This document shows positions 1 to 64,000 of a DNA stretch of 64,000 nt, in pieces. The stretch covers positions 186,001 through 250,000 of the forward strand of contig NZ_CACVAF010000006.1 in the NCBI RefSeq assembly GCF_902726565.1. The letters are read 5' to 3'. Under the pieces are notes generated by a model. It saw only the letters and a list, made by a program, of their open reading frames with translations. It did not search any database and had not been told where the DNA came from. The stretch comes from Yersinia vastinensis. Lineage in GTDB: Bacteria > Pseudomonadota > Gammaproteobacteria > Enterobacterales > Enterobacteriaceae. The position numbers and the translations under genes were made by a program. Each line of letters begins with the position of its first letter. Positions within the stretch are counted from its first letter, which is position 1.

Positions 1-1
1 A

Positions 2-793
2 ATTATCTCCGGTGGGATCATTGCATTGGTTGGTTTTTGGGATGACCATGGGCATATTGCGGCTCGTTGGCGTCTTCTTGCCCACTTTTCTGCTGCGGCA
101 TTTTTATTATTTTGTTTAGGTGGTTTCCCTGTATTAACTTTCTCTGAATATACTCTTAATCTTGGGATATTGAGCAGTTTGTTTGGTTTACTATTTCTAG
201 TCTGGATGCTGAACCTCTATAACTTTATGGATGGTATTGACGGTTTAGCCAGTGCTCAAGCGGTAACTAGTTGTATTGGTGCAATCGTTATCTATTACAT
301 TAGCGCCGATCATATCGCACTAGATAATTATTTGGTTCTTTGGTTACTTGCGAGTACAGTTTTGGGCTTTTTATTGTGGAATTTTCCGCCAGCAAAAATA
401 TTTATGGGAGATGCAGGTAGCGGCTTTTTGGGGCTGGTTATAGGGGCTTTGGCGATAAACGCGGGATGGATAGAAACGAAGTTCTTCTTCTGTTGGCTAA
501 TTTTATTGGGTTTATTTATTGTTGATGCAACTTGGACTTTAATACGTAGAGTTCTTGGTGGGTTTAAAGTTTATGAAGCTCATCGAAGCCATGGTTACCA
601 AATTGCGTCCAGAAAATTTAAACGACATTTGCCCGTAACACTGTCTGCCATTGCTATTAATGTTATCTGGCTTTTCCCTATTGCACTTCTGGTTGGATTA
701 AATATTGTTAATCCGGTAGTTGCACTAATTATCTCTTATATCCCTCTTTTTTATATTGATTATAAACTTAATGCTGGAGTTAATAATAATTAA
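2..793 (+). CDS. wbcO: Undecaprenyl-phosphate sugar-1-phosphate transferase (WecA/WbcO family), 5' end missing
   Basis: The frame is open from base 2, so the start lies before the window; the visible part is about 263 residues. The family is polytopic and moves a sugar-1-phosphate from a UDP-sugar to undecaprenyl phosphate, starting a lipid-linked oligosaccharide at the inner membrane. Visible signatures are the Mg-binding region NLYNFMDGIDGLA, the motif NFPPAKIFMGDAGSGF and the cytoplasmic His-rich loop AHRSHGYQ, between many hydrophobic segments. It is followed by a WbpM-like dehydratase, a glycosyltransferase and an epimerase, the order I recall for the Y. enterocolitica outer-core cluster (wbcO-wbcP-wbcQ-gne). 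The family is clear; the symbol rests on gene order. Confidence 0.85.
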   Translation: MISGGIIALVGFWDDHGHIAARWRLLAHFSAAAFLLFCLGGFPVLTFSEYTLNLGILSSLFGLLFLVWMLNLYNFMDGIDGLASAQAVTSCIGAIVIYYISADHIALDNYLVLWLLASTVLGFLLWNFPPAKIFMGDAGSGFLGLVIGALAINAGWIETKFFFCWLILLGLFIVDATWTLIRRVLGGFKVYEAHRSHGYQIASRKFKRHLPVTLSAIAINVIWLFPIALLVGLNIVNPVVALIISYIPLFYIDYKLNAGVNNN

Positions 794-870
794 TTGATTG
801 GGTTTGTTGTCAGATAACTGGTTGCATCCGAATATTTAAAACGACGTATTCCGTCTTGGGTTGGTACTCT

Positions 871-2787
871 ATGTTCCTTGTTTTTTTATTATCTTTACCA
901 AGGCCTGTAAAACGAATCATTATGCTTTTGCTAGATACTATTCTTATTGCTTTAGCATACTGGGGCGCTTTTTGGGTACGATTGGATGTTGATAGTCCAT
1001 TTAGCAGTGTTGAACAGTGGGTCGCCTTGGCTGTAATTATACCACCGACTCTATTGGTATATATTCGTCTTGGTCTATATCGGACTGTATTACGTTATGT
1101 TAGTGCAAAAATTATCAGTACCGTACTTGTTGGTGTTGTGTTGTCCTCTGGTTTACTGGTATTGGGTTCCTATTTCCTAGGTGTGTACTTGCCAAGAACA
1201 GTATCCGTTATGTTCTTTATTTTCTCGTTAGTGCTAATCTGTGGTTCTCGGATATTCTTCCGAATGCTATTAAACTATGGTGTTAGGGGGCAGGTTCCAG
1301 TCGTTATTTATGGTGCAGGTGCATCTGGCCGACAATTAGTACCTGCACTTATGCAAGCAAGTGAATACTTCCCAATCGCCTTTGTTGATGATAATCCTAA
1401 ACTACATAAAGCTGTTATCCATGGTGTGACAGTTTATCCCTCAGAAAAACTTGAATATTTAGTTGGCCGTTATGGCATAAAGAAAGTATTACTGGCGATG
1501 CCAAGTGTTAGCCAAAGTCAGCGCAGAGCCGTGATAAGTAAACTTGAAAATCTTTCTTGTGAAGTTCTATCTATTCCTGGTATGTCTGACTTAGTTGAAG
1601 GTCGAGCACAAATCAGTAGTTTAAAGAAAGTGTCAATAGAGGAACTTCTCGGAAGAGATCCTGTCGAGCCGGATGAAAAGTTGTTAGCTAAAAATATCAC
1701 CGACAAAGTCGTTATGGTGACCGGCGCTGGGGGGTCAATTGGCTCAGAATTATGCCGCCAAATTATTGTTGAAAAACCAACTTTACTCATTCTTTTTGAT
1801 ATTTCTGAGTTTTCACTTTATTCCATTGAAAATGAAATTGCTGCAATTTGTAGACATCATCATATTGATACAAAATTTGTGGCACTACTTGGTTCTGTAC
1901 AAAGTGAAAAGCGCTTAATTCAAGTCATGTCTAGTTTCAACGTGAATACAGTATACCATGCCGCCGCTTATAAACATGTCCCTCTGGTTGAAAATAATGT
2001 TATTGAAGGGGTGAAAAATAATATATTTGGTACGCTTTGTTGCGCTAAAGCGGCAATAAAATCTGAGGTGGAAAAGTTTGTTTTAATTTCTACAGATAAA
2101 GCAGTTCGGCCAACCAATACTATGGGAGCAACCAAACGGATGGCTGAACTTGTATTGCAGGCATTATCTAAAGAACAGGATAAGACTAAATTTTGTATGG
2201 TTCGCTTTGGTAATGTTCTTGGATCTTCAGGTTCTGTTGTACCGCTTTTTAAGAAACAGATCGCTGAGGGAGGGCCAATAACGCTAACCCATAAAGATAT
2301 TATTCGCTACTTCATGACCATTCCAGAAGCAGCTCAACTTGTTATTCAAGCTGGTGCTATGGGGCAAGGAGGGGATGTTTTTGTATTGGATATGGGCGAT
2401 CCGGTTAAGATTATTGATTTGGCAAAACGTATGATTAACCTTTCAGGTCTTTCAATTAAGAGTGAAGATAATCCTGAAGGTGATATTGCAATAGAGATCT
2501 CAGGTTTACGCCCTGGTGAGAAATTATATGAAGAGTTACTCATTGGTGAATCTGTACAGAACACTTATCATCCACGAATTATGACTGCAACTGAAGTTAT
2601 GCTTGCATGGAGTGATTTGAATATTTTACTAAACAAAATTGAAGCTGCTTGCAATGACTTTAATTATGAGTCTATTCGCTCTTTATTATTAGAAGCGCCC
2701 GCAGGATTTCAACCTACAGATGGTATCTGCGATATAGTTTGGCAGAAGACTCACGAAGGAAATGCAAAAAATATAACAGTCCATTGA
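871..2787 (+). CDS. wbcP: Membrane-bound UDP-GlcNAc 4,6-dehydratase (WbpM/FlaA1-like)
   Basis: About 638 residues. Four or so N-terminal membrane segments (first ~140 residues) are followed by a CoA-binding-like Rossmann region (VIYGAGASGRQL) and then the catalytic SDR domain with the NAD(P) motif VTGAGGSIGSEL. The usual YxxxK of SDR enzymes is replaced by MxxxK (TMGATK, after STDKAVRP), as in the large WbpM/PglF dehydratases. It should turn UDP-GlcNAc into a 4-keto-6-deoxy sugar nucleotide for the outer core. An upstream TTG at 856 is in frame, but the ATG at 871 begins the normal hydrophobic N-terminus and was preferred; no strong ribosome site decides. It lies 77 bp after wbcO in the same operon. 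Confidence 0.88.
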   Translation: MFLVFLLSLPRPVKRIIMLLLDTILIALAYWGAFWVRLDVDSPFSSVEQWVALAVIIPPTLLVYIRLGLYRTVLRYVSAKIISTVLVGVVLSSGLLVLGSYFLGVYLPRTVSVMFFIFSLVLICGSRIFFRMLLNYGVRGQVPVVIYGAGASGRQLVPALMQASEYFPIAFVDDNPKLHKAVIHGVTVYPSEKLEYLVGRYGIKKVLLAMPSVSQSQRRAVISKLENLSCEVLSIPGMSDLVEGRAQISSLKKVSIEELLGRDPVEPDEKLLAKNITDKVVMVTGAGGSIGSELCRQIIVEKPTLLILFDISEFSLYSIENEIAAICRHHHIDTKFVALLGSVQSEKRLIQVMSSFNVNTVYHAAAYKHVPLVENNVIEGVKNNIFGTLCCAKAAIKSEVEKFVLISTDKAVRPTNTMGATKRMAELVLQALSKEQDKTKFCMVRFGNVLGSSGSVVPLFKKQIAEGGPITLTHKDIIRYFMTIPEAAQLVIQAGAMGQGGDVFVLDMGDPVKIIDLAKRMINLSGLSIKSEDNPEGDIAIEISGLRPGEKLYEELLIGESVQNTYHPRIMTATEVMLAWSDLNILLNKIEAACNDFNYESIRSLLLEAPAGFQPTDGICDIVWQKTHEGNAKNITVH

Positions 2788-2842
2788 GAGTGTTGAGGCT
2801 GTTCTCTCGTCATATTTGCATTTTATTGTTTATGGAAAAGAT

Positions 2843-3862
2843 ATGAAAAATATTGCATTTGTCATCACAAAGTCAATCATTGGTGGAGCCCAAGGCTGGG
2901 TTCTTGAGCAAGTAAAATTACTTAAAGATGATTGTAAGATTATTTTAATAACTTCTGAGCCAGGTTGGTTAACTGAAACAATTATTTGCGATAAAGTCGT
3001 TATTATTCCAGAGATCAGAAAAATGGCCAGTATTAAGGCTATCTACTCTTTATATAAGACTCTTAAAGAAAATAAGGTTGATATTGTTGTCTCTAGCTCT
3101 GCAAATGCAGGTCTTTACAGTCGATTAGCTCGTTTGTTCTTACGTTTTCGTGGTGTCTATGTTTCCCATGGCTGGTCATGTATCTACAATGGGAATGTAT
3201 TGAAATTTATTTTTTGCTATATTGAAAAGTTATTATCGAATATTACTGATGTTATCTGGTGTGTTTCTCAAAGTGATGCTGATAAGGCTATAAATATTAT
3301 TGGTATCAAGCCTGAAAAAATCATGACTCAACTTAATGCAATTACACCATTGGTTGAGAGAGCCGATCGTCCTTGCCAAAATAAAATCATTTATGTTTGT
3401 CGGTTAGCCTATCCTAAACGACCTGATTTGATGTTAAAGGTAGCCGCATCTAACCCTCAATATAACCTAGATGTTGTTGGTGATGGTGAATATTATCAAG
3501 ATCTAAAAAAAGAATATGATGATTATAAAAACATTCATTTCTATGGTGAGATAAAGGGATTTGATAAATTTAATGAGTATGATGTATTTGTATTAACATC
3601 AGAAAGTGAAGGTTTACCCATGGCAGCGATTGAAGCGACTAGTGCCTGCTTACCCGTTATTCTGAGTGATGTCGGTGGTTGTGGTGAGGTTGTCGATCAA
3701 AATGGCATCTTAATTGAAAATACAACAGAAGCGCTAGAGTCAGCGCTTAATACTGTATTTTCAAATTATGAGTCATTCTATAAAGCAGCTCAGAAACAAA
3801 AGAGTAAGTTTGATATAAATAATGTTAAAAATAAGTGTCGTGAAATTATTCTTGGTCAATGA
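2843..3862 (+). CDS. wbcQ: Glycosyltransferase family 4 (outer core)
   Basis: 339 residues with the two-Rossmann GT-B layout. The N-terminal half has the acceptor-side glycine motif IIGGAQGWV; the C-terminal half has the GT4 nucleotide-sugar signature TSESEGLPMAAIEA, with the conserved ExxxxxxxE spacing. It would add one sugar to the lipid-linked outer-core unit on the cytoplasmic face. The ATG at 2843 has GGAAAAG upstream and is preferred to the in-frame TTG at 2816. AT-rich like its neighbours, which is usual for surface-sugar genes. The family is secure; donor and acceptor cannot be read from the sequence. Confidence 0.82.
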   Translation: MKNIAFVITKSIIGGAQGWVLEQVKLLKDDCKIILITSEPGWLTETIICDKVVIIPEIRKMASIKAIYSLYKTLKENKVDIVVSSSANAGLYSRLARLFLRFRGVYVSHGWSCIYNGNVLKFIFCYIEKLLSNITDVIWCVSQSDADKAINIIGIKPEKIMTQLNAITPLVERADRPCQNKIIYVCRLAYPKRPDLMLKVAASNPQYNLDVVGDGEYYQDLKKEYDDYKNIHFYGEIKGFDKFNEYDVFVLTSESEGLPMAAIEATSACLPVILSDVGGCGEVVDQNGILIENTTEALESALNTVFSNYESFYKAAQKQKSKFDINNVKNKCREIILGQ

Positions 3863-3898
3863 ATTCTGTTCAAATACCTCAAATACAATAGGTGCATT

Positions 3899-4909
3899 AT
3901 GACTATTTTAGTAACTGGTGGTGCAGGATATATTGGCTCACATACAGTATTAACATTATTAGAACAAGGCAACGATGTTGTTGTGTTAGATAATTTATCT
4001 AATGCTTCGGTAGAGTCACTGCGACGTGTAGCCGAAATTACGGGCCGAAGTGCAATATTTTATGAGGGCGATGTACTCGATAGGCATTGCCTAAAAAAAA
4101 TATTTTCTGAACATAAAATAGATGCTGTCATTCATTTTGCTGGTTTAAAATCAGTAGGTGAATCGGTTATTAAGCCGATTGAATATTATCAAAATAACGT
4201 TACCGGCTCGCTGCTCTTGCTAGAAGAGATGGTCAGTGCTGGTGTAACAAAACTAATATTTAGCTCATCTGCAACTGTATATGGTGATCCAGAGTTTGTT
4301 CCTTTGACAGAAAACGCACGCATCGGTGGTACGACAAACCCTTATGGCTCATCTAAAGTCATGGTTGAGCAAATACTGAAAGATTTCTCTGTCGCGCACC
4401 CAGACTTCTCCATCAGCGCATTACGTTATTTTAATCCTGTAGGTGCTCATCCATCTGGGTTAATTGGCGAGGATCCAAATGGGAAACCTAACAATTTGTT
4501 GCCTTTTATCACGCAAGTTGCTATTGGAAAACTCCCTAAGTTAGCTGTCTATGGTGATGATTATCCTACAGTAGATGGTTCAGGGGTTCGTGATTATATC
4601 CATGTTATGGATCTTGCTGAAGGGCATCTTTGTGCACTGAATAAACTAACGACAGGATTTAAGGTTTATAATCTCGGCTCGGGCGTTGGGTATTCTGTGT
4701 TACAGATGATTAATGAGTTTGAACGTATATCGGGTAAAAAAATTCCTTATGAGATAGTCGCACGACGGTCTGGCGATATCGCCGAATGTTGGGCGAGTGC
4801 GAAATTAGCATTTAACGAGTTGGGTTGGGAAGCCAAAAGAAACTTAACCGATATGCTAACAGATGCATGGAATTGGCAGCAGCGTAATCCAAATGGTTAT
4901 GCGCGCTGA
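3899..4909 (+). CDS. gne: UDP-N-acetylglucosamine / UDP-glucose 4-epimerase (GalE family)
   Basis: 336 residues, the usual GalE length. The NAD motif [11 protein letters not shown] is at the N-terminus, the catalytic Ser is in SSSATVYG, and the Tyr/Lys pair is in NPYGSSK. The C-terminal substrate motif [13 protein letters not shown] is present. In Y. enterocolitica the epimerase at this site was named Gne because it makes UDP-GalNAc for the outer core; sequence alone does not separate Gne from GalE. It starts 36 bp after wbcQ with AGGTG before the ATG, so it is probably the last gene of the operon, ahead of gsk. Confidence 0.85.
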
Positions 4910-4971
4910 ATCCCAGATGACTTGTGCTAAAATTCTTTATCTTTTCATTTCTAAATTTGTAACTCATAACA

Positions 4972-6276
4972 ATGAAATTTCCTGGCAAACGCAAATCTAA
5001 ACACTATTTTCCTGTTAATGCTCGCGATCCCTTATTGCAGCCAGCTCAAACAGAAAATGAAGTGAGTACATCTTATATTGTTGGCATTGATCAGACGCTG
5101 GTTGATATTGAAGCGAAGGTCGATGAGGACTTTATTGCGCGTTATGGTTTGAGCCAAGGGCACTCTTTGGTGATTGAAGATGATGTTGCTGAACGCCTTT
5201 ATCAGGAGCTCACGGCCAAGGGATTAATTACGCATGAGTTTGCTGGCGGTACCATTGGCAATACGTTACATAACTATTCCGTACTGGCTGATGATCGTTC
5301 AATTTTGTTGGGTACGATGTGTAGTAATATTAAGATTGGTAGCTATGCCTATCGCTACCTGTGCAATACCTCAAGTAGTACTGATTTGAATTACTTACAG
5401 GCCGTTGATGGTGCTATTGGCCGCTGCTTTACTTTAATTACGGACAATGGTGAGCGGACATTTGCCATCAGCCCGGGGCAAATGAATCAATTGCGGCCAG
5501 AAAGCATTCCTGAGGATGTTATTGCTGGGGCATCAGCGCTAGTTCTTACCGCTTATCTGGTGCGCTGTAAACCTGGAGAGCCGATGCCAGATGCGACGAT
5601 GCAGGCAATTCGTTATGCGAAGAAGCATAATGTGCCTGTGGTGATGACTCTGGGAACAAAATACGTCATTGCAGATAATCCGCAGTGGTGGCGTGATTTC
5701 CTTAATGAGCATGTTTCTATCGTCGCAATGAATGAAGATGAGGCTTATGAGCTGACGGGCCTAAATGATCCGTTAATGGCCTCTGATATGGCATTGAACT
5801 GGGTTGATTTGGTTCTGTGTACTGCTGGCCCTAATGGTCTTTATATGGCGGGCTATACAGAAGAAGCTAATAAACGGCAGACACAGCACCCTTTACTCCC
5901 CGGCGCTATTGCCGAATTTAACTTGTATGAATTCAGTCGAGCAATGCGTAAAGAGCATTGTGATAACCCATTACGTATTTATTCTCACATTGCTCCCTAT
6001 ATGGGGGGACCTGAGAAAATAATGAATACCAATGGGGCTGGTGATGGTGCTTTATCAGCTTTGCTGCATGACATTGCTGCTAATGGTTATCACCGTAATA
6101 ATGTTCCTAACTCAAGTAAACATGTACGTAGTTATCTGAGTTACTCTTCCTTGGCGCAAGTGTGCAAATATGCCAATCGGGTCAGCTATCAAGTATTGAA
6201 TCAACATTCACCACGTTTAACTCGTGGATTGCCTGAGAGAGAAGACAGTTTGGAAGAGTCTTACTGGGAGCGATAA
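4972..6276 (+). CDS. gsk: Inosine-guanosine kinase
   Basis: 434 residues, the E. coli Gsk length. A PfkB/ribokinase-family enzyme that phosphorylates inosine and guanosine for purine salvage in the cytoplasm. The substrate-side motif GGTIGNTLHNYS and the C-terminal ATP and catalytic-base motif NTNGAGDGALSALL (GAGD) are both present. gsk marks the right border of the O-antigen or outer-core region in Yersinia. It is followed by a strong terminator and is convergent with rosB. Confidence 0.95.
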   Translation: MKFPGKRKSKHYFPVNARDPLLQPAQTENEVSTSYIVGIDQTLVDIEAKVDEDFIARYGLSQGHSLVIEDDVAERLYQELTAKGLITHEFAGGTIGNTLHNYSVLADDRSILLGTMCSNIKIGSYAYRYLCNTSSSTDLNYLQAVDGAIGRCFTLITDNGERTFAISPGQMNQLRPESIPEDVIAGASALVLTAYLVRCKPGEPMPDATMQAIRYAKKHNVPVVMTLGTKYVIADNPQWWRDFLNEHVSIVAMNEDEAYELTGLNDPLMASDMALNWVDLVLCTAGPNGLYMAGYTEEANKRQTQHPLLPGAIAEFNLYEFSRAMRKEHCDNPLRIYSHIAPYMGGPEKIMNTNGAGDGALSALLHDIAANGYHRNNVPNSSKHVRSYLSYSSLAQVCKYANRVSYQVLNQHSPRLTRGLPEREDSLEESYWER

Positions 6277-6307
6277 TTTACGTCGCGCCGAACATCAAAA
6301 ATAATGA

Positions 6308-6332
6308 GGGCCAGCTTATGCTGGCCCTTTTT
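6308..6332 (+). terminator. Rho-independent terminator after gsk
   Basis: Perfect 8-bp stem GGGCCAGC / GCTGGCCC with a TTAT loop, followed by five T. It closes the gsk transcript. The other strand has only a broken T-run, so termination of the convergent rosB is less certain. Confidence 0.9.
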
Positions 6333-6368
6333 GTCTATATGGCGTGAAATCATCGCCATCGAAACGAT

Positions 6369-8060
6369 TTAGATTGGGCAAATCGGGCGCTTATCATCCT
6401 CGGTTAGTGTTTCTATTTTCAGCATATTAAGCATGCTATTGGCAATTTCACGTTCACCCATAACAACCTGATTCGCACCGCGATCCGAAATATAAACCAC
6501 TTCGTCGTCATAATGTGCGCGTGCAATAATTTCAAGGTCTGGTCGCTTAATTCTGGCAGACGCGACTATCTCTCCAGCTTCGTAGCCATTTGGAATGGTT
6601 AGCAATAACCAGCGTGCGCAATCCAGACGTGCCAGTGACATTATATCAGCGCTAGCAGCATTCCCTAATACGGCATTAATACCCTGTTCACGTAGCGCTT
6701 CAACTCTTGGTCGGGAATTTTCAATGACGACCAGTGGAATGCCCGCAGCATTCAGTTTTGCCCCTAATAAGCTACCGACTCGACCATAGCCAACCAATAA
6801 TGCATGGTTACACAAGTCGACAGGGATCTGTTTTTCTTCTTCTACGGCTTCTTCCAGAATCAGATCTTCCATCGTCTCATTTTTGGCTAAATAGCGGTCT
6901 AGCAAGGTGAAAAGCAGGGGGTTGAGCATAATGGATAAAATTGCGCTAGCCAGCACTAAATTACGGCCCTGTTCTGACATCAAACCAAGGGAAATCCCAA
7001 GCCCTGCCAAAATAAAGGCGAACTCTCCAATTTGCGCCAGACTGACTGAGATGGTCAGTGCAGTGCGTTTGGAGTGACCAAACATGCGTACCAATATGAA
7101 TGCTGCAGCAGATTTACCGAAGATGATGATAGCCAGCGAAGCTAACACGGTTAACGGCTCATGCACCAAAATCATCGGATCAAACAGCATCCCAACAGAG
7201 ACAAAGAACAGTACGGCGAATGCGTCGCGTAGTGGCAAAGTATCTTGCGCAGCACGGTGGCTGAGTTCAGATTCATTCAAGACCATTCCGGCGAAGAATG
7301 CACCCAGAGCGAAGGAGACATCGAACAACCCGACAGCGCCGTAGGCAATACCGAGAGCTAATACCAGCACGGCCAGAGTAAATAACTCACGGGAACCCGT
7401 GCTGGCAGTTTTGGCCAGTATCCACGGGACCAATCGGCGACCGACAACAATCATCAAGGTAATGAAAGCGATAACTTTACCGATGGTAATGGCCAGCTCA
7501 GTGAACAGTTGGCCCAAACTGGTGGTTTCGTTCCCCATGACGCCTGCAAATGCCGGCAAGAGGACTAATGTCAGTACCATTGCCAAATCTTCAACAATCA
7601 GCCAGCCAATCGCAATTTGCCCTCGTTGGCTATCAATCAGTTGCCGCTCTTCCAATGCTCGTAGCAATACCACTGTACTGGCGGTTGATAGACAAAGACC
7701 GAAGACAAATCCTGTCATCAAATCCCAGCCTAATAAATGCGATAGCCCCATACCCAGTAAGGTAGCGACAGCAATTTGCGCTACGGCTCCGGGGATGGCG
7801 ATGGCTTTTACGGCGAGAAGATCTTTAAGTGAGAAGTGAAGCCCAACACCAAACATCAACAAAATAACACCAATTTCAGCCAGTTCAGGAGCTAATGAGG
7901 TATCAGCAACAAAACCTGGCGTGAATGGCCCGGCAAGCACCCCTGCAGCAAGATATCCCACCAGAGGTGAGATGCGCAGGCGATGAGCCAGAGTGCCCAA
8001 AAGGAAGGCGAGAACAAGGCCTCCGACAATCGTGGTAATTAAGGGTGTTGAGTGGTGCAT
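6369..8060 (-). CDS. rosB: Cation/proton antiporter YbaL / RosB (KefB-type, CPA2)
   Basis: 563 residues: about 12 hydrophobic segments of the Na/H-exchanger fold (residues ~1-385), then a TrkA-N NAD-binding domain (LLVGYGRVGSLLGAKL, from ~415). It is the counterpart of E. coli YbaL. In Y. enterocolitica the RosA/RosB pair was described as a temperature-induced efflux pump and potassium antiporter giving resistance to cationic antimicrobial peptides. The ATG at 8060 has GGAG upstream. It lies downstream of rosA on the same strand, but the 391-bp gap holds an ERIC repeat and a hairpin. Confidence 0.88.
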   Translation of the reverse strand: MHHSTPLITTIVGGLVLAFLLGTLAHRLRISPLVGYLAAGVLAGPFTPGFVADTSLAPELAEIGVILLMFGVGLHFSLKDLLAVKAIAIPGAVAQIAVATLLGMGLSHLLGWDLMTGFVFGLCLSTASTVVLLRALEERQLIDSQRGQIAIGWLIVEDLAMVLTLVLLPAFAGVMGNETTSLGQLFTELAITIGKVIAFITLMIVVGRRLVPWILAKTASTGSRELFTLAVLVLALGIAYGAVGLFDVSFALGAFFAGMVLNESELSHRAAQDTLPLRDAFAVLFFVSVGMLFDPMILVHEPLTVLASLAIIIFGKSAAAFILVRMFGHSKRTALTISVSLAQIGEFAFILAGLGISLGLMSEQGRNLVLASAILSIMLNPLLFTLLDRYLAKNETMEDLILEEAVEEEKQIPVDLCNHALLVGYGRVGSLLGAKLNAAGIPLVVIENSRPRVEALREQGINAVLGNAASADIMSLARLDCARWLLLTIPNGYEAGEIVASARIKRPDLEIIARAHYDDEVVYISDRGANQVVMGEREIANSMLNMLKIETLTEDDKRPICPI

Positions 8061-8079
8061 CCAGACTCCTTCTCGTGAC

Positions 8080-8235
8080 TACCCGTTATTTTTCAAATTA
8101 CAGGCGTGTTGGCTGTGTTCAATGACTAAAGTCACTTACCTGGGTAAGTTCATCAGGGTTTTTGAGCTTCATAAGAGGCTCACTCTTCGGGCCGGTGTTT
8201 GCCACCTTCCTGCATGTTAAATCGATGGGTATATA
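8080..8235. repeat. ERIC-like intergenic repeat between rosA and rosB
   Basis: About 155 bp with imperfect inverted termini (TACCC...GGGTATA) and the ERIC core with paired blocks resembling AGTCACTTAC...GTAAG. It aligns by eye with a second copy at 22441-22570 (shared TTTCAAATT, GTGTTGGCTGT, CCTGCAT). It lies in the transcribed gap of the rosAB pair, so it should fold in the mRNA just before rosB. Confidence 0.75.
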
Positions 8236-8405
8236 CAGAGCGACAAGCATTTCACAGCAATAACATCAGTTTATTGCATTTATGCGATCAATGCGCGATA
8301 AAATTTCATTTTTTATCAAGAAAAGTCTAGTTTGGCACGAAAATTGTTTGAAGTGGTTGTTTGTCGTGGACTTGATGTTTTCATCTCGATAATGCAGGGG
8401 ACTCT

Positions 8406-8433
8406 CCCGACTGAAACACATGTCTCAGTCGGG
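8406..8433. repeat. Hairpin between rosA and rosB
   Basis: Perfect 9-bp inverted repeat CCCGACTGA / TCAGTCGGG with a 10-base loop, 18 bp after the rosA stop. No T-run follows on the minus strand, so it is not a standard terminator; it may protect the rosA 3' end. Confidence 0.6.
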
Positions 8434-8451
8434 ATTATAAGGTTATTACTA

Positions 8452-9666
8452 TTACTTATCTTCTATATTAGGCAGTAAGGCAGTAAATATCCCCAGTAAT
8501 GGTAAGAATGCACATATTTGGTAAACCAATTCGATACTGGTTAAATCAGCAACATACCCTAGTACAGCCGCACCTAACCCCCCCATACCGAAAGCAAAAC
8601 CGAAGAATAAACCAGAAACCATACCGACTTTTCCTGGGATCAGCTCTTGCGCGTACACCAGTATGGCCGAGAAGGCCGATGCGAGGATTACACCAATGAT
8701 CACGGTTAAAATCCCAATCCAATACAAAGATGCATAGGGTAAAATGAGTGTAAATGGCGCTACGCCTAAGATTGACCCCCAAATAACATATTTTCTCCCA
8801 ATCCGATCGCCAAGAGGGCCGCCAATAATAGTGCCAGCGGCTACGGCAAAGAGGAAAACAAACAAATGTATCTGGGCGTTTTGTACCGAAACTCCAAACT
8901 TATGCATCAGATAAAAGGTGTAATAGCTGCTGATACTAGTCAAATAGAAGTATTTAGAGAATATCAGCACCATCAAGATAGCTAATGTGCTAATAACTGT
9001 CTTTTTTGGCAGTACTTTTGCCGATGAGACTTTTATGGCTTTGCCATGGCTGGCTCTTTGTTGTTGCTGATACCATTTACTGACTTGCAGTAGCACCACG
9101 ATCGCCAGTAATGCCGCGAGTGAGAACCAACCAACGTTGCCTTTACCATAAGGTGCAATCAGAATTGCGGCTAGCAGTGGGCCAAGAGCACTACCGAAGT
9201 TGCCACCAACTTGAAAAATGGATTGAGCCATACCATGACGCCCACCAGAGGCCATCCGGGCGACTCGCGAAGATTCTGGGTGGAATACTGAAGAGCCGGT
9301 CCCGACCAACGCCGCTGCCAGTAAAACCACAGGGAAAGTCGTGGCAACAGCCAACAACAAAATACCTGATAGGGTAAATCCCATACCGATGGGCAATGAG
9401 TAGGGTTGTGGATGTTTATCTGTATACAGGCCAATCAATGGCTGTAACAGTGAGGCGGTAAGCTGGTAAGTCAGAGTAATTAACCCGATTTGGGCAAAAC
9501 TCAGTGAAAACTCGGCTTGTAAGAGAGGATAAATCGCCAAAATCAGCGATTGAATCATATCGTTGAGCAAGTGAGATACGCTGATCGCACCTAAAATAGA
9601 GAATGAGGTGCGTTTTACGGAGGCAGTAACGGAGGGTGGGAATTCCGTCTCAGAGCGATCGGTCAT
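8452..9666 (-). CDS. rosA: MFS efflux transporter RosA / Fsr (fosmidomycin resistance family)
   Basis: 404 residues with the 12-segment MFS pattern; E. coli Fsr has almost the same length. The start of the transporter domain (ILGAISVSHLLNDMIQSLIL) and the MFS inter-helix motif GDRIGRKYV are present. It is an inner-membrane, proton-driven drug or peptide exporter. The ATG at 9666 was chosen; a GTG at 9693 is in frame, and neither has a clear ribosome site, so a nine-residue extension is possible. It is the upstream gene of the rosA-rosB pair and diverges from ushA. Confidence 0.88.
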   Translation of the reverse strand: MTDRSETEFPPSVTASVKRTSFSILGAISVSHLLNDMIQSLILAIYPLLQAEFSLSFAQIGLITLTYQLTASLLQPLIGLYTDKHPQPYSLPIGMGFTLSGILLLAVATTFPVVLLAAALVGTGSSVFHPESSRVARMASGGRHGMAQSIFQVGGNFGSALGPLLAAILIAPYGKGNVGWFSLAALLAIVVLLQVSKWYQQQQRASHGKAIKVSSAKVLPKKTVISTLAILMVLIFSKYFYLTSISSYYTFYLMHKFGVSVQNAQIHLFVFLFAVAAGTIIGGPLGDRIGRKYVIWGSILGVAPFTLILPYASLYWIGILTVIIGVILASAFSAILVYAQELIPGKVGMVSGLFFGFAFGMGGLGAAVLGYVADLTSIELVYQICAFLPLLGIFTALLPNIEDK

Positions 9667-9933
9667 AGTGAGTATTCGCCTAATAATTTTCACTGTTAAT
9701 AATATGTTGGTAACGAATACATATTATGCAGTTCGGACGATTTTTACTACTCCTGACATTCTTTGATATCTATTCCAAAGTTATGAAATTGATAGCGGCA
9801 CTATCATATTACAATACAAAGTGTGTCACAGTATGGTCTTGATTTATCGTGGTATTAATATATACCACTCAAACTTCACTCATTAGACTGGCATTGATGG
9901 TGTCGGTTTTTAACGACAATATGGAGATTTGCC

Positions 9934-11586
9934 ATGCGTTTTTCATTACCGACCACCGCCTGTGCTTTGGCTGTGTCGCTGGCGTTTACACCGGGATGGG
10001 CCGCTGCGTGGGAAAAAGACAAAACCTACGACATCACCATTTTGCATACTAATGACCACCATGGGCATTTTTGGCAAAACGATCACGGTGAGTATGGTCT
10101 GGCGGCACAGAAAACGCTTGTTGATGAGATTCGCAAGCAAGTTGCCGCCCAAGGAGGAAGTTTACTGTTACTCTCCGGCGGGGATATCAATACAGGTGTT
10201 CCTGAGTCGGATTTGCAAGATGCCGAGCCAGACTTCCGTGGGATGAATCTGGTTGGCTATGATGCGATGGCTATCGGCAATCATGAATTTGATAACCCAC
10301 TGAGTGTGCTGCGCCAACAGGAGAAGTGGGCGACTTTCCCATTATTGTCGGCCAATATTTATCAGAAAAGTACCCAGCAGCGGTTATTCAAACCCTACAC
10401 TTTGTTTGATAAACAAGGGGTAAAAATTGCGGTAATTGGACTAACGACTGACGATACAGCAAAGATCGGTAATCCCGAATATTTCACTGATATTGAATTT
10501 CGAGTGCCAGCAGTAGAAGCAAAGCAAGTTGTCGATCAGTTAAGAAAAACAGAAAAGCCGGACATTATCATCGCTGCAACCCATATGGGGCATTACGATG
10601 ATGGTAAGCATGGTTCTAATGCTGCGGGTGATGTCGAGATGGCACGCAGTTTACCAGCAGGCTATTTAGACATGATAGTAGGTGGTCACTCGCAGGATCC
10701 GGTTTGTATGGCTAGCGAGAATCATAAACAGGCTGATTATGTACCAGGGACACCTTGCGCCCCCGATCGACAAAATGGCACTTGGATCGTACAAGCCCAT
10801 GAGTGGGGAAAATATGTTGGCCGAGCTGATTTTACATTCCGCAATGGTGAGCTGAAATTAGTGAGCTATCAGTTAATCCCAATTAATTTGAAGAAAAAAG
10901 TCGAGAAAGCTGATGGCACTAGTGAGCGTGTCTTTTATACGCAAGAAATAGCCCAAGACCCATCGATGCTGAAACTGTTGACCCCATTTGAAGAGCAGGG
11001 CAAGGCGCAGCTGGAGATTAAAGTGGGGAGTGTGAATGACAAGCTAGAAGGGGATCGCAGCAAAGTCCGTTTCGAGCAAACGAATTTGGCTCGCATGTTA
11101 TTGGCAGCACAAATGGAACGTGCGGGAGCAGATTTTGCTGTGATGAGTGGTGGCGGTATTCGTGATTCTATCGAAAAAGGTGATATCACCTATAAAGACG
11201 TGCTCAAAGTTCAACCATTCGGTAATACTCTGGTTTACGCTGACATGAAAGGGCGTGATGTTGAGAAGTATCTGGCTGTGGTGGCAAATAAAAAAGTAGA
11301 TTCTGGTGCTTATGCCCAATTTGCCAACGTTAGCCTAGTGGCCGATGGTGAGGGGGTGAGTGATGTCAAAATACAGGGCAAGCTGCTAGACCCAAATAAA
11401 ACCTATCGTTTGGCAACATTGAATTTTAATGCGTTAGGGGGGGATGGATATCCGAAGATTGATACCCTACCTGGCTATGTCAATACCGGTTTTATCGATG
11501 CAGAAGTTCTAAAACAGTATATTGAAAAACACTCTCCACTGGATGCCAGTCAGTATCAGCCGAAAGGTGAGATTGTCTATAAGTAA
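9934..11586 (+). CDS. ushA: Periplasmic 5'-nucleotidase / UDP-sugar hydrolase
   Basis: 550 residues, full length. The signal peptide runs to about residue 25 (ALAVSLAFTPGWAAA). The metallophosphoesterase domain has the metal ligands in HTNDHHGHFW and GNHEFDN, and GGHSQD later; the C-terminal 5'-nucleotidase domain carries FGNTLVY and the substrate loop NFNALGGDGYP. It degrades external nucleotides and UDP-sugars for nucleoside uptake. The start has ATGGAG at -13. Single gene with its own promoter region. Confidence 0.96.
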   Translation: MRFSLPTTACALAVSLAFTPGWAAAWEKDKTYDITILHTNDHHGHFWQNDHGEYGLAAQKTLVDEIRKQVAAQGGSLLLLSGGDINTGVPESDLQDAEPDFRGMNLVGYDAMAIGNHEFDNPLSVLRQQEKWATFPLLSANIYQKSTQQRLFKPYTLFDKQGVKIAVIGLTTDDTAKIGNPEYFTDIEFRVPAVEAKQVVDQLRKTEKPDIIIAATHMGHYDDGKHGSNAAGDVEMARSLPAGYLDMIVGGHSQDPVCMASENHKQADYVPGTPCAPDRQNGTWIVQAHEWGKYVGRADFTFRNGELKLVSYQLIPINLKKKVEKADGTSERVFYTQEIAQDPSMLKLLTPFEEQGKAQLEIKVGSVNDKLEGDRSKVRFEQTNLARMLLAAQMERAGADFAVMSGGGIRDSIEKGDITYKDVLKVQPFGNTLVYADMKGRDVEKYLAVVANKKVDSGAYAQFANVSLVADGEGVSDVKIQGKLLDPNKTYRLATLNFNALGGDGYPKIDTLPGYVNTGFIDAEVLKQYIEKHSPLDASQYQPKGEIVYK

Positions 11587-11611
11587 TTAATTGTAACGTG
11601 CTGTATTTAAT

Positions 11612-11654
11612 AAAGATGATGTTCAGGTGGTATACTGTGCTTCATCTTTTTTTT
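11612..11654 (+). terminator. Probable terminator after ushA
   Basis: 8-bp inverted repeat AAAGATGA / TCATCTTT with a long 22-base loop and a following T-run. The stem is weak, but position and T-run suit ushA termination. I see nothing else convincing between ushA and the flippase gene (about 240 bp). Confidence 0.55.
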
Positions 11655-11824
11655 CGTCCCCGATAAGCAGAACTTCTTGAGAAGACTGCTGTTTTAGAAT
11701 AGATTTCGTAAAAGAAAAATTTTTGCTAGCTGTATGCAACAATAATTTCTCACCCATCGATTTTTTGTCCTCATTGAGCAAGGAATTAACTGGTTTTTCT
11801 TGCATCCATCCATGGTGATAGTTC

Positions 11825-13045
11825 ATGTCGCGTGTAGCAAAAAATACATTCTGGCTAATGTTGGCACAAATTGGCGGTTTATTTATCCCCTTGATTGAGC
11901 TACCTGTGTTGGCTCGAGCTTTGGGGCAACAAGGTTATGGGCAAGTGCTTTATGCTTTGGGGCTAGCATTGACTGCTTCCGTTTTTGTCGAGTTTGGTTT
12001 TAATTTCAGCGCAGCACGTAGCGTCGTAAAAGTGAAAGAAGATCGTGCAAGACTAGCTCAACTCGTTACTAACGTATTGGCAGCAAAGCTGCTATTAAGT
12101 TCGGTAGTTATTCTTGCCATCGGAGTTTTGATATTTTTCAGTATGGGGGCGACTACGATTCCTCACTATTGGTTTATTTGGGTTTCACTGTTTCTTGTTG
12201 CATTTGGTTTTAGTCCACTATGGTACTACGTAGGAATTGAACGGCTAATCTTGCCTTCATTATTAGATCTTGCACTACGCAGCACGGGACTTTTATTTAC
12301 GATCACTTTGGTTTCATCACCAGAACATGCCCAACGTGTATTAATTATCCAGGCAACGGTTGGAATTCTTAACACCTTTATTCCAACATTTATTATGCTG
12401 CGCCAAACGGGCTTGGGGCGAATAAATCTGAATGGTACATGGCAAGTTATTCGTGATAGTTGGGAGCTATTTTTGTACAAAGGTGCTCAAAGTATTATGG
12501 GTTCCATTGCTTCAACATTATTAGGTTTTTTAGGTGGTGCTCGTGCTGTTGGTTCGTTTGTCCCTGCGGAAAAACTAATTCGAGCGGCTAGTGGCTTGGC
12601 TATTCCGGCTTTAAATGCAGCATTTCCACATCTGGTTAAATTGCAGCGTGACTCAGAACGTACTGCTAAAAAATTAGTCACTATCGCACTAGTGGTAATT
12701 TCAATCGCCACTATATTATTCTCAATTACCACTGTATTTGCATCAGCCTGGGTTGTGAATATTGTTTTCGGGCCAGGCTATCAAGATGCTATTAATTTAT
12801 TAAAAATACTGGTGTGGGTAGTGCCATTTCGTATTAATAGTATGATTTTGGCCGTTTTATGGTTCATTCCTACAGGAAAAGAACGTATTGCCAGCAGAGT
12901 GATGATAGCTAATATAAGCCTTATTTGCATGCTTGCTATACTATTAATTCCAACGCTAGGTGGCCTGGGTATGACACTCGCATTTTTGGTGGCCGAGATA
13001 ATAATGTTCTTGGTGCTAATATTCTTTTTTTGTAGGAATAGATAG
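11825..13045 (+). CDS. wzx: Polysaccharide-unit flippase (Wzx family)
   Basis: 406 residues with about 12 hydrophobic segments and the N-terminus typical of Wzx/RfbX transporters (NTFWLMLAQIGGLFIPLIEL, then VLARALGQQGYG). Such proteins flip undecaprenyl-linked sugar units across the inner membrane. It overlaps by one base with a glycosyltransferase gene. It lies away from the wbc genes, separated by gsk, rosAB and ushA, so it may serve the outer core, the O unit or another glycan. AT-rich with an atypical start region. The family is sure; the substrate is unknown. Confidence 0.82.
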   Translation: MSRVAKNTFWLMLAQIGGLFIPLIELPVLARALGQQGYGQVLYALGLALTASVFVEFGFNFSAARSVVKVKEDRARLAQLVTNVLAAKLLLSSVVILAIGVLIFFSMGATTIPHYWFIWVSLFLVAFGFSPLWYYVGIERLILPSLLDLALRSTGLLFTITLVSSPEHAQRVLIIQATVGILNTFIPTFIMLRQTGLGRINLNGTWQVIRDSWELFLYKGAQSIMGSIASTLLGFLGGARAVGSFVPAEKLIRAASGLAIPALNAAFPHLVKLQRDSERTAKKLVTIALVVISIATILFSITTVFASAWVVNIVFGPGYQDAINLLKILVWVVPFRINSMILAVLWFIPTGKERIASRVMIANISLICMLAILLIPTLGGLGMTLAFLVAEIIMFLVLIFFFCRNR

Positions 13046-13935
13046 TGAATGATTTAACTCTAAGTGTTGTGATTACAACTTATAATCGCCCCGAATTAGT
13101 GGTTAGGGCTGTTAATTCCGTAGTGTCACAGAGAAGTCAGAAATATCGTATTGAAATCATAGTTGTTGATGATGCCTCGACATCACTTTTACCCGAATTC
13201 AATGTACCTGAACTTATCACTTATCGCATGCCCATCAACGGCGGTCCTGGTTTAGCAAGGATGCAGGGGCTTAAATTATCCCATGCACCTTGGGTATTAA
13301 TACTAGATGATGACGATGTGATGACATCAGGATCTGTTGAAAAACTTATGCATATTCTTGATGACGAAAATCTTGATTCATATTTAGTAACTATGTTTGC
13401 CTGTTCTAACGGGAGTATGAGGGATAAATATCATCTAATTAGTTTTGATGATTATATGTCTGGGTATATTATCGGCGATTTTACGCCTGTCTTTAATAGA
13501 GAAAAATTCTTAGCAACAGGGTTAAGCTATCCTCAAACTAGGCTTGGTGGTGAGCATCTATTGTGGTGGCGTATTGCGTTAGATTATAAAGGAATCCCTA
13601 CCTTTAATATGAAATTAATCGATGTTTCAAATGATGCTCCATCGCGCTTAACTAGTGCTACTACGCAAGTTAAATATTCAGCAGAACATAAAATTCTCGC
13701 CGATCTAACATTGTCCCAATTTGGTGAGCGTATATCCAAAGATTATCCAGAGCAATTTCGTCGTATCAGTTTAGCGAGAATTACTTATAGTCTATTAAGT
13801 AATGATAAGGCGAGTGCTCGCCGTTATATACTCACGAGTACTATTAGCTTAAGTATGAAGATATCTTTGCTGGTTATCAGCCTTTGTCCTCAGAGTATAA
13901 TTCGCAAAGCTTTTGTTTTTTATAGGGGTAGATAA
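13045..13935 (+). CDS. Glycosyltransferase family 2
   Basis: 296 residues, starting with a GTG that overlaps the wzx stop by one base, with TAGGAA upstream. The GT-A signatures are clear: SVVITTYNRPE at the N-terminus, VVDDAS and the DxD motif in LDDDDVM. A short hydrophobic stretch (ISLLVISLCPQSIIRKAF) at the C-terminus may touch the membrane. With wzx it forms a two-gene unit, plausibly adding a sugar to a lipid-linked unit that the flippase exports. Donor and acceptor are unknown. Confidence 0.8.
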   Translation: MNDLTLSVVITTYNRPELVVRAVNSVVSQRSQKYRIEIIVVDDASTSLLPEFNVPELITYRMPINGGPGLARMQGLKLSHAPWVLILDDDDVMTSGSVEKLMHILDDENLDSYLVTMFACSNGSMRDKYHLISFDDYMSGYIIGDFTPVFNREKFLATGLSYPQTRLGGEHLLWWRIALDYKGIPTFNMKLIDVSNDAPSRLTSATTQVKYSAEHKILADLTLSQFGERISKDYPEQFRRISLARITYSLLSNDKASARRYILTSTISLSMKISLLVISLCPQSIIRKAFVFYRGR

Positions 13936-13956
13936 AAATCCTACGCAATTATTAAG

Positions 13957-13992
13957 CCGAGCAGGGCTAGGTTGTTAATTTCTGCTCGGTTT
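13957..13992 (+). terminator. Terminator after the wzx-glycosyltransferase pair
   Basis: 8-bp stem CCGAGCAG / CTGCTCGG followed by TTTC; loop of about 17 bases. It ends the two-gene unit before the convergent ybaK. Confidence 0.65.
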
Positions 13993-14004
13993 CGTGGCTG
14001 TTCA

Positions 14005-14484
14005 TCAATCCCTTTTTGCGATATCAGCAAATGTGCCTTGCAGTAATCGGCATAAATCTGTTGCGGCTAGTTCAATATCTAATCCCCGCTTACCCCCGGA
14101 AACAAATATCGTGGCGTATTCTTGTGCTGGGCTATCAATTACCGTGGGGAGGCGTTTTTTTTGCCCCAATGGGCTAATACCCCCCACTAAATATCCGGTG
14201 CTGCGCTGTGCCAATTGTGGATCGGCCATTTCAGCCTTCTTTGCCCCCAATGCACGGGCTACTTTTTTCAGGTCAAGTTGGGTGGCGACAGGGGTGACGG
14301 CAACGGCTAAATTTTTGGCATCACCATTTAAAGCGACCAGCAATGTCTTATAGACTTGATCGGCATTGAGACCCAATTTTTTAACGGCTTCATCGCCAAA
14401 GTTGGTTTCTGCTGCATCGTGGTGATATGGGTGTAGTGTGAAAGGAACTTTTTGTTTTTCCAGCAAAACAACGGCAGGTGTCAT
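14005..14484 (-). CDS. ybaK: Cys-tRNA(Pro)/Cys-tRNA(Cys) deacylase
   Basis: 159 residues, the size of E. coli YbaK. It removes cysteine mischarged on tRNA(Pro), acting in trans to prolyl-tRNA synthetase. Family signatures: the conserved Lys in [19 protein letters not shown], and the GGKRGLDIE segment near the C-terminus. Conserved position before ChiX and ybaP, as in E. coli. Confidence 0.93.
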
Positions 14485-14638
14485 AATAAACGTCCAATTA
14501 AAAATGAAGATTTATTCAGGTGGATTATCCTACACGGAATCATGGTGACAGGGATAAAAATTAACCGAGCAAAATCAGCATAATGGTTAGGTGCTCCGCG
14601 AGTTATGATGAATGTCGGTTGCTAATCTAATCGTCAGG

Positions 14639-14668
14639 TTGCTACCCTGTATTGGCTGCTCATATTAT
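14639..14668 (+). promoter_or_regulatory. Sigma-70 promoter of chiX
   Basis: -35 TTGCTA at 14639-14644 and -10 TATTAT at 14663-14668 with an 18-bp spacer, placing the RNA start near 14675. It reads into the sRNA recognised below. Confidence 0.65.
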
Positions 14669-14674
14669 CCGCAA

Positions 14675-14750
14675 GGAATGTGGGCGCTTAATAACTAAAA
14701 TAACGAAAATTCCTCTTTGACTGGCCGATAGCGATATCGGCCATTTTTTT
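14675..14750 (+). ncRNA. chiX: Small RNA ChiX (MicM/SroB)
   Basis: Recognised by position (between ybaK and ybaP, as in E. coli) and by sequence. The seed AAAATTCCTCTTTGAC is as I remember it from E. coli ChiX, and the terminator hairpin TGGCCGATA-GCGA-TATCGGCCA with seven T is almost identical. ChiX is an Hfq-dependent RNA that represses the chitoporin mRNA chiP and the dpiBA system and is itself trapped by chitobiose-operon mRNA. The 5' half is shorter and differs from E. coli; the start at about 14675 is inferred from the promoter. The terminator T-run runs into the ybaP stop codon. Confidence 0.9.
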
Positions 14751-15558
14751 ATTGGGCGTTGGATTTTAATAAATCAGGAAGATTCCCTTCGCCATACAAG
14801 TGTAGCGCACCGACGGCAATGACATAGCGCCCGGAAGGCAGTTGTTCAAGTTGTCTTTGCCAGCGTTTGTTCCTTTGAATCATCAGAACATCGTACAACC
14901 CTTGGCTAAAGGTGGGGGCCAGAGCCGTCAGGTCATTGACTGGATGATGTTCCAGCCACCAGCTAATCATGGTTTGCAGTAAACGGGCATTGGTGTGCCA
15001 GTGAGTTAAGGTATCCAGCAGTAACGACATGCCGTTGTCAGGCAATGTTTCCAACAAATCGAGCTGCATCTGCGCACCTTCCAGCTCAATCACGTTTTTG
15101 TCCTGTGCTGTCGCCGCTTTCAATAATTGGTAATCGATACCGTATTCCCCTCGTAACCCTAAACGCTGGGCCTGACGGGCCTGAAGCATTAAGGCCACTT
15201 GCCATGCTGGCAGAAAGGCCATAGTAAGTGGGTCATTGTCCAGTTCTTCGCAGCGTTGCAAAAATTGTTGATAATGCTCTGCAGATAACCTGTCAATTAA
15301 TGGTTCATCAAGGCTATCGTTACCAAAGGGAGAGGCTGTATCGGTGATATCAGCTTCGACAATAAGTGCATCAGCCTGATTCAATTTATTGAGTAACTCA
15401 TGGGGGAGGGGAAACATCCCCTCGGTTCCCATATGGATACTGCCAACCAAGTGAAAATGACGTTCACCAGGTAAAGTCATGTCTAAAGCTGGGTAGGAAT
15501 AGCTCGCCGGGGCAGTCATGCCCAAAAATTTTGCGAGGCGGCGTAATAATTGGCCCAT
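14749..15558 (-). CDS. ybaP: TraB/GumN family protein YbaP
   Basis: 269 residues. TraB/GumN signatures are seen: LVGSIHMGTEGMFP near residue 37, an acidic ADALIVEADI segment and the C-terminal GALHLYGEGNLPDLL with the second conserved His. The family has a putative metallopeptidase-like (Tiki) fold; the function of YbaP is not established. No clear signal peptide is visible. The gene ends in the chiX terminator. Confidence 0.88.
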   Translation of the reverse strand: MGQLLRRLAKFLGMTAPASYSYPALDMTLPGERHFHLVGSIHMGTEGMFPLPHELLNKLNQADALIVEADITDTASPFGNDSLDEPLIDRLSAEHYQQFLQRCEELDNDPLTMAFLPAWQVALMLQARQAQRLGLRGEYGIDYQLLKAATAQDKNVIELEGAQMQLDLLETLPDNGMSLLLDTLTHWHTNARLLQTMISWWLEHHPVNDLTALAPTFSQGLYDVLMIQRNKRWQRQLEQLPSGRYVIAVGALHLYGEGNLPDLLKSNAQ

Positions 15559-15600
15559 GTGGTTCCCTTATTAGCGTTTCTTAACATGCTAAACGCTAAG

Positions 15601-15628
15601 TGGCGCACAAGAAAGGGGTTGTGCGCCA
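15601..15628. repeat. Hairpin between copA and ybaP
   Basis: 10-bp perfect inverted repeat TGGCGCACAA / TTGTGCGCCA with an 8-base loop, 13 bp after the copA stop. No T-run follows on the copA strand, so a terminator role is only possible. Confidence 0.5.
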
Positions 15629-15640
15629 TTAGGTTCCTAA

Positions 15641-18403
15641 TTATTGCTTAGGCTTAAACCGCAGTAATCGGTTCGCATTGCTCACAACGGTAATAGATGA
15701 CAACGCCATCGCCGCCCCTGCCACCACAGGGCTGAGGAGGGTTCCGGTGAAGGGGAACAAAATACCCGCAGCAATCGGAATCCCTAAGGCGTTGTAGAAG
15801 AACGCTCCCAGCAGATTTTGTTTCATGTTGCGCAATGTTGCTTTGGAAAGCTCTACTGCATCAGCAACGCCATGCAAACTGTGGCGCATCAAGGTAATAG
15901 CGGCGGTTTCAATCGCAATATCACTACCGCCACCCATAGCAATCCCAACATCGGCTTGCGCCAGTGCTGGTGCATCATTGATACCATCGCCAATCATCGC
16001 TACTTTGTGTCCGGAAGCTTGCAGTTGCTTAATTGCCTCTGCTTTACCATCAGGCAAGACTCCGGCGATCACCTGATCAATACCCGCTTCTTTAGCAATA
16101 GCATTCGCAGTAATAGGGTTATCGCCGGTTAACATCACCAAATTATATCCTTGCTGATGCAATCGTTGCAGGGCACTAACACTGTCACTGCGCAGTGGAT
16201 CACGAATCGATAACAGTGCCGCGGGTTTGCCTTGTGCCGTCAGAATAACTGGTGTTGCACCACTTTCTGCTTGTTGCTGCATCAATGCTTGCAACTCGCT
16301 GGTGTCAATCTGTTGCTCTTCCAGTAGGCGGTTATTCCCCAGCAATAGTGGAATGCCATCCACTTCACCACTGACCCCTAAGCCGCGCAGTGTGCGGAAT
16401 TGGCACACTGTCGCCAGTGTCAGTCCTTCCGCCCGTTGTAAAATCGCACGAGCCAAGGGGTGATTAGAGCCAGTCTCCAGTGCTGCTGCCCATTCCAGCG
16501 CTTGCTGTTCGTTCACGCCATTGAAAGTATGAATGGCAACTACCTGCGGATGCCCTTCGGTCAATGTGCCGGTTTTGTCGAACACTAAAGTATCGAGGTT
16601 GCTGGCCTGCTGTAATGCATCAGCATCACGTACCAGAACGCCAAACTCAGCCGCTCGCCCAACACCTGAGATGATCGACATAGGTGTTGCCAGCCCGAGA
16701 GCACATGGGCAGGCGATAATCAGTACTGTCGTGGCGACGACCAGGGTATAGACCAACTGTGGTTGTGGGCCGAAGAAATACCAAATCAACCCGGCTATCA
16801 CCGCAATTGCGACCACGGTTGGAACAAATACCGCAGAGATTCTATCAGCCAGTTTGCCGATTTCCGGTTTACTGCTTTGCGCTTGCCGAACTAATTTGAT
16901 GATGCGCGCCAACGTTGTTTGGCTGCCGATGGCATTGGCGCGGAACAGTACTGAACCATCCTGAACTTGCGTCCCTGCATGAACCACATCACCAGCCGAT
17001 TTTTGCTGTGGGATAGGTTCGCCAGTCAACATGGCTTCATCCATCCACACTTCCCCTTGCACAATTTCGCCATCAACCGGGACACGGTCACCCGTAGTCA
17101 GACGTAATGTCATGCCTAATTGAACATCCGCCAATGGAATAACTTTCTCACCTTCATCAGTTACCAGCCGAGCGGTCGGAGGGGCTAAATCTAATAAGCG
17201 CTCCAGCGCGTTGGATGAGCGCTGTCTGGCGCGCTGCTCCATGGCATGACCAAGGTTAATCAAACCGATGATCATGGCACTGGCTTCGTAGTAAAGATGG
17301 CGAGCTTCCATTGGAAAAACGTCTGGCCAGATATTCACCGTAATGGAGTAAACCCAAGCGGCACCTGTCCCCAATGCCACCAAGGTATCCATAGTGGCAC
17401 TGCCATTCTTCAGACTGACCCAAGCATTACGATAAAAGTGACCACCGGCAAATATCATCACCAGCAGAGTGATTATGCCGACAATCAGCCACGGCGTTTG
17501 GGTTTCTGGTGTTAGCGTCATACTGCCGCCAAATAACCCCCATGCCATCAATGGGATACCCAGCAATAGGCCGAGCGCGGCTTGCCATTGGAAGCGCTTC
17601 ATACTGGCTTGCGACATTTGTTGCTGACGCTCGCGCCGCTCCCCTTCATCTTCAATAATTTCAGCACCATAACCGGCATTCTTCACGGCCGTGATTAAAG
17701 CCTCGTGACTCGGATTACCGGTAACCAATGCACTACGTTCGGCAAGATTGACGCGTGCAACTTCAACGCCATCAACACTTTCCAGTGCATTTTGTACTTT
17801 AGAGACGCAACTGGCGCAGCTCATCCCCGTGAGCAAGAGTTGGACACTATCGCTATCACTGGCTGGTGGCTCTGCGGCTGTCGTCGATGCGGTTGTTGCC
17901 AATGTTGATACTGTCGCTGCCGGAACAGTTGAAGAGGCCGCTGCCAGATGTTCCGGCTGAGATGGGGCTGAGTGAGTCAGCGGCTCAGTTTTTGGGAGTT
18001 CAGCCCCTTGCAGGGTAGCGTGATAGCCCGCTTGTTCGACAGCATCAATCAATGTCTGTGCATCTACTTTGCCGTAAATCTTGGCACTGTCGAGGGTCAC
18101 ATCAGCAGCTATCACATCGGGAACTGCCTCCAGAGCTTTTCGGGTGGATTCAGTGCAATGCCCGCAACTCAAGCCCGAGAGTTGTAGTTCAACATCAGGA
18201 GTCTGCGCTTCTTCTGCCTGATAACCTGCTTGTTTGATTGTATCAATCAGCGTATTGGTTTCAGCTTCACCGGTCACTTTTGCGTAGTGAACATTCACTT
18301 CTGCATGATGGACATCTTCACGGCTTTCTAGCGCTGTTTTCACGCGTTTGGCACAATTCATGCAGGAAAGGCCGTGTAAGGCCAGTACTGTGGTTTGCAA
18401 CAT
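15641..18403 (-). CDS. copA: Copper-exporting P1B-type ATPase CopA with three metal-binding domains
   Basis: 920 residues from the ATG at 18403 (GGAG upstream); an in-frame start at 18436 exists but lacks support. Three HMA domains are visible through CMNC (about residue 15), CGHC (about 80) and CASC (about 195), against two in E. coli. A Thr/Ala/Pro-rich linker of about 50 residues separates the second and third. Then come eight membrane segments, the CPC ion motif ([12 protein letters not shown]), the phosphorylation site DKTGTLTEG and the hinge [12 protein letters not shown]. It pumps Cu(I) out of the cytoplasm. Divergent from cueR and driven by a CueR-type promoter. Confidence 0.95.
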
Positions 18404-18591
18404 AGTTAACTCCTTATCGAGTAGGAACCTATCCATAAATTTTGTAGGGATAAGTTTAGTCGGTATTCCCCGTCATATTCCTTATCTATGGCAATAATGG
18501 TCTTATTCATTGCCTCTAGTTGTACCGGTTTTATTGAGCTTGAACGTCTTTCATTCCGCTTGACTCGCATGGTTCTTTTCACTAATGATAG

Positions 18592-18622
18592 AGGTTAAAC
18601 CTTCCAGCAAGGGGAAGGTCAA
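18592..18622 (-). promoter_or_regulatory. CueR-dependent copA promoter
   Basis: On the minus strand, -35 TTGACC (18622-18617) and -10 TAACCT (18597-18592) are 19 bp apart, the long spacer of MerR-family targets. The spacer holds the CueR dyad, seen on the plus strand as CCTTCCAGCAAGGGGAAGG (18600-18618). This agrees closely with the E. coli copA promoter as I remember it. It abuts the cueR start region, which may allow autoregulation. Confidence 0.9.
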
Positions 18623-18631
18623 GGGGGGAAT

Positions 18632-19054
18632 ATGAATATTAGCGATGTCGCAAAAAAAACAGGCTTAACCAGCAAAGCCATTCGCTTTTACGAAGAAAAA
18701 AAGCTGATGACGCCGCCGATCCGCACGGATAATGGCTATCGCAGCTACAATGCTAAACATATTGAAGAGTTAACTCTGCTGCGTCAGGCACGGCAGGTTG
18801 GCTTCACATTGGATGAATGTCGTGAATTGCTGGCATTGTTTCATAACCCAGCGCGGCATAGTGCGGATGTAAAAGCAGCGACATTGCAAAAAGTCGCCGA
18901 AATTGAGCAGCACATTAATGATCTTAATCAGATGCGATTACGCTTATTAGCGTTAGCCGATGAATGCCCTGGTGATGATGGTGCAGATTGCCCGATTATT
19001 AATAACTTGGCGGGATGTTGCCACATGAGTGATAAGCAAAAAGTGGTAAGTTAA
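18632..19054 (+). CDS. cueR: Copper-responsive MerR-family regulator CueR
   Basis: 140 residues: an N-terminal MerR winged helix ([22 protein letters not shown]), a dimerisation coiled coil, and the C-terminal Cu(I)-binding loop with two Cys in [11 protein letters not shown], followed by the usual CCH near the end. It activates copA (and cueO elsewhere) by untwisting 19-bp-spacer promoters. Divergent from copA; strong AGGGGGG ribosome site. Confidence 0.95.
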
Positions 19055-19126
19055 CAAATCAATCGGCGATTAATTTATGTCATTAGCCTCGGCGTATTTA
19101 GATAAATACGCCTTTAGATTCAATCA

Positions 19127-19579
19127 TCAGTGATGAATTGTGGGACGGACATGCAAAGTATTGCCTTCCACTAGTATCACTTCAACTTCGGTGCCCACAT
19201 TCAGCTCCGTCGCACTGTAAATACGCCAACTGCTGTCGCCTACTTTCATACGGCCATAACCGTCAACCGTGGCCTCGGTCAGTGTTGCTCGAGTTCCCAA
19301 TAATTGATGATTACGCTGGTTCAGCATAGCGGGTTGCGGTTTGGTACGTTTACTTAGCCAATACCACCACAGGATGGCAGAGACTACTGTCAGGACAGAA
19401 AACAGCACGCCCTGCATTTCCCAGCTAAAAGGAAATAGCCAGACCAAAATGCCGACGACCACGGCAGCAACACCGCTCCACAACATATAACCACTGGCAC
19501 CTAGCATCTCAGCGGCCAATAATAAGCCGCCGAGTGAAAGCCAAAACCAGTTTGGATTTGCTGCAATTTCTTCCAGCAT
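19127..19579 (-). CDS. ybbJ: NfeD-like membrane protein YbbJ
   Basis: 150 residues: three hydrophobic segments in the first ~80 residues and an OB-fold NfeD domain at the end (GTRATLTEATVDGYGRMKVGDSSW). NfeD proteins pair with SPFH proteins; here the gene follows qmcA with a two-base gap, so the two are co-transcribed. The partnership suggests membrane microdomain organisation or quality control; the exact role is unknown. Confidence 0.9.
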   Translation of the reverse strand: MLEEIAANPNWFWLSLGGLLLAAEMLGASGYMLWSGVAAVVVGILVWLFPFSWEMQGVLFSVLTVVSAILWWYWLSKRTKPQPAMLNQRNHQLLGTRATLTEATVDGYGRMKVGDSSWRIYSATELNVGTEVEVILVEGNTLHVRPTIHH

Positions 19580-19581
19580 GG

Positions 19582-20496
19582 TTATTTACCCCGGCTGTTT
19601 TTACTCTCACCAATCAGTTCTGCAATTCCACCAATAGCGCCCATTAGGTTGCTGGCTTCCAGTGGCATCATAATGACTTTGCTGTTATTGGCAGAGCCAA
19701 TATGTTGCAGTGCATCGGTATATTTTTGCGCTACAAAGTAGTTAATGGCTTGAATATCACCGGCGGCGATAGCTTCAGAAACCATTTTGGTTGCTTGAGC
19801 TTCCGCTTCTGCGGCACGTTCACGCGCTTCAGCCTGTAAGAATGCGGACTGACGCTCACCTTCCGCTTTCAGAATTTGTGACTGTTTTTCACCTTCAGCA
19901 CGTAAAATCGCGGCCTGACGAACCCCTTCAGCTTCTAGAATATCGGCACGCTTGGTACGTTCAGCTTTCATCTGAGCATTCATCGCTGAAATCAGTTCAG
20001 TCGGTGGGCGCACATCACGGATTTCAATTCGCGTGATTTTAATGCCCCACGGGTTGGTGGCTTCATCGACGATATGCAGCAAACGGCTATTGATGTTGTC
20101 ACGCTGAGACAACATTTCATCCAACTCCATTGAGCCTAAAACAGTACGGAAGTTGGTCATGGTCAGGTTAACGATGGCCAGTTCAAGGTTGCTGACTTCA
20201 TATGCGGCTTTTACTGGGTCAATTACCTGAATAAAACAGACGGCATCAATTGCCACGTTAGCATTATCGCGGGAGATGATTTCTTGGGATGGGATATCCA
20301 GGACCTGCTCCATCATATTGATTTTACGACCAATACGATCCATGAATGGCACAACGATATTCAGACCCGGCATTAGCGTTTTGGTATAGCGACCAAAACG
20401 TTCGACCGTCCACTGAAAACCTTGTGGAACAATTTTGATTGAGGAGAAGACCACAATCAGGGCGACAACGATAAGAACAGGGATAACCGTAAACAT
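19582..20496 (-). CDS. qmcA: SPFH/stomatin-family membrane protein QmcA
   Basis: 304 residues: one N-terminal membrane segment ([20 protein letters not shown]), an SPFH/band-7 domain ([18 protein letters not shown] onward) and a long Glu/Ala-rich coiled coil (~190-250, repeated ILxAEGExQ). In E. coli QmcA oligomerises in the inner membrane and its overproduction suppresses loss of FtsH and HtpX. First gene of the qmcA-ybbJ pair. Confidence 0.93.
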
Positions 20497-20611
20497 ATTT
20501 AACTTCCTGTCAGCAATGAATATTGTTTCTTAATATTACGTGACAGAGCGCTAAATGCCTAACGAAAGGCGGGTAAAAGCGTGTAAATGAGAGAAAGCTT
20601 GATTAGGGCAG

Positions 20612-20641
20612 AATAAAACTGCGCGGGATGGCCTCGCGCAG
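20612..20641 (-). terminator. Terminator after ybbN
   Basis: On the minus strand, stem CTGCGCG / CGCGCAG (20641-20619) followed by TTTTATT. It lies 40 bp after the ybbN stop. Confidence 0.7.
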
Positions 20642-20680
20642 TCGTAAATAATGGCAACGAATGCCGGTTAAATATGTCAA

Positions 20681-21550
20681 TCAGTACAATAATGCATACA
20701 ACTGACGACGATATTTAGCTGCCAGTGCATCGCCAGTGCCTAATGCGGCCAAAATATCCATTAATGTCTTACGGGCAGTACCATTGGCGGCAGCTAAGTC
20801 TTTCTTCAAGTGCCCCAATAGCAGTTCCAGCGCTTCTTCATTGCGACCAACCTGATGCAATTGCAGTGCTAATTGCACGGCCAGTTCAACGTTATCTGGT
20901 TGATCGGCCACTTGCTGCTGTAATTGCTGAATTTCTGGTGTGTCAGCGGCTTGTTTGAGTAGCTCGATTTGTGCAATCAGCCCCTGATAACGTGTATCAC
21001 GGTCTTGCAGTGGGATTGTCGCCAGTACGCCTTCGGCATCTTCACTGCGATTTAGCAAAATTTGTGCTTCAGCCAATTGCAGCGCGATATCGCTGGTTTG
21101 TGGGTTGTGATTTTGCTGCATCAGTTGCCAGGCATCTTTGAGCAATGGCAGAGCGTCTTGCGCATTCCCCTCGCTCATCAAACGTGCCGCTTCTGCCGCT
21201 TTTAGCTCTTCTGGTTTTGGCAACACTCGTTGCAGCAATTCGCGAATCACTTCTTCTGGCTGTGGTCCCTGAAAACCATCAACCGGCTGACCATCTTTAA
21301 AGAGGTAAACTGCCGGAATGGAGCGTAAACCAAACTGTGATGCGACCATCTGTTGTGCATCGCAATCGACACGCGCCAGAATAAATTGACCAGCATATTC
21401 TGCGGCCAGCTTATCCAGTACCGGGGTCAGTTGCAGGCAGTGCTGACTGCGTTCAGACCAAAAATAGAACAGCACGGGCACAGCCATGGATTGTTCTAAT
21501 GTCTGATGCAGATTCGCTTCGGTAATATCAATCGTTGTAGGTGCTAGCAT
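20681..21550 (-). CDS. cnoX: Thioredoxin-fold/TPR chaperone CnoX (YbbN)
   Basis: 289 residues: a thioredoxin-like domain (1-110) whose CxxC is degenerate (SQHC in [14 protein letters not shown]), then TPR-like helices to the end (LYALLY). In E. coli CnoX (YbbN) is a holdase that binds proteins damaged by hypochlorous acid and passes them to GroEL or DnaK. The single Cys in SQHC is kept. Monocistronic, with its own terminator. Confidence 0.93.
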
Positions 21551-21621
21551 GACTTATTTCTCTCATCCGTTTTAGCAGTAGATGGGGGCAGATTATGTAG
21601 CTTCAACCCTCACGACGCTTA

Positions 21622-22398
21622 TCAAGAATTACCACGCAGGACTTTATCTAACATGCGACCTGGCAATATACGGCGCAGTACTGTCAACGCATGGGCCACT
21701 AAGGTGACCGGATAACGTAACTGTGGACGCGGGCTTTCCAATGCGTGGCGTAATTTCGGTAATATAGCCTCTGGCGGTAGTGTAAAGCGTTTTGCAATGC
21801 CGGGATTGTTCACCGGTTTGTCGGCTTCGGCCTGGTTAACATTTTGCGTAAAATGGGTGCTTATCGGGCCAGGCTCAATCAGACTGACTTGAATTCCACT
21901 GCCGTGTAGTTCCATACGTAATGCATCTGACCAAGCCTCCAGAGCGTATTTACTGGCAGCATAGGCGCCACGACCCGCAGTTGAAACCAACCCCATAACG
22001 GAACTGGTTTGAATAATGCGGCCTTCGCTGTGAGGCAGCATCGCGGGTAGCAGCAACTGTGTCAGTTGGTGAGTACCAAACAAGTTGGTTGAGAATTGTT
22101 TCTCCAACTGCTGGCGCGAGATGGTATGTAACGGTCCGTAGAGGCCAAAACCTCCGTTGTTGAACAAGGCATACAAGCGTCCACCAGTCAGCTCGATAAC
22201 TTGTGCCGCAGCACGCTCGACACTGTCACTGTCATCCAAATCCAGTTCAATACCTTCCAGACCCATCTGCGTCATTTTTACCACGTCATCGGGTTTACGG
22301 CAGGCCGCGAGTACGCGATAACCGCGGTTTTTCAAATCTTTCGCCGCAACCAGGCCGATACCACTGGAACAACCGGTAATTAATACTGCTTTTTGCAT
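21622..22398 (-). CDS. ybbO: Short-chain dehydrogenase/reductase YbbO
   Basis: 258 residues of classical SDR: TGCSSGIGLVAAKDL (cofactor), NNGGFGLYG, catalytic Ser in SSVMG and YAASKYALE with YxxxK. E. coli YbbO has NADP-dependent aldehyde reductase activity; the substrate here is not fixed by the sequence. Same neighbourhood as in E. coli (ybbN, ybbO, tesA). Confidence 0.88.
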   Translation of the reverse strand: MQKAVLITGCSSGIGLVAAKDLKNRGYRVLAACRKPDDVVKMTQMGLEGIELDLDDSDSVERAAAQVIELTGGRLYALFNNGGFGLYGPLHTISRQQLEKQFSTNLFGTHQLTQLLLPAMLPHSEGRIIQTSSVMGLVSTAGRGAYAASKYALEAWSDALRMELHGSGIQVSLIEPGPISTHFTQNVNQAEADKPVNNPGIAKRFTLPPEAILPKLRHALESPRPQLRYPVTLVAHALTVLRRILPGRMLDKVLRGNS

Positions 22399-22440
22399 AA
22401 CTTTACCTAGTGAATGAATCTATTTGTTTAAACAAATGTT

Positions 22441-22570
22441 ATACCTTTCATCTTTCAAATTGCCGGTGTGTTGGCTGTTCTCGCTCACCCGAATCACTTG
22501 ACTTCGTAAGCTCATCGGGATTATCTCCCTTGCCGCCTGCCTGCATTTTGAAATCTATCAGGTAGAGTAT
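22441..22570. repeat. ERIC-like intergenic repeat between ybbO and tesA
   Basis: 130 bp with imperfect inverted ends (TTTCAAATTGCCGG against the complement of CCTGCATTTTGAAA) and a central ERIC-type block CGCTCACCCGAATCACTTG...GTAAGCTCATCGGGATT. Second copy of the element at 8080-8235. It fills the ybbO-tesA gap. Confidence 0.8.
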
Positions 22571-22575
22571 TCATA

Positions 22576-23208
22576 CTAATGACTAACTAACGGCTTGAGT
22601 TGTTGCGCCATCCAATCAGCGATAAAAGGTTGCGCTTCTGCGTTAGGATGTAAACCATCATCCTGCATCCACTCAGGCTTTACGGCAACGTGTTCCATAA
22701 AGAATGGGACAAGCGGGATGCCAAATTGTTGTGCCAATTGCGGATACATTGCGGTGAAGGCCTCAGTATAACGGCGGCCATAGTTAGGCGGAATGCGGAT
22801 TTGCATCAATAATGGTTGGGCTTTCGCTTCCTTGACCAGATTGATAATTTGTGTGAGATCCCGTTGAATATCCTGCGTTGGAAAACCGCGTAGGCCGTCA
22901 TTGGCACCCAATTCAATCAATACCCAGCGCGGCTGATGTTGCTTGAGCAGCGCGGGCAGGCGAGCTAAACCTTGTGCCGCCGTATCACCACTGATACTGG
23001 CGTTGATGACCTTTGGCAATGAGGGCGTGGCCTGCCATGTTTTATCCAGCCGTGAAGGCCATGCTTCGGCAATGGGCAAGCGGTAGCCGGCGCTTAAACT
23101 GTCGCCGAGAATCAAAAGTGTGTCGGTTGCGGCGGCACGCAAACTGAATAATCCCAACAGTAATAGGAAGGGAAGATGCCAGCGGAAAACGTTCTTGAAG
23201 TTCATCAT
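22576..23208 (-). CDS. tesA: Acyl-CoA thioesterase I / protease I / lysophospholipase L1
   Basis: 210 residues from the ATG at 23208 (a second ATG follows directly). Signal peptide with hydrophobic core LPFLLLLGLFSLRAAA. SGNH-hydrolase blocks: GDSLSAGY (nucleophile Ser), GANDGLRG and the terminal DGLHPNAEA with Asp and His. A periplasmic esterase. Its 5' end overlaps the divergent ybbA start by 33 bp, the arrangement known from E. coli. Confidence 0.94.
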   Translation of the reverse strand: MMNFKNVFRWHLPFLLLLGLFSLRAAATDTLLILGDSLSAGYRLPIAEAWPSRLDKTWQATPSLPKVINASISGDTAAQGLARLPALLKQHQPRWVLIELGANDGLRGFPTQDIQRDLTQIINLVKEAKAQPLLMQIRIPPNYGRRYTEAFTAMYPQLAQQFGIPLVPFFMEHVAVKPEWMQDDGLHPNAEAQPFIADWMAQQLKPLVSH

Positions 23209-23862
23209 CTTAATAAACACGTCGGTCAGGGTGAGCAACAGCTCTCCATCCTTACCGGAGTTGAGCTGGTTGTCAAACCCGCTCAGACAATTGCGCTTAT
23301 TGGTGAGTCAGGTTCAGGCAAATCAACTTTGCTGGGAATTCTGGCAGGGCTGGATGATGGCAGTAGTGGTGAGGTGAGTCTGCTCGGCCAGTCCTTGACC
23401 GCAATGGATGAAGAAGGGCGGGCGCAGTTGCGCGCAAAAAACGTCGGTTTTGTGTTTCAGTCATTTATGTTGGTGCCAACACTCAATACATTGGAAAACG
23501 TTCAGCTTCCAGCGTTGTTGCGCGGCGAAAGTGAGCGCGAAAGTAAAGTGCACGCCATTGAACTGTTAAAACAGGTGGGGCTGGAGAAACGTCTGCACCA
23601 CCTTCCTGCCCAACTTTCTGGCGGTGAACAGCAGCGTGTGGCGCTGGCGCGGGCTTTCAGTGGCCGACCCAAAATACTTTTTGCCGATGAACCCACCGGT
23701 AATCTTGATAGACACACCGGCGATCGCATTGCCGACTTGCTGTTTTCCCTTAATCGGGATTACGACACCACGCTTATTCTCGTCACCCATGATGTGCAAC
23801 TGGCTGGCCGTTGTCAGCGTCGGCTGCGCTTACAGGACGGTAAATTGTGGGAGGAAGCATGA
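23176..23862 (+). CDS. ybbA: ABC transporter ATP-binding protein YbbA
   Basis: 228 residues, LolD/MacB-type ATPase: Walker A GESGSGKST, signature LSGGEQQRVALARA, Walker B ILFADEP, H-loop VTHD. It forms a transporter with YbbP, whose ATG overlaps its stop (ATGA). Substrate not established; the family includes lipoprotein and lipid extractors. Confidence 0.93.
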   Translation: MPAENVLEVHHLNKHVGQGEQQLSILTGVELVVKPAQTIALIGESGSGKSTLLGILAGLDDGSSGEVSLLGQSLTAMDEEGRAQLRAKNVGFVFQSFMLVPTLNTLENVQLPALLRGESERESKVHAIELLKQVGLEKRLHHLPAQLSGGEQQRVALARAFSGRPKILFADEPTGNLDRHTGDRIADLLFSLNRDYDTTLILVTHDVQLAGRCQRRLRLQDGKLWEEA

Positions 23863-26291
23863 TCTGGCGGTGGTTTTGGCGTGAGTGGCGCTCACCCTCA
23901 CTGCTGATTGTCTGGCTGGCATTAACACTGGCGGTGGCTTGCGTATTGGCACTGGGCAGTATTAGTGATCGGATGGAGCAAGGGCTGAGTCAGCAGAGCC
24001 GTGATTTTCTGGCAGGTGATAGAGTTCTGAGATCATCTCATCCCGTCCCCGAAAGTTGGTTGCAAGAAGCGCAAAAACAGGGGCTGGTTATCAGTCGTCA
24101 GCTTTCGTTTATGACCATGACCTTTGCCGGTGACCGGCCACAGCTGGCGGATGTGAAGGCCACTGACTTAGCCTATCCGCTGTATGGCGAGTTAGAAACC
24201 TTACCACCTCAAGTCAAACTTGAGCCGGGTACGGCACTGGTGGCCCCACGGTTGCTAGCCCTGTTGGGCGTTAAGGTAGGTGACACCCTTGAAGTGGGGG
24301 ATACGTCCCTGAAAATCATTGGTGAAGTGATTCAGGAGCCAGATTCGGGGTTTAATCCATTCCAAACGGCCCCACGTATTTTGATCAATCTGAGCGATGT
24401 AGAAAAAACCGGAGCAATACAACCGGGGAGCCGTTTAAGTTATCGCTATATGTTTGCAGGCCCGCCAGATGCGGTTACGCAATTTAGTGATTGGCTCACA
24501 CCGCAACTGACACCTGATCAGCGTTGGTATGGTTTACAAGAATCCGGTGGTGCGTTGGGGAAATCACTGCAACGTGCGCAACAGTTCTTGCTGTTATCGG
24601 CATTATTGACGTTGTTGTTGTCCATTGCTGCTGTTGCTGTGGCGATGGGGCACTATTGCCGCAGCCGCTACTCTCTGGTGGCGGTGCTGAAAACATTGGG
24701 GGCCGGGCGCAGTGCATTACGGCGGTTGATTATTGGTCAGTGGTTCTCTGTTCTGGTGTTGGCAGGCCTGTGTGGCAGTGTGATTGGGCTGCTGTTTGAG
24801 AAAATATTAATCCGCTTATTGTCCCCGGTATTACCGGCAGCATTGCCAGCGGCTGGTCTATGGCCATGGGTATGGTCAATGGGATCGCTGGTATTGATTT
24901 CGCTACTGGTGGGAATTCGCCCTTATCGGCAACTGCTGGCGACTCAACCTTTGCGAGTTTTGCGCCGCGATGTCTCTGCTAATGTTTGGCCGCTTCGTTA
25001 CTTTATTCCAGCCATGATCGTAGTTGTGGTGGGGTTATTGGCCTTACTCATGGGCGGAAACACGCTGCTATGGGCGATTCTTGGCGGTATGGTGGTGTTG
25101 GCGTTGTTGTTGGGGGTGATTGGCTGGGGCGGTTTATTGCTACTCCGCCGCTTGACGATCACTCGTCTGTCACTCCGGCTGGCTATCAACCGGTTATTGC
25201 GCCAACCTTGGATGACACTGACTCAACTGGCGGCATTCTCACTGTCGTTTATGTTATTGGCTTTATTATTGGTGCTGCGCGGCGATCTATTAGATCGTTG
25301 GCAACAACAGTTGCCACCCGATAGCCCGAATTATTTTCTGCTAAATATCACGCCGCAGCAGGTGCCACAAGTCACGGAGTTCCTTACACAGCATCAAATA
25401 ACGCCGTCGACTTTCTATCCTATTGTCCGGGTGCGTTTAACGGAGATTAACCAACAACTGGCCACGGAGCGTGTACATGAAGACGACCCTGGCGGCGAGG
25501 CGGTTAACCGTGAGTTGAATCTGACTTGGCAGCAGGATTTACCTGCACACAATATTTTGACTGCGGGGCAGTGGCCACCGAAGGAAAATGAAGTCTCGAT
25601 GGAGCAGGGGATTGCTGATCGACTAGGAATTAAAATCGGCGATAAACTGACATTCAGCGGCGATACTCAATCATTTGAGGCAACGGTGAGTAGTATTCGC
25701 CAAGTGGATTGGGAAAGTCTGCGTCCTAATTTTTACTTTATTTTCCCGCCGGGCGCACTGGATAACCAGCCGCAAACTTGGCTGACCAGCTTCCGCTATC
25801 AGGGGGATGGAGAGGTTCTGACGCAATTAAATCGCCAATTCCCAACACTCAGTTTGCTGGATATCGGCGCGATGCTGAAACAAGTCGGGCAGGTGCTGCA
25901 ACAGGTCAGTCGTGCACTGGAAGTCATGGTGGTTTTGGTGATTATTTGTGGCACCTTGCTGCTGTTGGCTCAGGTGCAGGTCGGCATGCGCCAGCGCCGT
26001 CAGGAGCTGGTGGTCTATCGCACACTCGGAGCAAGTAAACGCTTACTGCGAGGTACATTGTGGTGGGAGTTTGCGCTATTGGGGTTGGTTGCGGGTCTTG
26101 CAGCGGCCATCGGCGCAGAAGCCGCACTCTGGGCATTACAGCGGTTAGTGTTTGATTTCCCGTGGCAACCTAATTGGGTGATGTGGTGGCTATTGCCACT
26201 GGCGGCCGCGCTCTTGCTGTCTCTTTGTGGCGGATGGCTAGGCGCGAGGTTATTACAGGGGCGGGCGTTGTTCCGCAATGACGAAATTTAG
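23859..26291 (+). CDS. ybbP: FtsX-like ABC transporter permease YbbP
   Basis: 810 residues from the ATG at 23859, which overlaps the ybbA stop (GAGGA just upstream). One N-terminal segment, a large periplasmic domain, several central segments, a second periplasmic domain and a terminal group of FtsX segments: the ten-segment duplicated FtsX layout of the YbbP/LolC-like class. It works with YbbA. Its link with tesA suggests a lipid-related role, but that is inference. Confidence 0.92.
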   Translation: MIWRWFWREWRSPSLLIVWLALTLAVACVLALGSISDRMEQGLSQQSRDFLAGDRVLRSSHPVPESWLQEAQKQGLVISRQLSFMTMTFAGDRPQLADVKATDLAYPLYGELETLPPQVKLEPGTALVAPRLLALLGVKVGDTLEVGDTSLKIIGEVIQEPDSGFNPFQTAPRILINLSDVEKTGAIQPGSRLSYRYMFAGPPDAVTQFSDWLTPQLTPDQRWYGLQESGGALGKSLQRAQQFLLLSALLTLLLSIAAVAVAMGHYCRSRYSLVAVLKTLGAGRSALRRLIIGQWFSVLVLAGLCGSVIGLLFEKILIRLLSPVLPAALPAAGLWPWVWSMGSLVLISLLVGIRPYRQLLATQPLRVLRRDVSANVWPLRYFIPAMIVVVVGLLALLMGGNTLLWAILGGMVVLALLLGVIGWGGLLLLRRLTITRLSLRLAINRLLRQPWMTLTQLAAFSLSFMLLALLLVLRGDLLDRWQQQLPPDSPNYFLLNITPQQVPQVTEFLTQHQITPSTFYPIVRVRLTEINQQLATERVHEDDPGGEAVNRELNLTWQQDLPAHNILTAGQWPPKENEVSMEQGIADRLGIKIGDKLTFSGDTQSFEATVSSIRQVDWESLRPNFYFIFPPGALDNQPQTWLTSFRYQGDGEVLTQLNRQFPTLSLLDIGAMLKQVGQVLQQVSRALEVMVVLVIICGTLLLLAQVQVGMRQRRQELVVYRTLGASKRLLRGTLWWEFALLGLVAGLAAAIGAEAALWALQRLVFDFPWQPNWVMWWLLPLAAALLLSLCGGWLGARLLQGRALFRNDEI

Positions 26292-26295
26292 GAGC

Positions 26296-26330
26296 ATCGC
26301 GGGCAGCCTCTGCCGCCCGCGATTTATTTA
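26296..26330 (+). terminator. Terminator after ybbP
   Basis: 9-bp stem ATCGCGGGC / GCCCGCGAT followed by TTTATTT, just after the ybbP stop and touching the convergent purK stop. Confidence 0.75.
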
Positions 26331-27392
26331 TAACTTCGCCTGTGCCCAACGTAGAGCATTCTGATATTCAGTAGGCAGCAAAGGCGCTAATGCGGCCAGT
26401 GCGGTACTCAGTGCTGCGCCATCGGGATCATTTAAATTCAAATGACCCACTTTACGCCCGTCACGCACCTCTTTTTCATACCAATGCAGATGTACTAATG
26501 GCAGCGATAACCACTCGGTATTCACTGGCGTACCAATCAGATTGACCATGGCTGATGGGGTATTCACTACCGGCGTTGGCAACGGTAAATCTAAAATAGC
26601 GCGCAAATGCAGCTCAAACTGGCTGATAGAAGCCCCATTCTGAGTCCAGTGACCGCTGTTATGCACTCGTGGTGCCAGTTCATTGATCAGTAAACTGTCC
26701 CCGACAATAAAGCACTCCACCGCCATCACACCGACATAATTCAGCTCATCCATAATGGCTGACAGCATCTTTTCAGCTTGCTGCTGTAGACGGCTATTTG
26801 GCTGTGGCAAGGCTACGCTCATGCGTAGGATGCCATCCTCATGCAGGTTATGAGTGAGTGGGTAAAAGACAGATTTACCTTGATGGCTACGTGCGCCCAC
26901 CAAAGAGACTTCGCCGGAAAAATTGATGCCTTGTTCAACAATACATTCGCCATAAGCATCAGCAGGCAAGGTGTTTTGCTCGCCAGCACGTATACGCCAT
27001 TGACCACGTCCGTCATAGCCGCCGACTCGACGTTTCACGATGGCTAATTCACCTAGCGTGGCGAAGACTTGTGGCCACTCGCTGGCACTGGCCAATAATT
27101 GCCATGGCGCTGTCGCCAAATTCAGGCTGTCGAGTAACTGCTTTTGTGTCAGACGATCAGCCAGGCGCGGGAAAATATCGCGGTTAACAAAAGCGGTGTG
27201 TGTGGCGAGTTCGCGAGTCAGGGCGGTTTCTGGCCAGCGCTCAATCTCAGCGGTGATAACACTGTGCTGATAAGGTACGGCTTCCGGTTCAGCATCCAAA
27301 CCTACCGGATAAACAGCAATACCCAGAGGCTCGCCAGCTTGACGCAGCATGCGCCCTAACTGACCGTTGCCTAATACGCAAACGGGTTTCAT
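26328..27392 (-). CDS. purK: N5-carboxyaminoimidazole ribonucleotide synthase
   Basis: 354 residues, ATP-grasp. Start [22 protein letters not shown]-binding [13 protein letters not shown]; metal region [15 protein letters not shown]. It uses ATP and bicarbonate to carboxylate AIR in purine synthesis, feeding PurE. Its start overlaps the purE stop by four bases. Confidence 0.96.
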
Positions 27393-27943
27393 GCTTTCAC
27401 CTGTGAATTCGGCATTGGTAGATCTGATTCCCGTGGGTCTGGGTTATCTAACACTTCGTCAGTTTGGCTTTTACGCCAATCGGCTAGACGCTCTGCTAAC
27501 TTGTGGTCATGTAACGCCAGTATTTGAGCTGCTAGTAAGGCCGCGTTCGCTGCCCCTGCTTTACCAATCGCCAGCGTTCCCACCGGAATACCGCGCGGCA
27601 TTTGCACAATAGAATACAGGCTATCGACGCCACTTAATGCGGCACTTTGTACTGGAACCCCTAAAACCGGCACCAATGTTTTTGCTGCCAGCATACCCGG
27701 CAGGTGAGCTGCACCTCCCGCGCCAGCAATAATGACATGTAAGCCATTGGCATCCGCTTGTTCGGCGAAACTGAACAGTTTGTCAGGGGTTCGGTGTGCA
27801 GAAACAACTTCGACATGAAACGGAACATTGAGCGTGGTGAGCACGTCGGCGGCGAACTGCATGGTGGCCCAGTCACTCTTGGACCCCATTACGATAGCGA
27901 TTTTAACCCCGGCTGCATAAGCCGAATCGAGGTTGGCTCCCAT
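27389..27943 (-). CDS. purE: N5-carboxyaminoimidazole ribonucleotide mutase
   Basis: 184 residues from the ATG at 27943, which has AGGAG upstream; the longer frame from a TTG at 27970 is less likely. Signature [21 protein letters not shown], and [15 protein letters not shown] with the catalytic loop. It converts N5-CAIR to CAIR. The N-terminus carries about ten more residues than E. coli PurE. First gene of the purEK operon, under a PurR-type operator. Confidence 0.96.
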
Positions 27944-28043
27944 GGGTGTAAAGCTCCTGTAATTGCGCAAGCGTCGGCCAGAACGACTTGATATAAATCG
28001 TGACTGGCGAAGAGGGCGTAGAGCATATCATGAGCCAAAGGCA

Positions 28044-28059
28044 AGGAAAACGGTTGCGT
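28044..28059 (-). promoter_or_regulatory. PurR operator of purEK
   Basis: On the minus strand ACGCAACCGTTTTCCT, one mismatch from the PurR consensus ACGCAAACGTTTTCNT, about 100 bp before the purE start. Expected to bind PurR with hypoxanthine or guanine. Confidence 0.8.
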
Positions 28060-28130
28060 CGCGGCTTTTAGCGGGATTTACCGGTTTTTTTATCTATGGG
28101 GATGCTGTCGTGATTTATAACGATGTCTGA

Positions 28131-28853
28131 TTAAAAGGGGAATTTAATCAACTCGACGCTCTCTTTAGTGACTTTTACCATCGACCCTTCAACATGCCAA
28201 GCTCCTAAAACGACTCGATGGGCTGTTGTTGTTGGCAATTCTACAGTATGAACTGCAGGGCGATGGGTATGTCCATGAATCATCCAACTGACATTATTAC
28301 GCTGAAAAGTGTCCACCACAGCCTGTGGATTAACATCCATAATCAGTTGCGATTTACCGGTGTTATTTTGCTGACTTTGGCCGCGCATATAAACTGCTAT
28401 TCGCAAGCGAAAGCGCAAAGGGAGCCACAGGAATAATTTTTGGATCAGTGGGTTGTGCACTCGGCGGCGAAAATGTTGATAGTCAGCATCATCAGTACAC
28501 AGAGTATCTCCGTGTAAAATCACAATACGGCGGTCATACAATTCGACCACTTTTTCTTCGGGCAGTAAGATCATGCCACTTTCAGCCGCAAAGCGTTTAC
28601 CGAGCAAAAAATCGCGGTTGCCGTGAATAAAGTAGCAGGGTACACCCTGTTGCTGGAGGGATTTTAATGCAGCAGCGACTTGCCGATACAAAGGTTCGGG
28701 GTCATCGTCGCCAATCCAAGACTCAAATAAATCACCCAGAATATAGAGGGCATCAGCATGAATAGCTTCACGCTGTATAAAATGCAGGAAACCGGCAGTG
28801 ATTGCCGGTTCCTGAACACTAAGATGCAAGTCTGCGATAAAAAGCGTGCTCAT
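28131..28853 (-). CDS. lpxH: UDP-2,3-diacylglucosamine diphosphatase
   Basis: 240 residues, full length. Calcineurin-type metal ligands: [26 protein letters not shown] and HGHTHRP. It makes lipid X in lipid A synthesis at the inner membrane. Ten bases after ppiB on the same strand, the E. coli arrangement. Confidence 0.96.
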
Positions 28854-28863
28854 TAAGCCGTTA

Positions 28864-29358
28864 TTACTCGCTAACAGTAACGCTTTTAATGATCACATCT
28901 TCTTTCGGCACATCTTGATGCATACCGCTGCGGCCAGTTGAAACGTTTTTGATTTTATCAACCACGTCCATGCCTTCAACAACTTCAGCGAATACACAGT
29001 ATCCCCAGCCATCTGGGCGCTCTGAACGGAAGTTCAGGAAGTCGTTATCTGCAACGTTAATAAAGAACTGAGCAGTGGCAGAGTGCGGATCATTAGTACG
29101 TGCCATTGCCAAGGTGCCGCGGGTGTTTTTCAGACCGTTGTTGGCTTCGTTCTTGATAGGAGCATCAGTATTCTTCTGGTTCATGCCGGGCTCAAAACCA
29201 CCGCCTTGAATCATGAAACCATCGATAACACGGTGGAAGATAGTGTTATCATAGAAACCTTTACGGCAGTAGTTCAGGAAGTTTTCAACGGTAACCGGCG
29301 CTTTATCGGCGAAGGTGTTGATGACGATATCGCCATGATTAGTATGAAACGTGACCAT
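28864..29358 (-). CDS. ppiB: Cytoplasmic peptidyl-prolyl cis-trans isomerase B
   Basis: 164 residues of cyclophilin: [13 protein letters not shown], the [17 protein letters not shown] active-site stretch, no signal peptide. Same strand as lpxH and divergent from cysS, as in E. coli. Confidence 0.96.
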
Positions 29359-29570
29359 AATAATGTTCCTGCTAGTGTAATAAGTGTACTCACAAATGAG
29401 CCGTAACTCTTTAGACGGCTCTTATATCATATCTCTGAGATTGAGTCAGCACTCGAAACGCCGCCAAGATGTGCGAAAAAGTACTGTATCAGAGGCTGAT
29501 TTGCCTCATAATCTAATGATATCCTATTAAACCATGCGTACCGCAAAAACAAAAACCACGGAATGTCCCG

Positions 29571-30956
29571 ATGCTAAAGATTTTTAATACACTGAGTCGC
29601 CAAAAAGAGGAATTCAAGCCAATCCATGCCGGTAAAATTGGTATGTACGTGTGCGGGATCACCATTTATGACCTGTGTCACATCGGGCATGGGCGCACTT
29701 TTGTGGCTTTCGACGTTGTTGCGCGTTATTTGCGTTATTTAGGTTACTCTTTGACCTATGTTCGTAATGTCACGGATGTCGATGATAAGATCATTAAACG
29801 TGCGATTGAGAACAATGAAACCTGCGAGCAGCTCACGACGCGGATGTTGGCCGAAATGCACAAAGATTTCGATGCCCTGAATCTTGAGCGCCCAGATTTA
29901 GAACCACGAGCTACGCATCATATTCCCGAAATCATTGAGTTGACTGAGCGTTTGATCGCCCGTGATCACGCCTATGTGGCTTCAAATGGTGATGTTATGT
30001 TCGCTGTCGACAGTGATCCTGACTATGGCGTGTTGTCTCGTCAGGATCTGGACCAATTGCAGGCGGGAGCACGGGTTGAAGTTGCTGATGTTAAACGCAA
30101 TCCGATGGATTTTGTTTTATGGAAGATGTCCAAACCCGGAGAGCCTAGCTGGGAATCACCTTGGGGTCCGGGCCGCCCTGGTTGGCATATTGAGTGCTCT
30201 GCCATGAATGGCAAGCAGTTAGGGGCACATTTCGACATTCATGGGGGGGGCTCAGATTTGATGTTCCCACATCATGAAAATGAAATTGCGCAATCTACCT
30301 GTGCGCATGATGGCCCCTACGTTAATTACTGGATGCATTCCGGTATGGTGATGATCGATAAAGAGAAAATGTCGAAATCACTGAATAACTTTTTCACTAT
30401 CCGTGATGTACTGGCTTATTACGATGCTGAGACTGTGCGCTATTTCCTGATGTCAGGGCACTATCGCAGCCAGCTTAATTACAGCGAAGAAAATCTCAAA
30501 CAAGCGCGAGCTTCATTAGAGCGTCTCTATACTGCGTTACGTGGTACAGATGCAAGCGCAGCCCCAGCCGGTGGCGCTGAATTTGAAGCGCGTTTCCGCG
30601 CCGCTATGGATGATGATTTCAATACGCCAGAAGCCTACTCAGTGTTGTTTGATATCGCCCGCGAAGTGAACCGCCTGAAAACCGAAGATATCGCTGCGGC
30701 GAATGGTTTAGCAGCGGAACTGCGCAAACTGGCCCGTGTGCTGGGCTTGTTGGAACAGGATCCTGAACTGTTCTTACAAAGTGGTGCGAAGACTGACGAC
30801 GATGAAGTGGCAAAAATTGAAGCTCTGATTAAGCAACGCAATGATGCTCGCAGCAGCAAAGATTGGGCATTGGCCGATTCTGCTCGTGATCAACTCAATG
30901 AGCTGGGCATCGTGCTGGAAGATGGTCCACAAGGAACGACTTGGCGTCGCAAATAG
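29571..30956 (+). CDS. cysS: Cysteinyl-tRNA synthetase
   Basis: 461 residues, the E. coli length. Class I signatures CHIGHGRT (HIGH) and EKMSKSLNN (KMSKS); zinc ligands include the Cys in MYVCGIT and the HHENEIAQS segment. It attaches cysteine to tRNA(Cys). An 11-base match to the complement of the ChiX seed lies at 29604-29614 (see findings). Confidence 0.97.
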
Positions 30957-30987
30957 CCGGGCGAATTAGGCAATAAGATAAAAAAAT

Positions 30988-31023
30988 TGCGGTTCTGGTG
31001 CTAACCAGTAACCGCATTTTTTT
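30988..31023 (+). terminator. Terminator after cysS
   Basis: Stem TGCGGTT(A/C)CTGG-type repeat: TGCGGTT ... AACCGCA with an inner CTGG/CCAG pairing, followed by seven T. Complementary A-run on the other side suggests it also serves the convergent ybcJ. Confidence 0.85.
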
Positions 31024-31059
31024 GCCCATACCGTGTGCTACCAGCAGGGAAGATTAAGC

Positions 31060-31272
31060 TCAGGCTTTAACCTGCACTTTCATACCTTCAAACTCAACAA
31101 TCTGATCGGCCACGATTTTGCAGCGCTTGCGCGTTTCTACATTTCCGTCGACTTTTACCAGCCCATCAGCGACGGCGGCTTTTGCTGAGGCACCACTGTC
31201 GCTCCAACCTTGCAACTTGAGTAAGTCACACAGCTCGACATGCGGGTGTTTTTCCAAATGAAAAATGTCCAT
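31060..31272 (-). CDS. ybcJ: S4-like RNA-binding protein YbcJ
   Basis: 70 residues from the ATG at 31272; the longer frame upstream runs back into folD and is rejected. Compact S4-type RNA-binding fold: KLQGWSDSGASAKAAVADGLVKVDG. E. coli YbcJ has the same size and binds RNA. It follows folD by 14 bp. Confidence 0.9.
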   Translation of the reverse strand: MDIFHLEKHPHVELCDLLKLQGWSDSGASAKAAVADGLVKVDGNVETRKRCKIVADQIVEFEGMKVQVKA

Positions 31273-31286
31273 TACTGTCCTTTCTA

Positions 31287-32153
31287 TCAATTTTCGTTGA
31301 TGTCGTGATATTCCTCGCAGGCTTGCAAGGTATTTTGTATCAGCGTTGCAACGGTCATTGGCCCGACACCACCGGGGACCGGTGTAATCCAACCCGCACG
31401 TTCAACAGCGACATCAAATTCTACATCACCGACTACTTTACCACTTTCCAGGCGGTTAATGCCCACATCAATCACGATAGCACCGGGTTTAATCCACTCA
31501 CCGGGAATAAAACCAGGTTTGCCGACTGCCACGACCAATAAATCCGCATTTTCAACATGCTGACGCAGATTTTTGGTGAAACGGTGCGTTACGGTTGTGG
31601 TACACCCCGCTAGCAGTAGCTCTAGGCTCATCGGGCGACCAACAATATTAGATGCCCCAACAACGACCGCATTCAACCCATAAGTTGGGATCTCATAGCG
31701 TTCAAGTAAGGTAACGATACCGCGTGGGGTACAAGGGCGTAGTTTTGGTGCGCGCTGGCACAGGCGACCAACGTTATACGGATGGAAGCCGTCGACATCT
31801 TTATCTGGATGGATACGCTCCAAGACTTTGACATTATCAATACCGGCAGGCAGCGGTAGCTGTACTAAAATTCCATCAATTTCACTATCGTCATTCAGTG
31901 AATCAATCAAGGATAGCAGCTCGGCTTCAGTGGTGGTCATCGGCAGGTCATAAGAACGGGAAACAAAGCCGACCTCTTCACAGGCCTTACGCTTACTGGC
32001 GACATAAATTTGTGACGCCGGATTCTCGCCAACCAACACCACGGCAAGACCGGGAGCACGCTTACCCGCAGCTAGGCGTTTCTGTACTAACGCAGCAATT
32101 TCATTTCTTACCTGCTGCGCAATCGTTTTACCATCAATAATTTTTGCTGACAT
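31287..32153 (-). CDS. folD: Methylene-THF dehydrogenase / methenyl-THF cyclohydrolase
   Basis: 288 residues. Signatures [13 protein letters not shown] (catalytic Lys), [24 protein letters not shown] and [15 protein letters not shown] bifunctional one-carbon enzyme of the cytoplasm. Divergent from argU; upstream of ybcJ. Confidence 0.97.
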
Positions 32154-32286
32154 CAGTGGAGGGGTCCATCAATTAAAAAAGCGGGAATCAGTCTATTTTG
32201 TCAGAAGCGGGGCGTGCTGTCAGGCGTATAATAACGATTAATTAACGATTAAATAGCCAGATGATAAACCGTAAGGCGAAAACCCA

Positions 32287-32314
32287 TTGACTCGAAAGCG
32301 ACTGCCCGTATAAT
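32287..32314 (+). promoter_or_regulatory. Promoter of argU
   Basis: -35 TTGACT (32287-32292), 16-bp spacer, perfect -10 TATAAT (32309-32314), about 50 bp before the mature tRNA. Confidence 0.8.
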
Positions 32315-32366
32315 CCAACCCGCAACTGACAACCAGCAGTATTCTGTGCTGCGGTAAATATCAAAT

Positions 32367-32443
32367 GCGCCCTTAGCTCAGTTGGATAGAGCAACGGCCT
32401 TCTAAGCCGTAGGTCACAGGTTCGAGCCCTGTAGGGCGTACCA
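32367..32443 (+). tRNA. argU: tRNA-Arg, anticodon TCT
   Basis: 77 bases with encoded CCA. Acceptor GCGCCCT pairs with AGGGCGT; D arm AGCTCAGTTGGATAGAGC; anticodon loop CTTCTAA with TCT at 32401-32403; T arm CAGGTTCGAGCCCTG. This rare-codon tRNA next to folD is the attachment site of prophage DLP12 in E. coli, and an integrase fragment follows here too. Confidence 0.97.
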
Positions 32444-32475
32444 TTAAAATCAATGAATTACCCTCCGATCATATC

Positions 32476-32682
32476 CTAATTATCAACAACCTTTTTCCAA
32501 CGTGTCAGATTAGTGACATTAATCCCCACTACCTCATCAATTTTACGCGCATGCTCAGTTAAGTGGTTTGGCGACAAGTGTGCATACCTCTGTATCATTT
32601 CAATCGATTCCCAACTGCCCACTTCTAGCAAAACCGTCAGCAAAACTCCTGCCTGAAGCAGCCAACTTGCCCAAGTATGACC
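32476..32682 (-). pseudogene. Tyrosine integrase, C-terminal remnant
   Basis: A 68-residue frame reading towards argU matches the end of P22/DLP12-type integrases: [12 protein letters not shown] (normally RHTWASWL), [10 protein letters not shown], then the catalytic Tyr in [19 protein letters not shown]. The catalytic Arg before His is lost at the break, and about 300 upstream residues are absent. It is thus a dead relic of an element that entered at argU. Confidence 0.88.
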
Positions 32683-33396
32683 TTACGACCGTCATCAGTT
32701 TCCACGGAAAACTCAATTGATTTAGCGCCGCCAGAGCTGATCACATATTTAGCTTCTGAGATGGTGAAGATAAATGCTATGCAAGAAGCGAGATAAGACA
32801 CTCGGCTTGAATATCAATATATCGTAATTGAAGCCATCATAGCCCACCTTTGCGCGGTTTTTTTCATTTATAGGGGGCGTAAATGTCTTTTTTATGCTTT
32901 AAATTCAGTTTGTTGACTGATTTAGTGCATCGGAATTTTCTCTAAGGCTACCTACGCCAAGCCGTATCAGTTGGTATATGTGATGGCCCCCCCTTCAATA
33001 AAATCTTGTACAACAGCTAGCAACGCTGGGTTTCAAATGGGTAAGGAGCATTTACTGCTACTGAAAGAGCAGAACCCGCTATGACAACACGTAATATTGG
33101 TTGTTACTCAAAAAGCGAAATTCGCTTTTACTAAACTATAAAAAGTTTGTCGAATGACTCAGGGCGTGAAGCGGATTTGTATAACAGTGTTGAGGGGCTA
33201 AACGGAACTATACATCAGCCAGCGATAGTTGTTGTAGGCTGTTCGATGTGAACAGCCCAGCATCGTCGGGCCTGCGTCCACTAGAGGCAAACTTCCCTAG
33301 CGCTGCGGTGGCGTATCAAGCGGTTCAGCACAGGTTTCGTGCCGGCATTCGAGGTGATTGCCAGCGGTTGTCGGCGATGATAAACCACTTCTCAAA
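32683..33396. other. Gene-free debris between the integrase relic and asrC
   Basis: No supportable gene in about 710 bp. On the minus strand before the integrase break there is a short reading ([16 protein letters not shown]) in another frame that looks like a fragment of an unrelated protein. A perfect 8-bp hairpin GGCTGTTC / GAACAGCC lies at 33237-33257, downstream of asrC, with no T-run. Consistent with a decayed mobile element. Confidence 0.6.
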
Positions 33397-34413
33397 CTAG
33401 GTTTTTCCTATCGCTTTGACATGCATGTTGGCGACGTATTGATCTTCTGCCCAGAAGATACGCTCGGCAACCATGGCTTCTGGGTTGAGGGTGACGCCGC
33501 ATAGCACTCGTTCCTTGAACTTGTGATAACCGGCTCGATCGATCAGATGGCCCATGTGGAGGTAAATGGGTTTACCACCCAACATCTCGGCTTCAAATTC
33601 GAACAGGTTCTTGATCACCGCATGCAGCACATCTTCGGTTACCCAATTGAGAAACTGCTTGCCGGTACGAGGAGTCTTCTTGCTGGTACGGCCTCCCAAC
33701 TTGACCATGTAGAGCTGTTGGGGATCTCGCTGCCAGGCGAGCGTCGGGCAGGCCAGCACGCACTCGCCACACCCGATGCACTTGCTCTTCTCTTTCACCG
33801 CCTTTCCATGTTTGATGGTGAGGCAATCTACCGCGTGGTGACTGCATGCCTTGATACAGGCACCGCAGCCAATGCAGCGCTCGGCCTTGAAGTGGATTTT
33901 GGCGATACCGAAGATGCCAAAGTCGGCCATGTTAGCCTTGGCACAGTCGTTAGGGCAGCCGGCGATCACCATCTTGAGGTGATAGGGATTGGGATAGAGG
34001 TGCTTTTCCATCCGCTGGGCCAGACCGGTACAGTCGATATTGCCCTTCTGACAGATAGTGTTGCCCTGACAGGCAACGATGTTGCGCCCGCCGATGCTCT
34101 GGTAACCCGCTTTGGTATCAGCTATCTCGATGCTACAGGTCTCCACCTCGATTTCTTTAATGAACGGCTCCAGGGCGGCGTTGACTTTGTCCATGTCACG
34201 GTACTTGATGCCGGGCATAGCCAGTTTCTGTCGGGTAGTGAGGTGTATCAGACCATTGCCGTACTGTTCGGCGATCTGCTGGGCGACTGCCAGTAGATGG
34301 GCGGGCATAATTCCACCGGGAATGCGGACGCTGATCATCGCCTCACCGCGCACTTTGGAGAGGCGGTATTCGTTATTAGCGCGTGCCTTGATGATGTCAA
34401 TATCGAGACTCAT
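33397..34413 (-). CDS. asrC: Anaerobic sulfite reductase subunit C (siroheme subunit)
   Basis: 338 residues from the ATG at 34413 (GGGAGAA upstream); Salmonella AsrC is about the same. The nitrite/sulfite-reductase half has the siroheme/[4Fe-4S] Cys motifs CQGNTICQKG and AGCPNDCAKAN; two ferredoxin clusters sit between (CIGCGACIKAC and CIGCGECVLAC). It reduces sulfite to sulfide without oxygen in the cytoplasm, using electrons from AsrA and AsrB. Last gene of asrABC, 11 bp after asrB. More GC-rich than the flanking Yersinia genes. Confidence 0.95.
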   Translation of the reverse strand: MSLDIDIIKARANNEYRLSKVRGEAMISVRIPGGIMPAHLLAVAQQIAEQYGNGLIHLTTRQKLAMPGIKYRDMDKVNAALEPFIKEIEVETCSIEIADTKAGYQSIGGRNIVACQGNTICQKGNIDCTGLAQRMEKHLYPNPYHLKMVIAGCPNDCAKANMADFGIFGIAKIHFKAERCIGCGACIKACSHHAVDCLTIKHGKAVKEKSKCIGCGECVLACPTLAWQRDPQQLYMVKLGGRTSKKTPRTGKQFLNWVTEDVLHAVIKNLFEFEAEMLGGKPIYLHMGHLIDRAGYHKFKERVLCGVTLNPEAMVAERIFWAEDQYVANMHVKAIGKT

Positions 34414-34424
34414 AATGTTCTCCC

Positions 34425-35258
34425 TCAATCGATCAGATGCTGGGCTTGGTCAAAACGAAAGACCGGGCCATCCATGCAGATATAGGTGTCACCCATCCTG
34501 CAGTGACCACACTTGCCAACTGCGCAAGCCATACGCCGCTCGTAGTCGACCCAAATGCGATCCTTGGAGATGCCGAGTTTGAGGAAGGCGAGTACCACGA
34601 AGCGGATCATTATGGGGGGGCCGACCACGATCACTTGGATATCCTCTTTGTCGGCTAAATCCAACTGATCAATGTAATCGGTCACCCGACCGATGCGAAA
34701 TTGCTCGCTTTCCTTGCCCTCATCTAGCGTGACGATGAGGTTCTGCTGCTCGGCCCATAGAGGCATTTCGTGGCGATAGAGCACTGCCTGCTCGTTTTTG
34801 AAACCGAGGATGATGTCGAGGGATTTCACCTCCTCTGGGTGTTTGCTAAAACGACGTAGCAAACCCTTGACAGGGGCGACACCTGTGCCGCCAGCTACGA
34901 CAATAAGATGCTGATTGCTATAGCTCTCCAGTGGATAGCCGTTGCCATGAACGCCGCGCATCCACACCTTTTCACCCACATCAAGAGTGAATAGAGCATC
35001 GGTTACTTTGCCAACTTTACGGATCAATAGATCCACGTAGCCATCTCCATAGTCTGAGACGGAGATGGGGGCCTCGCCGACGGCGGGTAGAGAGACCTCA
35101 ACAAACTGACCATAGTGGACATCAAAGTCACGGGAAACACGAAAGTTCCACTCCAGTTCAGTGTGACGTTCGATGTCTTGGATGGTGTAGGGTTTGGGGA
35201 GCAGACGGTTCTTCGACTCTGTCTGTTCCATTGTTGTGGTTTGCTGGCAGTCGGACAT
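34425..35258 (-). CDS. asrB: Anaerobic sulfite reductase subunit B (flavin/NADH subunit)
   Basis: 277 residues: an FAD-binding ferredoxin-reductase domain, nucleotide-binding [15 protein letters not shown], and a C-terminal iron-sulfur Cys cluster ([17 protein letters not shown]), as in dihydroorotate dehydrogenase electron-transfer subunits. It passes NADH electrons to AsrC. One base after the asrA stop, so translation is coupled. The first ~20 residues (Thr/Gln rich) are longer than in Salmonella. Confidence 0.95.
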
Positions 35259-35259
35259 A

Positions 35260-36318
35260 TCAGTTCCCCCCCTGTGCTTGGTCAGCCTCTATGGTCTGTT
35301 CGACCACATCAGTCATCTTATTGATGATGTTGGTAAAGGAGATGTAGTGAGGGCAACGATCGTCACAGCGGCCGCAGCCAACGCACATGTGTTCCTCCCC
35401 CTGACGGGCTTTATAGTCATTAACCTTGTGCAGAGCTCGGTAACGCAACCGCTCGCCATGCTTGGCTCGAAAACCGTGGCCACCAGCCATGTCGCTGAAA
35501 CCATCAACCATGCAGCTTGACCACTGGCGGCGTCGCTCGCCCTGCTGTGAGTTCTCGGCATAGGTTAGGTCGTGTACGCTATAGCAGCTACAGGTAGGAC
35601 AGGAAGTTGTGCAGCGACCGCAACCGATACAGCGGCTGTCATATTCAGCCCAGACAGGATGGCCTGTAAGGATTTGACGAATACGTTTGGGATCATCACA
35701 GACACTGTCTGGAGTACGTACCTTGACAGGATTGCTCTGGACAAATTCTGGCGTGAAAGCGTCAGGTTTTCCCAGTTCGGCAAAATAGGGCAACAGATCT
35801 GGGTCTTTTATCTCGATGCGTGCGTTATGGTCGCTCATGCGAATGGCGGCAGCGTAGTCATGCGTTTTATTGCTGCCCATGGAAACGCAAAAGCAGTTCT
35901 CGAAGCTCTCGCGGCACTCCAGCAACACCAGCTTGAGCTTACTGCGTAGCCTCGCGTAGTAGACATCCTGATTTTGGCCGTTCTTAAGGTAAATTTGATC
36001 CAGTCGGCGCAGGGCGTGAATATCGCAGCTACGCAGGAACAGCAGGGTGGGCTTGGCATCGACTTTCGATTCCCGTAGTTCCAAATTGTCGAAGTGAAAC
36101 AGGGTCTGAGTGATGGGAAGTACCACCTCCTTGGGGGAGAAGTGGGACTTTTCCTGCCACACCAGTTCCGCGGGTTGACGGATATTGCGGTAGGTGACGT
36201 TGTCAGTGTCGGAGAAGCGGCCACCCCGATATTCGGCCACTGGCGCCATAATCCTGTAATCAAGTCGCAATCGCTTGAACAACTGCTCCAACGCAGGATT
36301 GGTGAGAAGAAATGACAT
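35260..36318 (-). CDS. asrA: Anaerobic sulfite reductase subunit A (ferredoxin-like)
   Basis: 352 residues. Two [4Fe-4S] motifs near the C-terminus: [16 protein letters not shown] and [16 protein letters not shown]. The N-terminal part is a 4Fe-4S dicluster/hydrogenase-like scaffold. First gene of the operon. The promoter should lie in 36319-36450; I could not fix an FNR site by eye. Confidence 0.95.
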
Positions 36319-36908
36319 AAATAAACACCTTGTTTGAGGGTTACATGCCTTGGCACTGAAATGGTTTAGGAGGGGAAGAATAAGTCACTAAATATAAGTG
36401 AGCGACTCTGTCACTAACTGGAAAAAATAAAAATTATGCTCATTATAAATGACCATTTTTTCCTCCTTAAGCGTGTTTTACTACTGTAAAATCATTCTAT
36501 GGAGATTATTTTATTTAGAGTATCTATTAATAATGAATGTATCGTTTGGTATTTCTAAACGATACGGTGCTGCTGCGGAGGTTGATGTAGCCACGCCATT
36601 CCTAGCCAAAATGCAACACAGTGATTCACCCGTGTGTGTTATTTCTTCAGTATCTACCTGAGCGGTTACCAACAAAGATATGTGTAGAATTCGCCGTAGC
36701 CTCTTGTCGACGATGACACGGCGTAGTCCCCTGTTTTTCCTTTTATAGGGCACAGGGTGGTCAATAATATCGAACGGCTTGAGCCTCACTTGATATGGGA
36801 GGGCTATTTTGCAATAGCCCAAATTTACATCTTATCTTCATCTTCACTCTATTTTAATGGGCTAAATAGAATGTCCTCAATGAGTTAGCTCATACAGGGA
36901 GACTGATG
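36319..36908. other. Gene-poor gap between asrA and yjhP
   Basis: 590 bp. The part next to asrA (36319-36450) is AT-rich and probably holds the asr promoter. Two overlapping frames, 36511-36822 on minus and about 36529-36661 on plus, have no recognisable domain and no good ribosome site, so neither is called. Composition drops to AT-rich between two GC-richer blocks, which suggests a junction. Confidence 0.55.
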
Positions 36909-37661
36909 CTACCTAGCGATGAGCGCGAACACGCCCCAGCCAAAGTATTCCCTTGTGTAGGTGACGTGGCGTTTCGGCGATATCGTTAACTCCGCTCTGA
37001 CCTCTTCGGCAAAGTCATCGTTAGGATTTTCCTCCAGCCAGCGGCGCATGGTCAGCCACTTAGCTCCTTCATATCTGTCCCAGCCCTCTTGATCCGCCAG
37101 CACCATTTCCACCACATCATAACCGAGTGTGTCGAAAGAGGTGACCAGCTCGGAAAGGGTAAGAAAATCGGCCAGAGATGTGACGCCACTCTCACACTCT
37201 CTTGCCATTTCATCCGTCGTGGGCAACTGACGCCAATACGGCTCCCCAATGAGCAGCATTCCGCCAGGCTTAAGGCTTTTTGCTAGCAGCTCAATGGTCC
37301 CGGCGACGCCTCCAGCAATCCAAGTGGCACCGACGCAGGCTGCTATGTCGCATTTCTCTTTTGCAACATAACCCGTTGCGTCGTTATGGATAAAAGTCAC
37401 CCGATCGCTGACGCCGAGTTCTTCAGCGCGCAGTTTAGCTTGCTCACTGAACAGTTGGCTCATGTCGATGCCGACACCGGTAATGCCATAATCGCGAGCC
37501 CAAGTGCAGAGCATTTCGCCCGAGCCGCTGCCGAGATCGAGGATTTGCGTGCCCGATTTCATGCGTAATACGCGCCCAAGGGTGTCATACTTTTCTGGTG
37601 TGAACGGGTTATGGATGCGGTGCTCACTTTCGCTAATCGTAAAAATACGTGGAATATCCAA
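36909..37661 (-). CDS. yjhP: SAM-dependent methyltransferase, YjhP family
   Basis: 250 residues of class I methyltransferase: motif I ILDLGSGSGEM, GIDMSQLF, and the post-core GGMLLIGEPYW. Very close to E. coli YjhP as I recall it (MDIPRIFTISESEHRIHNPF at the start). In E. coli, yjhP, yjhQ and yjhX form one group on the KpLE2 prophage-like element, and here they keep that order. Substrate unknown. It begins 3 bp after the end of the yjhQ remnant. Confidence 0.9.
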   Translation of the reverse strand: MDIPRIFTISESEHRIHNPFTPEKYDTLGRVLRMKSGTQILDLGSGSGEMLCTWARDYGITGVGIDMSQLFSEQAKLRAEELGVSDRVTFIHNDATGYVAKEKCDIAACVGATWIAGGVAGTIELLAKSLKPGGMLLIGEPYWRQLPTTDEMARECESGVTSLADFLTLSELVTSFDTLGYDVVEMVLADQEGWDRYEGAKWLTMRRWLEENPNDDFAEEVRAELTISPKRHVTYTREYFGWGVFALIAR

Positions 37662-37664
37662 TGC

Positions 37665-37886
37665 TTAATTCCTTTTATAGGGTCGAGTGTTAAGGGGAGT
37701 TCCCTTACAAATTTTGGTGACTGCTTTTTCAGACAGCAGCAACACTGAGTAGATGTTTTTGTTATCAAACACATCAGCCACCAGAGTGGCTGCTGTGTTG
37801 AATCCAAATGCGCGAGTTTTAACCTCGTGAATGTCATCGGTGTCGCATTCTGCGGCGATGTGAACGTTGCAGTAATGTGATGTCAT
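37665..37886 (-). pseudogene. yjhQ: Truncated GNAT acetyltransferase, YjhQ-like (antitoxin remnant)
   Basis: 73-residue frame with a good ribosome site (AAGGAG) 10 bp after yjhX. Residues ~15-45 resemble a GNAT N-terminus (DIHEVKTRAFGF..AATLV), as in YjhQ, which is about 180 residues in E. coli. The acetyl-CoA motif and everything after it are missing, and the last ~25 residues fit nothing. Position between yjhX and yjhP supports a deleted yjhQ. In E. coli YjhQ is reported to counteract the toxin YjhX. It might still be a made short protein. Confidence 0.7.
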
Positions 37887-37896
37887 AAAGCGCTCC

Positions 37897-38154
37897 TTAG
37901 CGATTGTCCAACTGGGCACGAACATTGTTCAGCCCGGTGGTGTTGATGCGGTAAGGTTGACCATTGACGGATTTAATCAGTTTTTTGGTTTTGAGTTTTT
38001 TAAAAACGGCAAGTGTACAATTGGTGAGCAACAGTCCTTCGCGGCTGTAGCATTCAACGGATGTGACGCGGCCTGATGTGTCGCGAACGTACACAATACG
38101 TCCACCTTTGGCGAGAACGTGTAAGGTACGTTGTTCCTGACGGGATAAATTCAT
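37897..38154 (-). CDS. yjhX: Topoisomerase I inhibitor toxin TopAI (YjhX, UPF0386)
   Basis: 85 residues, full length and nearly the same as the E. coli protein I remember ([20 protein letters not shown] at the start, [19 protein letters not shown] at the end). E. coli YjhX (TopAI) was described as a toxin that binds topoisomerase I and blocks DNA relaxation, with YjhQ as antitoxin. Here the toxin is intact but yjhQ is cut short. A short leader ORF and a strong hairpin precede it. Confidence 0.9.
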
Positions 38155-38230
38155 ACTGGAAAACCTGTTTAATCATCATGTGCAAAACGTGCAAACACAC
38201 AGCGGTGTCCGCATTCGATTTCGGCGCATT

Positions 38231-38271
38231 GATAATCAGCCCGGCCTGAAAAAGTCGGTAAACTGATTATC
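38231..38271 (-). promoter_or_regulatory. Leader hairpin upstream of yjhX
   Basis: Perfect 9-bp inverted repeat GATAATCAG / CTGATTATC with a 23-base loop in the yjhX leader. One arm contains the stop codon of the leader ORF at 38267-38293, so ribosome position would decide whether it folds. Confidence 0.6.
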
Positions 38272-38293
38272 GGATGATTACATTCTCCAGCAT
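38267..38293 (-). CDS. Candidate 8-residue leader peptide of yjhX
   Basis: ATG ... TAA encoding MLENVIIR, with a Shine-Dalgarno GAGG five bases before the ATG and 112 bp before yjhX. I recall that E. coli topAI is controlled by a short leader ORF (toiL) that senses ribosome-targeting antibiotics; this may be the counterpart, but I cannot compare the sequences. Also possible: chance. Confidence 0.45.
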   Translation of the reverse strand: MLENVIIR

Positions 38294-38568
38294 CAAAGCC
38301 TCGGATTGAGTTGAAAGGTATTTACGAGGTGAATAATAACACGTGGTTTTAGAAGATGTATGTGGGCGCCGGAAAAGTGTGATCTGCTTCGATAAACTTG
38401 ATCTGACAAATTGCAGTAGTTAACCAGAAATAAATGTTCAGGAAACGCAAAAAGAGAAATGCGATATCAGTTTCTGTCGGGATTCTGGTGTAATGGAGCT
38501 ATACGCCACAGATGCAATATAGATTTTTCCAGAGATATATCATCTCGTTACCACTCCTTTCTACTCAC

Positions 38569-38882
38569 CTAATTGGCTATTTTTGTTACTCGGGTAGTCA
38601 GTGCCATCGCTGCGCTGGCCACGGTAAATACTGCGATTATCCAACCCATGTGCCATCACTTAATGGCCCCCAAATCAATTTAGCAATGCAAAAGCTGATT
38701 AAAAATCCGGTGATGGTCAGTTCCACATTGCCTTGCAAATCTTCCGCCATGGTAGGCATAGCCGGTAAATAAATATCGGTAGATAAAGAGGTGAAAGCCA
38801 TTAATGCACTGAGAATAATAACAAAAGAAAGGCCGGTCGTTTTTCGGGAAATGGTCTGCATGTGCGCCTGAGTGTCAATCAT
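38569..38882 (-). pseudogene. Bcr/CflA-type MFS drug transporter with internal deletion
   Basis: Residues 1-77 from 38882 match the start of Bcr/CflA multidrug transporters (MAFTSLSTDIYLPAMPTMAE, then IAKLIWGPLSDG). The frame stops near 38640. In another frame the next ~26 codons (38649-38569) read MGWIIAVFTVASAAMALTTR, a typical final membrane segment, and stop. The middle ~300 residues are missing and the ends are fused out of frame. A non-functional relic. Confidence 0.8.
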
Positions 38883-39028
38883 AATTATTGATTTGGAGAT
38901 AAGGAGATAGACATAGGTTAACGCTTTCAGGCGGGGAAATAGTTACATGTAAAAGGATAGAAGTTATGAATGGTACTCATAAATACTGTTGGCATTAGAG
39001 TATTCCCATACATTTACAATGATCGCTT

Positions 39029-39991
39029 TTAGCTAATATCAGAAACTGAAGCGCGTGCAATCAGACGGCCGGTGATTGTATGGCCTTCCGTGCTAAATAC
39101 GGGATGCCCGTCAATCAATGCGCGAATACGTTGCATACAGTTTTCTAAAAGCTGTTCCACCGGGTAAGCGATGCACGTCAGTGGTGGGTAGAGCAAGGAT
39201 GCCAGTGGTGAATCCTCAAGGCTAACCAAAGAGACCTCTTGCGGAACTGCGATATTAAATTCACGCAACAAACGCATAGCTTCAGCCGCGTAGCAATCGC
39301 GCTTGGCAATAATGACCGAGTACTTGGTGAAACTGTTTATGAGGGTGAGCAACGCCTGCTCAACATTGCGATTAGCCGTGACCAATAATTGTCGGTTAAA
39401 GGGGAGCGAGTAGTTTTGCAAGACACTGCGATAGCCTTCGAGCATCTGTTTGCTGGCTTCATCCTGTTCGCTATCGACCAAGAGAGCAATATTACGATGC
39501 CCTTTCCCCAAGACATAGCGGCACGCACTTTCAGTGGCAAACGCATAATTATAGCCCTGACTGACGTTGCCTTTTACTGAAAACTCATCAAAAGCAATGA
39601 CATTGTTGGCAATAGCTGTGCTATTTCTCCCCAAAGTCACGACAGCAACACACTGGTGCTGTAAATCTTCAACAGCGCGTTGCTGTTCAATTTCATCGTT
39701 TACATATTGAATCAATAATGACTTATTGAGGGATTTTATGGCTTGAGATAGCTGAGGTAACAGAGAGGCGCTTAACCCGGCTTCAGTTGCCGGCAACACC
39801 ATTCCAACGTAACTGGATGTTTGGCTTGCCAAATTTTGGGCGGCAAAGCTTGGACGGTAGTTTAACTCTTCTACCGCCCGTAATACGGCCTCACGGCTTT
39901 CATCACGAACGCCGCGTGTGCCAGTAAGAACACGTGACACGGTGGCTCGGGAAACGTTGGCTAACTTTGAAACATCATCAATTGTAGGCAT
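39029..39991 (-). CDS. LacI-family transcriptional regulator of the mannan/PTS cluster
   Basis: 320 residues: LacI HTH at the N-terminus (TIDDVSKLANVSRATVSRVL), hinge with RPSFAAQNLAS and a periplasmic-binding-like sugar domain. Last gene of the minus-strand arm. Two nearly identical CG-centred palindromes in the cluster (43084-43101 and 44616-44633) are of the LacI type and are its likely operators. The inducer is unknown; by context a mannose- or mannobiose-derived sugar phosphate. Confidence 0.88.
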   Translation of the reverse strand: MPTIDDVSKLANVSRATVSRVLTGTRGVRDESREAVLRAVEELNYRPSFAAQNLASQTSSYVGMVLPATEAGLSASLLPQLSQAIKSLNKSLLIQYVNDEIEQQRAVEDLQHQCVAVVTLGRNSTAIANNVIAFDEFSVKGNVSQGYNYAFATESACRYVLGKGHRNIALLVDSEQDEASKQMLEGYRSVLQNYSLPFNRQLLVTANRNVEQALLTLINSFTKYSVIIAKRDCYAAEAMRLLREFNIAVPQEVSLVSLEDSPLASLLYPPLTCIAYPVEQLLENCMQRIRALIDGHPVFSTEGHTITGRLIARASVSDIS

Positions 39992-40078
39992 GGTGTCTTC
40001 TGTATAACGATTTTCCCCTTATAGTAACACAAATGCGAAGTGGAATTAGCCCACTTGCGAAAGCGTATATTCTCAATA

Positions 40079-40984
40079 TTACGTCAATGTTGGTAACCAC
40101 GCAGCCCCCCGTACACCACTAGAATCGCCATATTTGGCTTTCAGAATGGCGGTGCGGCAATGTGTTGAGAAAATATATTTTTCAATAACTTTCGGTAGAT
40201 CCTGATAAATTTGCTCAACATTTGATAATCCACCGCCAATGACTATCGCGTGGGGATCAAGAATGTTGATTACACTTGCGAGGCTGCGAGCAAAAGCATC
40301 AATAAAATGCTGATAATGCGCAACCGCGTGTGCCTCCTGCTTTTGCACGAAATCCATAATGGCTTCTGTGGTGAATAATGTTCCATGAGTTTCATTAAAT
40401 CGTCTGGCAAAACCGGTCCCAGAGATAAAACTCTCAATGCAATTCTCTTGGCCACAATAGCAATATTGCGCCGGGCCATCGTTCATTTGGTTCATGGCGG
40501 GTAAGGGGTTATGTCCCCACTCACCGGCAATTGCGTTAGGGCCGCGGAGTAAATTCCCATTAACCACAACACCGCCACCGCAGCCAGTTCCAACAATGAC
40601 GCCAAACACGCAAGCATACCCCGCACCTGCACCATCGACCGCTTCCGAGAGTGCAAAGCAATCGGCATCATTTGCCAAAAATACCGGTTGTTTGAGTTGA
40701 TGGATAAGATCGCCTTTGAGATCCTCACCATTGAGTACCAGACAATTACAATTTTTGATAAGCCCACTTTGTGGATCAATGGCCCCCGGTAAGCCGATAC
40801 CGAGAGTAAATTCTTCTTCTGCCCTGTGTCTGACACTTTCAATCATCGAGAGCAGGTTACTGAGAAAACCTTGATAACTCTCTTTATGTGTTGGGCGGCG
40901 TTCACTGTAGTGCAGGTTGCCATGCTGATCGAGCAGCACGGCCTCCATTTTAGTGCCACCGATATCCAGGCCGAGATGTAACAT
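40079..40984 (-). CDS. ROK-family sugar kinase (likely manno/fructo/glucokinase)
   Basis: 301 residues. ATP motif LGLDIGGTKMEAVL, the zinc-binding Cys cluster CYCGQENCIE and the catalytic Asp in ANDADCFALSEA. The ROK family includes fructo-, manno-, gluco- and N-acetylglucosamine kinases. Its place between the regulator and the PTS genes suggests that it phosphorylates the free hexose released by the GH1 enzyme, as proposed for GmuE of B. subtilis. 58 bp after the IIA gene stop. Confidence 0.87.
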   Translation of the reverse strand: MLHLGLDIGGTKMEAVLLDQHGNLHYSERRPTHKESYQGFLSNLLSMIESVRHRAEEEFTLGIGLPGAIDPQSGLIKNCNCLVLNGEDLKGDLIHQLKQPVFLANDADCFALSEAVDGAGAGYACVFGVIVGTGCGGGVVVNGNLLRGPNAIAGEWGHNPLPAMNQMNDGPAQYCYCGQENCIESFISGTGFARRFNETHGTLFTTEAIMDFVQKQEAHAVAHYQHFIDAFARSLASVINILDPHAIVIGGGLSNVEQIYQDLPKVIEKYIFSTHCRTAILKAKYGDSSGVRGAAWLPTLT

Positions 40985-41042
40985 ATTGTCCTCACAAAAA
41001 AGTCAGAGAGGCGATAGCGCCTCTCTTAAAAGACACAGAAAC

Positions 41043-41348
41043 TTACTGGCGGGTGCGGTAAATCTCAATCAATTCGGTCACGAGTTCTTTGGCGAGAATC
41101 GAGGTCATTAAATGGTCTTGCGCATGCACCATGACCAGTGTCATTTTGGTTTTTCCCTCCCCCTCATCGGCTTCAATCAACTGGGTCTGAACCAAATGAG
41201 CTTCACGAGCATAATGTTGAGCCTGCTTCATTTTTTCATCAGCATCGGCAAAATCACCTTGTTTCGCACTACTGAGGGCTTCGTAACACAAGCTACGCGA
41301 TTGACCGGCATTAATAATGATGCCCATAACCTGTTCTTCTAATTCCAT
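41043..41348 (-). CDS. PTS lactose/cellobiose-type EIIA
   Basis: 101 residues, the helical EIIA(Lac/Cel) fold. The phospho-accepting His is His75 in MVHAQDHLMTS, and the family Asp for metal binding is close by in that stretch. It takes phosphate from HPr and gives it to the IIB encoded two genes upstream. Similar to GmuA and ChbA. Between the IIC and ROK genes. Confidence 0.93.
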   Translation of the reverse strand: MELEEQVMGIIINAGQSRSLCYEALSSAKQGDFADADEKMKQAQHYAREAHLVQTQLIEADEGEGKTKMTLVMVHAQDHLMTSILAKELVTELIEIYRTRQ

Positions 41349-41376
41349 GACAACCTCTGATATTTAAGACAAAAAA

Positions 41377-42702
41377 TTATGCAGTTTCTGATTGTGCGTT
41401 CGCACCTTGCAGTTCAGTATTTTCAGATTCCTGTTCAAGTAATTGTTTTTCATATGCTTTCAGAAACGGGAAGTACATTATGGCGGAGCTTACCATGCAC
41501 AGCAGGCACAAAATGACCGGGCTAAATGTCCAGTTAGCCGCCCACGAGGCACCTATTGGCGCTGGGGTTGTCCATGGCGTCATCGACACCACACGGGACA
41601 CTAAATCTAAATCGAGGGCAAAATACGCAAAAGTGGCATTTACCATCGGTACTAATACAAAGGGGATGAAAAACAATGGGTTCATAATGATCGGTGCGCC
41701 GAACAAAATAGGCTCATTAATATTGAAAAGGCCGGGAACCACACCCATACGACCAATGGTGCGCAAATGTACGGCTTTGCTACGCATCAGTAAAAATGCC
41801 AGTGGCAGAGTGGAACCTACGCCACCAATGAGCAAGTAGTGATCCCAGAAACCCTGAACATAGATGTGCGGAATGGCAGCACCAGCCGCCATCGCCGCCT
41901 GATTGACTGACAGGTTTGCCATCCAGAATGGGTTCATGATGCCTGTAACGATTAATGCCCCGTGGATCCCCGCAAACCAAAGCACTTGGCAAACTAAGAC
42001 AGAAAGTAAAATGGCTGGCAGTGTGTCAGAAGCCGCCACTAGCGGTTTGACCAGCGACATAATGGCTTCAGGAATAATCATGCCAAGTTGCGTTTCGATA
42101 AACAGATTCAGAGGATGTAAAGTGAGCACGACGGCCAGTACTGGGATCAAAATTTCGAAAGAACGCGCGACCCCTGTAGGAACTTCTGGTGGTAAGCGTA
42201 TCGTAATATTGTGACGTTTCAGGAAGGCGTATAGCTCTGTGGTGTAGATAGCCACCAGAATGGCCGTGAAAATGCCTTGCCCAGAGAAATAAGCTGTCGA
42301 TATTTGCCCTTCTTTTAAAGGGGCAGCTACGAGCAAGAATCCCATCAGCGATAGCATTCCAGACGTTAGCGGGTCAAGGCCATGATGCCGAGCCAAGCTT
42401 GCCGCAATCCCAACAGAAATAAATATCGTCATGATGCCCATGCTGAAATTAAATGGCAGCATAAGACTTTCTCGATTTTCTAACGAAAATTGGAGCCAAG
42501 CCCGGGCGAAGCCCCACTGGGTATCCGGCGAAAAAGGAGGGAAAATAAAGACCAACATGAATGAACCGACAATCATAAAGGGCAGGGCGGTAATAAAGCC
42601 ATCACGAATAGACGTGACATATTTTTGCTGTCCAACGACACCGGCCATTGGCGTGATTTTTTCTTCTATCACGCTGATTAATTTAGAGTACAGAGTGCTC
42701 AT
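41377..42702 (-). CDS. PTS lactose/cellobiose-type EIIC permease
   Basis: 441 residues, about 10 hydrophobic segments. Family signatures LWFAGIHGALIVTGIMNPFW and the substrate motif NINEPILFGAPIIMNP with the catalytic-site Glu. It moves a beta-diglycoside across the inner membrane while IIB phosphorylates it. Ten bases after the IIB stop. A second, divergent IIC gene lies at 43206-44480. Confidence 0.93.
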   Translation of the reverse strand: MSTLYSKLISVIEEKITPMAGVVGQQKYVTSIRDGFITALPFMIVGSFMLVFIFPPFSPDTQWGFARAWLQFSLENRESLMLPFNFSMGIMTIFISVGIAASLARHHGLDPLTSGMLSLMGFLLVAAPLKEGQISTAYFSGQGIFTAILVAIYTTELYAFLKRHNITIRLPPEVPTGVARSFEILIPVLAVVLTLHPLNLFIETQLGMIIPEAIMSLVKPLVAASDTLPAILLSVLVCQVLWFAGIHGALIVTGIMNPFWMANLSVNQAAMAAGAAIPHIYVQGFWDHYLLIGGVGSTLPLAFLLMRSKAVHLRTIGRMGVVPGLFNINEPILFGAPIIMNPLFFIPFVLVPMVNATFAYFALDLDLVSRVVSMTPWTTPAPIGASWAANWTFSPVILCLLCMVSSAIMYFPFLKAYEKQLLEQESENTELQGANAQSETA

Positions 42703-42712
42703 ACCTTATCCT

Positions 42713-43027
42713 TTATTTATTATTTTCAATTAATGAAAGGGCAAAATCTAAAACAGCCGCACCTTTTTGCATGCCGTAATCCATCATGTTGATGGGTTCG
42801 ACTTTAATGCCGTATGCGTTCGCTTTGTTTTGCAGGTCTTTTTGCATGTACTTCACTTGAGGACCAAGCAAAACTACCTGATAACCGCCAACGACTTGCT
42901 CAAATTCCGCGACGCCAAAAGCTTTGATATCCACCTCAAGACCGCGCTTATCTGCTTCTTCCACCATTTTTTTAACCAACAAGCTGGTGGACATTCCGGC
43001 AGAGCAGCAAAGCATGATTTTTTTCAT
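42713..43027 (-). CDS. PTS lactose/cellobiose-type EIIB
   Basis: 104 residues from the ATG at 43027 (MKKIMLCCSAGMSTSLLVKKM motif family). The active Cys is at position 8 in LCCSAGMST, and the P-loop follows. It receives phosphate from IIA and passes it to the sugar in IIC. First gene of the minus arm (IIB-IIC-IIA-kinase-regulator), right beside the shared operator. Confidence 0.93.
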   Translation of the reverse strand: MKKIMLCCSAGMSTSLLVKKMVEEADKRGLEVDIKAFGVAEFEQVVGGYQVVLLGPQVKYMQKDLQNKANAYGIKVEPINMMDYGMQKGAAVLDFALSLIENNK

Positions 43028-43083
43028 TGGTAACTCCTGATTGGGTAATAACAATGAGCGGACTATAATTATATGGATTCAAA

Positions 43084-43101
43084 ACGGAAAGCGCTTTCCG
43101 T
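43084..43101. promoter_or_regulatory. LacI-type operator in the divergent PTS promoter region
   Basis: Perfect 18-bp palindrome ACGGAAAGCGCTTTCCGT, 57 bp before the IIB start and 105 bp before the second IIC start. The CG-centred GAAAGCGCTTTC core is typical of LacI/CcpA family sites. It can control both arms at once. A nearly identical site lies before the porin gene. Confidence 0.85.
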
Positions 43102-43205
43102 TAATGGATCCGTTAAATGTGAGCACGATCACCAGATGGAGGCTTTCACTTTCCACGGATGTAAGCGATCATCGCGGAACTAATAGGTTCCTTATAGGTT
43201 TCCAG

Positions 43206-44480
43206 ATGAACATTCAGTTTATGAATGTTGCTGTCACGCTGATTGAACAGCGGTTGACTCCCTTTGCGAATATGCTCACTCGCAGCCAACACATCACCGC
43301 AATGCGCGACAGCTTTGCTCTTGCCATGCCATTTGTGATTATTGGCAGCCTCATGGTGCCGCTGATATTTCCCCCTTTTGCCATTGATATTTTTTCTTGG
43401 TATGGCGGGGTTTATCAGGTTGTTCGCCCGATGTTGTTACCGACTTTTGAATTAACCATTGGACTGGTGGCGGTGATTATCGCCTTCGGTGCGAGTGCCA
43501 GTTTGGCCAAGCAATACTGCCTACCTGAACGGTTATCGGGTTTGACTGGGTGTCTGGCTTTTTTGATGTTTGTTGGGTTTAAGGAAAATGCCGGCACGAA
43601 CGTTTTTCTGGGCGGAATGGGGATTTTTAGTGCGCTTATTTCAAGTTTTTATACGATTGAAATAATACGTTTTTTTTATCGTAAAGGGTGGTGTATCCGC
43701 TTACCTGAAGAAGTCCCTGTGATGACGCGTAACAGCTTCCAGTTATTGGTGCCGTTGCTCGTGATTATGTTGTCGATCACGGTGATTAACGCTTGGCTCA
43801 AACTGACAACAGGGATGATTTTACCTAACCTAATTAGCGAAGCATTTCGCCCCTTAATTATTGCATCCGACACCCTGACGGCTTTGCTTATCTCGCTACT
43901 TATCTGCCATCTACTGTGGTTTGTCGGTATTCACGGTGCGCTGATAGTTACTGGCATTATGAACCCGTTTTGGATGACGTATCTGTTTGAAAATCAACAA
44001 GCATTAGCACAGGGTATTACGCCACTCCCCCATATTTATTTGCAGGGATTCTGGGATTTTTATCTGCTGATTGGCGGGATTGGTTCTACACTTCCGCTGA
44101 TATTTATGGCGATGCGTAGTCGTTCAAGGCAGCTAAAAAGTGTCGGTAAAATAGGCCTTATTCCTTCCTTGTTTAATATCAATGAACCGATTCTTTTTGG
44201 ATTCCCCATCATTCTTAACCCTGTATTTTTGTTGCCTTTTATTGGTGTTCCGATGATTAATGCCTGCATTGCCTGGTATCTAACACACTTAGGTGTGCTC
44301 GACCGGGCTGTGGCGATGCTTCCTTGGTCTATGCCGTCACCCTTAGGGGCTGCATGGGCCGCTAATGGTAGCTGGAAAAATATGTTTATGTGTTTGTTCG
44401 CCATCTTTAACTCTTGGATGATCTATCGGCCATTCTTCAAAGTCTACGAACGGCAACTCACTGAATTAGAAAACAAATAG
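43206..44480 (+). CDS. Second PTS lactose/cellobiose-type EIIC permease
   Basis: 424 residues from the ATG at 43206; the longer frame from 43041 runs through the operator and is rejected. Same signatures as the first IIC (LWFVGIHGALIVTGIMNPFW, NINEPILFGFPIILNP) but clearly diverged elsewhere, e.g. a smaller N-terminal region. No extra IIA or IIB is present, so it presumably shares those of the minus arm and may handle another oligosaccharide length or linkage. First gene of the plus arm. Confidence 0.92.
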   Translation: MNIQFMNVAVTLIEQRLTPFANMLTRSQHITAMRDSFALAMPFVIIGSLMVPLIFPPFAIDIFSWYGGVYQVVRPMLLPTFELTIGLVAVIIAFGASASLAKQYCLPERLSGLTGCLAFLMFVGFKENAGTNVFLGGMGIFSALISSFYTIEIIRFFYRKGWCIRLPEEVPVMTRNSFQLLVPLLVIMLSITVINAWLKLTTGMILPNLISEAFRPLIIASDTLTALLISLLICHLLWFVGIHGALIVTGIMNPFWMTYLFENQQALAQGITPLPHIYLQGFWDFYLLIGGIGSTLPLIFMAMRSRSRQLKSVGKIGLIPSLFNINEPILFGFPIILNPVFLLPFIGVPMINACIAWYLTHLGVLDRAVAMLPWSMPSPLGAAWAANGSWKNMFMCLFAIFNSWMIYRPFFKVYERQLTELENK

Positions 44481-44615
44481 CTCATCAATGTCATGTTTTA
44501 CTCTTAGCCAGCGCCTACGGGTAGCTGGCTTTTTTATGCCTGCAAACTTTATAGAGTGATCTCTATCACGATTTAGCGAACATTCACCGCTAATTTGTGA
44601 CGCAATCCGGCAATT

Positions 44616-44633
44616 ATGGAAAGCGCTTTCCGT
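44616..44633. promoter_or_regulatory. LacI-type operator upstream of the porin gene
   Basis: ATGGAAAGCGCTTTCCGT, one base different from the operator at 43084-43101, 88 bp before the porin start. It implies a second regulated promoter for porin-mannanase-GH1-manA in the gap after the second IIC gene. Confidence 0.85.
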
Positions 44634-44720
44634 AATTGGATGTACATTTCCGCAATTGATCCGTAAATTTCCCTCCGCGTTATTCAGATGCCATCTCACT
44701 CAAAATACAAAAGGGAAATC

Positions 44721-46058
44721 ATGAAAAGTCTGAACCGATTATTACCTCTGTCTTTACTGGTTAGCTCTGCAATTAGTGGCCTTGCTTATGCGGATCAATA
44801 CGATTTTAAAATGCATGGCTATATCCGCTCCGGCATTCTTGCAAACACTGATGGTAACCGTGTCGATTCTGTTGGCCTGATGCCGGACGGAAAATTCCGC
44901 CTTGGCAACGAAGACGACACCAAGATTGAACTCATCCCACAAGTCACACTGAAGTCTGATTCTGGAGTAGTTGCAAAAGTTCAGGCCAATATTACTCATC
45001 AAAGCAAATGTACCTCTGACTGGAACTGTCTTGATGATGATGGCAAATCAGTGCAATTCCGCGAAGGATACGTCGAGCTAAGCCAACTGGATTTCGCGCC
45101 AGATATCACGTTCTGGGGGGGGAAACGTTATAGCAGTTCCAATACTTCCAGCCACCAATTTGACTGGGAATATATCCAATACAACGGTACGGGAGGCGGC
45201 TTCGATAATCTTGATCTGGGCTTTGCACGTTTTGATGCGGGAATCTATTCCTTTTCCACGACAGATGAAGCCAAAGCCTATCCAGTGGATAAGAGTGAAC
45301 AGGGCTACCCAGATGATTACTCCCTTAATCTGTGGTTCAAGAAAATTGGCGGCTCGGCTTTTGACCTGGAACTGGTCGGCCACCATATGAACAACAACGA
45401 AAATCATGTTGGGGCGGCAGAAAAGGGTTATGGCGTCACCGGTGTGTATCACTTTGATGGATTCTATGGCCTGCTTGATGGAAGCTCCAAATTTGTTGCT
45501 CAGTACGGCCGCGGGTTAGCAGCAGGCGATTCATTGGGCAAAAATGGTTGGGGATGGGCGAATCTGGAAGACACGCAATCTTGGCGAATCGTGCTAGATG
45601 GTCTGGTTTCTGTGGGTGATGGTTGGGAAGTTTCCACTTTTGCTTACTACCAAAAAGATAAGAATTACCGTTGGTGGACCAGCGACGACAAAGGGTGGGG
45701 ACGCACCAGTTGGGTCGCCGGTATTCGCCCTTACCAACAAATCACCAAAAACTTCGCGATGCAGTATGAGGTGGGCTACGAGTATCTCGACGATGAAAAC
45801 TACAAAGGTGTGGATGGCAAAGGCAAAGGCGGTTTAACCAAAGTCACAATCGCACCCACGCTGACTTTTGACTCGGGCTTCTGGAGCCGTCCACAAATCC
45901 GCGTATTTGCGACTTATGCTAAATGGGATAAAGGGGTTTCCGACGCACTCGACGGCAACTATGACTGGAGCACCAACACCATTAGTGCTGGCGGTTATAG
46001 CCGTACTGGTGGAACCGACACTCTGAACTTTGGTATTCAGGCCGAAGTGTGGTTCTAA
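44721..46058 (+). CDS. LamB-family carbohydrate porin
   Basis: 445 residues. Signal peptide (LLPLSLLVSSAISGLAYA), then a LamB-like beta barrel: FKMHGYIRSGI at the start, FREGYVEL, FWGGKRY, and a C-terminal strand ending in aromatic residues (FGIQAEVWF), as outer-membrane barrels need. It would admit oligosaccharides through the outer membrane. The start at 44721 has AAGGGAAATC upstream. 11 bp before the mannanase gene, so the two are surely co-transcribed. Confidence 0.9.
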   Translation: MKSLNRLLPLSLLVSSAISGLAYADQYDFKMHGYIRSGILANTDGNRVDSVGLMPDGKFRLGNEDDTKIELIPQVTLKSDSGVVAKVQANITHQSKCTSDWNCLDDDGKSVQFREGYVELSQLDFAPDITFWGGKRYSSSNTSSHQFDWEYIQYNGTGGGFDNLDLGFARFDAGIYSFSTTDEAKAYPVDKSEQGYPDDYSLNLWFKKIGGSAFDLELVGHHMNNNENHVGAAEKGYGVTGVYHFDGFYGLLDGSSKFVAQYGRGLAAGDSLGKNGWGWANLEDTQSWRIVLDGLVSVGDGWEVSTFAYYQKDKNYRWWTSDDKGWGRTSWVAGIRPYQQITKNFAMQYEVGYEYLDDENYKGVDGKGKGGLTKVTIAPTLTFDSGFWSRPQIRVFATYAKWDKGVSDALDGNYDWSTNTISAGGYSRTGGTDTLNFGIQAEVWF

Positions 46059-46069
46059 GGAGAAATACG

Positions 46070-48265
46070 ATGAAACTACCTATCAGAAAAGCTCTGTTAT
46101 TGTCGCTATTATCGGCGTTGGCAAGTGTTGGTGCCATGGCGGCGGAACAATCCCATTTTGAGCACTTTATTACTCGGCAGGGCGCTCAGTTAATGGAGGG
46201 CAGCAATACATTTCGTTTTGCTGGTATTCATGCCCCTGAATTGCATCGTATTGAAAATGATGCGCGTGGGGTTTGTAAGGCTGACCCGCGCGGTTGGGGT
46301 CAATATTTTACCTGGCCGACGGCTGAAGAGCAGGAAAACTGGATCAAAGCCATCGTGCAAACGGGCGCTAAGGTGCAGCGAGTATATGTACTCTCGGTGC
46401 AACAAGAGAATGATAAAGCGTGTGAGCGAGAGACGCATATTCTGGCACCGACGACGCCTGATGGCATGCCCAGCCTGAATGAGAAAGCCATGATAGTTTA
46501 CGACAACATGATTGCTGAGGCTGATAAACAAGGGTTGAGATTAATCCTGCCTTTTATCGATCAATGGTGGTGGTGGGGAGGGCGCGAGCAGTTGGCCGCT
46601 TTCTATCATGAAAAACCAGAAGATTTTTATAATACCAACAGTAAAACCTATAAAGCATACCAAGACATTATTCGTCAGGTCATCACCCGTACCAACACGA
46701 TTACGGGCCGCCCTTATTACGATGAAAAGGCCATTATGGCGTGGGAAACAGGGAATGAGCTTGAAGATACCAACGCCGCTTTCCTACATGAAACCGCCGC
46801 ATGGATAAAACGTTGGGCGCCACATCAGTTGGTGGTGGATGGTACATATAAGAAAATTAATGATTTTTCATTAGATGATCCAAACATTGATATCGTCAGC
46901 AACCACTATTACACCAATGCTGGAAATAACCATCCTGACCAAGTGAAGAAAGATTTACAGGCCATAGCAGGGAAGAAAGTTTATCTGGTGGGTGAGTTCG
47001 GTTTACTCGATAGCAAAAATCTCAACGACATCATGCAATCGATCGTCCATACCGAGGTGAATGGGGCGAAAGCCGCAGGCGGTTTCATCTGGGGCTTCCG
47101 TGGGCATCGCCATGACGGCGGTTTCTACTGGCACAAAGAGTACACCGGTCACTACAGCTACCACTTACCGGGCTTCCCGCAAGAGGGGAAAGATAAACAG
47201 GAAATGGATGTGGTTAATCTGGTGCGGACAGCGGCCGCACAAATGGATGGGCGGGATAAAATGTCACCGCTTCCTGCACCAGAGGCCCCAAAACTCCGTG
47301 AAACGGCATCGCCATTCGCCATTAATTGGATGGGGTCCGCCGTTGGTCGTCACTACGATGTTGAACGGGCAGAAACGAAAGAAGGTCCATGGATAATGGT
47401 CGGCCAAGATATTTCCGACGGTATTCAGGAGTGGGATCCAGCCAAAATGGACCTGTTCCGTGACGATTATTCCTCACTTGAGCTAGGTAAAACTTATTAC
47501 TACCGAGTTATTGCTAAAAATGAATCGGGTCAGTCGGCACCTTCAAATGTTATTAGCGTGACGCATAACCAGAAAAACCAGCCACCGGTTATTGAACTGA
47601 ATAACTCTGCATCAACGGTACAGAATAAAGGTATTAGCCTTGATGCTCGCTGGACAGATGACAATCTGCCTAACCGCAATGTCAGTGTGAAATGGCGGAG
47701 TTCGGGCAAAAGTAAGGCGCATTTCTGTGATGCGGAAAAACCATCAACGCGAGTTTGGTTCTCTAAGCCGGGTCAATATCAACTGACATTTACTGCGGAT
47801 GACGGCCTGTTGAAAAGTAGCAAAACCATGGACGTTACCGTGACTCAAGCGACGGGGCGAGTGCCAACTGATTTTTGCAAGTTTGACAGTAAACCCCTGT
47901 CTCTCAAGCAGGGGAAAGTCACGGTCGTGAAGAGTGCAGAAAATCAACTGGCAACCGGTGACGATGGTTTCCTCGGCCCGTTTGTTAATGAGGGAGATAA
48001 GGTGAGCTGGTTGGTTGATGCACCTTGGGATGGCGAGTATTTATTGCACCTGAATTTTAATGCCAAATGGGGCAGCAAGAAAAACTCAGTACAAATAAAC
48101 AGTGAGAAACCGCAGCAAATAGAATTCCCGGAAACGGATGATAAAGGTCAGAAAATGACAATACCTGTGCAACTTAAGCAGGGGGAAAATATCATCGATT
48201 TCGGGAAATTTGCTGGTGATTGGGGATATCTCTTTATCAAGTCTATCCAGGTGACTGCCGAGTAG
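46070..48265 (+). CDS. Exported GH5-like beta-mannanase with Fn3 and C-terminal modules
   Basis: 731 residues. Signal peptide to about residue 25 (SALASVGAMA). Catalytic GH5-type barrel to ~395: acid/base Glu230 in MAWETGNELED and nucleophile Glu309 in LVGEFG, with a Trp-rich loop QWWWWGGREQ. Then a fibronectin-III-like domain (~410-505, ending ESGQSAPSNVISVT), an Ig/PKD-like domain (~510-600) and a final ~110-residue module resembling a carbohydrate-binding domain. The family includes mannan endo-1,4-beta-mannosidases; PTS, kinase and ManA around it favour mannan over cellulose. Periplasmic, surface or secreted: undecided. Confidence 0.85.
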   Translation: MKLPIRKALLLSLLSALASVGAMAAEQSHFEHFITRQGAQLMEGSNTFRFAGIHAPELHRIENDARGVCKADPRGWGQYFTWPTAEEQENWIKAIVQTGAKVQRVYVLSVQQENDKACERETHILAPTTPDGMPSLNEKAMIVYDNMIAEADKQGLRLILPFIDQWWWWGGREQLAAFYHEKPEDFYNTNSKTYKAYQDIIRQVITRTNTITGRPYYDEKAIMAWETGNELEDTNAAFLHETAAWIKRWAPHQLVVDGTYKKINDFSLDDPNIDIVSNHYYTNAGNNHPDQVKKDLQAIAGKKVYLVGEFGLLDSKNLNDIMQSIVHTEVNGAKAAGGFIWGFRGHRHDGGFYWHKEYTGHYSYHLPGFPQEGKDKQEMDVVNLVRTAAAQMDGRDKMSPLPAPEAPKLRETASPFAINWMGSAVGRHYDVERAETKEGPWIMVGQDISDGIQEWDPAKMDLFRDDYSSLELGKTYYYRVIAKNESGQSAPSNVISVTHNQKNQPPVIELNNSASTVQNKGISLDARWTDDNLPNRNVSVKWRSSGKSKAHFCDAEKPSTRVWFSKPGQYQLTFTADDGLLKSSKTMDVTVTQATGRVPTDFCKFDSKPLSLKQGKVTVVKSAENQLATGDDGFLGPFVNEGDKVSWLVDAPWDGEYLLHLNFNAKWGSKKNSVQINSEKPQQIEFPETDDKGQKMTIPVQLKQGENIIDFGKFAGDWGYLFIKSIQVTAE

Positions 48266-48271
48266 TGTTTT

Positions 48272-48303
48272 AGCTGCGTCATGATTGGCGCAGCTTTTTT
48301 TTT
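48272..48303 (+). terminator. Internal terminator/attenuator between mannanase and GH1 genes
   Basis: 7-bp stem AGCTGCG / CGCAGCT with a 10-base loop and a run of nine T. It should stop much of the transcription before GH1-manA, making the exported part more abundant, unless a promoter hides in the short gap. Confidence 0.85.
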
Positions 48304-48322
48304 GAATCATTGAGGAGGTTAA

Positions 48323-49729
48323 ATGACAACGTATTCATTCCCAGCAAACTTTTTATGGGGAGCCGCGGCTTCTGGTCCACAAACCGAAGGTGCGGATAAC
48401 AAGCCATATCGCTCAATTTGGGATAGCTGGCATGCTCATCAGCCAGAACGTTTTTTTCAGGGAATAGGGCCGGAAAAAGTCTGCGAAACTCTGCACAAAT
48501 ATAAAGAAGATGTCGCGTTGATGAAAAAAATTGGTTTTAATTCGTTTCGCACGTCTATTCAGTGGTCGCGCCTTATTGAAGACGTTGAAACCGGTAAACC
48601 CAATGCAGAGGCCGTGCGTTTTTATAACGACTATTTTGACGAGATGATCAATCAGGGCATTGAGCCGATGATCAATCTCTATCATTTCGATATGCCAGAA
48701 GTTTTGCAAAATCGCTACGGTGGGTTTGAATCCAATCATGTCACCGACCTTTTTGCCCTCTTTGCCAAAACGGCATTCACTCTTTTTGGGCATAAGATTA
48801 AATACTGGATAACATTTAATGAACCTATCGTTCCAGTAGAGGGTGGGTATTTGTATGATTTCCATTACCCTTGCAAAAAAGACGGTAAGCTTGCGGCTCA
48901 GGTAGGTTTTAATATCATGTTGGCCCATGCAAAAGCCGTAAAATGCTACCGAGAATTAAATTTGTCGGGCGAAATTGGTGTGGTTCTCAATTTAACGCCA
49001 TCCTACACACGTAGTGATTCGCCAGAAGATAAAAAAGCAGCTTGGTATGCTGACCTCCTGTTTAACCGTAGCTTCCTTGACCCTCTGGTGAAGCATCAGT
49101 TTCCACAAGAACTGTGTGATGTACTGGCAAAGCATCATTGTCTACCTGACGTCAGTCATACGGACGTGACGTTAATTACTGAGTCACGCATCGATTTCTT
49201 GGGCGTTAATTATTATGTACCGCGTCGTGTAAAAGCACGCGAGACAGAATATGCATTAGACTATTTTACGCCTGAGTTTTATTTCGAGAACTATATCGAT
49301 CCAGATGGCCGCTTTAACCCCTATCGCGATAATAATGAAATATTTCCACAGGCTATTTACGATATTGCCACGAATATCCGCGATAACTACGGCAACATAA
49401 AATGGTATCTCGCTGAAATTGGTATTGCGATGGATCTTGAGTCCGAAGGGCCAGTTCAACAAGACGGTATAATTGACGACAGTTTTCGCATTGAACTGAT
49501 GAAAGAACATTTAGTTCAGCTTCATCGTGCTATTACGGCTGGTGCTAATTGCTTTGGTGTGCACCAATGGACGTTTATTGATAACTGGTCGTGGATTAAC
49601 TCCTTTAAGCGCCGTTACGGTTTTTACCGTTTGGATCTTGCAACAGGTCAACGGCAAATTAAACGTAATGGTTTATGGTTTAAAACGTTAGCGCAAAGCA
49701 ATCAATTTTCTTGTGAGGATGACTCATGA
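48323..49729 (+). CDS. GH1 phospho-beta-glycosidase (6-phospho-beta-mannosidase/glucosidase)
   Basis: 468 residues of GH1 barrel: start FPANFLWGAAASGPQTEGA, acid/base Glu167 in ITFNEPIVP, and nucleophile region around Glu365, read as YLAEIGIAM instead of the usual TENG. It should split the phosphorylated disaccharide made by the PTS into hexose and hexose-6-phosphate in the cytoplasm. The C-terminal WTFIDNWSWINSFKRRYG loop keeps the family SxxKRYG-like stretch used for phosphate binding. Good GGAGG ribosome site. Overlaps manA by four bases. Confidence 0.9.
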   Translation: MTTYSFPANFLWGAAASGPQTEGADNKPYRSIWDSWHAHQPERFFQGIGPEKVCETLHKYKEDVALMKKIGFNSFRTSIQWSRLIEDVETGKPNAEAVRFYNDYFDEMINQGIEPMINLYHFDMPEVLQNRYGGFESNHVTDLFALFAKTAFTLFGHKIKYWITFNEPIVPVEGGYLYDFHYPCKKDGKLAAQVGFNIMLAHAKAVKCYRELNLSGEIGVVLNLTPSYTRSDSPEDKKAAWYADLLFNRSFLDPLVKHQFPQELCDVLAKHHCLPDVSHTDVTLITESRIDFLGVNYYVPRRVKARETEYALDYFTPEFYFENYIDPDGRFNPYRDNNEIFPQAIYDIATNIRDNYGNIKWYLAEIGIAMDLESEGPVQQDGIIDDSFRIELMKEHLVQLHRAITAGANCFGVHQWTFIDNWSWINSFKRRYGFYRLDLATGQRQIKRNGLWFKTLAQSNQFSCEDDS

Positions 49730-50898
49730 GCCATGCCAATTTTTATCCGCTGACCAATGTTGTGAAAAACTACCCATGGGGTAGCCATACTGCACTGAAT
49801 ACATTTTTTCATGTTTTAAATCCAGATAATCAGCCGCAGGCAGAGTTATGGATGGGTGTGCATCCCGCCGGTTCGTCAAGTGTTATTGAAAAGGGAACGC
49901 CTTTACTGCTTTCGGATTTCATTGCGCAGAACAAGCCTGCCATGTTGGGAGCTACTGTTTCTCAGCGTTTCGATAACTTACCGTTTCTTTTGAAAATTCT
50001 TAGTGCAGAGACGGCATTGTCGATTCAGGTTCATCCTACTAAAACTCAAGCAGAAGCGGGTTTTTTACGTCAGAAGCAAAGCGGGGCAGCTGATTATAAC
50101 GATGAAAACCATAAGCCGGAGTTGGTCTACGCTATTACCGACTTTATGGCGATGAATGGTTTTCGCGAGATTGCTGACATCATAAATAACTTCAAATTGT
50201 TAGCGACTCCAACACTGGACAGCGCAGTGAGTTCTCTACAGCAATGCCCAAACTCTGAAGGATTAAAAAGGTTCTTTATCGCCCTGATGCAGATGTCTCT
50301 GACGGTTAAAGAGCAGGTATTACATCTGTTGGTCAATGCATCCCAGAGATTATATGGTGAAGAACTCTCTGCGTTTATTCAGCGCTTTCATAAAAATTAC
50401 CCAAATGATATTGGCATTCTCGCGCCACTCATTCTTAATTGCATCACACTGAAACCTGGCGAAGCTATGTTTTTGCATCCCGGCACACTACATGCTTATG
50501 TCCAAGGTACTGCCATTGAAGTGATGGCCAGTTCAGATAATGTACTTCGCGCGGGATTAACGGGTAAAAACATTAATTTGACTGAACTGGTTCATTGCAC
50601 ATCGTTTGAACCTACTCGGTTTGAATCGTTATTAATGGCACCCCATTGGGAGAGTGAGCAGGCGAGTTATCCGATTCCAGTGGATGATTTTCGTTTCAGT
50701 ATTTTTAACGAAGTCAATAATCACCCCGTGAGTATTAGCAGCGGTGAGATTTTATTAGTCATAAGTGGTAATGCCTTGCTAAGACATTGTGATGGAGAAA
50801 TATTGACAGTTCAAACCGGCCAATCAGTATTTATCCCGGCATCAGCAGGTAGTTACTCTCTCACAACTTCCGGCCGCTTGTGCCGGGTTTTCTGTTAA
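49726..50898 (+). CDS. manA: Mannose-6-phosphate isomerase, class I
   Basis: 390 residues of type I phosphomannose isomerase: KNYPWGSHTALN, zinc ligands in SIQVHPTK (Gln/His), NHKPEL (Glu) and the catalytic FLHPGTLHAYVQGTAIEVMASSD region. It turns mannose-6-phosphate into fructose-6-phosphate. The ATG overlaps the GH1 stop, so the two are coupled; a pathway-dedicated copy, likely in addition to a housekeeping manA elsewhere. It is the strongest pointer to mannose as a product of this cluster. Confidence 0.93.
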   Translation: MSHANFYPLTNVVKNYPWGSHTALNTFFHVLNPDNQPQAELWMGVHPAGSSSVIEKGTPLLLSDFIAQNKPAMLGATVSQRFDNLPFLLKILSAETALSIQVHPTKTQAEAGFLRQKQSGAADYNDENHKPELVYAITDFMAMNGFREIADIINNFKLLATPTLDSAVSSLQQCPNSEGLKRFFIALMQMSLTVKEQVLHLLVNASQRLYGEELSAFIQRFHKNYPNDIGILAPLILNCITLKPGEAMFLHPGTLHAYVQGTAIEVMASSDNVLRAGLTGKNINLTELVHCTSFEPTRFESLLMAPHWESEQASYPIPVDDFRFSIFNEVNNHPVSISSGEILLVISGNALLRHCDGEILTVQTGQSVFIPASAGSYSLTTSGRLCRVFC

Positions 50899-50915
50899 TC
50901 AATTCATTTCTATTT

Positions 50916-50945
50916 AACCCCACAATTTTACGATTGTGGGGTTTT
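50916..50945 (+). terminator. Terminator closing the mannan cluster
   Basis: 11-bp stem AACCCCACAAT / ATTGTGGGGTT followed by TT and a mixed tail, 18 bp after manA. Ends the plus arm. Confidence 0.85.
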
Positions 50946-50985
50946 ACTCGTTGATTTAGTATCTTATACCGTCAATGATGTTCGT

Positions 50986-51054
50986 ATGTCAGGAAATTAA
51001 ACTATATTATTCCCCTATGTCAGGAATATTCTTACTTGCCCTGTCAGAATATTC
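50986..51054. repeat. Three TGTCAG direct repeats before the TPR gene
   Basis: ATGTCAGGAA (50986), ATGTCAGGAATATTC (51017) and TGTCAGAATATTC (51042); the last two include the palindrome GAATATTC. They lie in the 340-bp gap before the exported TPR protein and may be regulator sites. Otherwise the gap is AT-rich with no gene. Confidence 0.5.
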
Positions 51055-51238
51055 ATACAAATTTGTTTTTAACGAATTAATAACAACGATTTTATTTTTC
51101 AATATGATTGAATATAGGTCGGGGAGAGACTTAACATCTCGCTATTACTGAATTAGTTTGCCTGCAATCTAAAAGTAGATAATATCACTCAACATAATAT
51201 TTATTGGTTTTTTTATCTTACTAGGATGAATTTTTTAC

Positions 51239-52417
51239 ATGAACAGGATCATCAAACTTGGCATCATTTCGTTGCTTACACTCTCCTTTTTTCCAGCCTA
51301 TGCGCAGAATATCAATATTGATGTTTTGAGTGCGACAGTAAAAGATCAAAAAATTTCGGACGCCAACATCTTATTACAACGCAATGGCGGACAGACACTC
51401 ACTGCGACAACTCATTCGAGTGGTAGTGCGCAGATCAATAGTGCTTCTGCGGACGATGGCGAAAATATACTTATCATTAAAAAAGAAGGCTACTCAACGT
51501 TGGTGGTTAAATGCCCTTGCGATGGCATGTCATACGCGCTGAGCCCCGTAATGAAAGGATTAGACAGCATTCGCGTTGTGCTGACATGGGGGGAGACGCC
51601 AAGTGACCTTGACTCGCATATGGTTTATCCCGGTAATCACATTTATTTCGACCACAAAATAGGTGAAGACGGTAATCTTGATGTTGATGATACCGACAGT
51701 TTTGGCCCTGAAACGGTGACATTAAGCAAAAAACGATATGGTGAGGATTATATCTATGCCGTTCATGACTACAGCGATAAAGATGACAGTGAGACCACAA
51801 ATCTTTCCAGTAGCCAGGCGAAAGTCTTTGTCTATATTGGTGAGTCATTAGTGCGAACCTACTATGTGCCAACAGGCAAAGTGGGCAATTTATGGACTGT
51901 TTTCAAAATAAATAAAACCGGTGAAATTGAAGATATTAATAACTTTGCCGGTATGACACTTCAGGCGTCAGATATCGCTAATCAGCTACAACCCCTACTG
52001 AGTAATAGTGCTGTTGTTTCTCACTCATCACTTAGCCCCACAACAATTGAACAGGTTAAGAATTTGAATTTGCAGGGTGAGAAAGCTTATCAGGATAAAG
52101 ATTTAGAATTAGCGATTTCGCTTTTTACTCAGGCAATCAATATTGATGCCGAAAACGGTAAAGCATACGGTAATCTGGGGCTGGTTTATCAGAAAGCGGG
52201 GCGAACAGCGGAGGCTATTTGGGCTAATCGTAAAGCTATTGCATTAGCCAGTGGGCCAAAGGCTGCCACAATTCGTGCAGGAGCTAATTACAATATTGCA
52301 CGTATCTATGAAGCTGCGGGTCAAAACTCAGATGCTTTACGCTATTATCAATTGGCAAAAGAGCAGAAAAATAACCCTGTTTATGACACAGCAATAGAAC
52401 GTATTCAGAATAAATAA
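51239..52417 (+). CDS. Exported protein with DUF2135 (YfaP-like) and TPR domains
   Basis: 392 residues. Signal peptide to about residue 22 (LSFFPAYA). Residues ~25-95 resemble a carboxypeptidase-regulatory fold; ~108-225 contain a DUF2135-type region with LTWGETPSDLDSHMVYPG; ~270-390 are tetratricopeptide repeats (GEKAYQDKDLELAISLFTQA and two more). Such proteins are periplasmic or surface scaffolds of unknown job. AGGATG ribosome site. Monocistronic, with a terminator behind it. Confidence 0.8.
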   Translation: MNRIIKLGIISLLTLSFFPAYAQNINIDVLSATVKDQKISDANILLQRNGGQTLTATTHSSGSAQINSASADDGENILIIKKEGYSTLVVKCPCDGMSYALSPVMKGLDSIRVVLTWGETPSDLDSHMVYPGNHIYFDHKIGEDGNLDVDDTDSFGPETVTLSKKRYGEDYIYAVHDYSDKDDSETTNLSSSQAKVFVYIGESLVRTYYVPTGKVGNLWTVFKINKTGEIEDINNFAGMTLQASDIANQLQPLLSNSAVVSHSSLSPTTIEQVKNLNLQGEKAYQDKDLELAISLFTQAINIDAENGKAYGNLGLVYQKAGRTAEAIWANRKAIALASGPKAATIRAGANYNIARIYEAAGQNSDALRYYQLAKEQKNNPVYDTAIERIQNK

Positions 52418-52435
52418 GCGCTAGCCTGTCATTAA

Positions 52436-52466
52436 AAAAGTCCCACTGAAATTCAGTGGGACTTTT
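52436..52466. terminator. Bidirectional terminator
   Basis: Near-perfect 15-bp stem AAAAGTCCCACTGAA / TTCAGTGGGACTTTT around one central base. A and T tails on both sides suit the convergent TPR gene and the small exported protein gene. Confidence 0.88.
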
Positions 52467-52472
52467 CACGTA

Positions 52473-52628
52473 TTAGTTTTTCGCAGTCTGGCCAGCAGTA
52501 TTGGTATTTTGGCCTTGGCTTATAGAGTAAGTACCTTGATAGCTGTCATGGTCACCGATATTTGCCATTGAAATTGTTGGGGCTAACATTGCTGCGATCA
52601 GGGTCAGTGCTGCGATAGTTGTTTTCAT
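52473..52628 (-). CDS. Small exported protein, 51 residues, unknown function
   Basis: From the ATG at 52628 with AGAGAATT upstream. Signal peptide TTIAALTLIAAMLAPTISMA, leaving a mature peptide of about 29 residues rich in Ser, Gln, Asn, Gly and Thr. No known family recognised. It shares a bidirectional terminator with the TPR gene. The signal peptide and clean terminator make it a likely real gene. Confidence 0.7.
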   Translation of the reverse strand: MKTTIAALTLIAAMLAPTISMANIGDHDSYQGTYSISQGQNTNTAGQTAKN

Positions 52629-52867
52629 GATAAATTCTCTTCTGTTTTTTATGGGAAAGCAGGTTGCTTTCGATAGAAGAAATGTTACTCCGATCACATA
52701 ATTTGGATATCAAAGAGAATTGCTGATGTTGTTCAAAAAATATGAACGATTTTTCCGGTATACAAAGTCGCGAATATCATCCACCTGATTAGCCCATTAC
52801 TCTGATACGTGGCAGAATATAAAAAAATAATGACAGCTTTTTCACCTGAGATGACAGATACCTAAAT

Positions 52868-54640
52868 ATGGATCGCTCCCGTTTACTGAAGTTCCTGCTG
52901 CCTTATCTGTGGCCCCAAAATAACCCCAAACTACGCTACTACTTGATTGCTGCTGTTATCTTTATGGTGGCATCTAAAGTCAGCACCACACTGGTTCCAC
53001 TCGCCTATAGGGCAATGGTTGATGCATTAAGCAGTGAAAGTGCCAAGATGCTGGCGATTCCAATTGGCTTTATCGTTGCTTATGGGGTCGCGAGAATTAG
53101 TGCCTCTTTATTTGAAGAATTACGTAACGTCATGTTTATCCATATTAGCCAGAATGCAACTCGGCTACTTGGGCTACGGGTATTTAAGCAATTACATGAA
53201 CTTAGTTTACGTTTTCATCTAGACCGGCAAACAGGGGGGTTATCTTTATCTATTGAACGCGGAACACAAGCTGTTGCGACGGTACTTTCGCGTTTGCTGT
53301 TCTCTATTTTTCCTATTTTATTTGAGATAACACTGGTCTCTTTGATCATGTGGCATCTATTAGATGGCTGGTTTGCGGTTGCTATTCTTGTCACTGTTGC
53401 CTGTTACATCTTATTTACTGTTATAGCCGTTAGTTGGCGAACCCGCTTTCGGCGAGAATTGAACCAAGCTAATGCGGATGCCAACACCAAATCTATCGAC
53501 AGCCTGATAAATTATGAAACAGTAAAATATTTTGGCAATGAAGAGTTTGAGGCCCAACGTTTTAATACGTCACGGCAACTTTATGAATATGCCGCGATAA
53601 AAAATCAGTTCAGTTTTACGGCGTTAAGTCTGGGACAGACTGCCATTATATCAATAGGGCTGGTTGTCATGATGGCCATGGCAGCGAAAGGCATTACGCA
53701 AGGCCATATGACTATCGGCGATTTCGTACTGGTCAATGCCTATCTTCTTCAGTTATATCAGCCACTCAATTTCTTTGGATTTATTTACTCGGAGATCAGA
53801 CAGGCATTAATTGATATGGAGAACATGCTTGATTTGTTGATGGTGAAAAAAGAGATTACTGATCGTCCTAATGCTCCGGCTTTGCATCTTACAAAAGGTG
53901 AAGTGCGTTTTGATTCAGTCAGTTTTGGCTATGATCCACGTAGACCTATTTTGAAGAAAGTGAGTTTCACTATCCCTGAGGGCAAAACTGTGGCGGTGGT
54001 TGGAGCTTCGGGCGCAGGTAAGTCAACACTCGGTCGTTTGCTATTTCGTTTTTATGATGTGACCGATGGTGCGATTTATATTGATGACCAAGATATTCGC
54101 AATGTTACCCAAGCGAGTTTGCGTGAAGCCATTGGTATTGTGCCCCAAGATACGGTGCTATTTAATGACACGCTGCGTTATAACATCGCTTATGGTAGAA
54201 CTACTTCCAGTTTTGAAGAGATAGAACGAGCCGCAAAACTTGCTCACATTCATGACTTTATCGTTAGCCTACCCGATGGATATGATACCCGAGTGGGGGA
54301 ACGCGGACTTAAGCTATCCGGTGGTGAGAAACAGCGGGTGGCGATTGCGCGTACAATCCTTAAAAATCCAGCGATTTTGATTTTTGATGAAGCAACCAGC
54401 GCATTGGATACCCACACTGAACGCGAGATTCAGGCTCACTTGCGCGACGTTAGCCGTGACCACACCACGTTAGTTATCGCTCACCGTTTATCCACCATCA
54501 TTGACGCAGATGAAATCATTGTGATGGAGGCCGGTGAAATTGTTGAACGTGGGCGGCACGAGACGTTGTTGCTTAACAATGGCCAATATTCAGCCATGTG
54601 GCAAAATCAATATCATGAAGAGGAAGAACTCGCTTTGTGA
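52868..54640 (+). CDS. ABC exporter of the Atm1/HMT1 type (fused permease-ATPase)
   Basis: 590 residues: N-terminal six-segment exporter domain (to ~330) and ATPase: Walker A VGASGAGKST, Q-loop VPQDTVLF, signature LSGGEKQRVAIARTIL, Walker B ILIFDEATSALD, H-loop IAHRLST. The N-terminal block with SLSIERGTQAV fits the ABCB7/Atm1 class, which exports glutathione-sulfur compounds or glutathione-metal complexes. Probably works as a homodimer in the inner membrane. Single gene. Confidence 0.88.
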   Translation: MDRSRLLKFLLPYLWPQNNPKLRYYLIAAVIFMVASKVSTTLVPLAYRAMVDALSSESAKMLAIPIGFIVAYGVARISASLFEELRNVMFIHISQNATRLLGLRVFKQLHELSLRFHLDRQTGGLSLSIERGTQAVATVLSRLLFSIFPILFEITLVSLIMWHLLDGWFAVAILVTVACYILFTVIAVSWRTRFRRELNQANADANTKSIDSLINYETVKYFGNEEFEAQRFNTSRQLYEYAAIKNQFSFTALSLGQTAIISIGLVVMMAMAAKGITQGHMTIGDFVLVNAYLLQLYQPLNFFGFIYSEIRQALIDMENMLDLLMVKKEITDRPNAPALHLTKGEVRFDSVSFGYDPRRPILKKVSFTIPEGKTVAVVGASGAGKSTLGRLLFRFYDVTDGAIYIDDQDIRNVTQASLREAIGIVPQDTVLFNDTLRYNIAYGRTTSSFEEIERAAKLAHIHDFIVSLPDGYDTRVGERGLKLSGGEKQRVAIARTILKNPAILIFDEATSALDTHTEREIQAHLRDVSRDHTTLVIAHRLSTIIDADEIIVMEAGEIVERGRHETLLLNNGQYSAMWQNQYHEEEELAL

Positions 54641-54680
54641 TGACGGTTATAGGCATTTAAGGCGGCACGATTCGGCCGCC

Positions 54681-54755
54681 TTAGGCACCAGTAAAGTGAG
54701 TATACGCAAATACAGCCAGAGCTATGGCAATCATAATCATCGTTGTTTTTCGCAT
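54681..54755 (-). CDS. Putative 24-residue single-span membrane protein
   Basis: ATG at 54755, GGAACTGAA upstream, ending at TAA 54681. The residues are MRKTT, then a fully hydrophobic run (MIMIAIALAVFAY) and a short THFTGA tail: the pattern of small inner-membrane proteins. It lies in the 364-bp gap after the ABC exporter. No homologue recognised; it may be chance. Confidence 0.45.
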   Translation of the reverse strand: MRKTTMIMIAIALAVFAYTHFTGA

Positions 54756-55004
54756 TTCAGTTCCGTTCTAGTCATAGATTGTTGGTGGTCGGTGGGATAC
54801 CCAAGAAGATAACGGAAAATCAGTGAAAAAACAGCGATCCGCTACAAAATACCCAAGCTCAGTTTAAATCCAATTAAACCAATCAAAGCACCAATCTTGG
54901 GATTTTAGCGGTGTGCAATCTTTTTAAATTGATCATGGTCACGGTTTTAATATAATTATTTGTGTTAAATTTGACCACGTGCTAGGCCGCATAAGGGGGT
55001 TATC
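54756..55004. other. Intergenic remainder before the 64-residue gene
   Basis: AT-rich, with a distant CCCAAG...CTTGGG repeat and no convincing ORF. Probably the promoter region of the following small gene and the 3' or 5' region of the minus-strand peptide. Confidence 0.4.
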
Positions 55005-55199
55005 ATGTCAGCACTTGAGAAGCTTGTTTCCACATATTGCCATACCAGCCTGGACTTTGTGGCATCCACGGTTGCATTTATGGAAAACCAAAAAAAGAAA
55101 ATTAATGTTGGTGAGATTGAAGCAAAACTTTCGCCTGAGGAATGCAGTTTTTTCCGTGAAAGGTTAGCGCATTACAGAGATATTTATCGCCCTTTGTAA
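55005..55199 (+). CDS. Small hypothetical protein, 64 residues
   Basis: Strong AAGGGGG ribosome site nine bases before the ATG. A soluble, mixed-charge helical protein (EKLVSTYCHT..., CSFFRERLAHYRDIYRPL). No signal peptide or membrane segment. Not recognised as a known family. Followed by a palindrome. Confidence 0.65.
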   Translation: MSALEKLVSTYCHTSLDFVASTVAFMENQKKKINVGEIEAKLSPEECSFFRERLAHYRDIYRPL

Positions 55200-55223
55200 T
55201 TGCATTGCGTTCGATACATCAGC

Positions 55224-55257
55224 CATGAATAGGCCGCCTGAGGGCGGCTTATTCATG
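55224..55257. repeat. 15-bp palindrome after the 64-residue gene
   Basis: CATGAATAGGCCGCC / GGCGGCTTATTCATG around a TGAG loop, with one G-U pair. No T-run follows on either strand in the right position, so it is a stem-loop between convergent genes rather than a textbook terminator. Confidence 0.6.
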
Positions 55258-55275
55258 AAAAAAAGACAAAAATGT

Positions 55276-55707
55276 TCAAGATTTTTGAGTCGCAAGAATC
55301 ACGCTTGATGCTTTAAATAGCGCAGTGACTTCACTTCCGACAGATAAAGCCATCTCTGTCAGACTTTCATTAGTAATCACTGAAATAAGCTCTAACCCAT
55401 TAGCGGTAACGACATGAACCGTTGAGTTTACGGCCCCTTTAGTGACGGTTTGAACTTTGCCGGTAAATTGGTTGCGAGCAGAAAAATTCAAACCGCAATC
55501 CAGCGACGCTAAAATAACCCAAGGTGCCTTGATCAAGGCAATTGCAGGTTTACCTACAGCCAAACCTAATGCTTTACAGCTGGTTTTGGTTATTATGGTG
55601 GTTAGCTTTTCTCCTCCTTCTAAAGAGAGAGCGACCTCATCATTGACCGAGCCTTCAATAATGGAATGTACTGTTCCAGCTAACTGATTTCGTGCGGAGA
55701 TAGACAT
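55276..55707 (-). CDS. Double-Mop molybdate/tungstate-binding protein (molbindin)
   Basis: 143 residues made of two Mop (TOBE) domains of about 69 residues in tandem, each starting SARNQLAGTV / SARNQFTGKV and ending in the VxALIKAPWVILA / VTALFKASSVILA type stretch. Such cytoplasmic proteins store or buffer molybdate. No transporter or ModE neighbour is seen, so it acts alone. Confidence 0.88.
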   Translation of the reverse strand: MSISARNQLAGTVHSIIEGSVNDEVALSLEGGEKLTTIITKTSCKALGLAVGKPAIALIKAPWVILASLDCGLNFSARNQFTGKVQTVTKGAVNSTVHVVTANGLELISVITNESLTEMALSVGSEVTALFKASSVILATQKS

Positions 55708-55951
55708 CGTGTTTCCTCATCGTCATGCCAGATTGAAGTGAGGCCGTAGGGCTTTCACTCGACACTTCATTTGACCAAATGCGCCGATGGGAGTACAGGC
55801 ATGACACCCTTGAAGTGGATAAAAGTATGTACATGTGCTGATGGTCACAATCTTGCCCCTATTTTTTGCTGAACTCTCGCGCTACTTGCTCATAAAGCAT
55901 GCAATTCAACTAAGGTTAATATTAGGCAATGCACTGACTGTGGAGCCTGTT

Positions 55952-56596
55952 ATGTACCAGAAAATTAATGGCAGCGAATACCGACGTATCTTTATCGTCG
56001 GAGATATTCATGGTTGTTATAAAAAACTGATGAATGCTTTAGACAGTGTGCAATTTGAGCGAGCGTCAGATCTTGTCGTTTCAGTCGGAGATCTTGCCGA
56101 CCGTGGCGCGCAGAATATTGAATGCTATGAGCTGCTCAACGCCTATTGGTTCCGCGCAGTTCGCGGAAATCATGAGCAAATGGCCCTTGATGTGCTAGCA
56201 GGTGGAGAACCGGATACTTGGATTGCAAATGGCGGGCGGTGGTTTTTCTTATTGGAGGAGAGCCAGAAACATCAGGCAGAGCGCTTGATTAAACGGGCGG
56301 AAGAATTGCCATTAGTGATCGAAGTAAATACTGACAGTGGGAAATATGTTATTGCTCATGCAGATTACCCCGCTGATGAATATGTTTACGGTAAACCAGT
56401 TAGCGAACAATTAGTTGTATGGAACCGTAAGCGCTTGAATGCGGCGATGAAAGGGGAGAGCCAGGAAATTGTGGGGGCGGATAAGTTTATTTTTGGTCAT
56501 ACGCCTCTGGTCACACCATCACTATTTAAAAATCAGCTCTATATTGACACTGGGGCTGTATTTGGTAACACACTGACCCTAATTCAAATTCAGTGA
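55952..56596 (+). CDS. pphA: Serine/threonine protein phosphatase (PphA/PphB family)
   Basis: 214 residues from the ATG at 55952 (GTGGAG upstream); the earlier in-frame start adds 39 unlikely residues. PPP-family motifs: GDIHGCYKKLM, SVGDLADRGAQ, RGNHEQMA and C-terminal HTPLVTPSLF. Like E. coli PphA and PphB; the symbol is by similarity, and PphB cannot be excluded. It dephosphorylates phospho-Ser/Thr or Tyr targets. Confidence 0.85.
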   Translation: MYQKINGSEYRRIFIVGDIHGCYKKLMNALDSVQFERASDLVVSVGDLADRGAQNIECYELLNAYWFRAVRGNHEQMALDVLAGGEPDTWIANGGRWFFLLEESQKHQAERLIKRAEELPLVIEVNTDSGKYVIAHADYPADEYVYGKPVSEQLVVWNRKRLNAAMKGESQEIVGADKFIFGHTPLVTPSLFKNQLYIDTGAVFGNTLTLIQIQ

Positions 56597-56778
56597 ATAG
56601 GGCTGTTGTCATCCATGAGTTGATTTCTGCAATAAAGGTATTGCTTTAACTTAACACCTTCACTTTTCGATATTAAATCTGTGACGGGAAGCCTGTATGT
56701 TATTTTTCGCTGTTAACAGTGACGGCCATTATTACCTCAATGAGTTTGTATAGGATTAGCCCATTTTCTCTGTTTTGA

Positions 56779-56818
56779 TGATACGACACATCTTGTGATG
56801 TGAGCAGAGGTCGTATCA
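56779..56818. repeat. Hairpin after the acyltransferase gene
   Basis: 9-bp inverted repeat TGATACGAC / GTCGTATCA, with a shorter repeat inside, directly after the stop of the minus-strand acyltransferase. No T-run, so a weak terminator at best. Confidence 0.5.
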
Positions 56819-56819
56819 A

Positions 56820-57785
56820 TCAAAATGAGATAAAGCGCGATGTATACTTATTGAGTAATAAAATCCGCGATAACAATACCGATGCTGCGAATACGGATAA
56901 CAGCAGAGTGAATCTCAGTGTCACATCCGATAAGTTATATGCGCTGGCAATAAAGTAGAAAATCCCATCATGCAGAATATAAACTCCGATCATGGATGGG
57001 CTGATATAAGCTAATGTTTTCTTTATCCATTCATATTGGGTATCAAAGTTATCAAATATGACAAATAAACATAAACTCAGTATTAAAACATGCAAGTTAT
57101 CGAGGAAGTACCCTGCATTCACTGTTTTATATACATGTATCGACATAAAACTTTCATAGTAATACATCGAGATTGCTGTCGGGATAAGGAGTATTTTAGC
57201 TGTAAGCAGTACCCGCGGCATTTTTGTTATTTTTTGGCAGACCTTCGACCAGAGGAATCTACCCGTCATATAATAGAAAATCCAGGTCCACAATCTAAAG
57301 TATTGTGGAAAATCAATCAGGTAAGGTCTTTCACTGAAAGCACTGATGAGGTCAATAGAAATGGAGAATATAACCAAACAAGAAAGGGTTATTATTGCCG
57401 TTCTGTTACTTTTTAACACTTTTGAAATTATTGGGTTAATAAGGTAAATAATGGCAATGCTGAATAAAAGCCAGCTTTGTAAGAAGTATCCTCGCTTAAA
57501 ACCATCTTCATTGATAAAGTAGAAAAGTACGTTCCAGAAGATAATAATACTGATTATAGATTTTAATTTTCTCAGGATATCTTGTTGATCTATCTCATCA
57601 TTTGAGTCGATGTAACCAATAATCATAAAAAATAGAGGAGTGGCGATGATCGATAAAAAATACAGTACGGCCATCACTTCGCCACCTAAAAAACACTGGT
57701 CTGTACAAGTCTTGCTGGCAGAATAAAAAGTCACAGCAGAAAAACAGCTTAACGTTTTTAGGGCATGTAAACCTACGTTTCTCAT
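56820..57785 (-). CDS. Acyltransferase 3 family integral membrane protein (WecH/YiaH-like)
   Basis: 321 residues with about 10 hydrophobic segments and the family opening (LHALKTLSCFSAVTFYSAS, ATPLFFMIIGYI). Members transfer O-acetyl or similar groups to surface sugars (OafA, WecH). The catalytic His of the family near the N-terminus is in LHALK. AT-rich, consistent with a transferred surface-modification gene. The acceptor is unknown. Confidence 0.8.
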   Translation of the reverse strand: MRNVGLHALKTLSCFSAVTFYSASKTCTDQCFLGGEVMAVLYFLSIIATPLFFMIIGYIDSNDEIDQQDILRKLKSIISIIIFWNVLFYFINEDGFKRGYFLQSWLLFSIAIIYLINPIISKVLKSNRTAIITLSCLVIFSISIDLISAFSERPYLIDFPQYFRLWTWIFYYMTGRFLWSKVCQKITKMPRVLLTAKILLIPTAISMYYYESFMSIHVYKTVNAGYFLDNLHVLILSLCLFVIFDNFDTQYEWIKKTLAYISPSMIGVYILHDGIFYFIASAYNLSDVTLRFTLLLSVFAASVLLSRILLLNKYTSRFISF

Positions 57786-58139
57786 AAAGTAGTCTGACTT
57801 AGAATAGGGTTAGATGAGATGTTCAGCTTCATAGGGCTTAGGTCTAGCATCTAAACCATCCTATTTAGGCTACTAATATTCTTGTATTTTTACATATAAT
57901 CCCAATTCTGTCACGTAATGGAAACTTAATTTTAAATAAAGCATCAGGAAATATTTCTTAGAGAAAAAGACGTTTCCTACACTCTCCGGTGTTGACATCC
58001 TATATATCTTCCACCCCCCCTATGGTCTACTCAAAAGTAGGGTATGAACTAGGCTATCTTTATAATTTGTAATGCTATTTGATTACATCACAAACAGATG
58101 TGAGTTACCAATTCATAGGGTGCTGAAGCACTAACGGGT
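57786..58139. other. Divergent promoter gap, acyltransferase / LuxR regulator
   Basis: 354 bp, AT-rich, no ORF worth calling. A homopolymer CCCCCC lies near 58013. It presumably carries both promoters; I cannot assign boxes with confidence. Confidence 0.4.
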
Positions 58140-58148
58140 GTGGCCAAT

Positions 58149-58751
58149 ATGATAAGTTGTATGATAGTTGATAACGATAAATATCAAACTTTAGGTATGG
58201 TAGCTATCGTAAAAAAGATATTCACATCATTAGGATTTAAAAAAGAGATTAAATTCTATCGGAAAGCATTTTATTCTGCTGATGTCATTTTTATTGGGGT
58301 TGATGAGTTTAGTTTTTTTGAAGCGTTAAAACGTCTGGATAAGGCACCATCAGAAGCTGATGTGTTTTTGATTTGTGATGCCAGATTGAATAGCTTTTTG
58401 CAGGGTATCCCAAGATTTAGCAATGTCACTATGATCTTCCGAGAAGATTCTGTCGATACAGCGACTAACAAGATTACTACTGTGCTTAAACGTAGGCTCC
58501 GTGGCATTAAAGATAATTTTACTGAGCGCAAAGTGACCAAAGTACTAAGTCTGGAATCAGCAGAGCGGCAATATTTAACACCGAATGAAAATATTGTGTT
58601 GAAGTTGTTTAACGAGGGTTTTTCGGGCGGTGATATTGCCAGAATTTTGAAAAAGAGTGAAAAGACAGTCAGTGGGCAAAAAAGGTCTGCGATGAAAAAG
58701 TTGGGTGCTCGTACTGATGTAGAGTTAATTAAAATGTTTATGTTCAAATAG
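58149..58751 (+). CDS. LuxR-family regulator with an atypical receiver-like N-terminus
   Basis: 200 residues from the ATG at 58149 (GTG at 58140 in frame). The C-terminal 65 residues are a LuxR/GerE HTH: LTPNENIVLKLFNEGFSGGDIARIL followed by KKSEKTVSGQKRSAMKKLG. The N-terminus begins MISCMIVDNDKYQ, like a response regulator, but the usual phospho-Asp strand is not convincing, so it may be a pseudo-receiver of the RcsB/GadE-helper type. Divergent from the acyltransferase gene. Confidence 0.82.
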   Translation: MISCMIVDNDKYQTLGMVAIVKKIFTSLGFKKEIKFYRKAFYSADVIFIGVDEFSFFEALKRLDKAPSEADVFLICDARLNSFLQGIPRFSNVTMIFREDSVDTATNKITTVLKRRLRGIKDNFTERKVTKVLSLESAERQYLTPNENIVLKLFNEGFSGGDIARILKKSEKTVSGQKRSAMKKLGARTDVELIKMFMFK

Positions 58752-58875
58752 TTAGTATGAAGAATGGACTGGATTTTTAGTTACTTTTGCCGTCAACACC
58801 AGAGAATACCAAAGGGATTTTCTTATGCTTGCAGGCAGGGATGCCAGCATCAGATTCCCGGGGGAGGGACCCGGG

Positions 58876-58904
58876 CAGCCCCAGTATTATGATATTTGGG
58901 GCTG
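58876..58904. terminator. Hairpin between the LuxR and cold-shock-domain genes
   Basis: 8-bp stem CAGCCCCA / TGGGGCTG with a 13-base loop; only scattered T follow. Sits between convergent genes; a weak terminator candidate. A CCCGGG repeat precedes it. Confidence 0.5.
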
Positions 58905-58952
58905 TTGGTTGGTTATGATTTCAAGCGGTTTCAGTAAAAACCGTATCCAATA

Positions 58953-59444
58953 TTAAATGCACTTCAACTTAGCAATCGTACTGTCGATATCAACTTCATG
59001 TTCAGAAAATGTATAAGTTATATTTTGGAATGTGGTTATCGACAACATTCTTAGTGGTACCGTTTTTTCTGAAATATCTTCTTCCTGCGGCCGGATCTTA
59101 TTCATCAGTAAATTGACTGAGAGGATGGTGTTGGCTTTATCAACTTCAGCCTGCGCAGGAACTTCTTTGGTGAAGGTATTGAATGATTTGATGCTAGTGA
59201 GTTTGATTCTCTCATTGGCTATGAATATATATTTACTCTCAATAGCCACTTTCACCGCATAAGCAGATAAACCTTTAGTGTTGGTTGTTGGCTCAAAAGT
59301 CACTTCCGCGCCTTTTTTGATCATCTCGGGATTAGCAACTTTAATAACGTGAAAATAACGGTTATCTCCGTTCTCATCGGTGATAAAACCAAAACCTTTA
59401 TCTTCAAAAAAAGTTGTTATTCTACCGTTCATCATGCATCTCAT
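58953..59444 (-). CDS. Cold-shock-domain protein with a long C-terminal extension
   Basis: 163 residues from the ATG at 59444 (MRCMMNGRITTF...); ATGs at 59435 and 59432 are alternatives. Residues ~5-65 form a cold-shock fold (ITTFFEDKGFGFITDENG with RNP1 and RYFHV in RNP2 position), then ~95 residues with no known domain. The longer frame upstream to 59804 covers the cspE region and is rejected. It may bind RNA or single-stranded DNA; divergent from cspE. Confidence 0.75.
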   Translation of the reverse strand: MRCMMNGRITTFFEDKGFGFITDENGDNRYFHVIKVANPEMIKKGAEVTFEPTTNTKGLSAYAVKVAIESKYIFIANERIKLTSIKSFNTFTKEVPAQAEVDKANTILSVNLLMNKIRPQEEDISEKTVPLRMLSITTFQNITYTFSEHEVDIDSTIAKLKCI

Positions 59445-59708
59445 ATTAGCGTATCCAATGGGTAAGTATAATACAGGTGAATCGCTTTCAGATACAGTCT
59501 GGTGGTTTAACGGTGCTTTTGGACAGCAGTGAAGGTGAGTCGTAAAAGAAAAAAATATGGATTTCTGTGCTATAAATTGAGCAAAAAAAGGCGGCTTTTC
59601 ACTTTTTCTCTGTTTTTTGTGATCCCTGCCGTGGACAAAAAACGGTTCTATTGCTGTACTGTATCTGACACACACTTTGTGTCCAACATTCACGTAAAGG
59701 TAAGTTTG

Positions 59709-59918
59709 ATGTCTAAGATTAAAGGTAGCGTTAAGTGGTTCAATGAAGCTAAAGGCTTTGGTTTCATCACCCCAGAAGATGGCAGCAAGGACGTTTTCGT
59801 TCATTTCTCAGCCATCGCAAGCAACGGTTTCAAAACTCTTGCTGAAGGCCAGCGTGTAGAATTTGAAATCACAAGCGGTGCCAAAGGGCCATCTGCTGCT
59901 AATGTTATCGCTATCTAA
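59709..59918 (+). CDS. cspE: Cold-shock protein CspE/CspC type
   Basis: 69 residues: [21 protein letters not shown] with RNP1 KGFGFI and RNP2 DVFVHF. Nucleic-acid chaperone and antiterminator. crcB follows on the opposite strand, as beside cspE in E. coli, which favours CspE over CspC. A clean terminator follows. Confidence 0.92.
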
Positions 59919-59934
59919 GTAGCCCATATCTCTT

Positions 59935-59965
59935 AAAACCCGCCTCAATAGGCGGGTTTTTATTT
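59935..59965 (+). terminator. Terminator after cspE
   Basis: 10-bp stem AAAACCCGCC / GGCGGGTTTT with a 6-base loop and TTAT tail; palindromic flanks let it work in both directions. Confidence 0.9.
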
Positions 59966-60193
59966 GTGGCGTTGGGACGCAACCAGAAAGATCTGCAATT
60001 AAAAGAGATATATTTTCAAGAAAGCAGTGGTGATAAACAGACAAAAAATCACTGTCAACCATTCAACCCTTGTTTTGGGTAAACTAAACATAAATCTTAT
60101 CCTGCGCATCAGTTGCCCCATTGACCAACTGTTCTGGTGACCAGTATCCGATGCGAAGATTAAGAAAACATTAAGACACGACTCTCAGCAAAT

Positions 60194-60577
60194 TCATTGA
60201 CTGACAAAAGAATTAACCAGCATAAAAGCCAGCATCGTCATGGCGAGTGAGCCGGCCAGATTAAGTAAAATAGTGCCAGCCGCCCATGCCAATTTCCCAT
60301 CCTGAATTAAATAAACAACTTCAACTGAGAAAGTTGAAAATGTAGTCAGCCCCCCACAAAATCCAGTAGTAATTAATAACTTCCAAACGGGATCAATGTG
60401 CGCAATACGGGTAAATAGCGCTAATGTTAGGCCAATAATAAAAGCGCCAAGTAGGTTTACAATGAGTGTCCCCACCGGAAGATTGCTTGATAAGCTGTTT
60501 AACTTCATGCTGACCAGCCAACGGGCAACGCTACCCATGCCCCCACCAATAAATACTGCAATTAATGTATTAAACAT
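60194..60577 (-). CDS. crcB: Fluoride ion channel
   Basis: 127 residues, four hydrophobic segments. CrcB/Fluc motifs [21 protein letters not shown] and [12 protein letters not shown]. It exports fluoride as a dual-topology dimer. No fluoride riboswitch pattern was seen upstream. Confidence 0.94.
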
Positions 60578-60617
60578 AAATACCTATTTTTATTGGCACC
60601 TGTATTAAGTGCCTTGT

Positions 60618-61670
60618 TCAGCTCGCCAATTCAATACGGTTTCGGCCATTATCTTTTGCCACATACAGCGCAGAGTCAGCCGCTTTCAGCCATTGTTGAT
60701 AGTTAATCATGTCGTGCCGGTAGTCGGCAATACCAGCGCTGACTCTAAGTTGCAATGGAGGGGCTTGGGTAAAAACTAAATCTGCCAGTTTTTCTTGAAT
60801 CCTAATTAATACTTCCCGCGTTTGCTCCGCCGTCGTATTTGGCAAAATAGCACCAAACTCATCCCCACCATAGCGACCAACAATATCAATGGCTCGCAGT
60901 CCTAATAATAACTCTTCTGCAAGAACGGTAATGGCTTCATCGCCGACGGCATGACCAAAAGTATCGTTGATAGACTTAAAGTTATCGATATCAAGTAAAA
61001 TCAGTGTGGCACCGTGTTGGTAACGACGACAACTATCAAATTGATTATGTAGCTGATGTTCCCAATGTCTGCGGTTGTACAAGCCCGTTAATCCATCTCT
61101 TACACTAATGCGTAAAAGCTCTTCTTTATTTTCGGCCAAACGTTTTGCTGTTCTATAGGTTACTAATCCAAGCAGGGAAGGGTAAATAATTATCATGGGT
61201 AAGCAGGCATAAACTTGGAGCGGCGAGGTCTCTGGCTTAAAGGGTAAATTAAATATCCATGCAGTCAGTAAACTACAGGCAATTTGTAATGCCAGTCCTT
61301 TGCAAAAAACGTTTTTCCCGCCAGAAGCTATATTATTCATACTCATCATTGAGAGAATAACGACCGATGGTAGAGCATTGAATGACATTATTGCGACCCA
61401 GACACCACCGAGTGCCGAGTCTATTTTCATATTTATTATTTCTTGTTCGAACGGTTGTTCTGAGCGCAAGGCTAGCAAAAAAGCAATATGTGGCCAGATC
61501 AATCCATTAGTAGCGAGTGCGAGCCATAACCATAATGAAGCATTTTGTGTGTAGAGTACTGAGCCGACACAAAACATACCAATGCCTAAGCCAAATGCTC
61601 GTGGTAAATAAGTCCTTTTAGCAAAACTTAATCCTGATCGGCGGGTATTTATTCTCGTTGAATAAGGCAA
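60618..61670 (-). CDS. Diguanylate cyclase, MASE2-GGDEF (DgcC/AdrA-like)
   Basis: 350 residues. A MASE2 membrane domain (RRSGLSFAKRTYLPRAFGLG at the start, five or so segments) and a GGDEF domain with an intact GGDEF signature (GRYGGDEFGAI) and an inhibitory RxxD (RAID) before it. It makes cyclic di-GMP. The frame has a TTG start at 61670 with GAGGG upstream; a later ATG would break the MASE2 start, so TTG was kept. Close to AdrA/YaiC, which activates cellulose, but sits here between crcB and tatE. Confidence 0.88.
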   Translation of the reverse strand: MPYSTRINTRRSGLSFAKRTYLPRAFGLGIGMFCVGSVLYTQNASLWLWLALATNGLIWPHIAFLLALRSEQPFEQEIINMKIDSALGGVWVAIMSFNALPSVVILSMMSMNNIASGGKNVFCKGLALQIACSLLTAWIFNLPFKPETSPLQVYACLPMIIIYPSLLGLVTYRTAKRLAENKEELLRISVRDGLTGLYNRRHWEHQLHNQFDSCRRYQHGATLILLDIDNFKSINDTFGHAVGDEAITVLAEELLLGLRAIDIVGRYGGDEFGAILPNTTAEQTREVLIRIQEKLADLVFTQAPPLQLRVSAGIADYRHDMINYQQWLKAADSALYVAKDNGRNRIELAS

Positions 61671-61874
61671 TTGGCGGTTCCCTCGTTTTTTCTGCTTTAG
61701 GGGGATGTTAACGGCAATGTCTCATCCGGAATGAGTCAAAAATCAGGATGCATAGACTCTTGAATAAATCATAGTTCACTAACTAAATCTGTTACATATT
61801 ACTGTTGTTTTAATCGGTGATTTATTCGTAAATAGCCCATGATTAAATGAACAGTGCTAACCAAGAAGGTGAGT

Positions 61875-62096
61875 ATGGAAGGTATCAGTATTACCAAATT
61901 GCTGGTCGTCGGCATATTAATCGTATTGTTGTTTGGTACCAGCAAATTACGTACGCTTGGGGCAGACTTAGGTGCCGCTCTGAAAGGCTTTAAAAAGGCC
62001 ATGGGCAATGATGATGCGCCATCGGCGAGTACGACGGCTGAATCTAAAGCAGCAATCGATACCAAAATAACACCGCCAAACGAGCATAAAGACTGA
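61875..62096 (+). CDS. tatE: Twin-arginine translocase subunit TatE
   Basis: 73 residues from the ATG at 61875 (AAGGTGAG upstream). One membrane helix (ITKLLVVGILIVLLFGT), then the amphipathic helix with FKKAMGNDD of TatA/TatE and a polar tail. Its place upstream of the convergent lipA matches E. coli tatE. Confidence 0.92.
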   Translation: MEGISITKLLVVGILIVLLFGTSKLRTLGADLGAALKGFKKAMGNDDAPSASTTAESKAAIDTKITPPNEHKD

Positions 62097-62194
62097 TTGT
62101 ACTCACGGAGAGGGCCTCTATTTCGGTTATCCCGGTAGACTCATCATCTTTTGATTCGCGTATTATCATGCCACGGCATAATAGCGGATAACAA

Positions 62195-62225
62195 AAAAAC
62201 GGATCTCCACTGGAAATCCGTTTTT
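62195..62225. terminator. Bidirectional terminator between tatE and lipA
   Basis: AAAAACGGAT / ATCCGTTTTT stem with T-tails both ways, 75 bp before the lipA stop. Serves convergent tatE and lipA. Confidence 0.85.
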
Positions 62226-62299
62226 ATTTATTGGTTGTCTAAGGTGTAATAAATTATTTCAGTTACTCAGGTCAAAACGTCTATTCAGACCCGATTTGC

Positions 62300-63265
62300 T
62301 TATTTGACTTCCAATCCTTTTGCTTGCAGATCGGCATGATAAGAGGAGCGAACGAACGGGCCACAAGCGGCATGGGTAAAGCCCATAGCCATAGCTTCAG
62401 CTTTCATCTCATCAAACTCTGCTGGGCTGACATAACGCTGTACCGGTAGATGGTGACGGCTAGGTTGCAAGTACTGCCCCAGCGTTAACATGGTCACTCC
62501 GTGGCGGCGTAAATCACGCATCACTTCTACTATCTCGGCATTGGTCTCACCTAAACCAACCATCAAACCCGATTTGGTTGGAATCTCAGGATGCGCTTCT
62601 TTAAAGCGCTCTAATAATTTAAGCGACCACTCATAGTTAGCCCCTGGACGAACCTGTCGATATACCCGAGGAACGTTTTCCAAATTGTGGTTAAACACAT
62701 CTGGTGGGGTCACGGTCAAAATATCTAGTGCACGATCCATACGACCACGGAAGTCAGGCACGAGTGTTTCAATTTTAATGGTTGGATTTTTGGCACGTAT
62801 CGCGGAGATGCAATCGGCAAAATGCTGGGCACCGCCGTCGCGCAGGTCATCACGGTCAACAGAGGTGATAACCACATAACGCAGCCCCATATCTTTAATG
62901 GTCTGGGCCAGTTTCTCCGGCTCATTGGCATCTGGTGTCACCGGACGACCATGGGCGACGTCACAGAATGGACAACGACGGGTACAGATCGCGCCAAGGA
63001 TCATAAAGGTCGCGGTACCGTGGTTAAAACACTCCGACAGGTTAGGGCAGGATGCTTCTTCGCAAACCGAGTGCAGACCATTTTTACGCATTGCTGCCTT
63101 GATACCCTGAATACGGCTGGAGTCAGCAGGGAGCTTGATTTTCATCCATTCGGGTTTACGTAGCAGCTCTTGACGTTCGGTAACCACGGTTTTAATCGGG
63201 ATTAACGCCATTTTATCTGCGTCACGGTATTTGACGCCGCGTTCCATCTGAATCGGTTTACTCAT
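62300..63265 (-). CDS. lipA: Lipoyl synthase
   Basis: 321 residues, radical-SAM. The auxiliary cluster Cys are in [12 protein letters not shown], and the radical-SAM CxxxCxxC is in CTRRCPFC. Last motif RSSYHA at the C-terminus. It inserts two sulfur atoms into octanoyl groups on E2 and GcvH. Downstream of lipB on the same strand. Confidence 0.97.
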
Positions 63266-63435
63266 AATCGTGCTGGTTCCAGTTCTGAATCTCTCAATTT
63301 GAGATTTTTCATTAAATTCAACGGGATGTGGCGTTCGTTAAAAAATATTTGAAAATTGTTTAAAAATTATATCATCTTTGCCCCACGTCATTCAGCCCCC
63401 AATTTTGTAAGTGTTAGTGGCTGTGGTTGGGTCAT

Positions 63436-64000
63436 TTATTTTGTGTCGGATGATACATAGTCCGCCAGCGACCAAGGCTGTTGTTCTGCCTCGGGATAAT
63501 CTAGCTGACGGGTAAATTCATGCACCAATATCGGCTGGATATCAGCAACAGTGGTACCTATTTTCAATGCGCTGACCTGAGTCATCTGCATACCGGCATA
63601 GCCACAGGGATTAATGCGCTGGAAGGGTTCCAGATCCATCGCAATGTTTAATGCCAGACCATGAAATGAACATCCCCGACGGATGCGCAATCCAAGCGAG
63701 CATATCTTCTGCTGGCCGACATAGACACCAGGCGCATCCGGACGAGCTTGCGACTCAATACCCAAATGGGCAAGCGTTTGTATCACGGTATTCTCAATGG
63801 CGGTGACTAACTGCCGCACACCCAATTTGGCGCGTTTGAGATCAATCATGATGTACATGACTTGCTGGCCGGGGCCATGGTAGGTGACTTGCCCACCGCG
63901 GTCACTTTGGATAACCGGTATATCACCGGGCATTAATACGTGTTCGGCTTTTCCGGCCTGACCCTGAGTAAAGACTTTCTGATGTTCAACCAGCCAGATT
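63436..64000 (-). CDS. lipB: Octanoyl-[acyl-carrier-protein]:protein octanoyltransferase, 5' end missing
   Basis: The frame is open to the window end; 187 residues are visible and about 30 N-terminal residues are beyond. Signatures [32 protein letters not shown], the catalytic Lys in [17 protein letters not shown] and Cys in NPCGYAGM. It transfers octanoate from ACP to lipoyl domains, the substrate of LipA. Upstream of lipA with a 170-bp gap holding a mixed AT-rich sequence. Confidence 0.95.

Follow-up and report, generated by a model that had tools for sequence, protein, structure and literature searches.

In this study, we describe a ten-gene locus of Yersinia vastinensis that very probably lets its carrier cut, import and metabolise beta-mannan or glucomannan. 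The locus occupies positions 39029..50898 of the window, that is, of the whole 64,000-nucleotide stretch of DNA that was analysed. A check of the open reading frames confirmed ten intact genes in two divergent arms, in the order given by the first-pass annotation, and Pfam and NCBIfam models supported its assignment of a LacI regulator, ROK kinase, PTS IIA-IIC-IIB, second IIC, LamB-like porin, GH1 enzyme and ManA.

The minus-strand arm encodes a LacI/GalR-family regulator (39029..39991; PF00356 and PF13377), which is present in 19 of the 20 related loci compared here, a set that includes near-copies and is not one of independent members. It is accompanied by a ROK sugar kinase (40079..40984; PF00480, 2.4e-75; 16/20 relatives), a PTS IIA of the lactose/cellobiose/diacetylchitobiose type (41043..41348; PF02255; PRK10454 at 151.5 bits, cut-off 148), a first PTS IIC (41377..42702; PF02378; TIGR00410 above cut-off) and a PTS IIB (42713..43027; PF02302), for which the start at 43027 was favoured over 43054. 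On the plus strand lie a second PTS IIC (43206..44480; PF02378; 19/20 relatives), a LamB-family sugar porin (44721..46058; PF02264, 5.9e-90; sucrose porin and maltoporin structures as relatives) and, directly downstream of the porin gene, the gene for a probable exported endo-beta-mannanase of 731 aa (46070..48265). These are followed by a GH1 enzyme (48323..49729; PF00232) and a type I mannose-6-phosphate isomerase, ManA (49726..50898; TIGR00218 above cut-off), whose ATG overlaps the GH1 stop codon. The starts given for IIB (43027), the second IIC (43206), the porin (44721) and the exported enzyme (46070) are likely ones picked from the sequence, and all four fall inside the longest open reading frames.

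The exported enzyme comprises a signal-like N-terminus, a GH5-like barrel, a middle part with weak Fn3- and PKD-like matches, and a CBM35. Its catalytic part matched no Pfam family at E<10 and received no NCBIfam assignment; the label "GH5-type" given at first pass is nevertheless borne out by phmmer, profile search and fold comparison, which group the catalytic domain with GH5 mannanases. The predicted fold was closest to these enzymes and well above cellulases, with beta-mannanases and mannosidases from plants, fungi and bacteria as the top structural matches. Placement among cellulases or endoglycoceramidases, the outcome named beforehand as damaging to the mannan reading, was checked, and the fold was instead nearest to GH5 mannanases. 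Residues N229, E230 and E309, corresponding to the catalytic Glu pair and the Asn before the acid/base, are invariant in 21/21 alignment rows, the window's included. Besides 8gf3, which is titled BlMan5_7, the best GH5 fold matches are presumably also of subfamily 7; the enzyme shares with this type its best fold, the catalytic Glu pair and mannan specificity, but it has 18-23% identity over the best 19 matches and its domain lacks a Pfam match. The CBM35 is of a kind found on mannanases, according to a profile search in which the same profile also matched carbohydrate-binding modules of non-mannan enzymes.

Mannanase activity has been assayed for Man1E of Enterobacter aerogenes B19, described as a 731-aa endo-mannanase with a signal peptide and a C-terminal carbohydrate-binding module, active on locust bean gum, konjac and guar and inactive on CMC, xylan and starch (PMC7362650). 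The enzyme encoded here has the same length and the same two features. All eight published catalytic-centre residues of Man1E are in register in it, and 13 further conserved residues agree at equal numbering (PMC7362650). Man1E His222, Phe225 and Ile266 correspond to I, W and F here if the last list of the paper is taken in its printed order; despite this three-residue mismatch, the IM-A-WE motif from the same paper fits. In the binding module of Man1E, the platform that binds mannan has Glu75 where a Phe is usual, and the present enzyme likewise has Glu at this position. Judged from length and residue positions in the published description, the exported enzyme is evidently the Man1E ortholog. 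Because the eight residues are in register and Man1E was assayed as an endo-mannanase, mannan use, as originally proposed for the locus, is well supported, the specificity of the enzyme being that of its assayed ortholog. On the fold ranking and the inactivity of Man1E on CMC, a cellulase or endoglycoceramidase identity was rejected. PMC7362650 assigns Man1E to GH1, in contrast to the GH5-like fold predicted here, and leaves the neighbouring genes aside, with "operon" and "PTS" absent from its main text. The mannanase is the only protein of the locus with an assayed ortholog.

Lac-family IIA, IIB and IIC proteins and a GH1 enzyme are all encoded in the locus. The second IIC is ~45% identical to the first and has no IIA or IIB of its own. 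The nearest solved GH1 structure, 5foo, is named a 6-phospho-beta-D-glycosidase. In 6-phospho-beta-glycosidases of GH1, a Ser-Lys-Tyr phosphate loop replaces the Glu of free-sugar GH1s; in the corresponding region of the present enzyme, SWINSFKRRYG, the Ser and Tyr are retained and the Lys is displaced by one, likewise in 5foo. The enzyme is likely a 6-phospho-beta-mannosidase/glucosidase, although we infer its mannoside preference only provisionally, because its best solved relatives are named glycosidase, beta-glucosidase and beta-galactosidase. Its nucleophile motif reads EIG, conserved among the relatives, in place of the ENG of related GH1s. For the ROK kinase, the nearest NCBIfam model was the fructokinase PRK09557 (361.7 bits, below the cut-off of 443). 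The kinase is missing from 4/20 loci and ManA, here the second mannose-6-phosphate isomerase copy in the genome, from 8/20; a genome with a split locus carries the ROK gene elsewhere. A second ROK is present in Photobacterium.

The perfect palindrome GGAAAGCGCTTTCC occurs in the divergent promoter region (43086..43099) and upstream of the porin gene (44618..44631), and these are its only exact copies in the genome; two such palindromic sites were found at matching places in 18/20 relatives. The divergent region also contains TGTGAGCACGATCAC (43118..43132), whose pattern, TGTGA-N6-TCAC, recurs in 17/17 aligned intergenic regions, the window's included, and which we take to resemble the CRP consensus. 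A LacI-family regulator gene and a recurring palindrome at the locus promoters are both present. LacI may bind at the two copies of GGAAAGCGCTTTCC, which are putative operators, and CRP may bind at TGTGAGCACGATCAC.

The locus recurs in Kluyvera, Klebsiella, Enterobacter, Kosakonia, Phytobacter, Photobacterium and Aeromonas, and Mangrovibacter is also among the carriers; since this gene set recurs in many genera, it reflects more than chance. The locus is not peculiar to Yersinia; in a comparison across that genus, as suggested by the first-pass annotation, 5/25 species have the enzyme gene, and in E. coli 7/5426 genomes have it. One copy of the locus resides on a Klebsiella plasmid, and the one E. 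coli island viewed, which is linked to ssrA, holds another. In six other Yersinia genomes, homology to the window begins at ~52.4 kb (G003 and G010) or 52.5-52.8 kb (the other four), and the stretches compared to the left of these points gave no hit against it at E 1e-10, so the locus lies in a variable region. In G010, the enzyme gene is ~430 kb away from the homology start point. None of these six genomes supplied a clean empty site for the position that the locus has in the window. A search for phage-borne copies, a weak test, yielded no viral_contigs stretch with any of six exact peptide patterns. Around distant relatives of the catalytic domain (L031-L042, of which L041 and L042 are short), a PTS, GH1 or porin homolog was detected at E 1e-5 in 0/12 loci. 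Six further stretches (L049-L054), drawn from five genomes of the order, gave none in five cases; the sixth, L052 (G221), has LacI, GH1 and IIC-like genes near a distant mannanase-like match. The best explanation, and one of high probability, is that the locus is a self-contained, horizontally moving unit for the use of beta-mannan/glucomannan.

In the proposed pathway, the exported, CBM35-bearing mannanase would degrade mannan to short oligosaccharides, which the LamB-type porin would pass across the outer membrane. IIA and IIB, with either of the two IIC channels, would then import and phosphorylate disaccharides (mannobiose or mixed Glc/Man), the GH1 enzyme would cleave the phosphorylated disaccharide and the ROK kinase would phosphorylate the freed mannose (or glucose). 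A LacI repressor at two operators would govern expression, with CRP adding catabolite control. The porin cargo, PTS cargo, kinase substrate, inducer and site of mannanase action are presumed ones. In a variant compatible with most of this pathway, a periplasmic mannanase would trim porin-imported oligosaccharides, freed by other organisms, to disaccharides. The porin gene directly preceding the enzyme gene fits such an arrangement, as does the genome, in which the one type II secretin (GspD) model used gave no match over its family cut-off and a stop lies within the best candidate frame; a mannanase-type CBM35, by contrast, would bring little benefit with soluble oligomers as substrates, and we regard the variant as a substantial possibility, if somewhat short of an even chance.

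The same genome contains a paralogous LacI-IIB-IIC-GH1-IIA-porin operon (L057), which shares the PTS type, GH1, porin and LacI and has a similar palindrome pair upstream, with the core GGAAAACGGTTTCC; its GH1 has ENG, and the stretch examined is without a mannanase, kinase, ManA or second IIC. Since its IIC and GH1 are 71% and 51% identical to IIC1 and GH1 here, and the nearest solved GH1s carry the names given above, the PTS, GH1 and porin might serve cellobiose-like sugars, as those of the paralogous operon may, with the mannanase a side acquisition. We consider this improbable given ManA in 12/20 and the ROK kinase in 16/20 related loci, the distinct, conserved EIG signature and a mannanase ortholog inactive on CMC. 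Still less probable, to the point of being very doubtful, is a host-glycan role, in which the enzyme would attack animal glycoconjugates that carry mannose and not plant fibre: of the seven E. coli records that have the gene, six list chicken or human as the source, and the strain with the plasmid came from human feces, but Man1E attacks plant galactomannans and glucomannan, the best structural matches are the beta-mannanases and mannosidases noted above, and the carriers include Photobacterium and Mangrovibacter, which are environmental genera.

Under the preferred reading of mannan use, enteric bacteria can gain the use of a common plant and food fibre as one transferable block, as on the Klebsiella plasmid and the E. 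coli island, and the published GH1 assignment of an assayed mannanase is corrected by fold. More tentatively, and with rather less than even confidence, we propose a distinct mobile class of Gram-negative PTS-based mannan loci, with a mannanase clade that current Pfam models do not cover, one IIA/IIB pair driving two IICs of different cargo (e.g. mannobiose and glucosyl-mannose) and a GH1 motif remodelled from ENG to EIG for 6-phospho-mannosides. Two testable points arise, namely the split of cargo between the IICs and EIG as a mark of 6-phospho-mannosidases. Our literature search, of titles, abstract openings and selected passages, found no report of the whole locus.

The closest known system is the gmuBACDREFG glucomannan operon of Bacillus subtilis (Sadaie et al. 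2008, as cited in PMC10766802 and PMC11669640), of which the first-pass annotation had called the locus a complete counterpart with a porin added. Compared by description, both have a cellobiose-type PTS IIA/IIB/IIC, GH1, kinase, mannose-6-phosphate isomerase, exported mannanase and dedicated repressor. However, GmuR belongs to the GntR family and GmuG has a GH26 domain (PMC10766802, PMC11669640), whereas the regulator here is of the LacI family and the mannanase is GH5-like with a CBM35; two IICs, the LamB porin, the divergent layout and the CRP-like site are further differences. The locus works like gmu yet, with its LacI regulator, GH5-like enzyme and extra IIC and porin, does not match it gene for gene.

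The ten genes in two divergent arms proposed by the first-pass annotation were borne out as ten intact ORFs in the window, which is part of a Yersinia draft assembly totalling 4.52 Mb over 44 contigs. The minus-strand arm reads IIB-IIC-IIA-ROK-LacI and the plus-strand arm IIC2 (the second PTS IIC)-porin-mannanase-GH1-ManA, and family scans of the proteins returned LacI, ROK, PTS_IIA, PTS_EIIC (twice), PTS_IIB, LamB, CBM_35, Glyco_hydro_1 and type I PMI. Nearby lies a YjhX-family gene (37897-38154, minus strand), described in Pfam as a putative toxin of a toxin-antitoxin pair, and at the locus edge an 81-aa ORF (38637-38882, minus strand) resembles the start of an MFS transporter.

Read from its start at 46070, the exported mannanase has 731 residues, the same length as Man1E, an assayed endo-beta-mannanase of Enterobacter aerogenes B19. 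All eight catalytic-centre residues given in the Man1E abstract (PMC7362650) recur as identical residues at identical positions, and comparison with excerpts of the paper added seven glycines, H279, R104, R207, D145, D274 and Y216. The last residue list in these excerpts, which if followed in printed order gives His222, Phe225, Ile266 and Lys303, corresponds to I, W, F and K in our protein; we take it as probably misordered, because the motif that the paper itself gives, IM(F/L)A(S)WE(Q), agrees with I222 and W225 here. In the Man1E CBM, Glu75 stands in for a platform Phe according to the excerpted text (PMC7362650), and the CBM of the window's mannanase also carries Glu at position 75. The same excerpts report that purified Man1E is active on locust bean gum, konjac powder and guar, releasing manno-oligosaccharides, and inactive on xylan, starch and CMC (PMC7362650); mannan cleavage by the Yersinia enzyme is shown through this ortholog. 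Man1E was assigned to GH1 there from a CDD match (PMC7362650), whereas the predicted fold of the catalytic part of the window's mannanase is GH5-like. A GspD search of the genome revealed no type II secretin that reaches the family cut-off: the top-scoring candidate (G000:C5:74778-75938) stays below it and contains one stop within the frame; the mannanase may therefore act in the periplasm or exit by another route.

Searching the named genomes for the enzyme yielded 30 loci, of which 18 (L013-L030, from enterobacteria including Yersinia, plus Photobacterium and Aeromonas) were compared alongside a locus from E. coli and another from a plasmid, giving 20 relatives, several being near-copies of one another. 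Porin and mannanase were present in all 20, each PTS gene (IIC2 included), GH1 and LacI in 19, ROK in 16 and ManA in 12; a second ManA elsewhere in the window's genome fits the lack of a locus ManA in the remaining eight. The relative without PTS, GH1 and LacI beside the mannanase is Enterobacter sp. JUb54, whose porin-mannanase-ManA stretch (L017) lies far from the missing part (L066, with LacI-ROK-IIA-IIC1-IIB and IIC2-GH1), each carrying two operator-like sites. PTS, GH1 and porin were absent beside the mannanase relative in the other 12 of the 30 loci (L031-L042, six of them Gilvimarinus), and all ten genes are present in another genome of the same family (G356). The comparison across Yersinia genomes that had been suggested placed the enzyme gene in 5/25 species genomes, with porin and GH1 adjoining in 5/5 and the complete ten-gene set in four (window, L015, L016 and L027). 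Enzyme relatives (E<=1e-30) occurred in 13/394 genomes of the order, four at >=72% identity including the window's own; the gene was found in 7/5426 complete E. coli genomes and matched six plasmid-collection records, two distant (Priestia) and four close, one of which (CP125156) is 5.4 Mb long and therefore chromosome-sized.

Several loci showed individual peculiarities. Homology to IIC1, IIC2, porin, LacI and GH1 is broken into several pieces in Kluyvera genomosp. 3 (L029), suggesting decay or sequencing errors, and Photobacterium sanctipauli (L026) has a second, distant ROK-family gene between mannanase and GH1 (12224-13198). The Aeromonas simiae locus (L025) is rearranged, with an extra ORF after the mannanase resembling the mannanase's CBM end. 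LacI-, GH1- and IIC-like genes near a distant mannanase-like match in genome G221 (L052) possibly represent an independent pairing of mannanase with PTS.

The locus GH1 keeps both NEP and the nucleophile Glu. Of 21 locus GH1s, 20 carry EIG in place of ENG at the nucleophile and only that of Aeromonas departs from this, and ENG is found in all five readable sequences among the six other GH1s of the window's genome. Free-sugar GH1s carry Glu at the loop position where Ser stands in SWINSFKRRYG; the locus GH1 has this loop with Ser, resembling 5foo, named 6-phospho-beta-D-glycosidase. The two IICs, about 45% identical with one IIA and one IIB between them, are both retained in 19/20 loci. The window's genome also contains a paralogous operon, LacI-IIB-IIC-GH1-IIA-porin (L057 3335-9636; G000:C2 about 471.3-477.6 kb), with two GGAAAACGGTTTCC sites; its IIC and GH1 proteins are 71% and 51% identical to those of the mannan locus, whose inner half perhaps arose from an operon of this type. 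The Aeromonas GH1 is of the ENG type and 73% identical to the L057 paralog rather than resembling the EIG type, which argues that the GH1 was swapped at least once.

Exactly two copies of GGAAAGCGCTTTCC exist in the genome (0.013 expected), both inside the locus: putative operator 1 (43086-43099) lies in the divergent promoter region, putative operator 2 (44618-44631) upstream of the porin gene. Allowing <=2 mismatches gave 16 places genome-wide, no more than the 19 of the control, and the signal thus lies in the exact pair alone. Two sites with <=2 mismatches were present in 20/20 relatives, both exact in 13, and the pair held the same two positions in 18/20; both lie upstream of the porin gene in L017, and in A. 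simiae one precedes ManA and the other falls between IIC2 and IIB. In place of GGAAAGCGCTTTCC, GGAAACCGGTTTCC is common to Photobacterium and Aeromonas. A CRP-like TGTGA-N6-TCAC adjoins site 1 in 17/17 aligned intergenic regions, L017 and L025 not being alignable.

In E. coli F247 the whole locus is flanked by ssrA-linked integrase/recombinase genes on one side and a relaxase gene on the other, and it is also carried whole on the K. pneumoniae IncFIB plasmid p64EVAM-6, these being the single E. coli record and the single plasmid record viewed at whole-locus scale. A tree built from six proteins with 18 rows groups the four Yersinia rows in a single branch (97/97), which by itself fits one gain within the genus; two Kluyvera species adjoin this branch, while K. 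ascorbata, E. coli F247 and the plasmid locus cluster together. The genomic site of the enzyme gene differs between Yersinia genomes. Collectively, the tree, the patchy occurrence, the differing Yersinia sites and the plasmid and island carriage point to horizontal movement of the locus between genera.

Judging from protein families and gene partnership, the porin would take up mannan fragments, the PTS would import and phosphorylate the sugars, GH1 would split the PTS product, the ROK kinase would phosphorylate the freed sugar and ManA would lead to fructose-6-phosphate, with LacI probably repressing the locus and CRP probably controlling it.

A literature search of titles and abstract openings found no description of such a locus. 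A LacI regulon survey lists, in excerpts, ManR as a group tied to mannose and mannosides, but its main text does not mention Yersinia, mannan or mannobiose (PMC4052901). The first-pass annotation regarded the locus as a counterpart of the Bacillus subtilis gmu operon, and the similar working is upheld by the excerpted accounts of gmu (PMC11669640, PMC10766802). By contrast, two defining features did not carry over, since these accounts give gmu a GntR regulator and a GH26 mannanase, whereas the locus has LacI and a GH5-like mannanase. The most fitting description of the locus is a variant of PTS-based mannan use that is Gram-negative, under LacI control and equipped with a porin.
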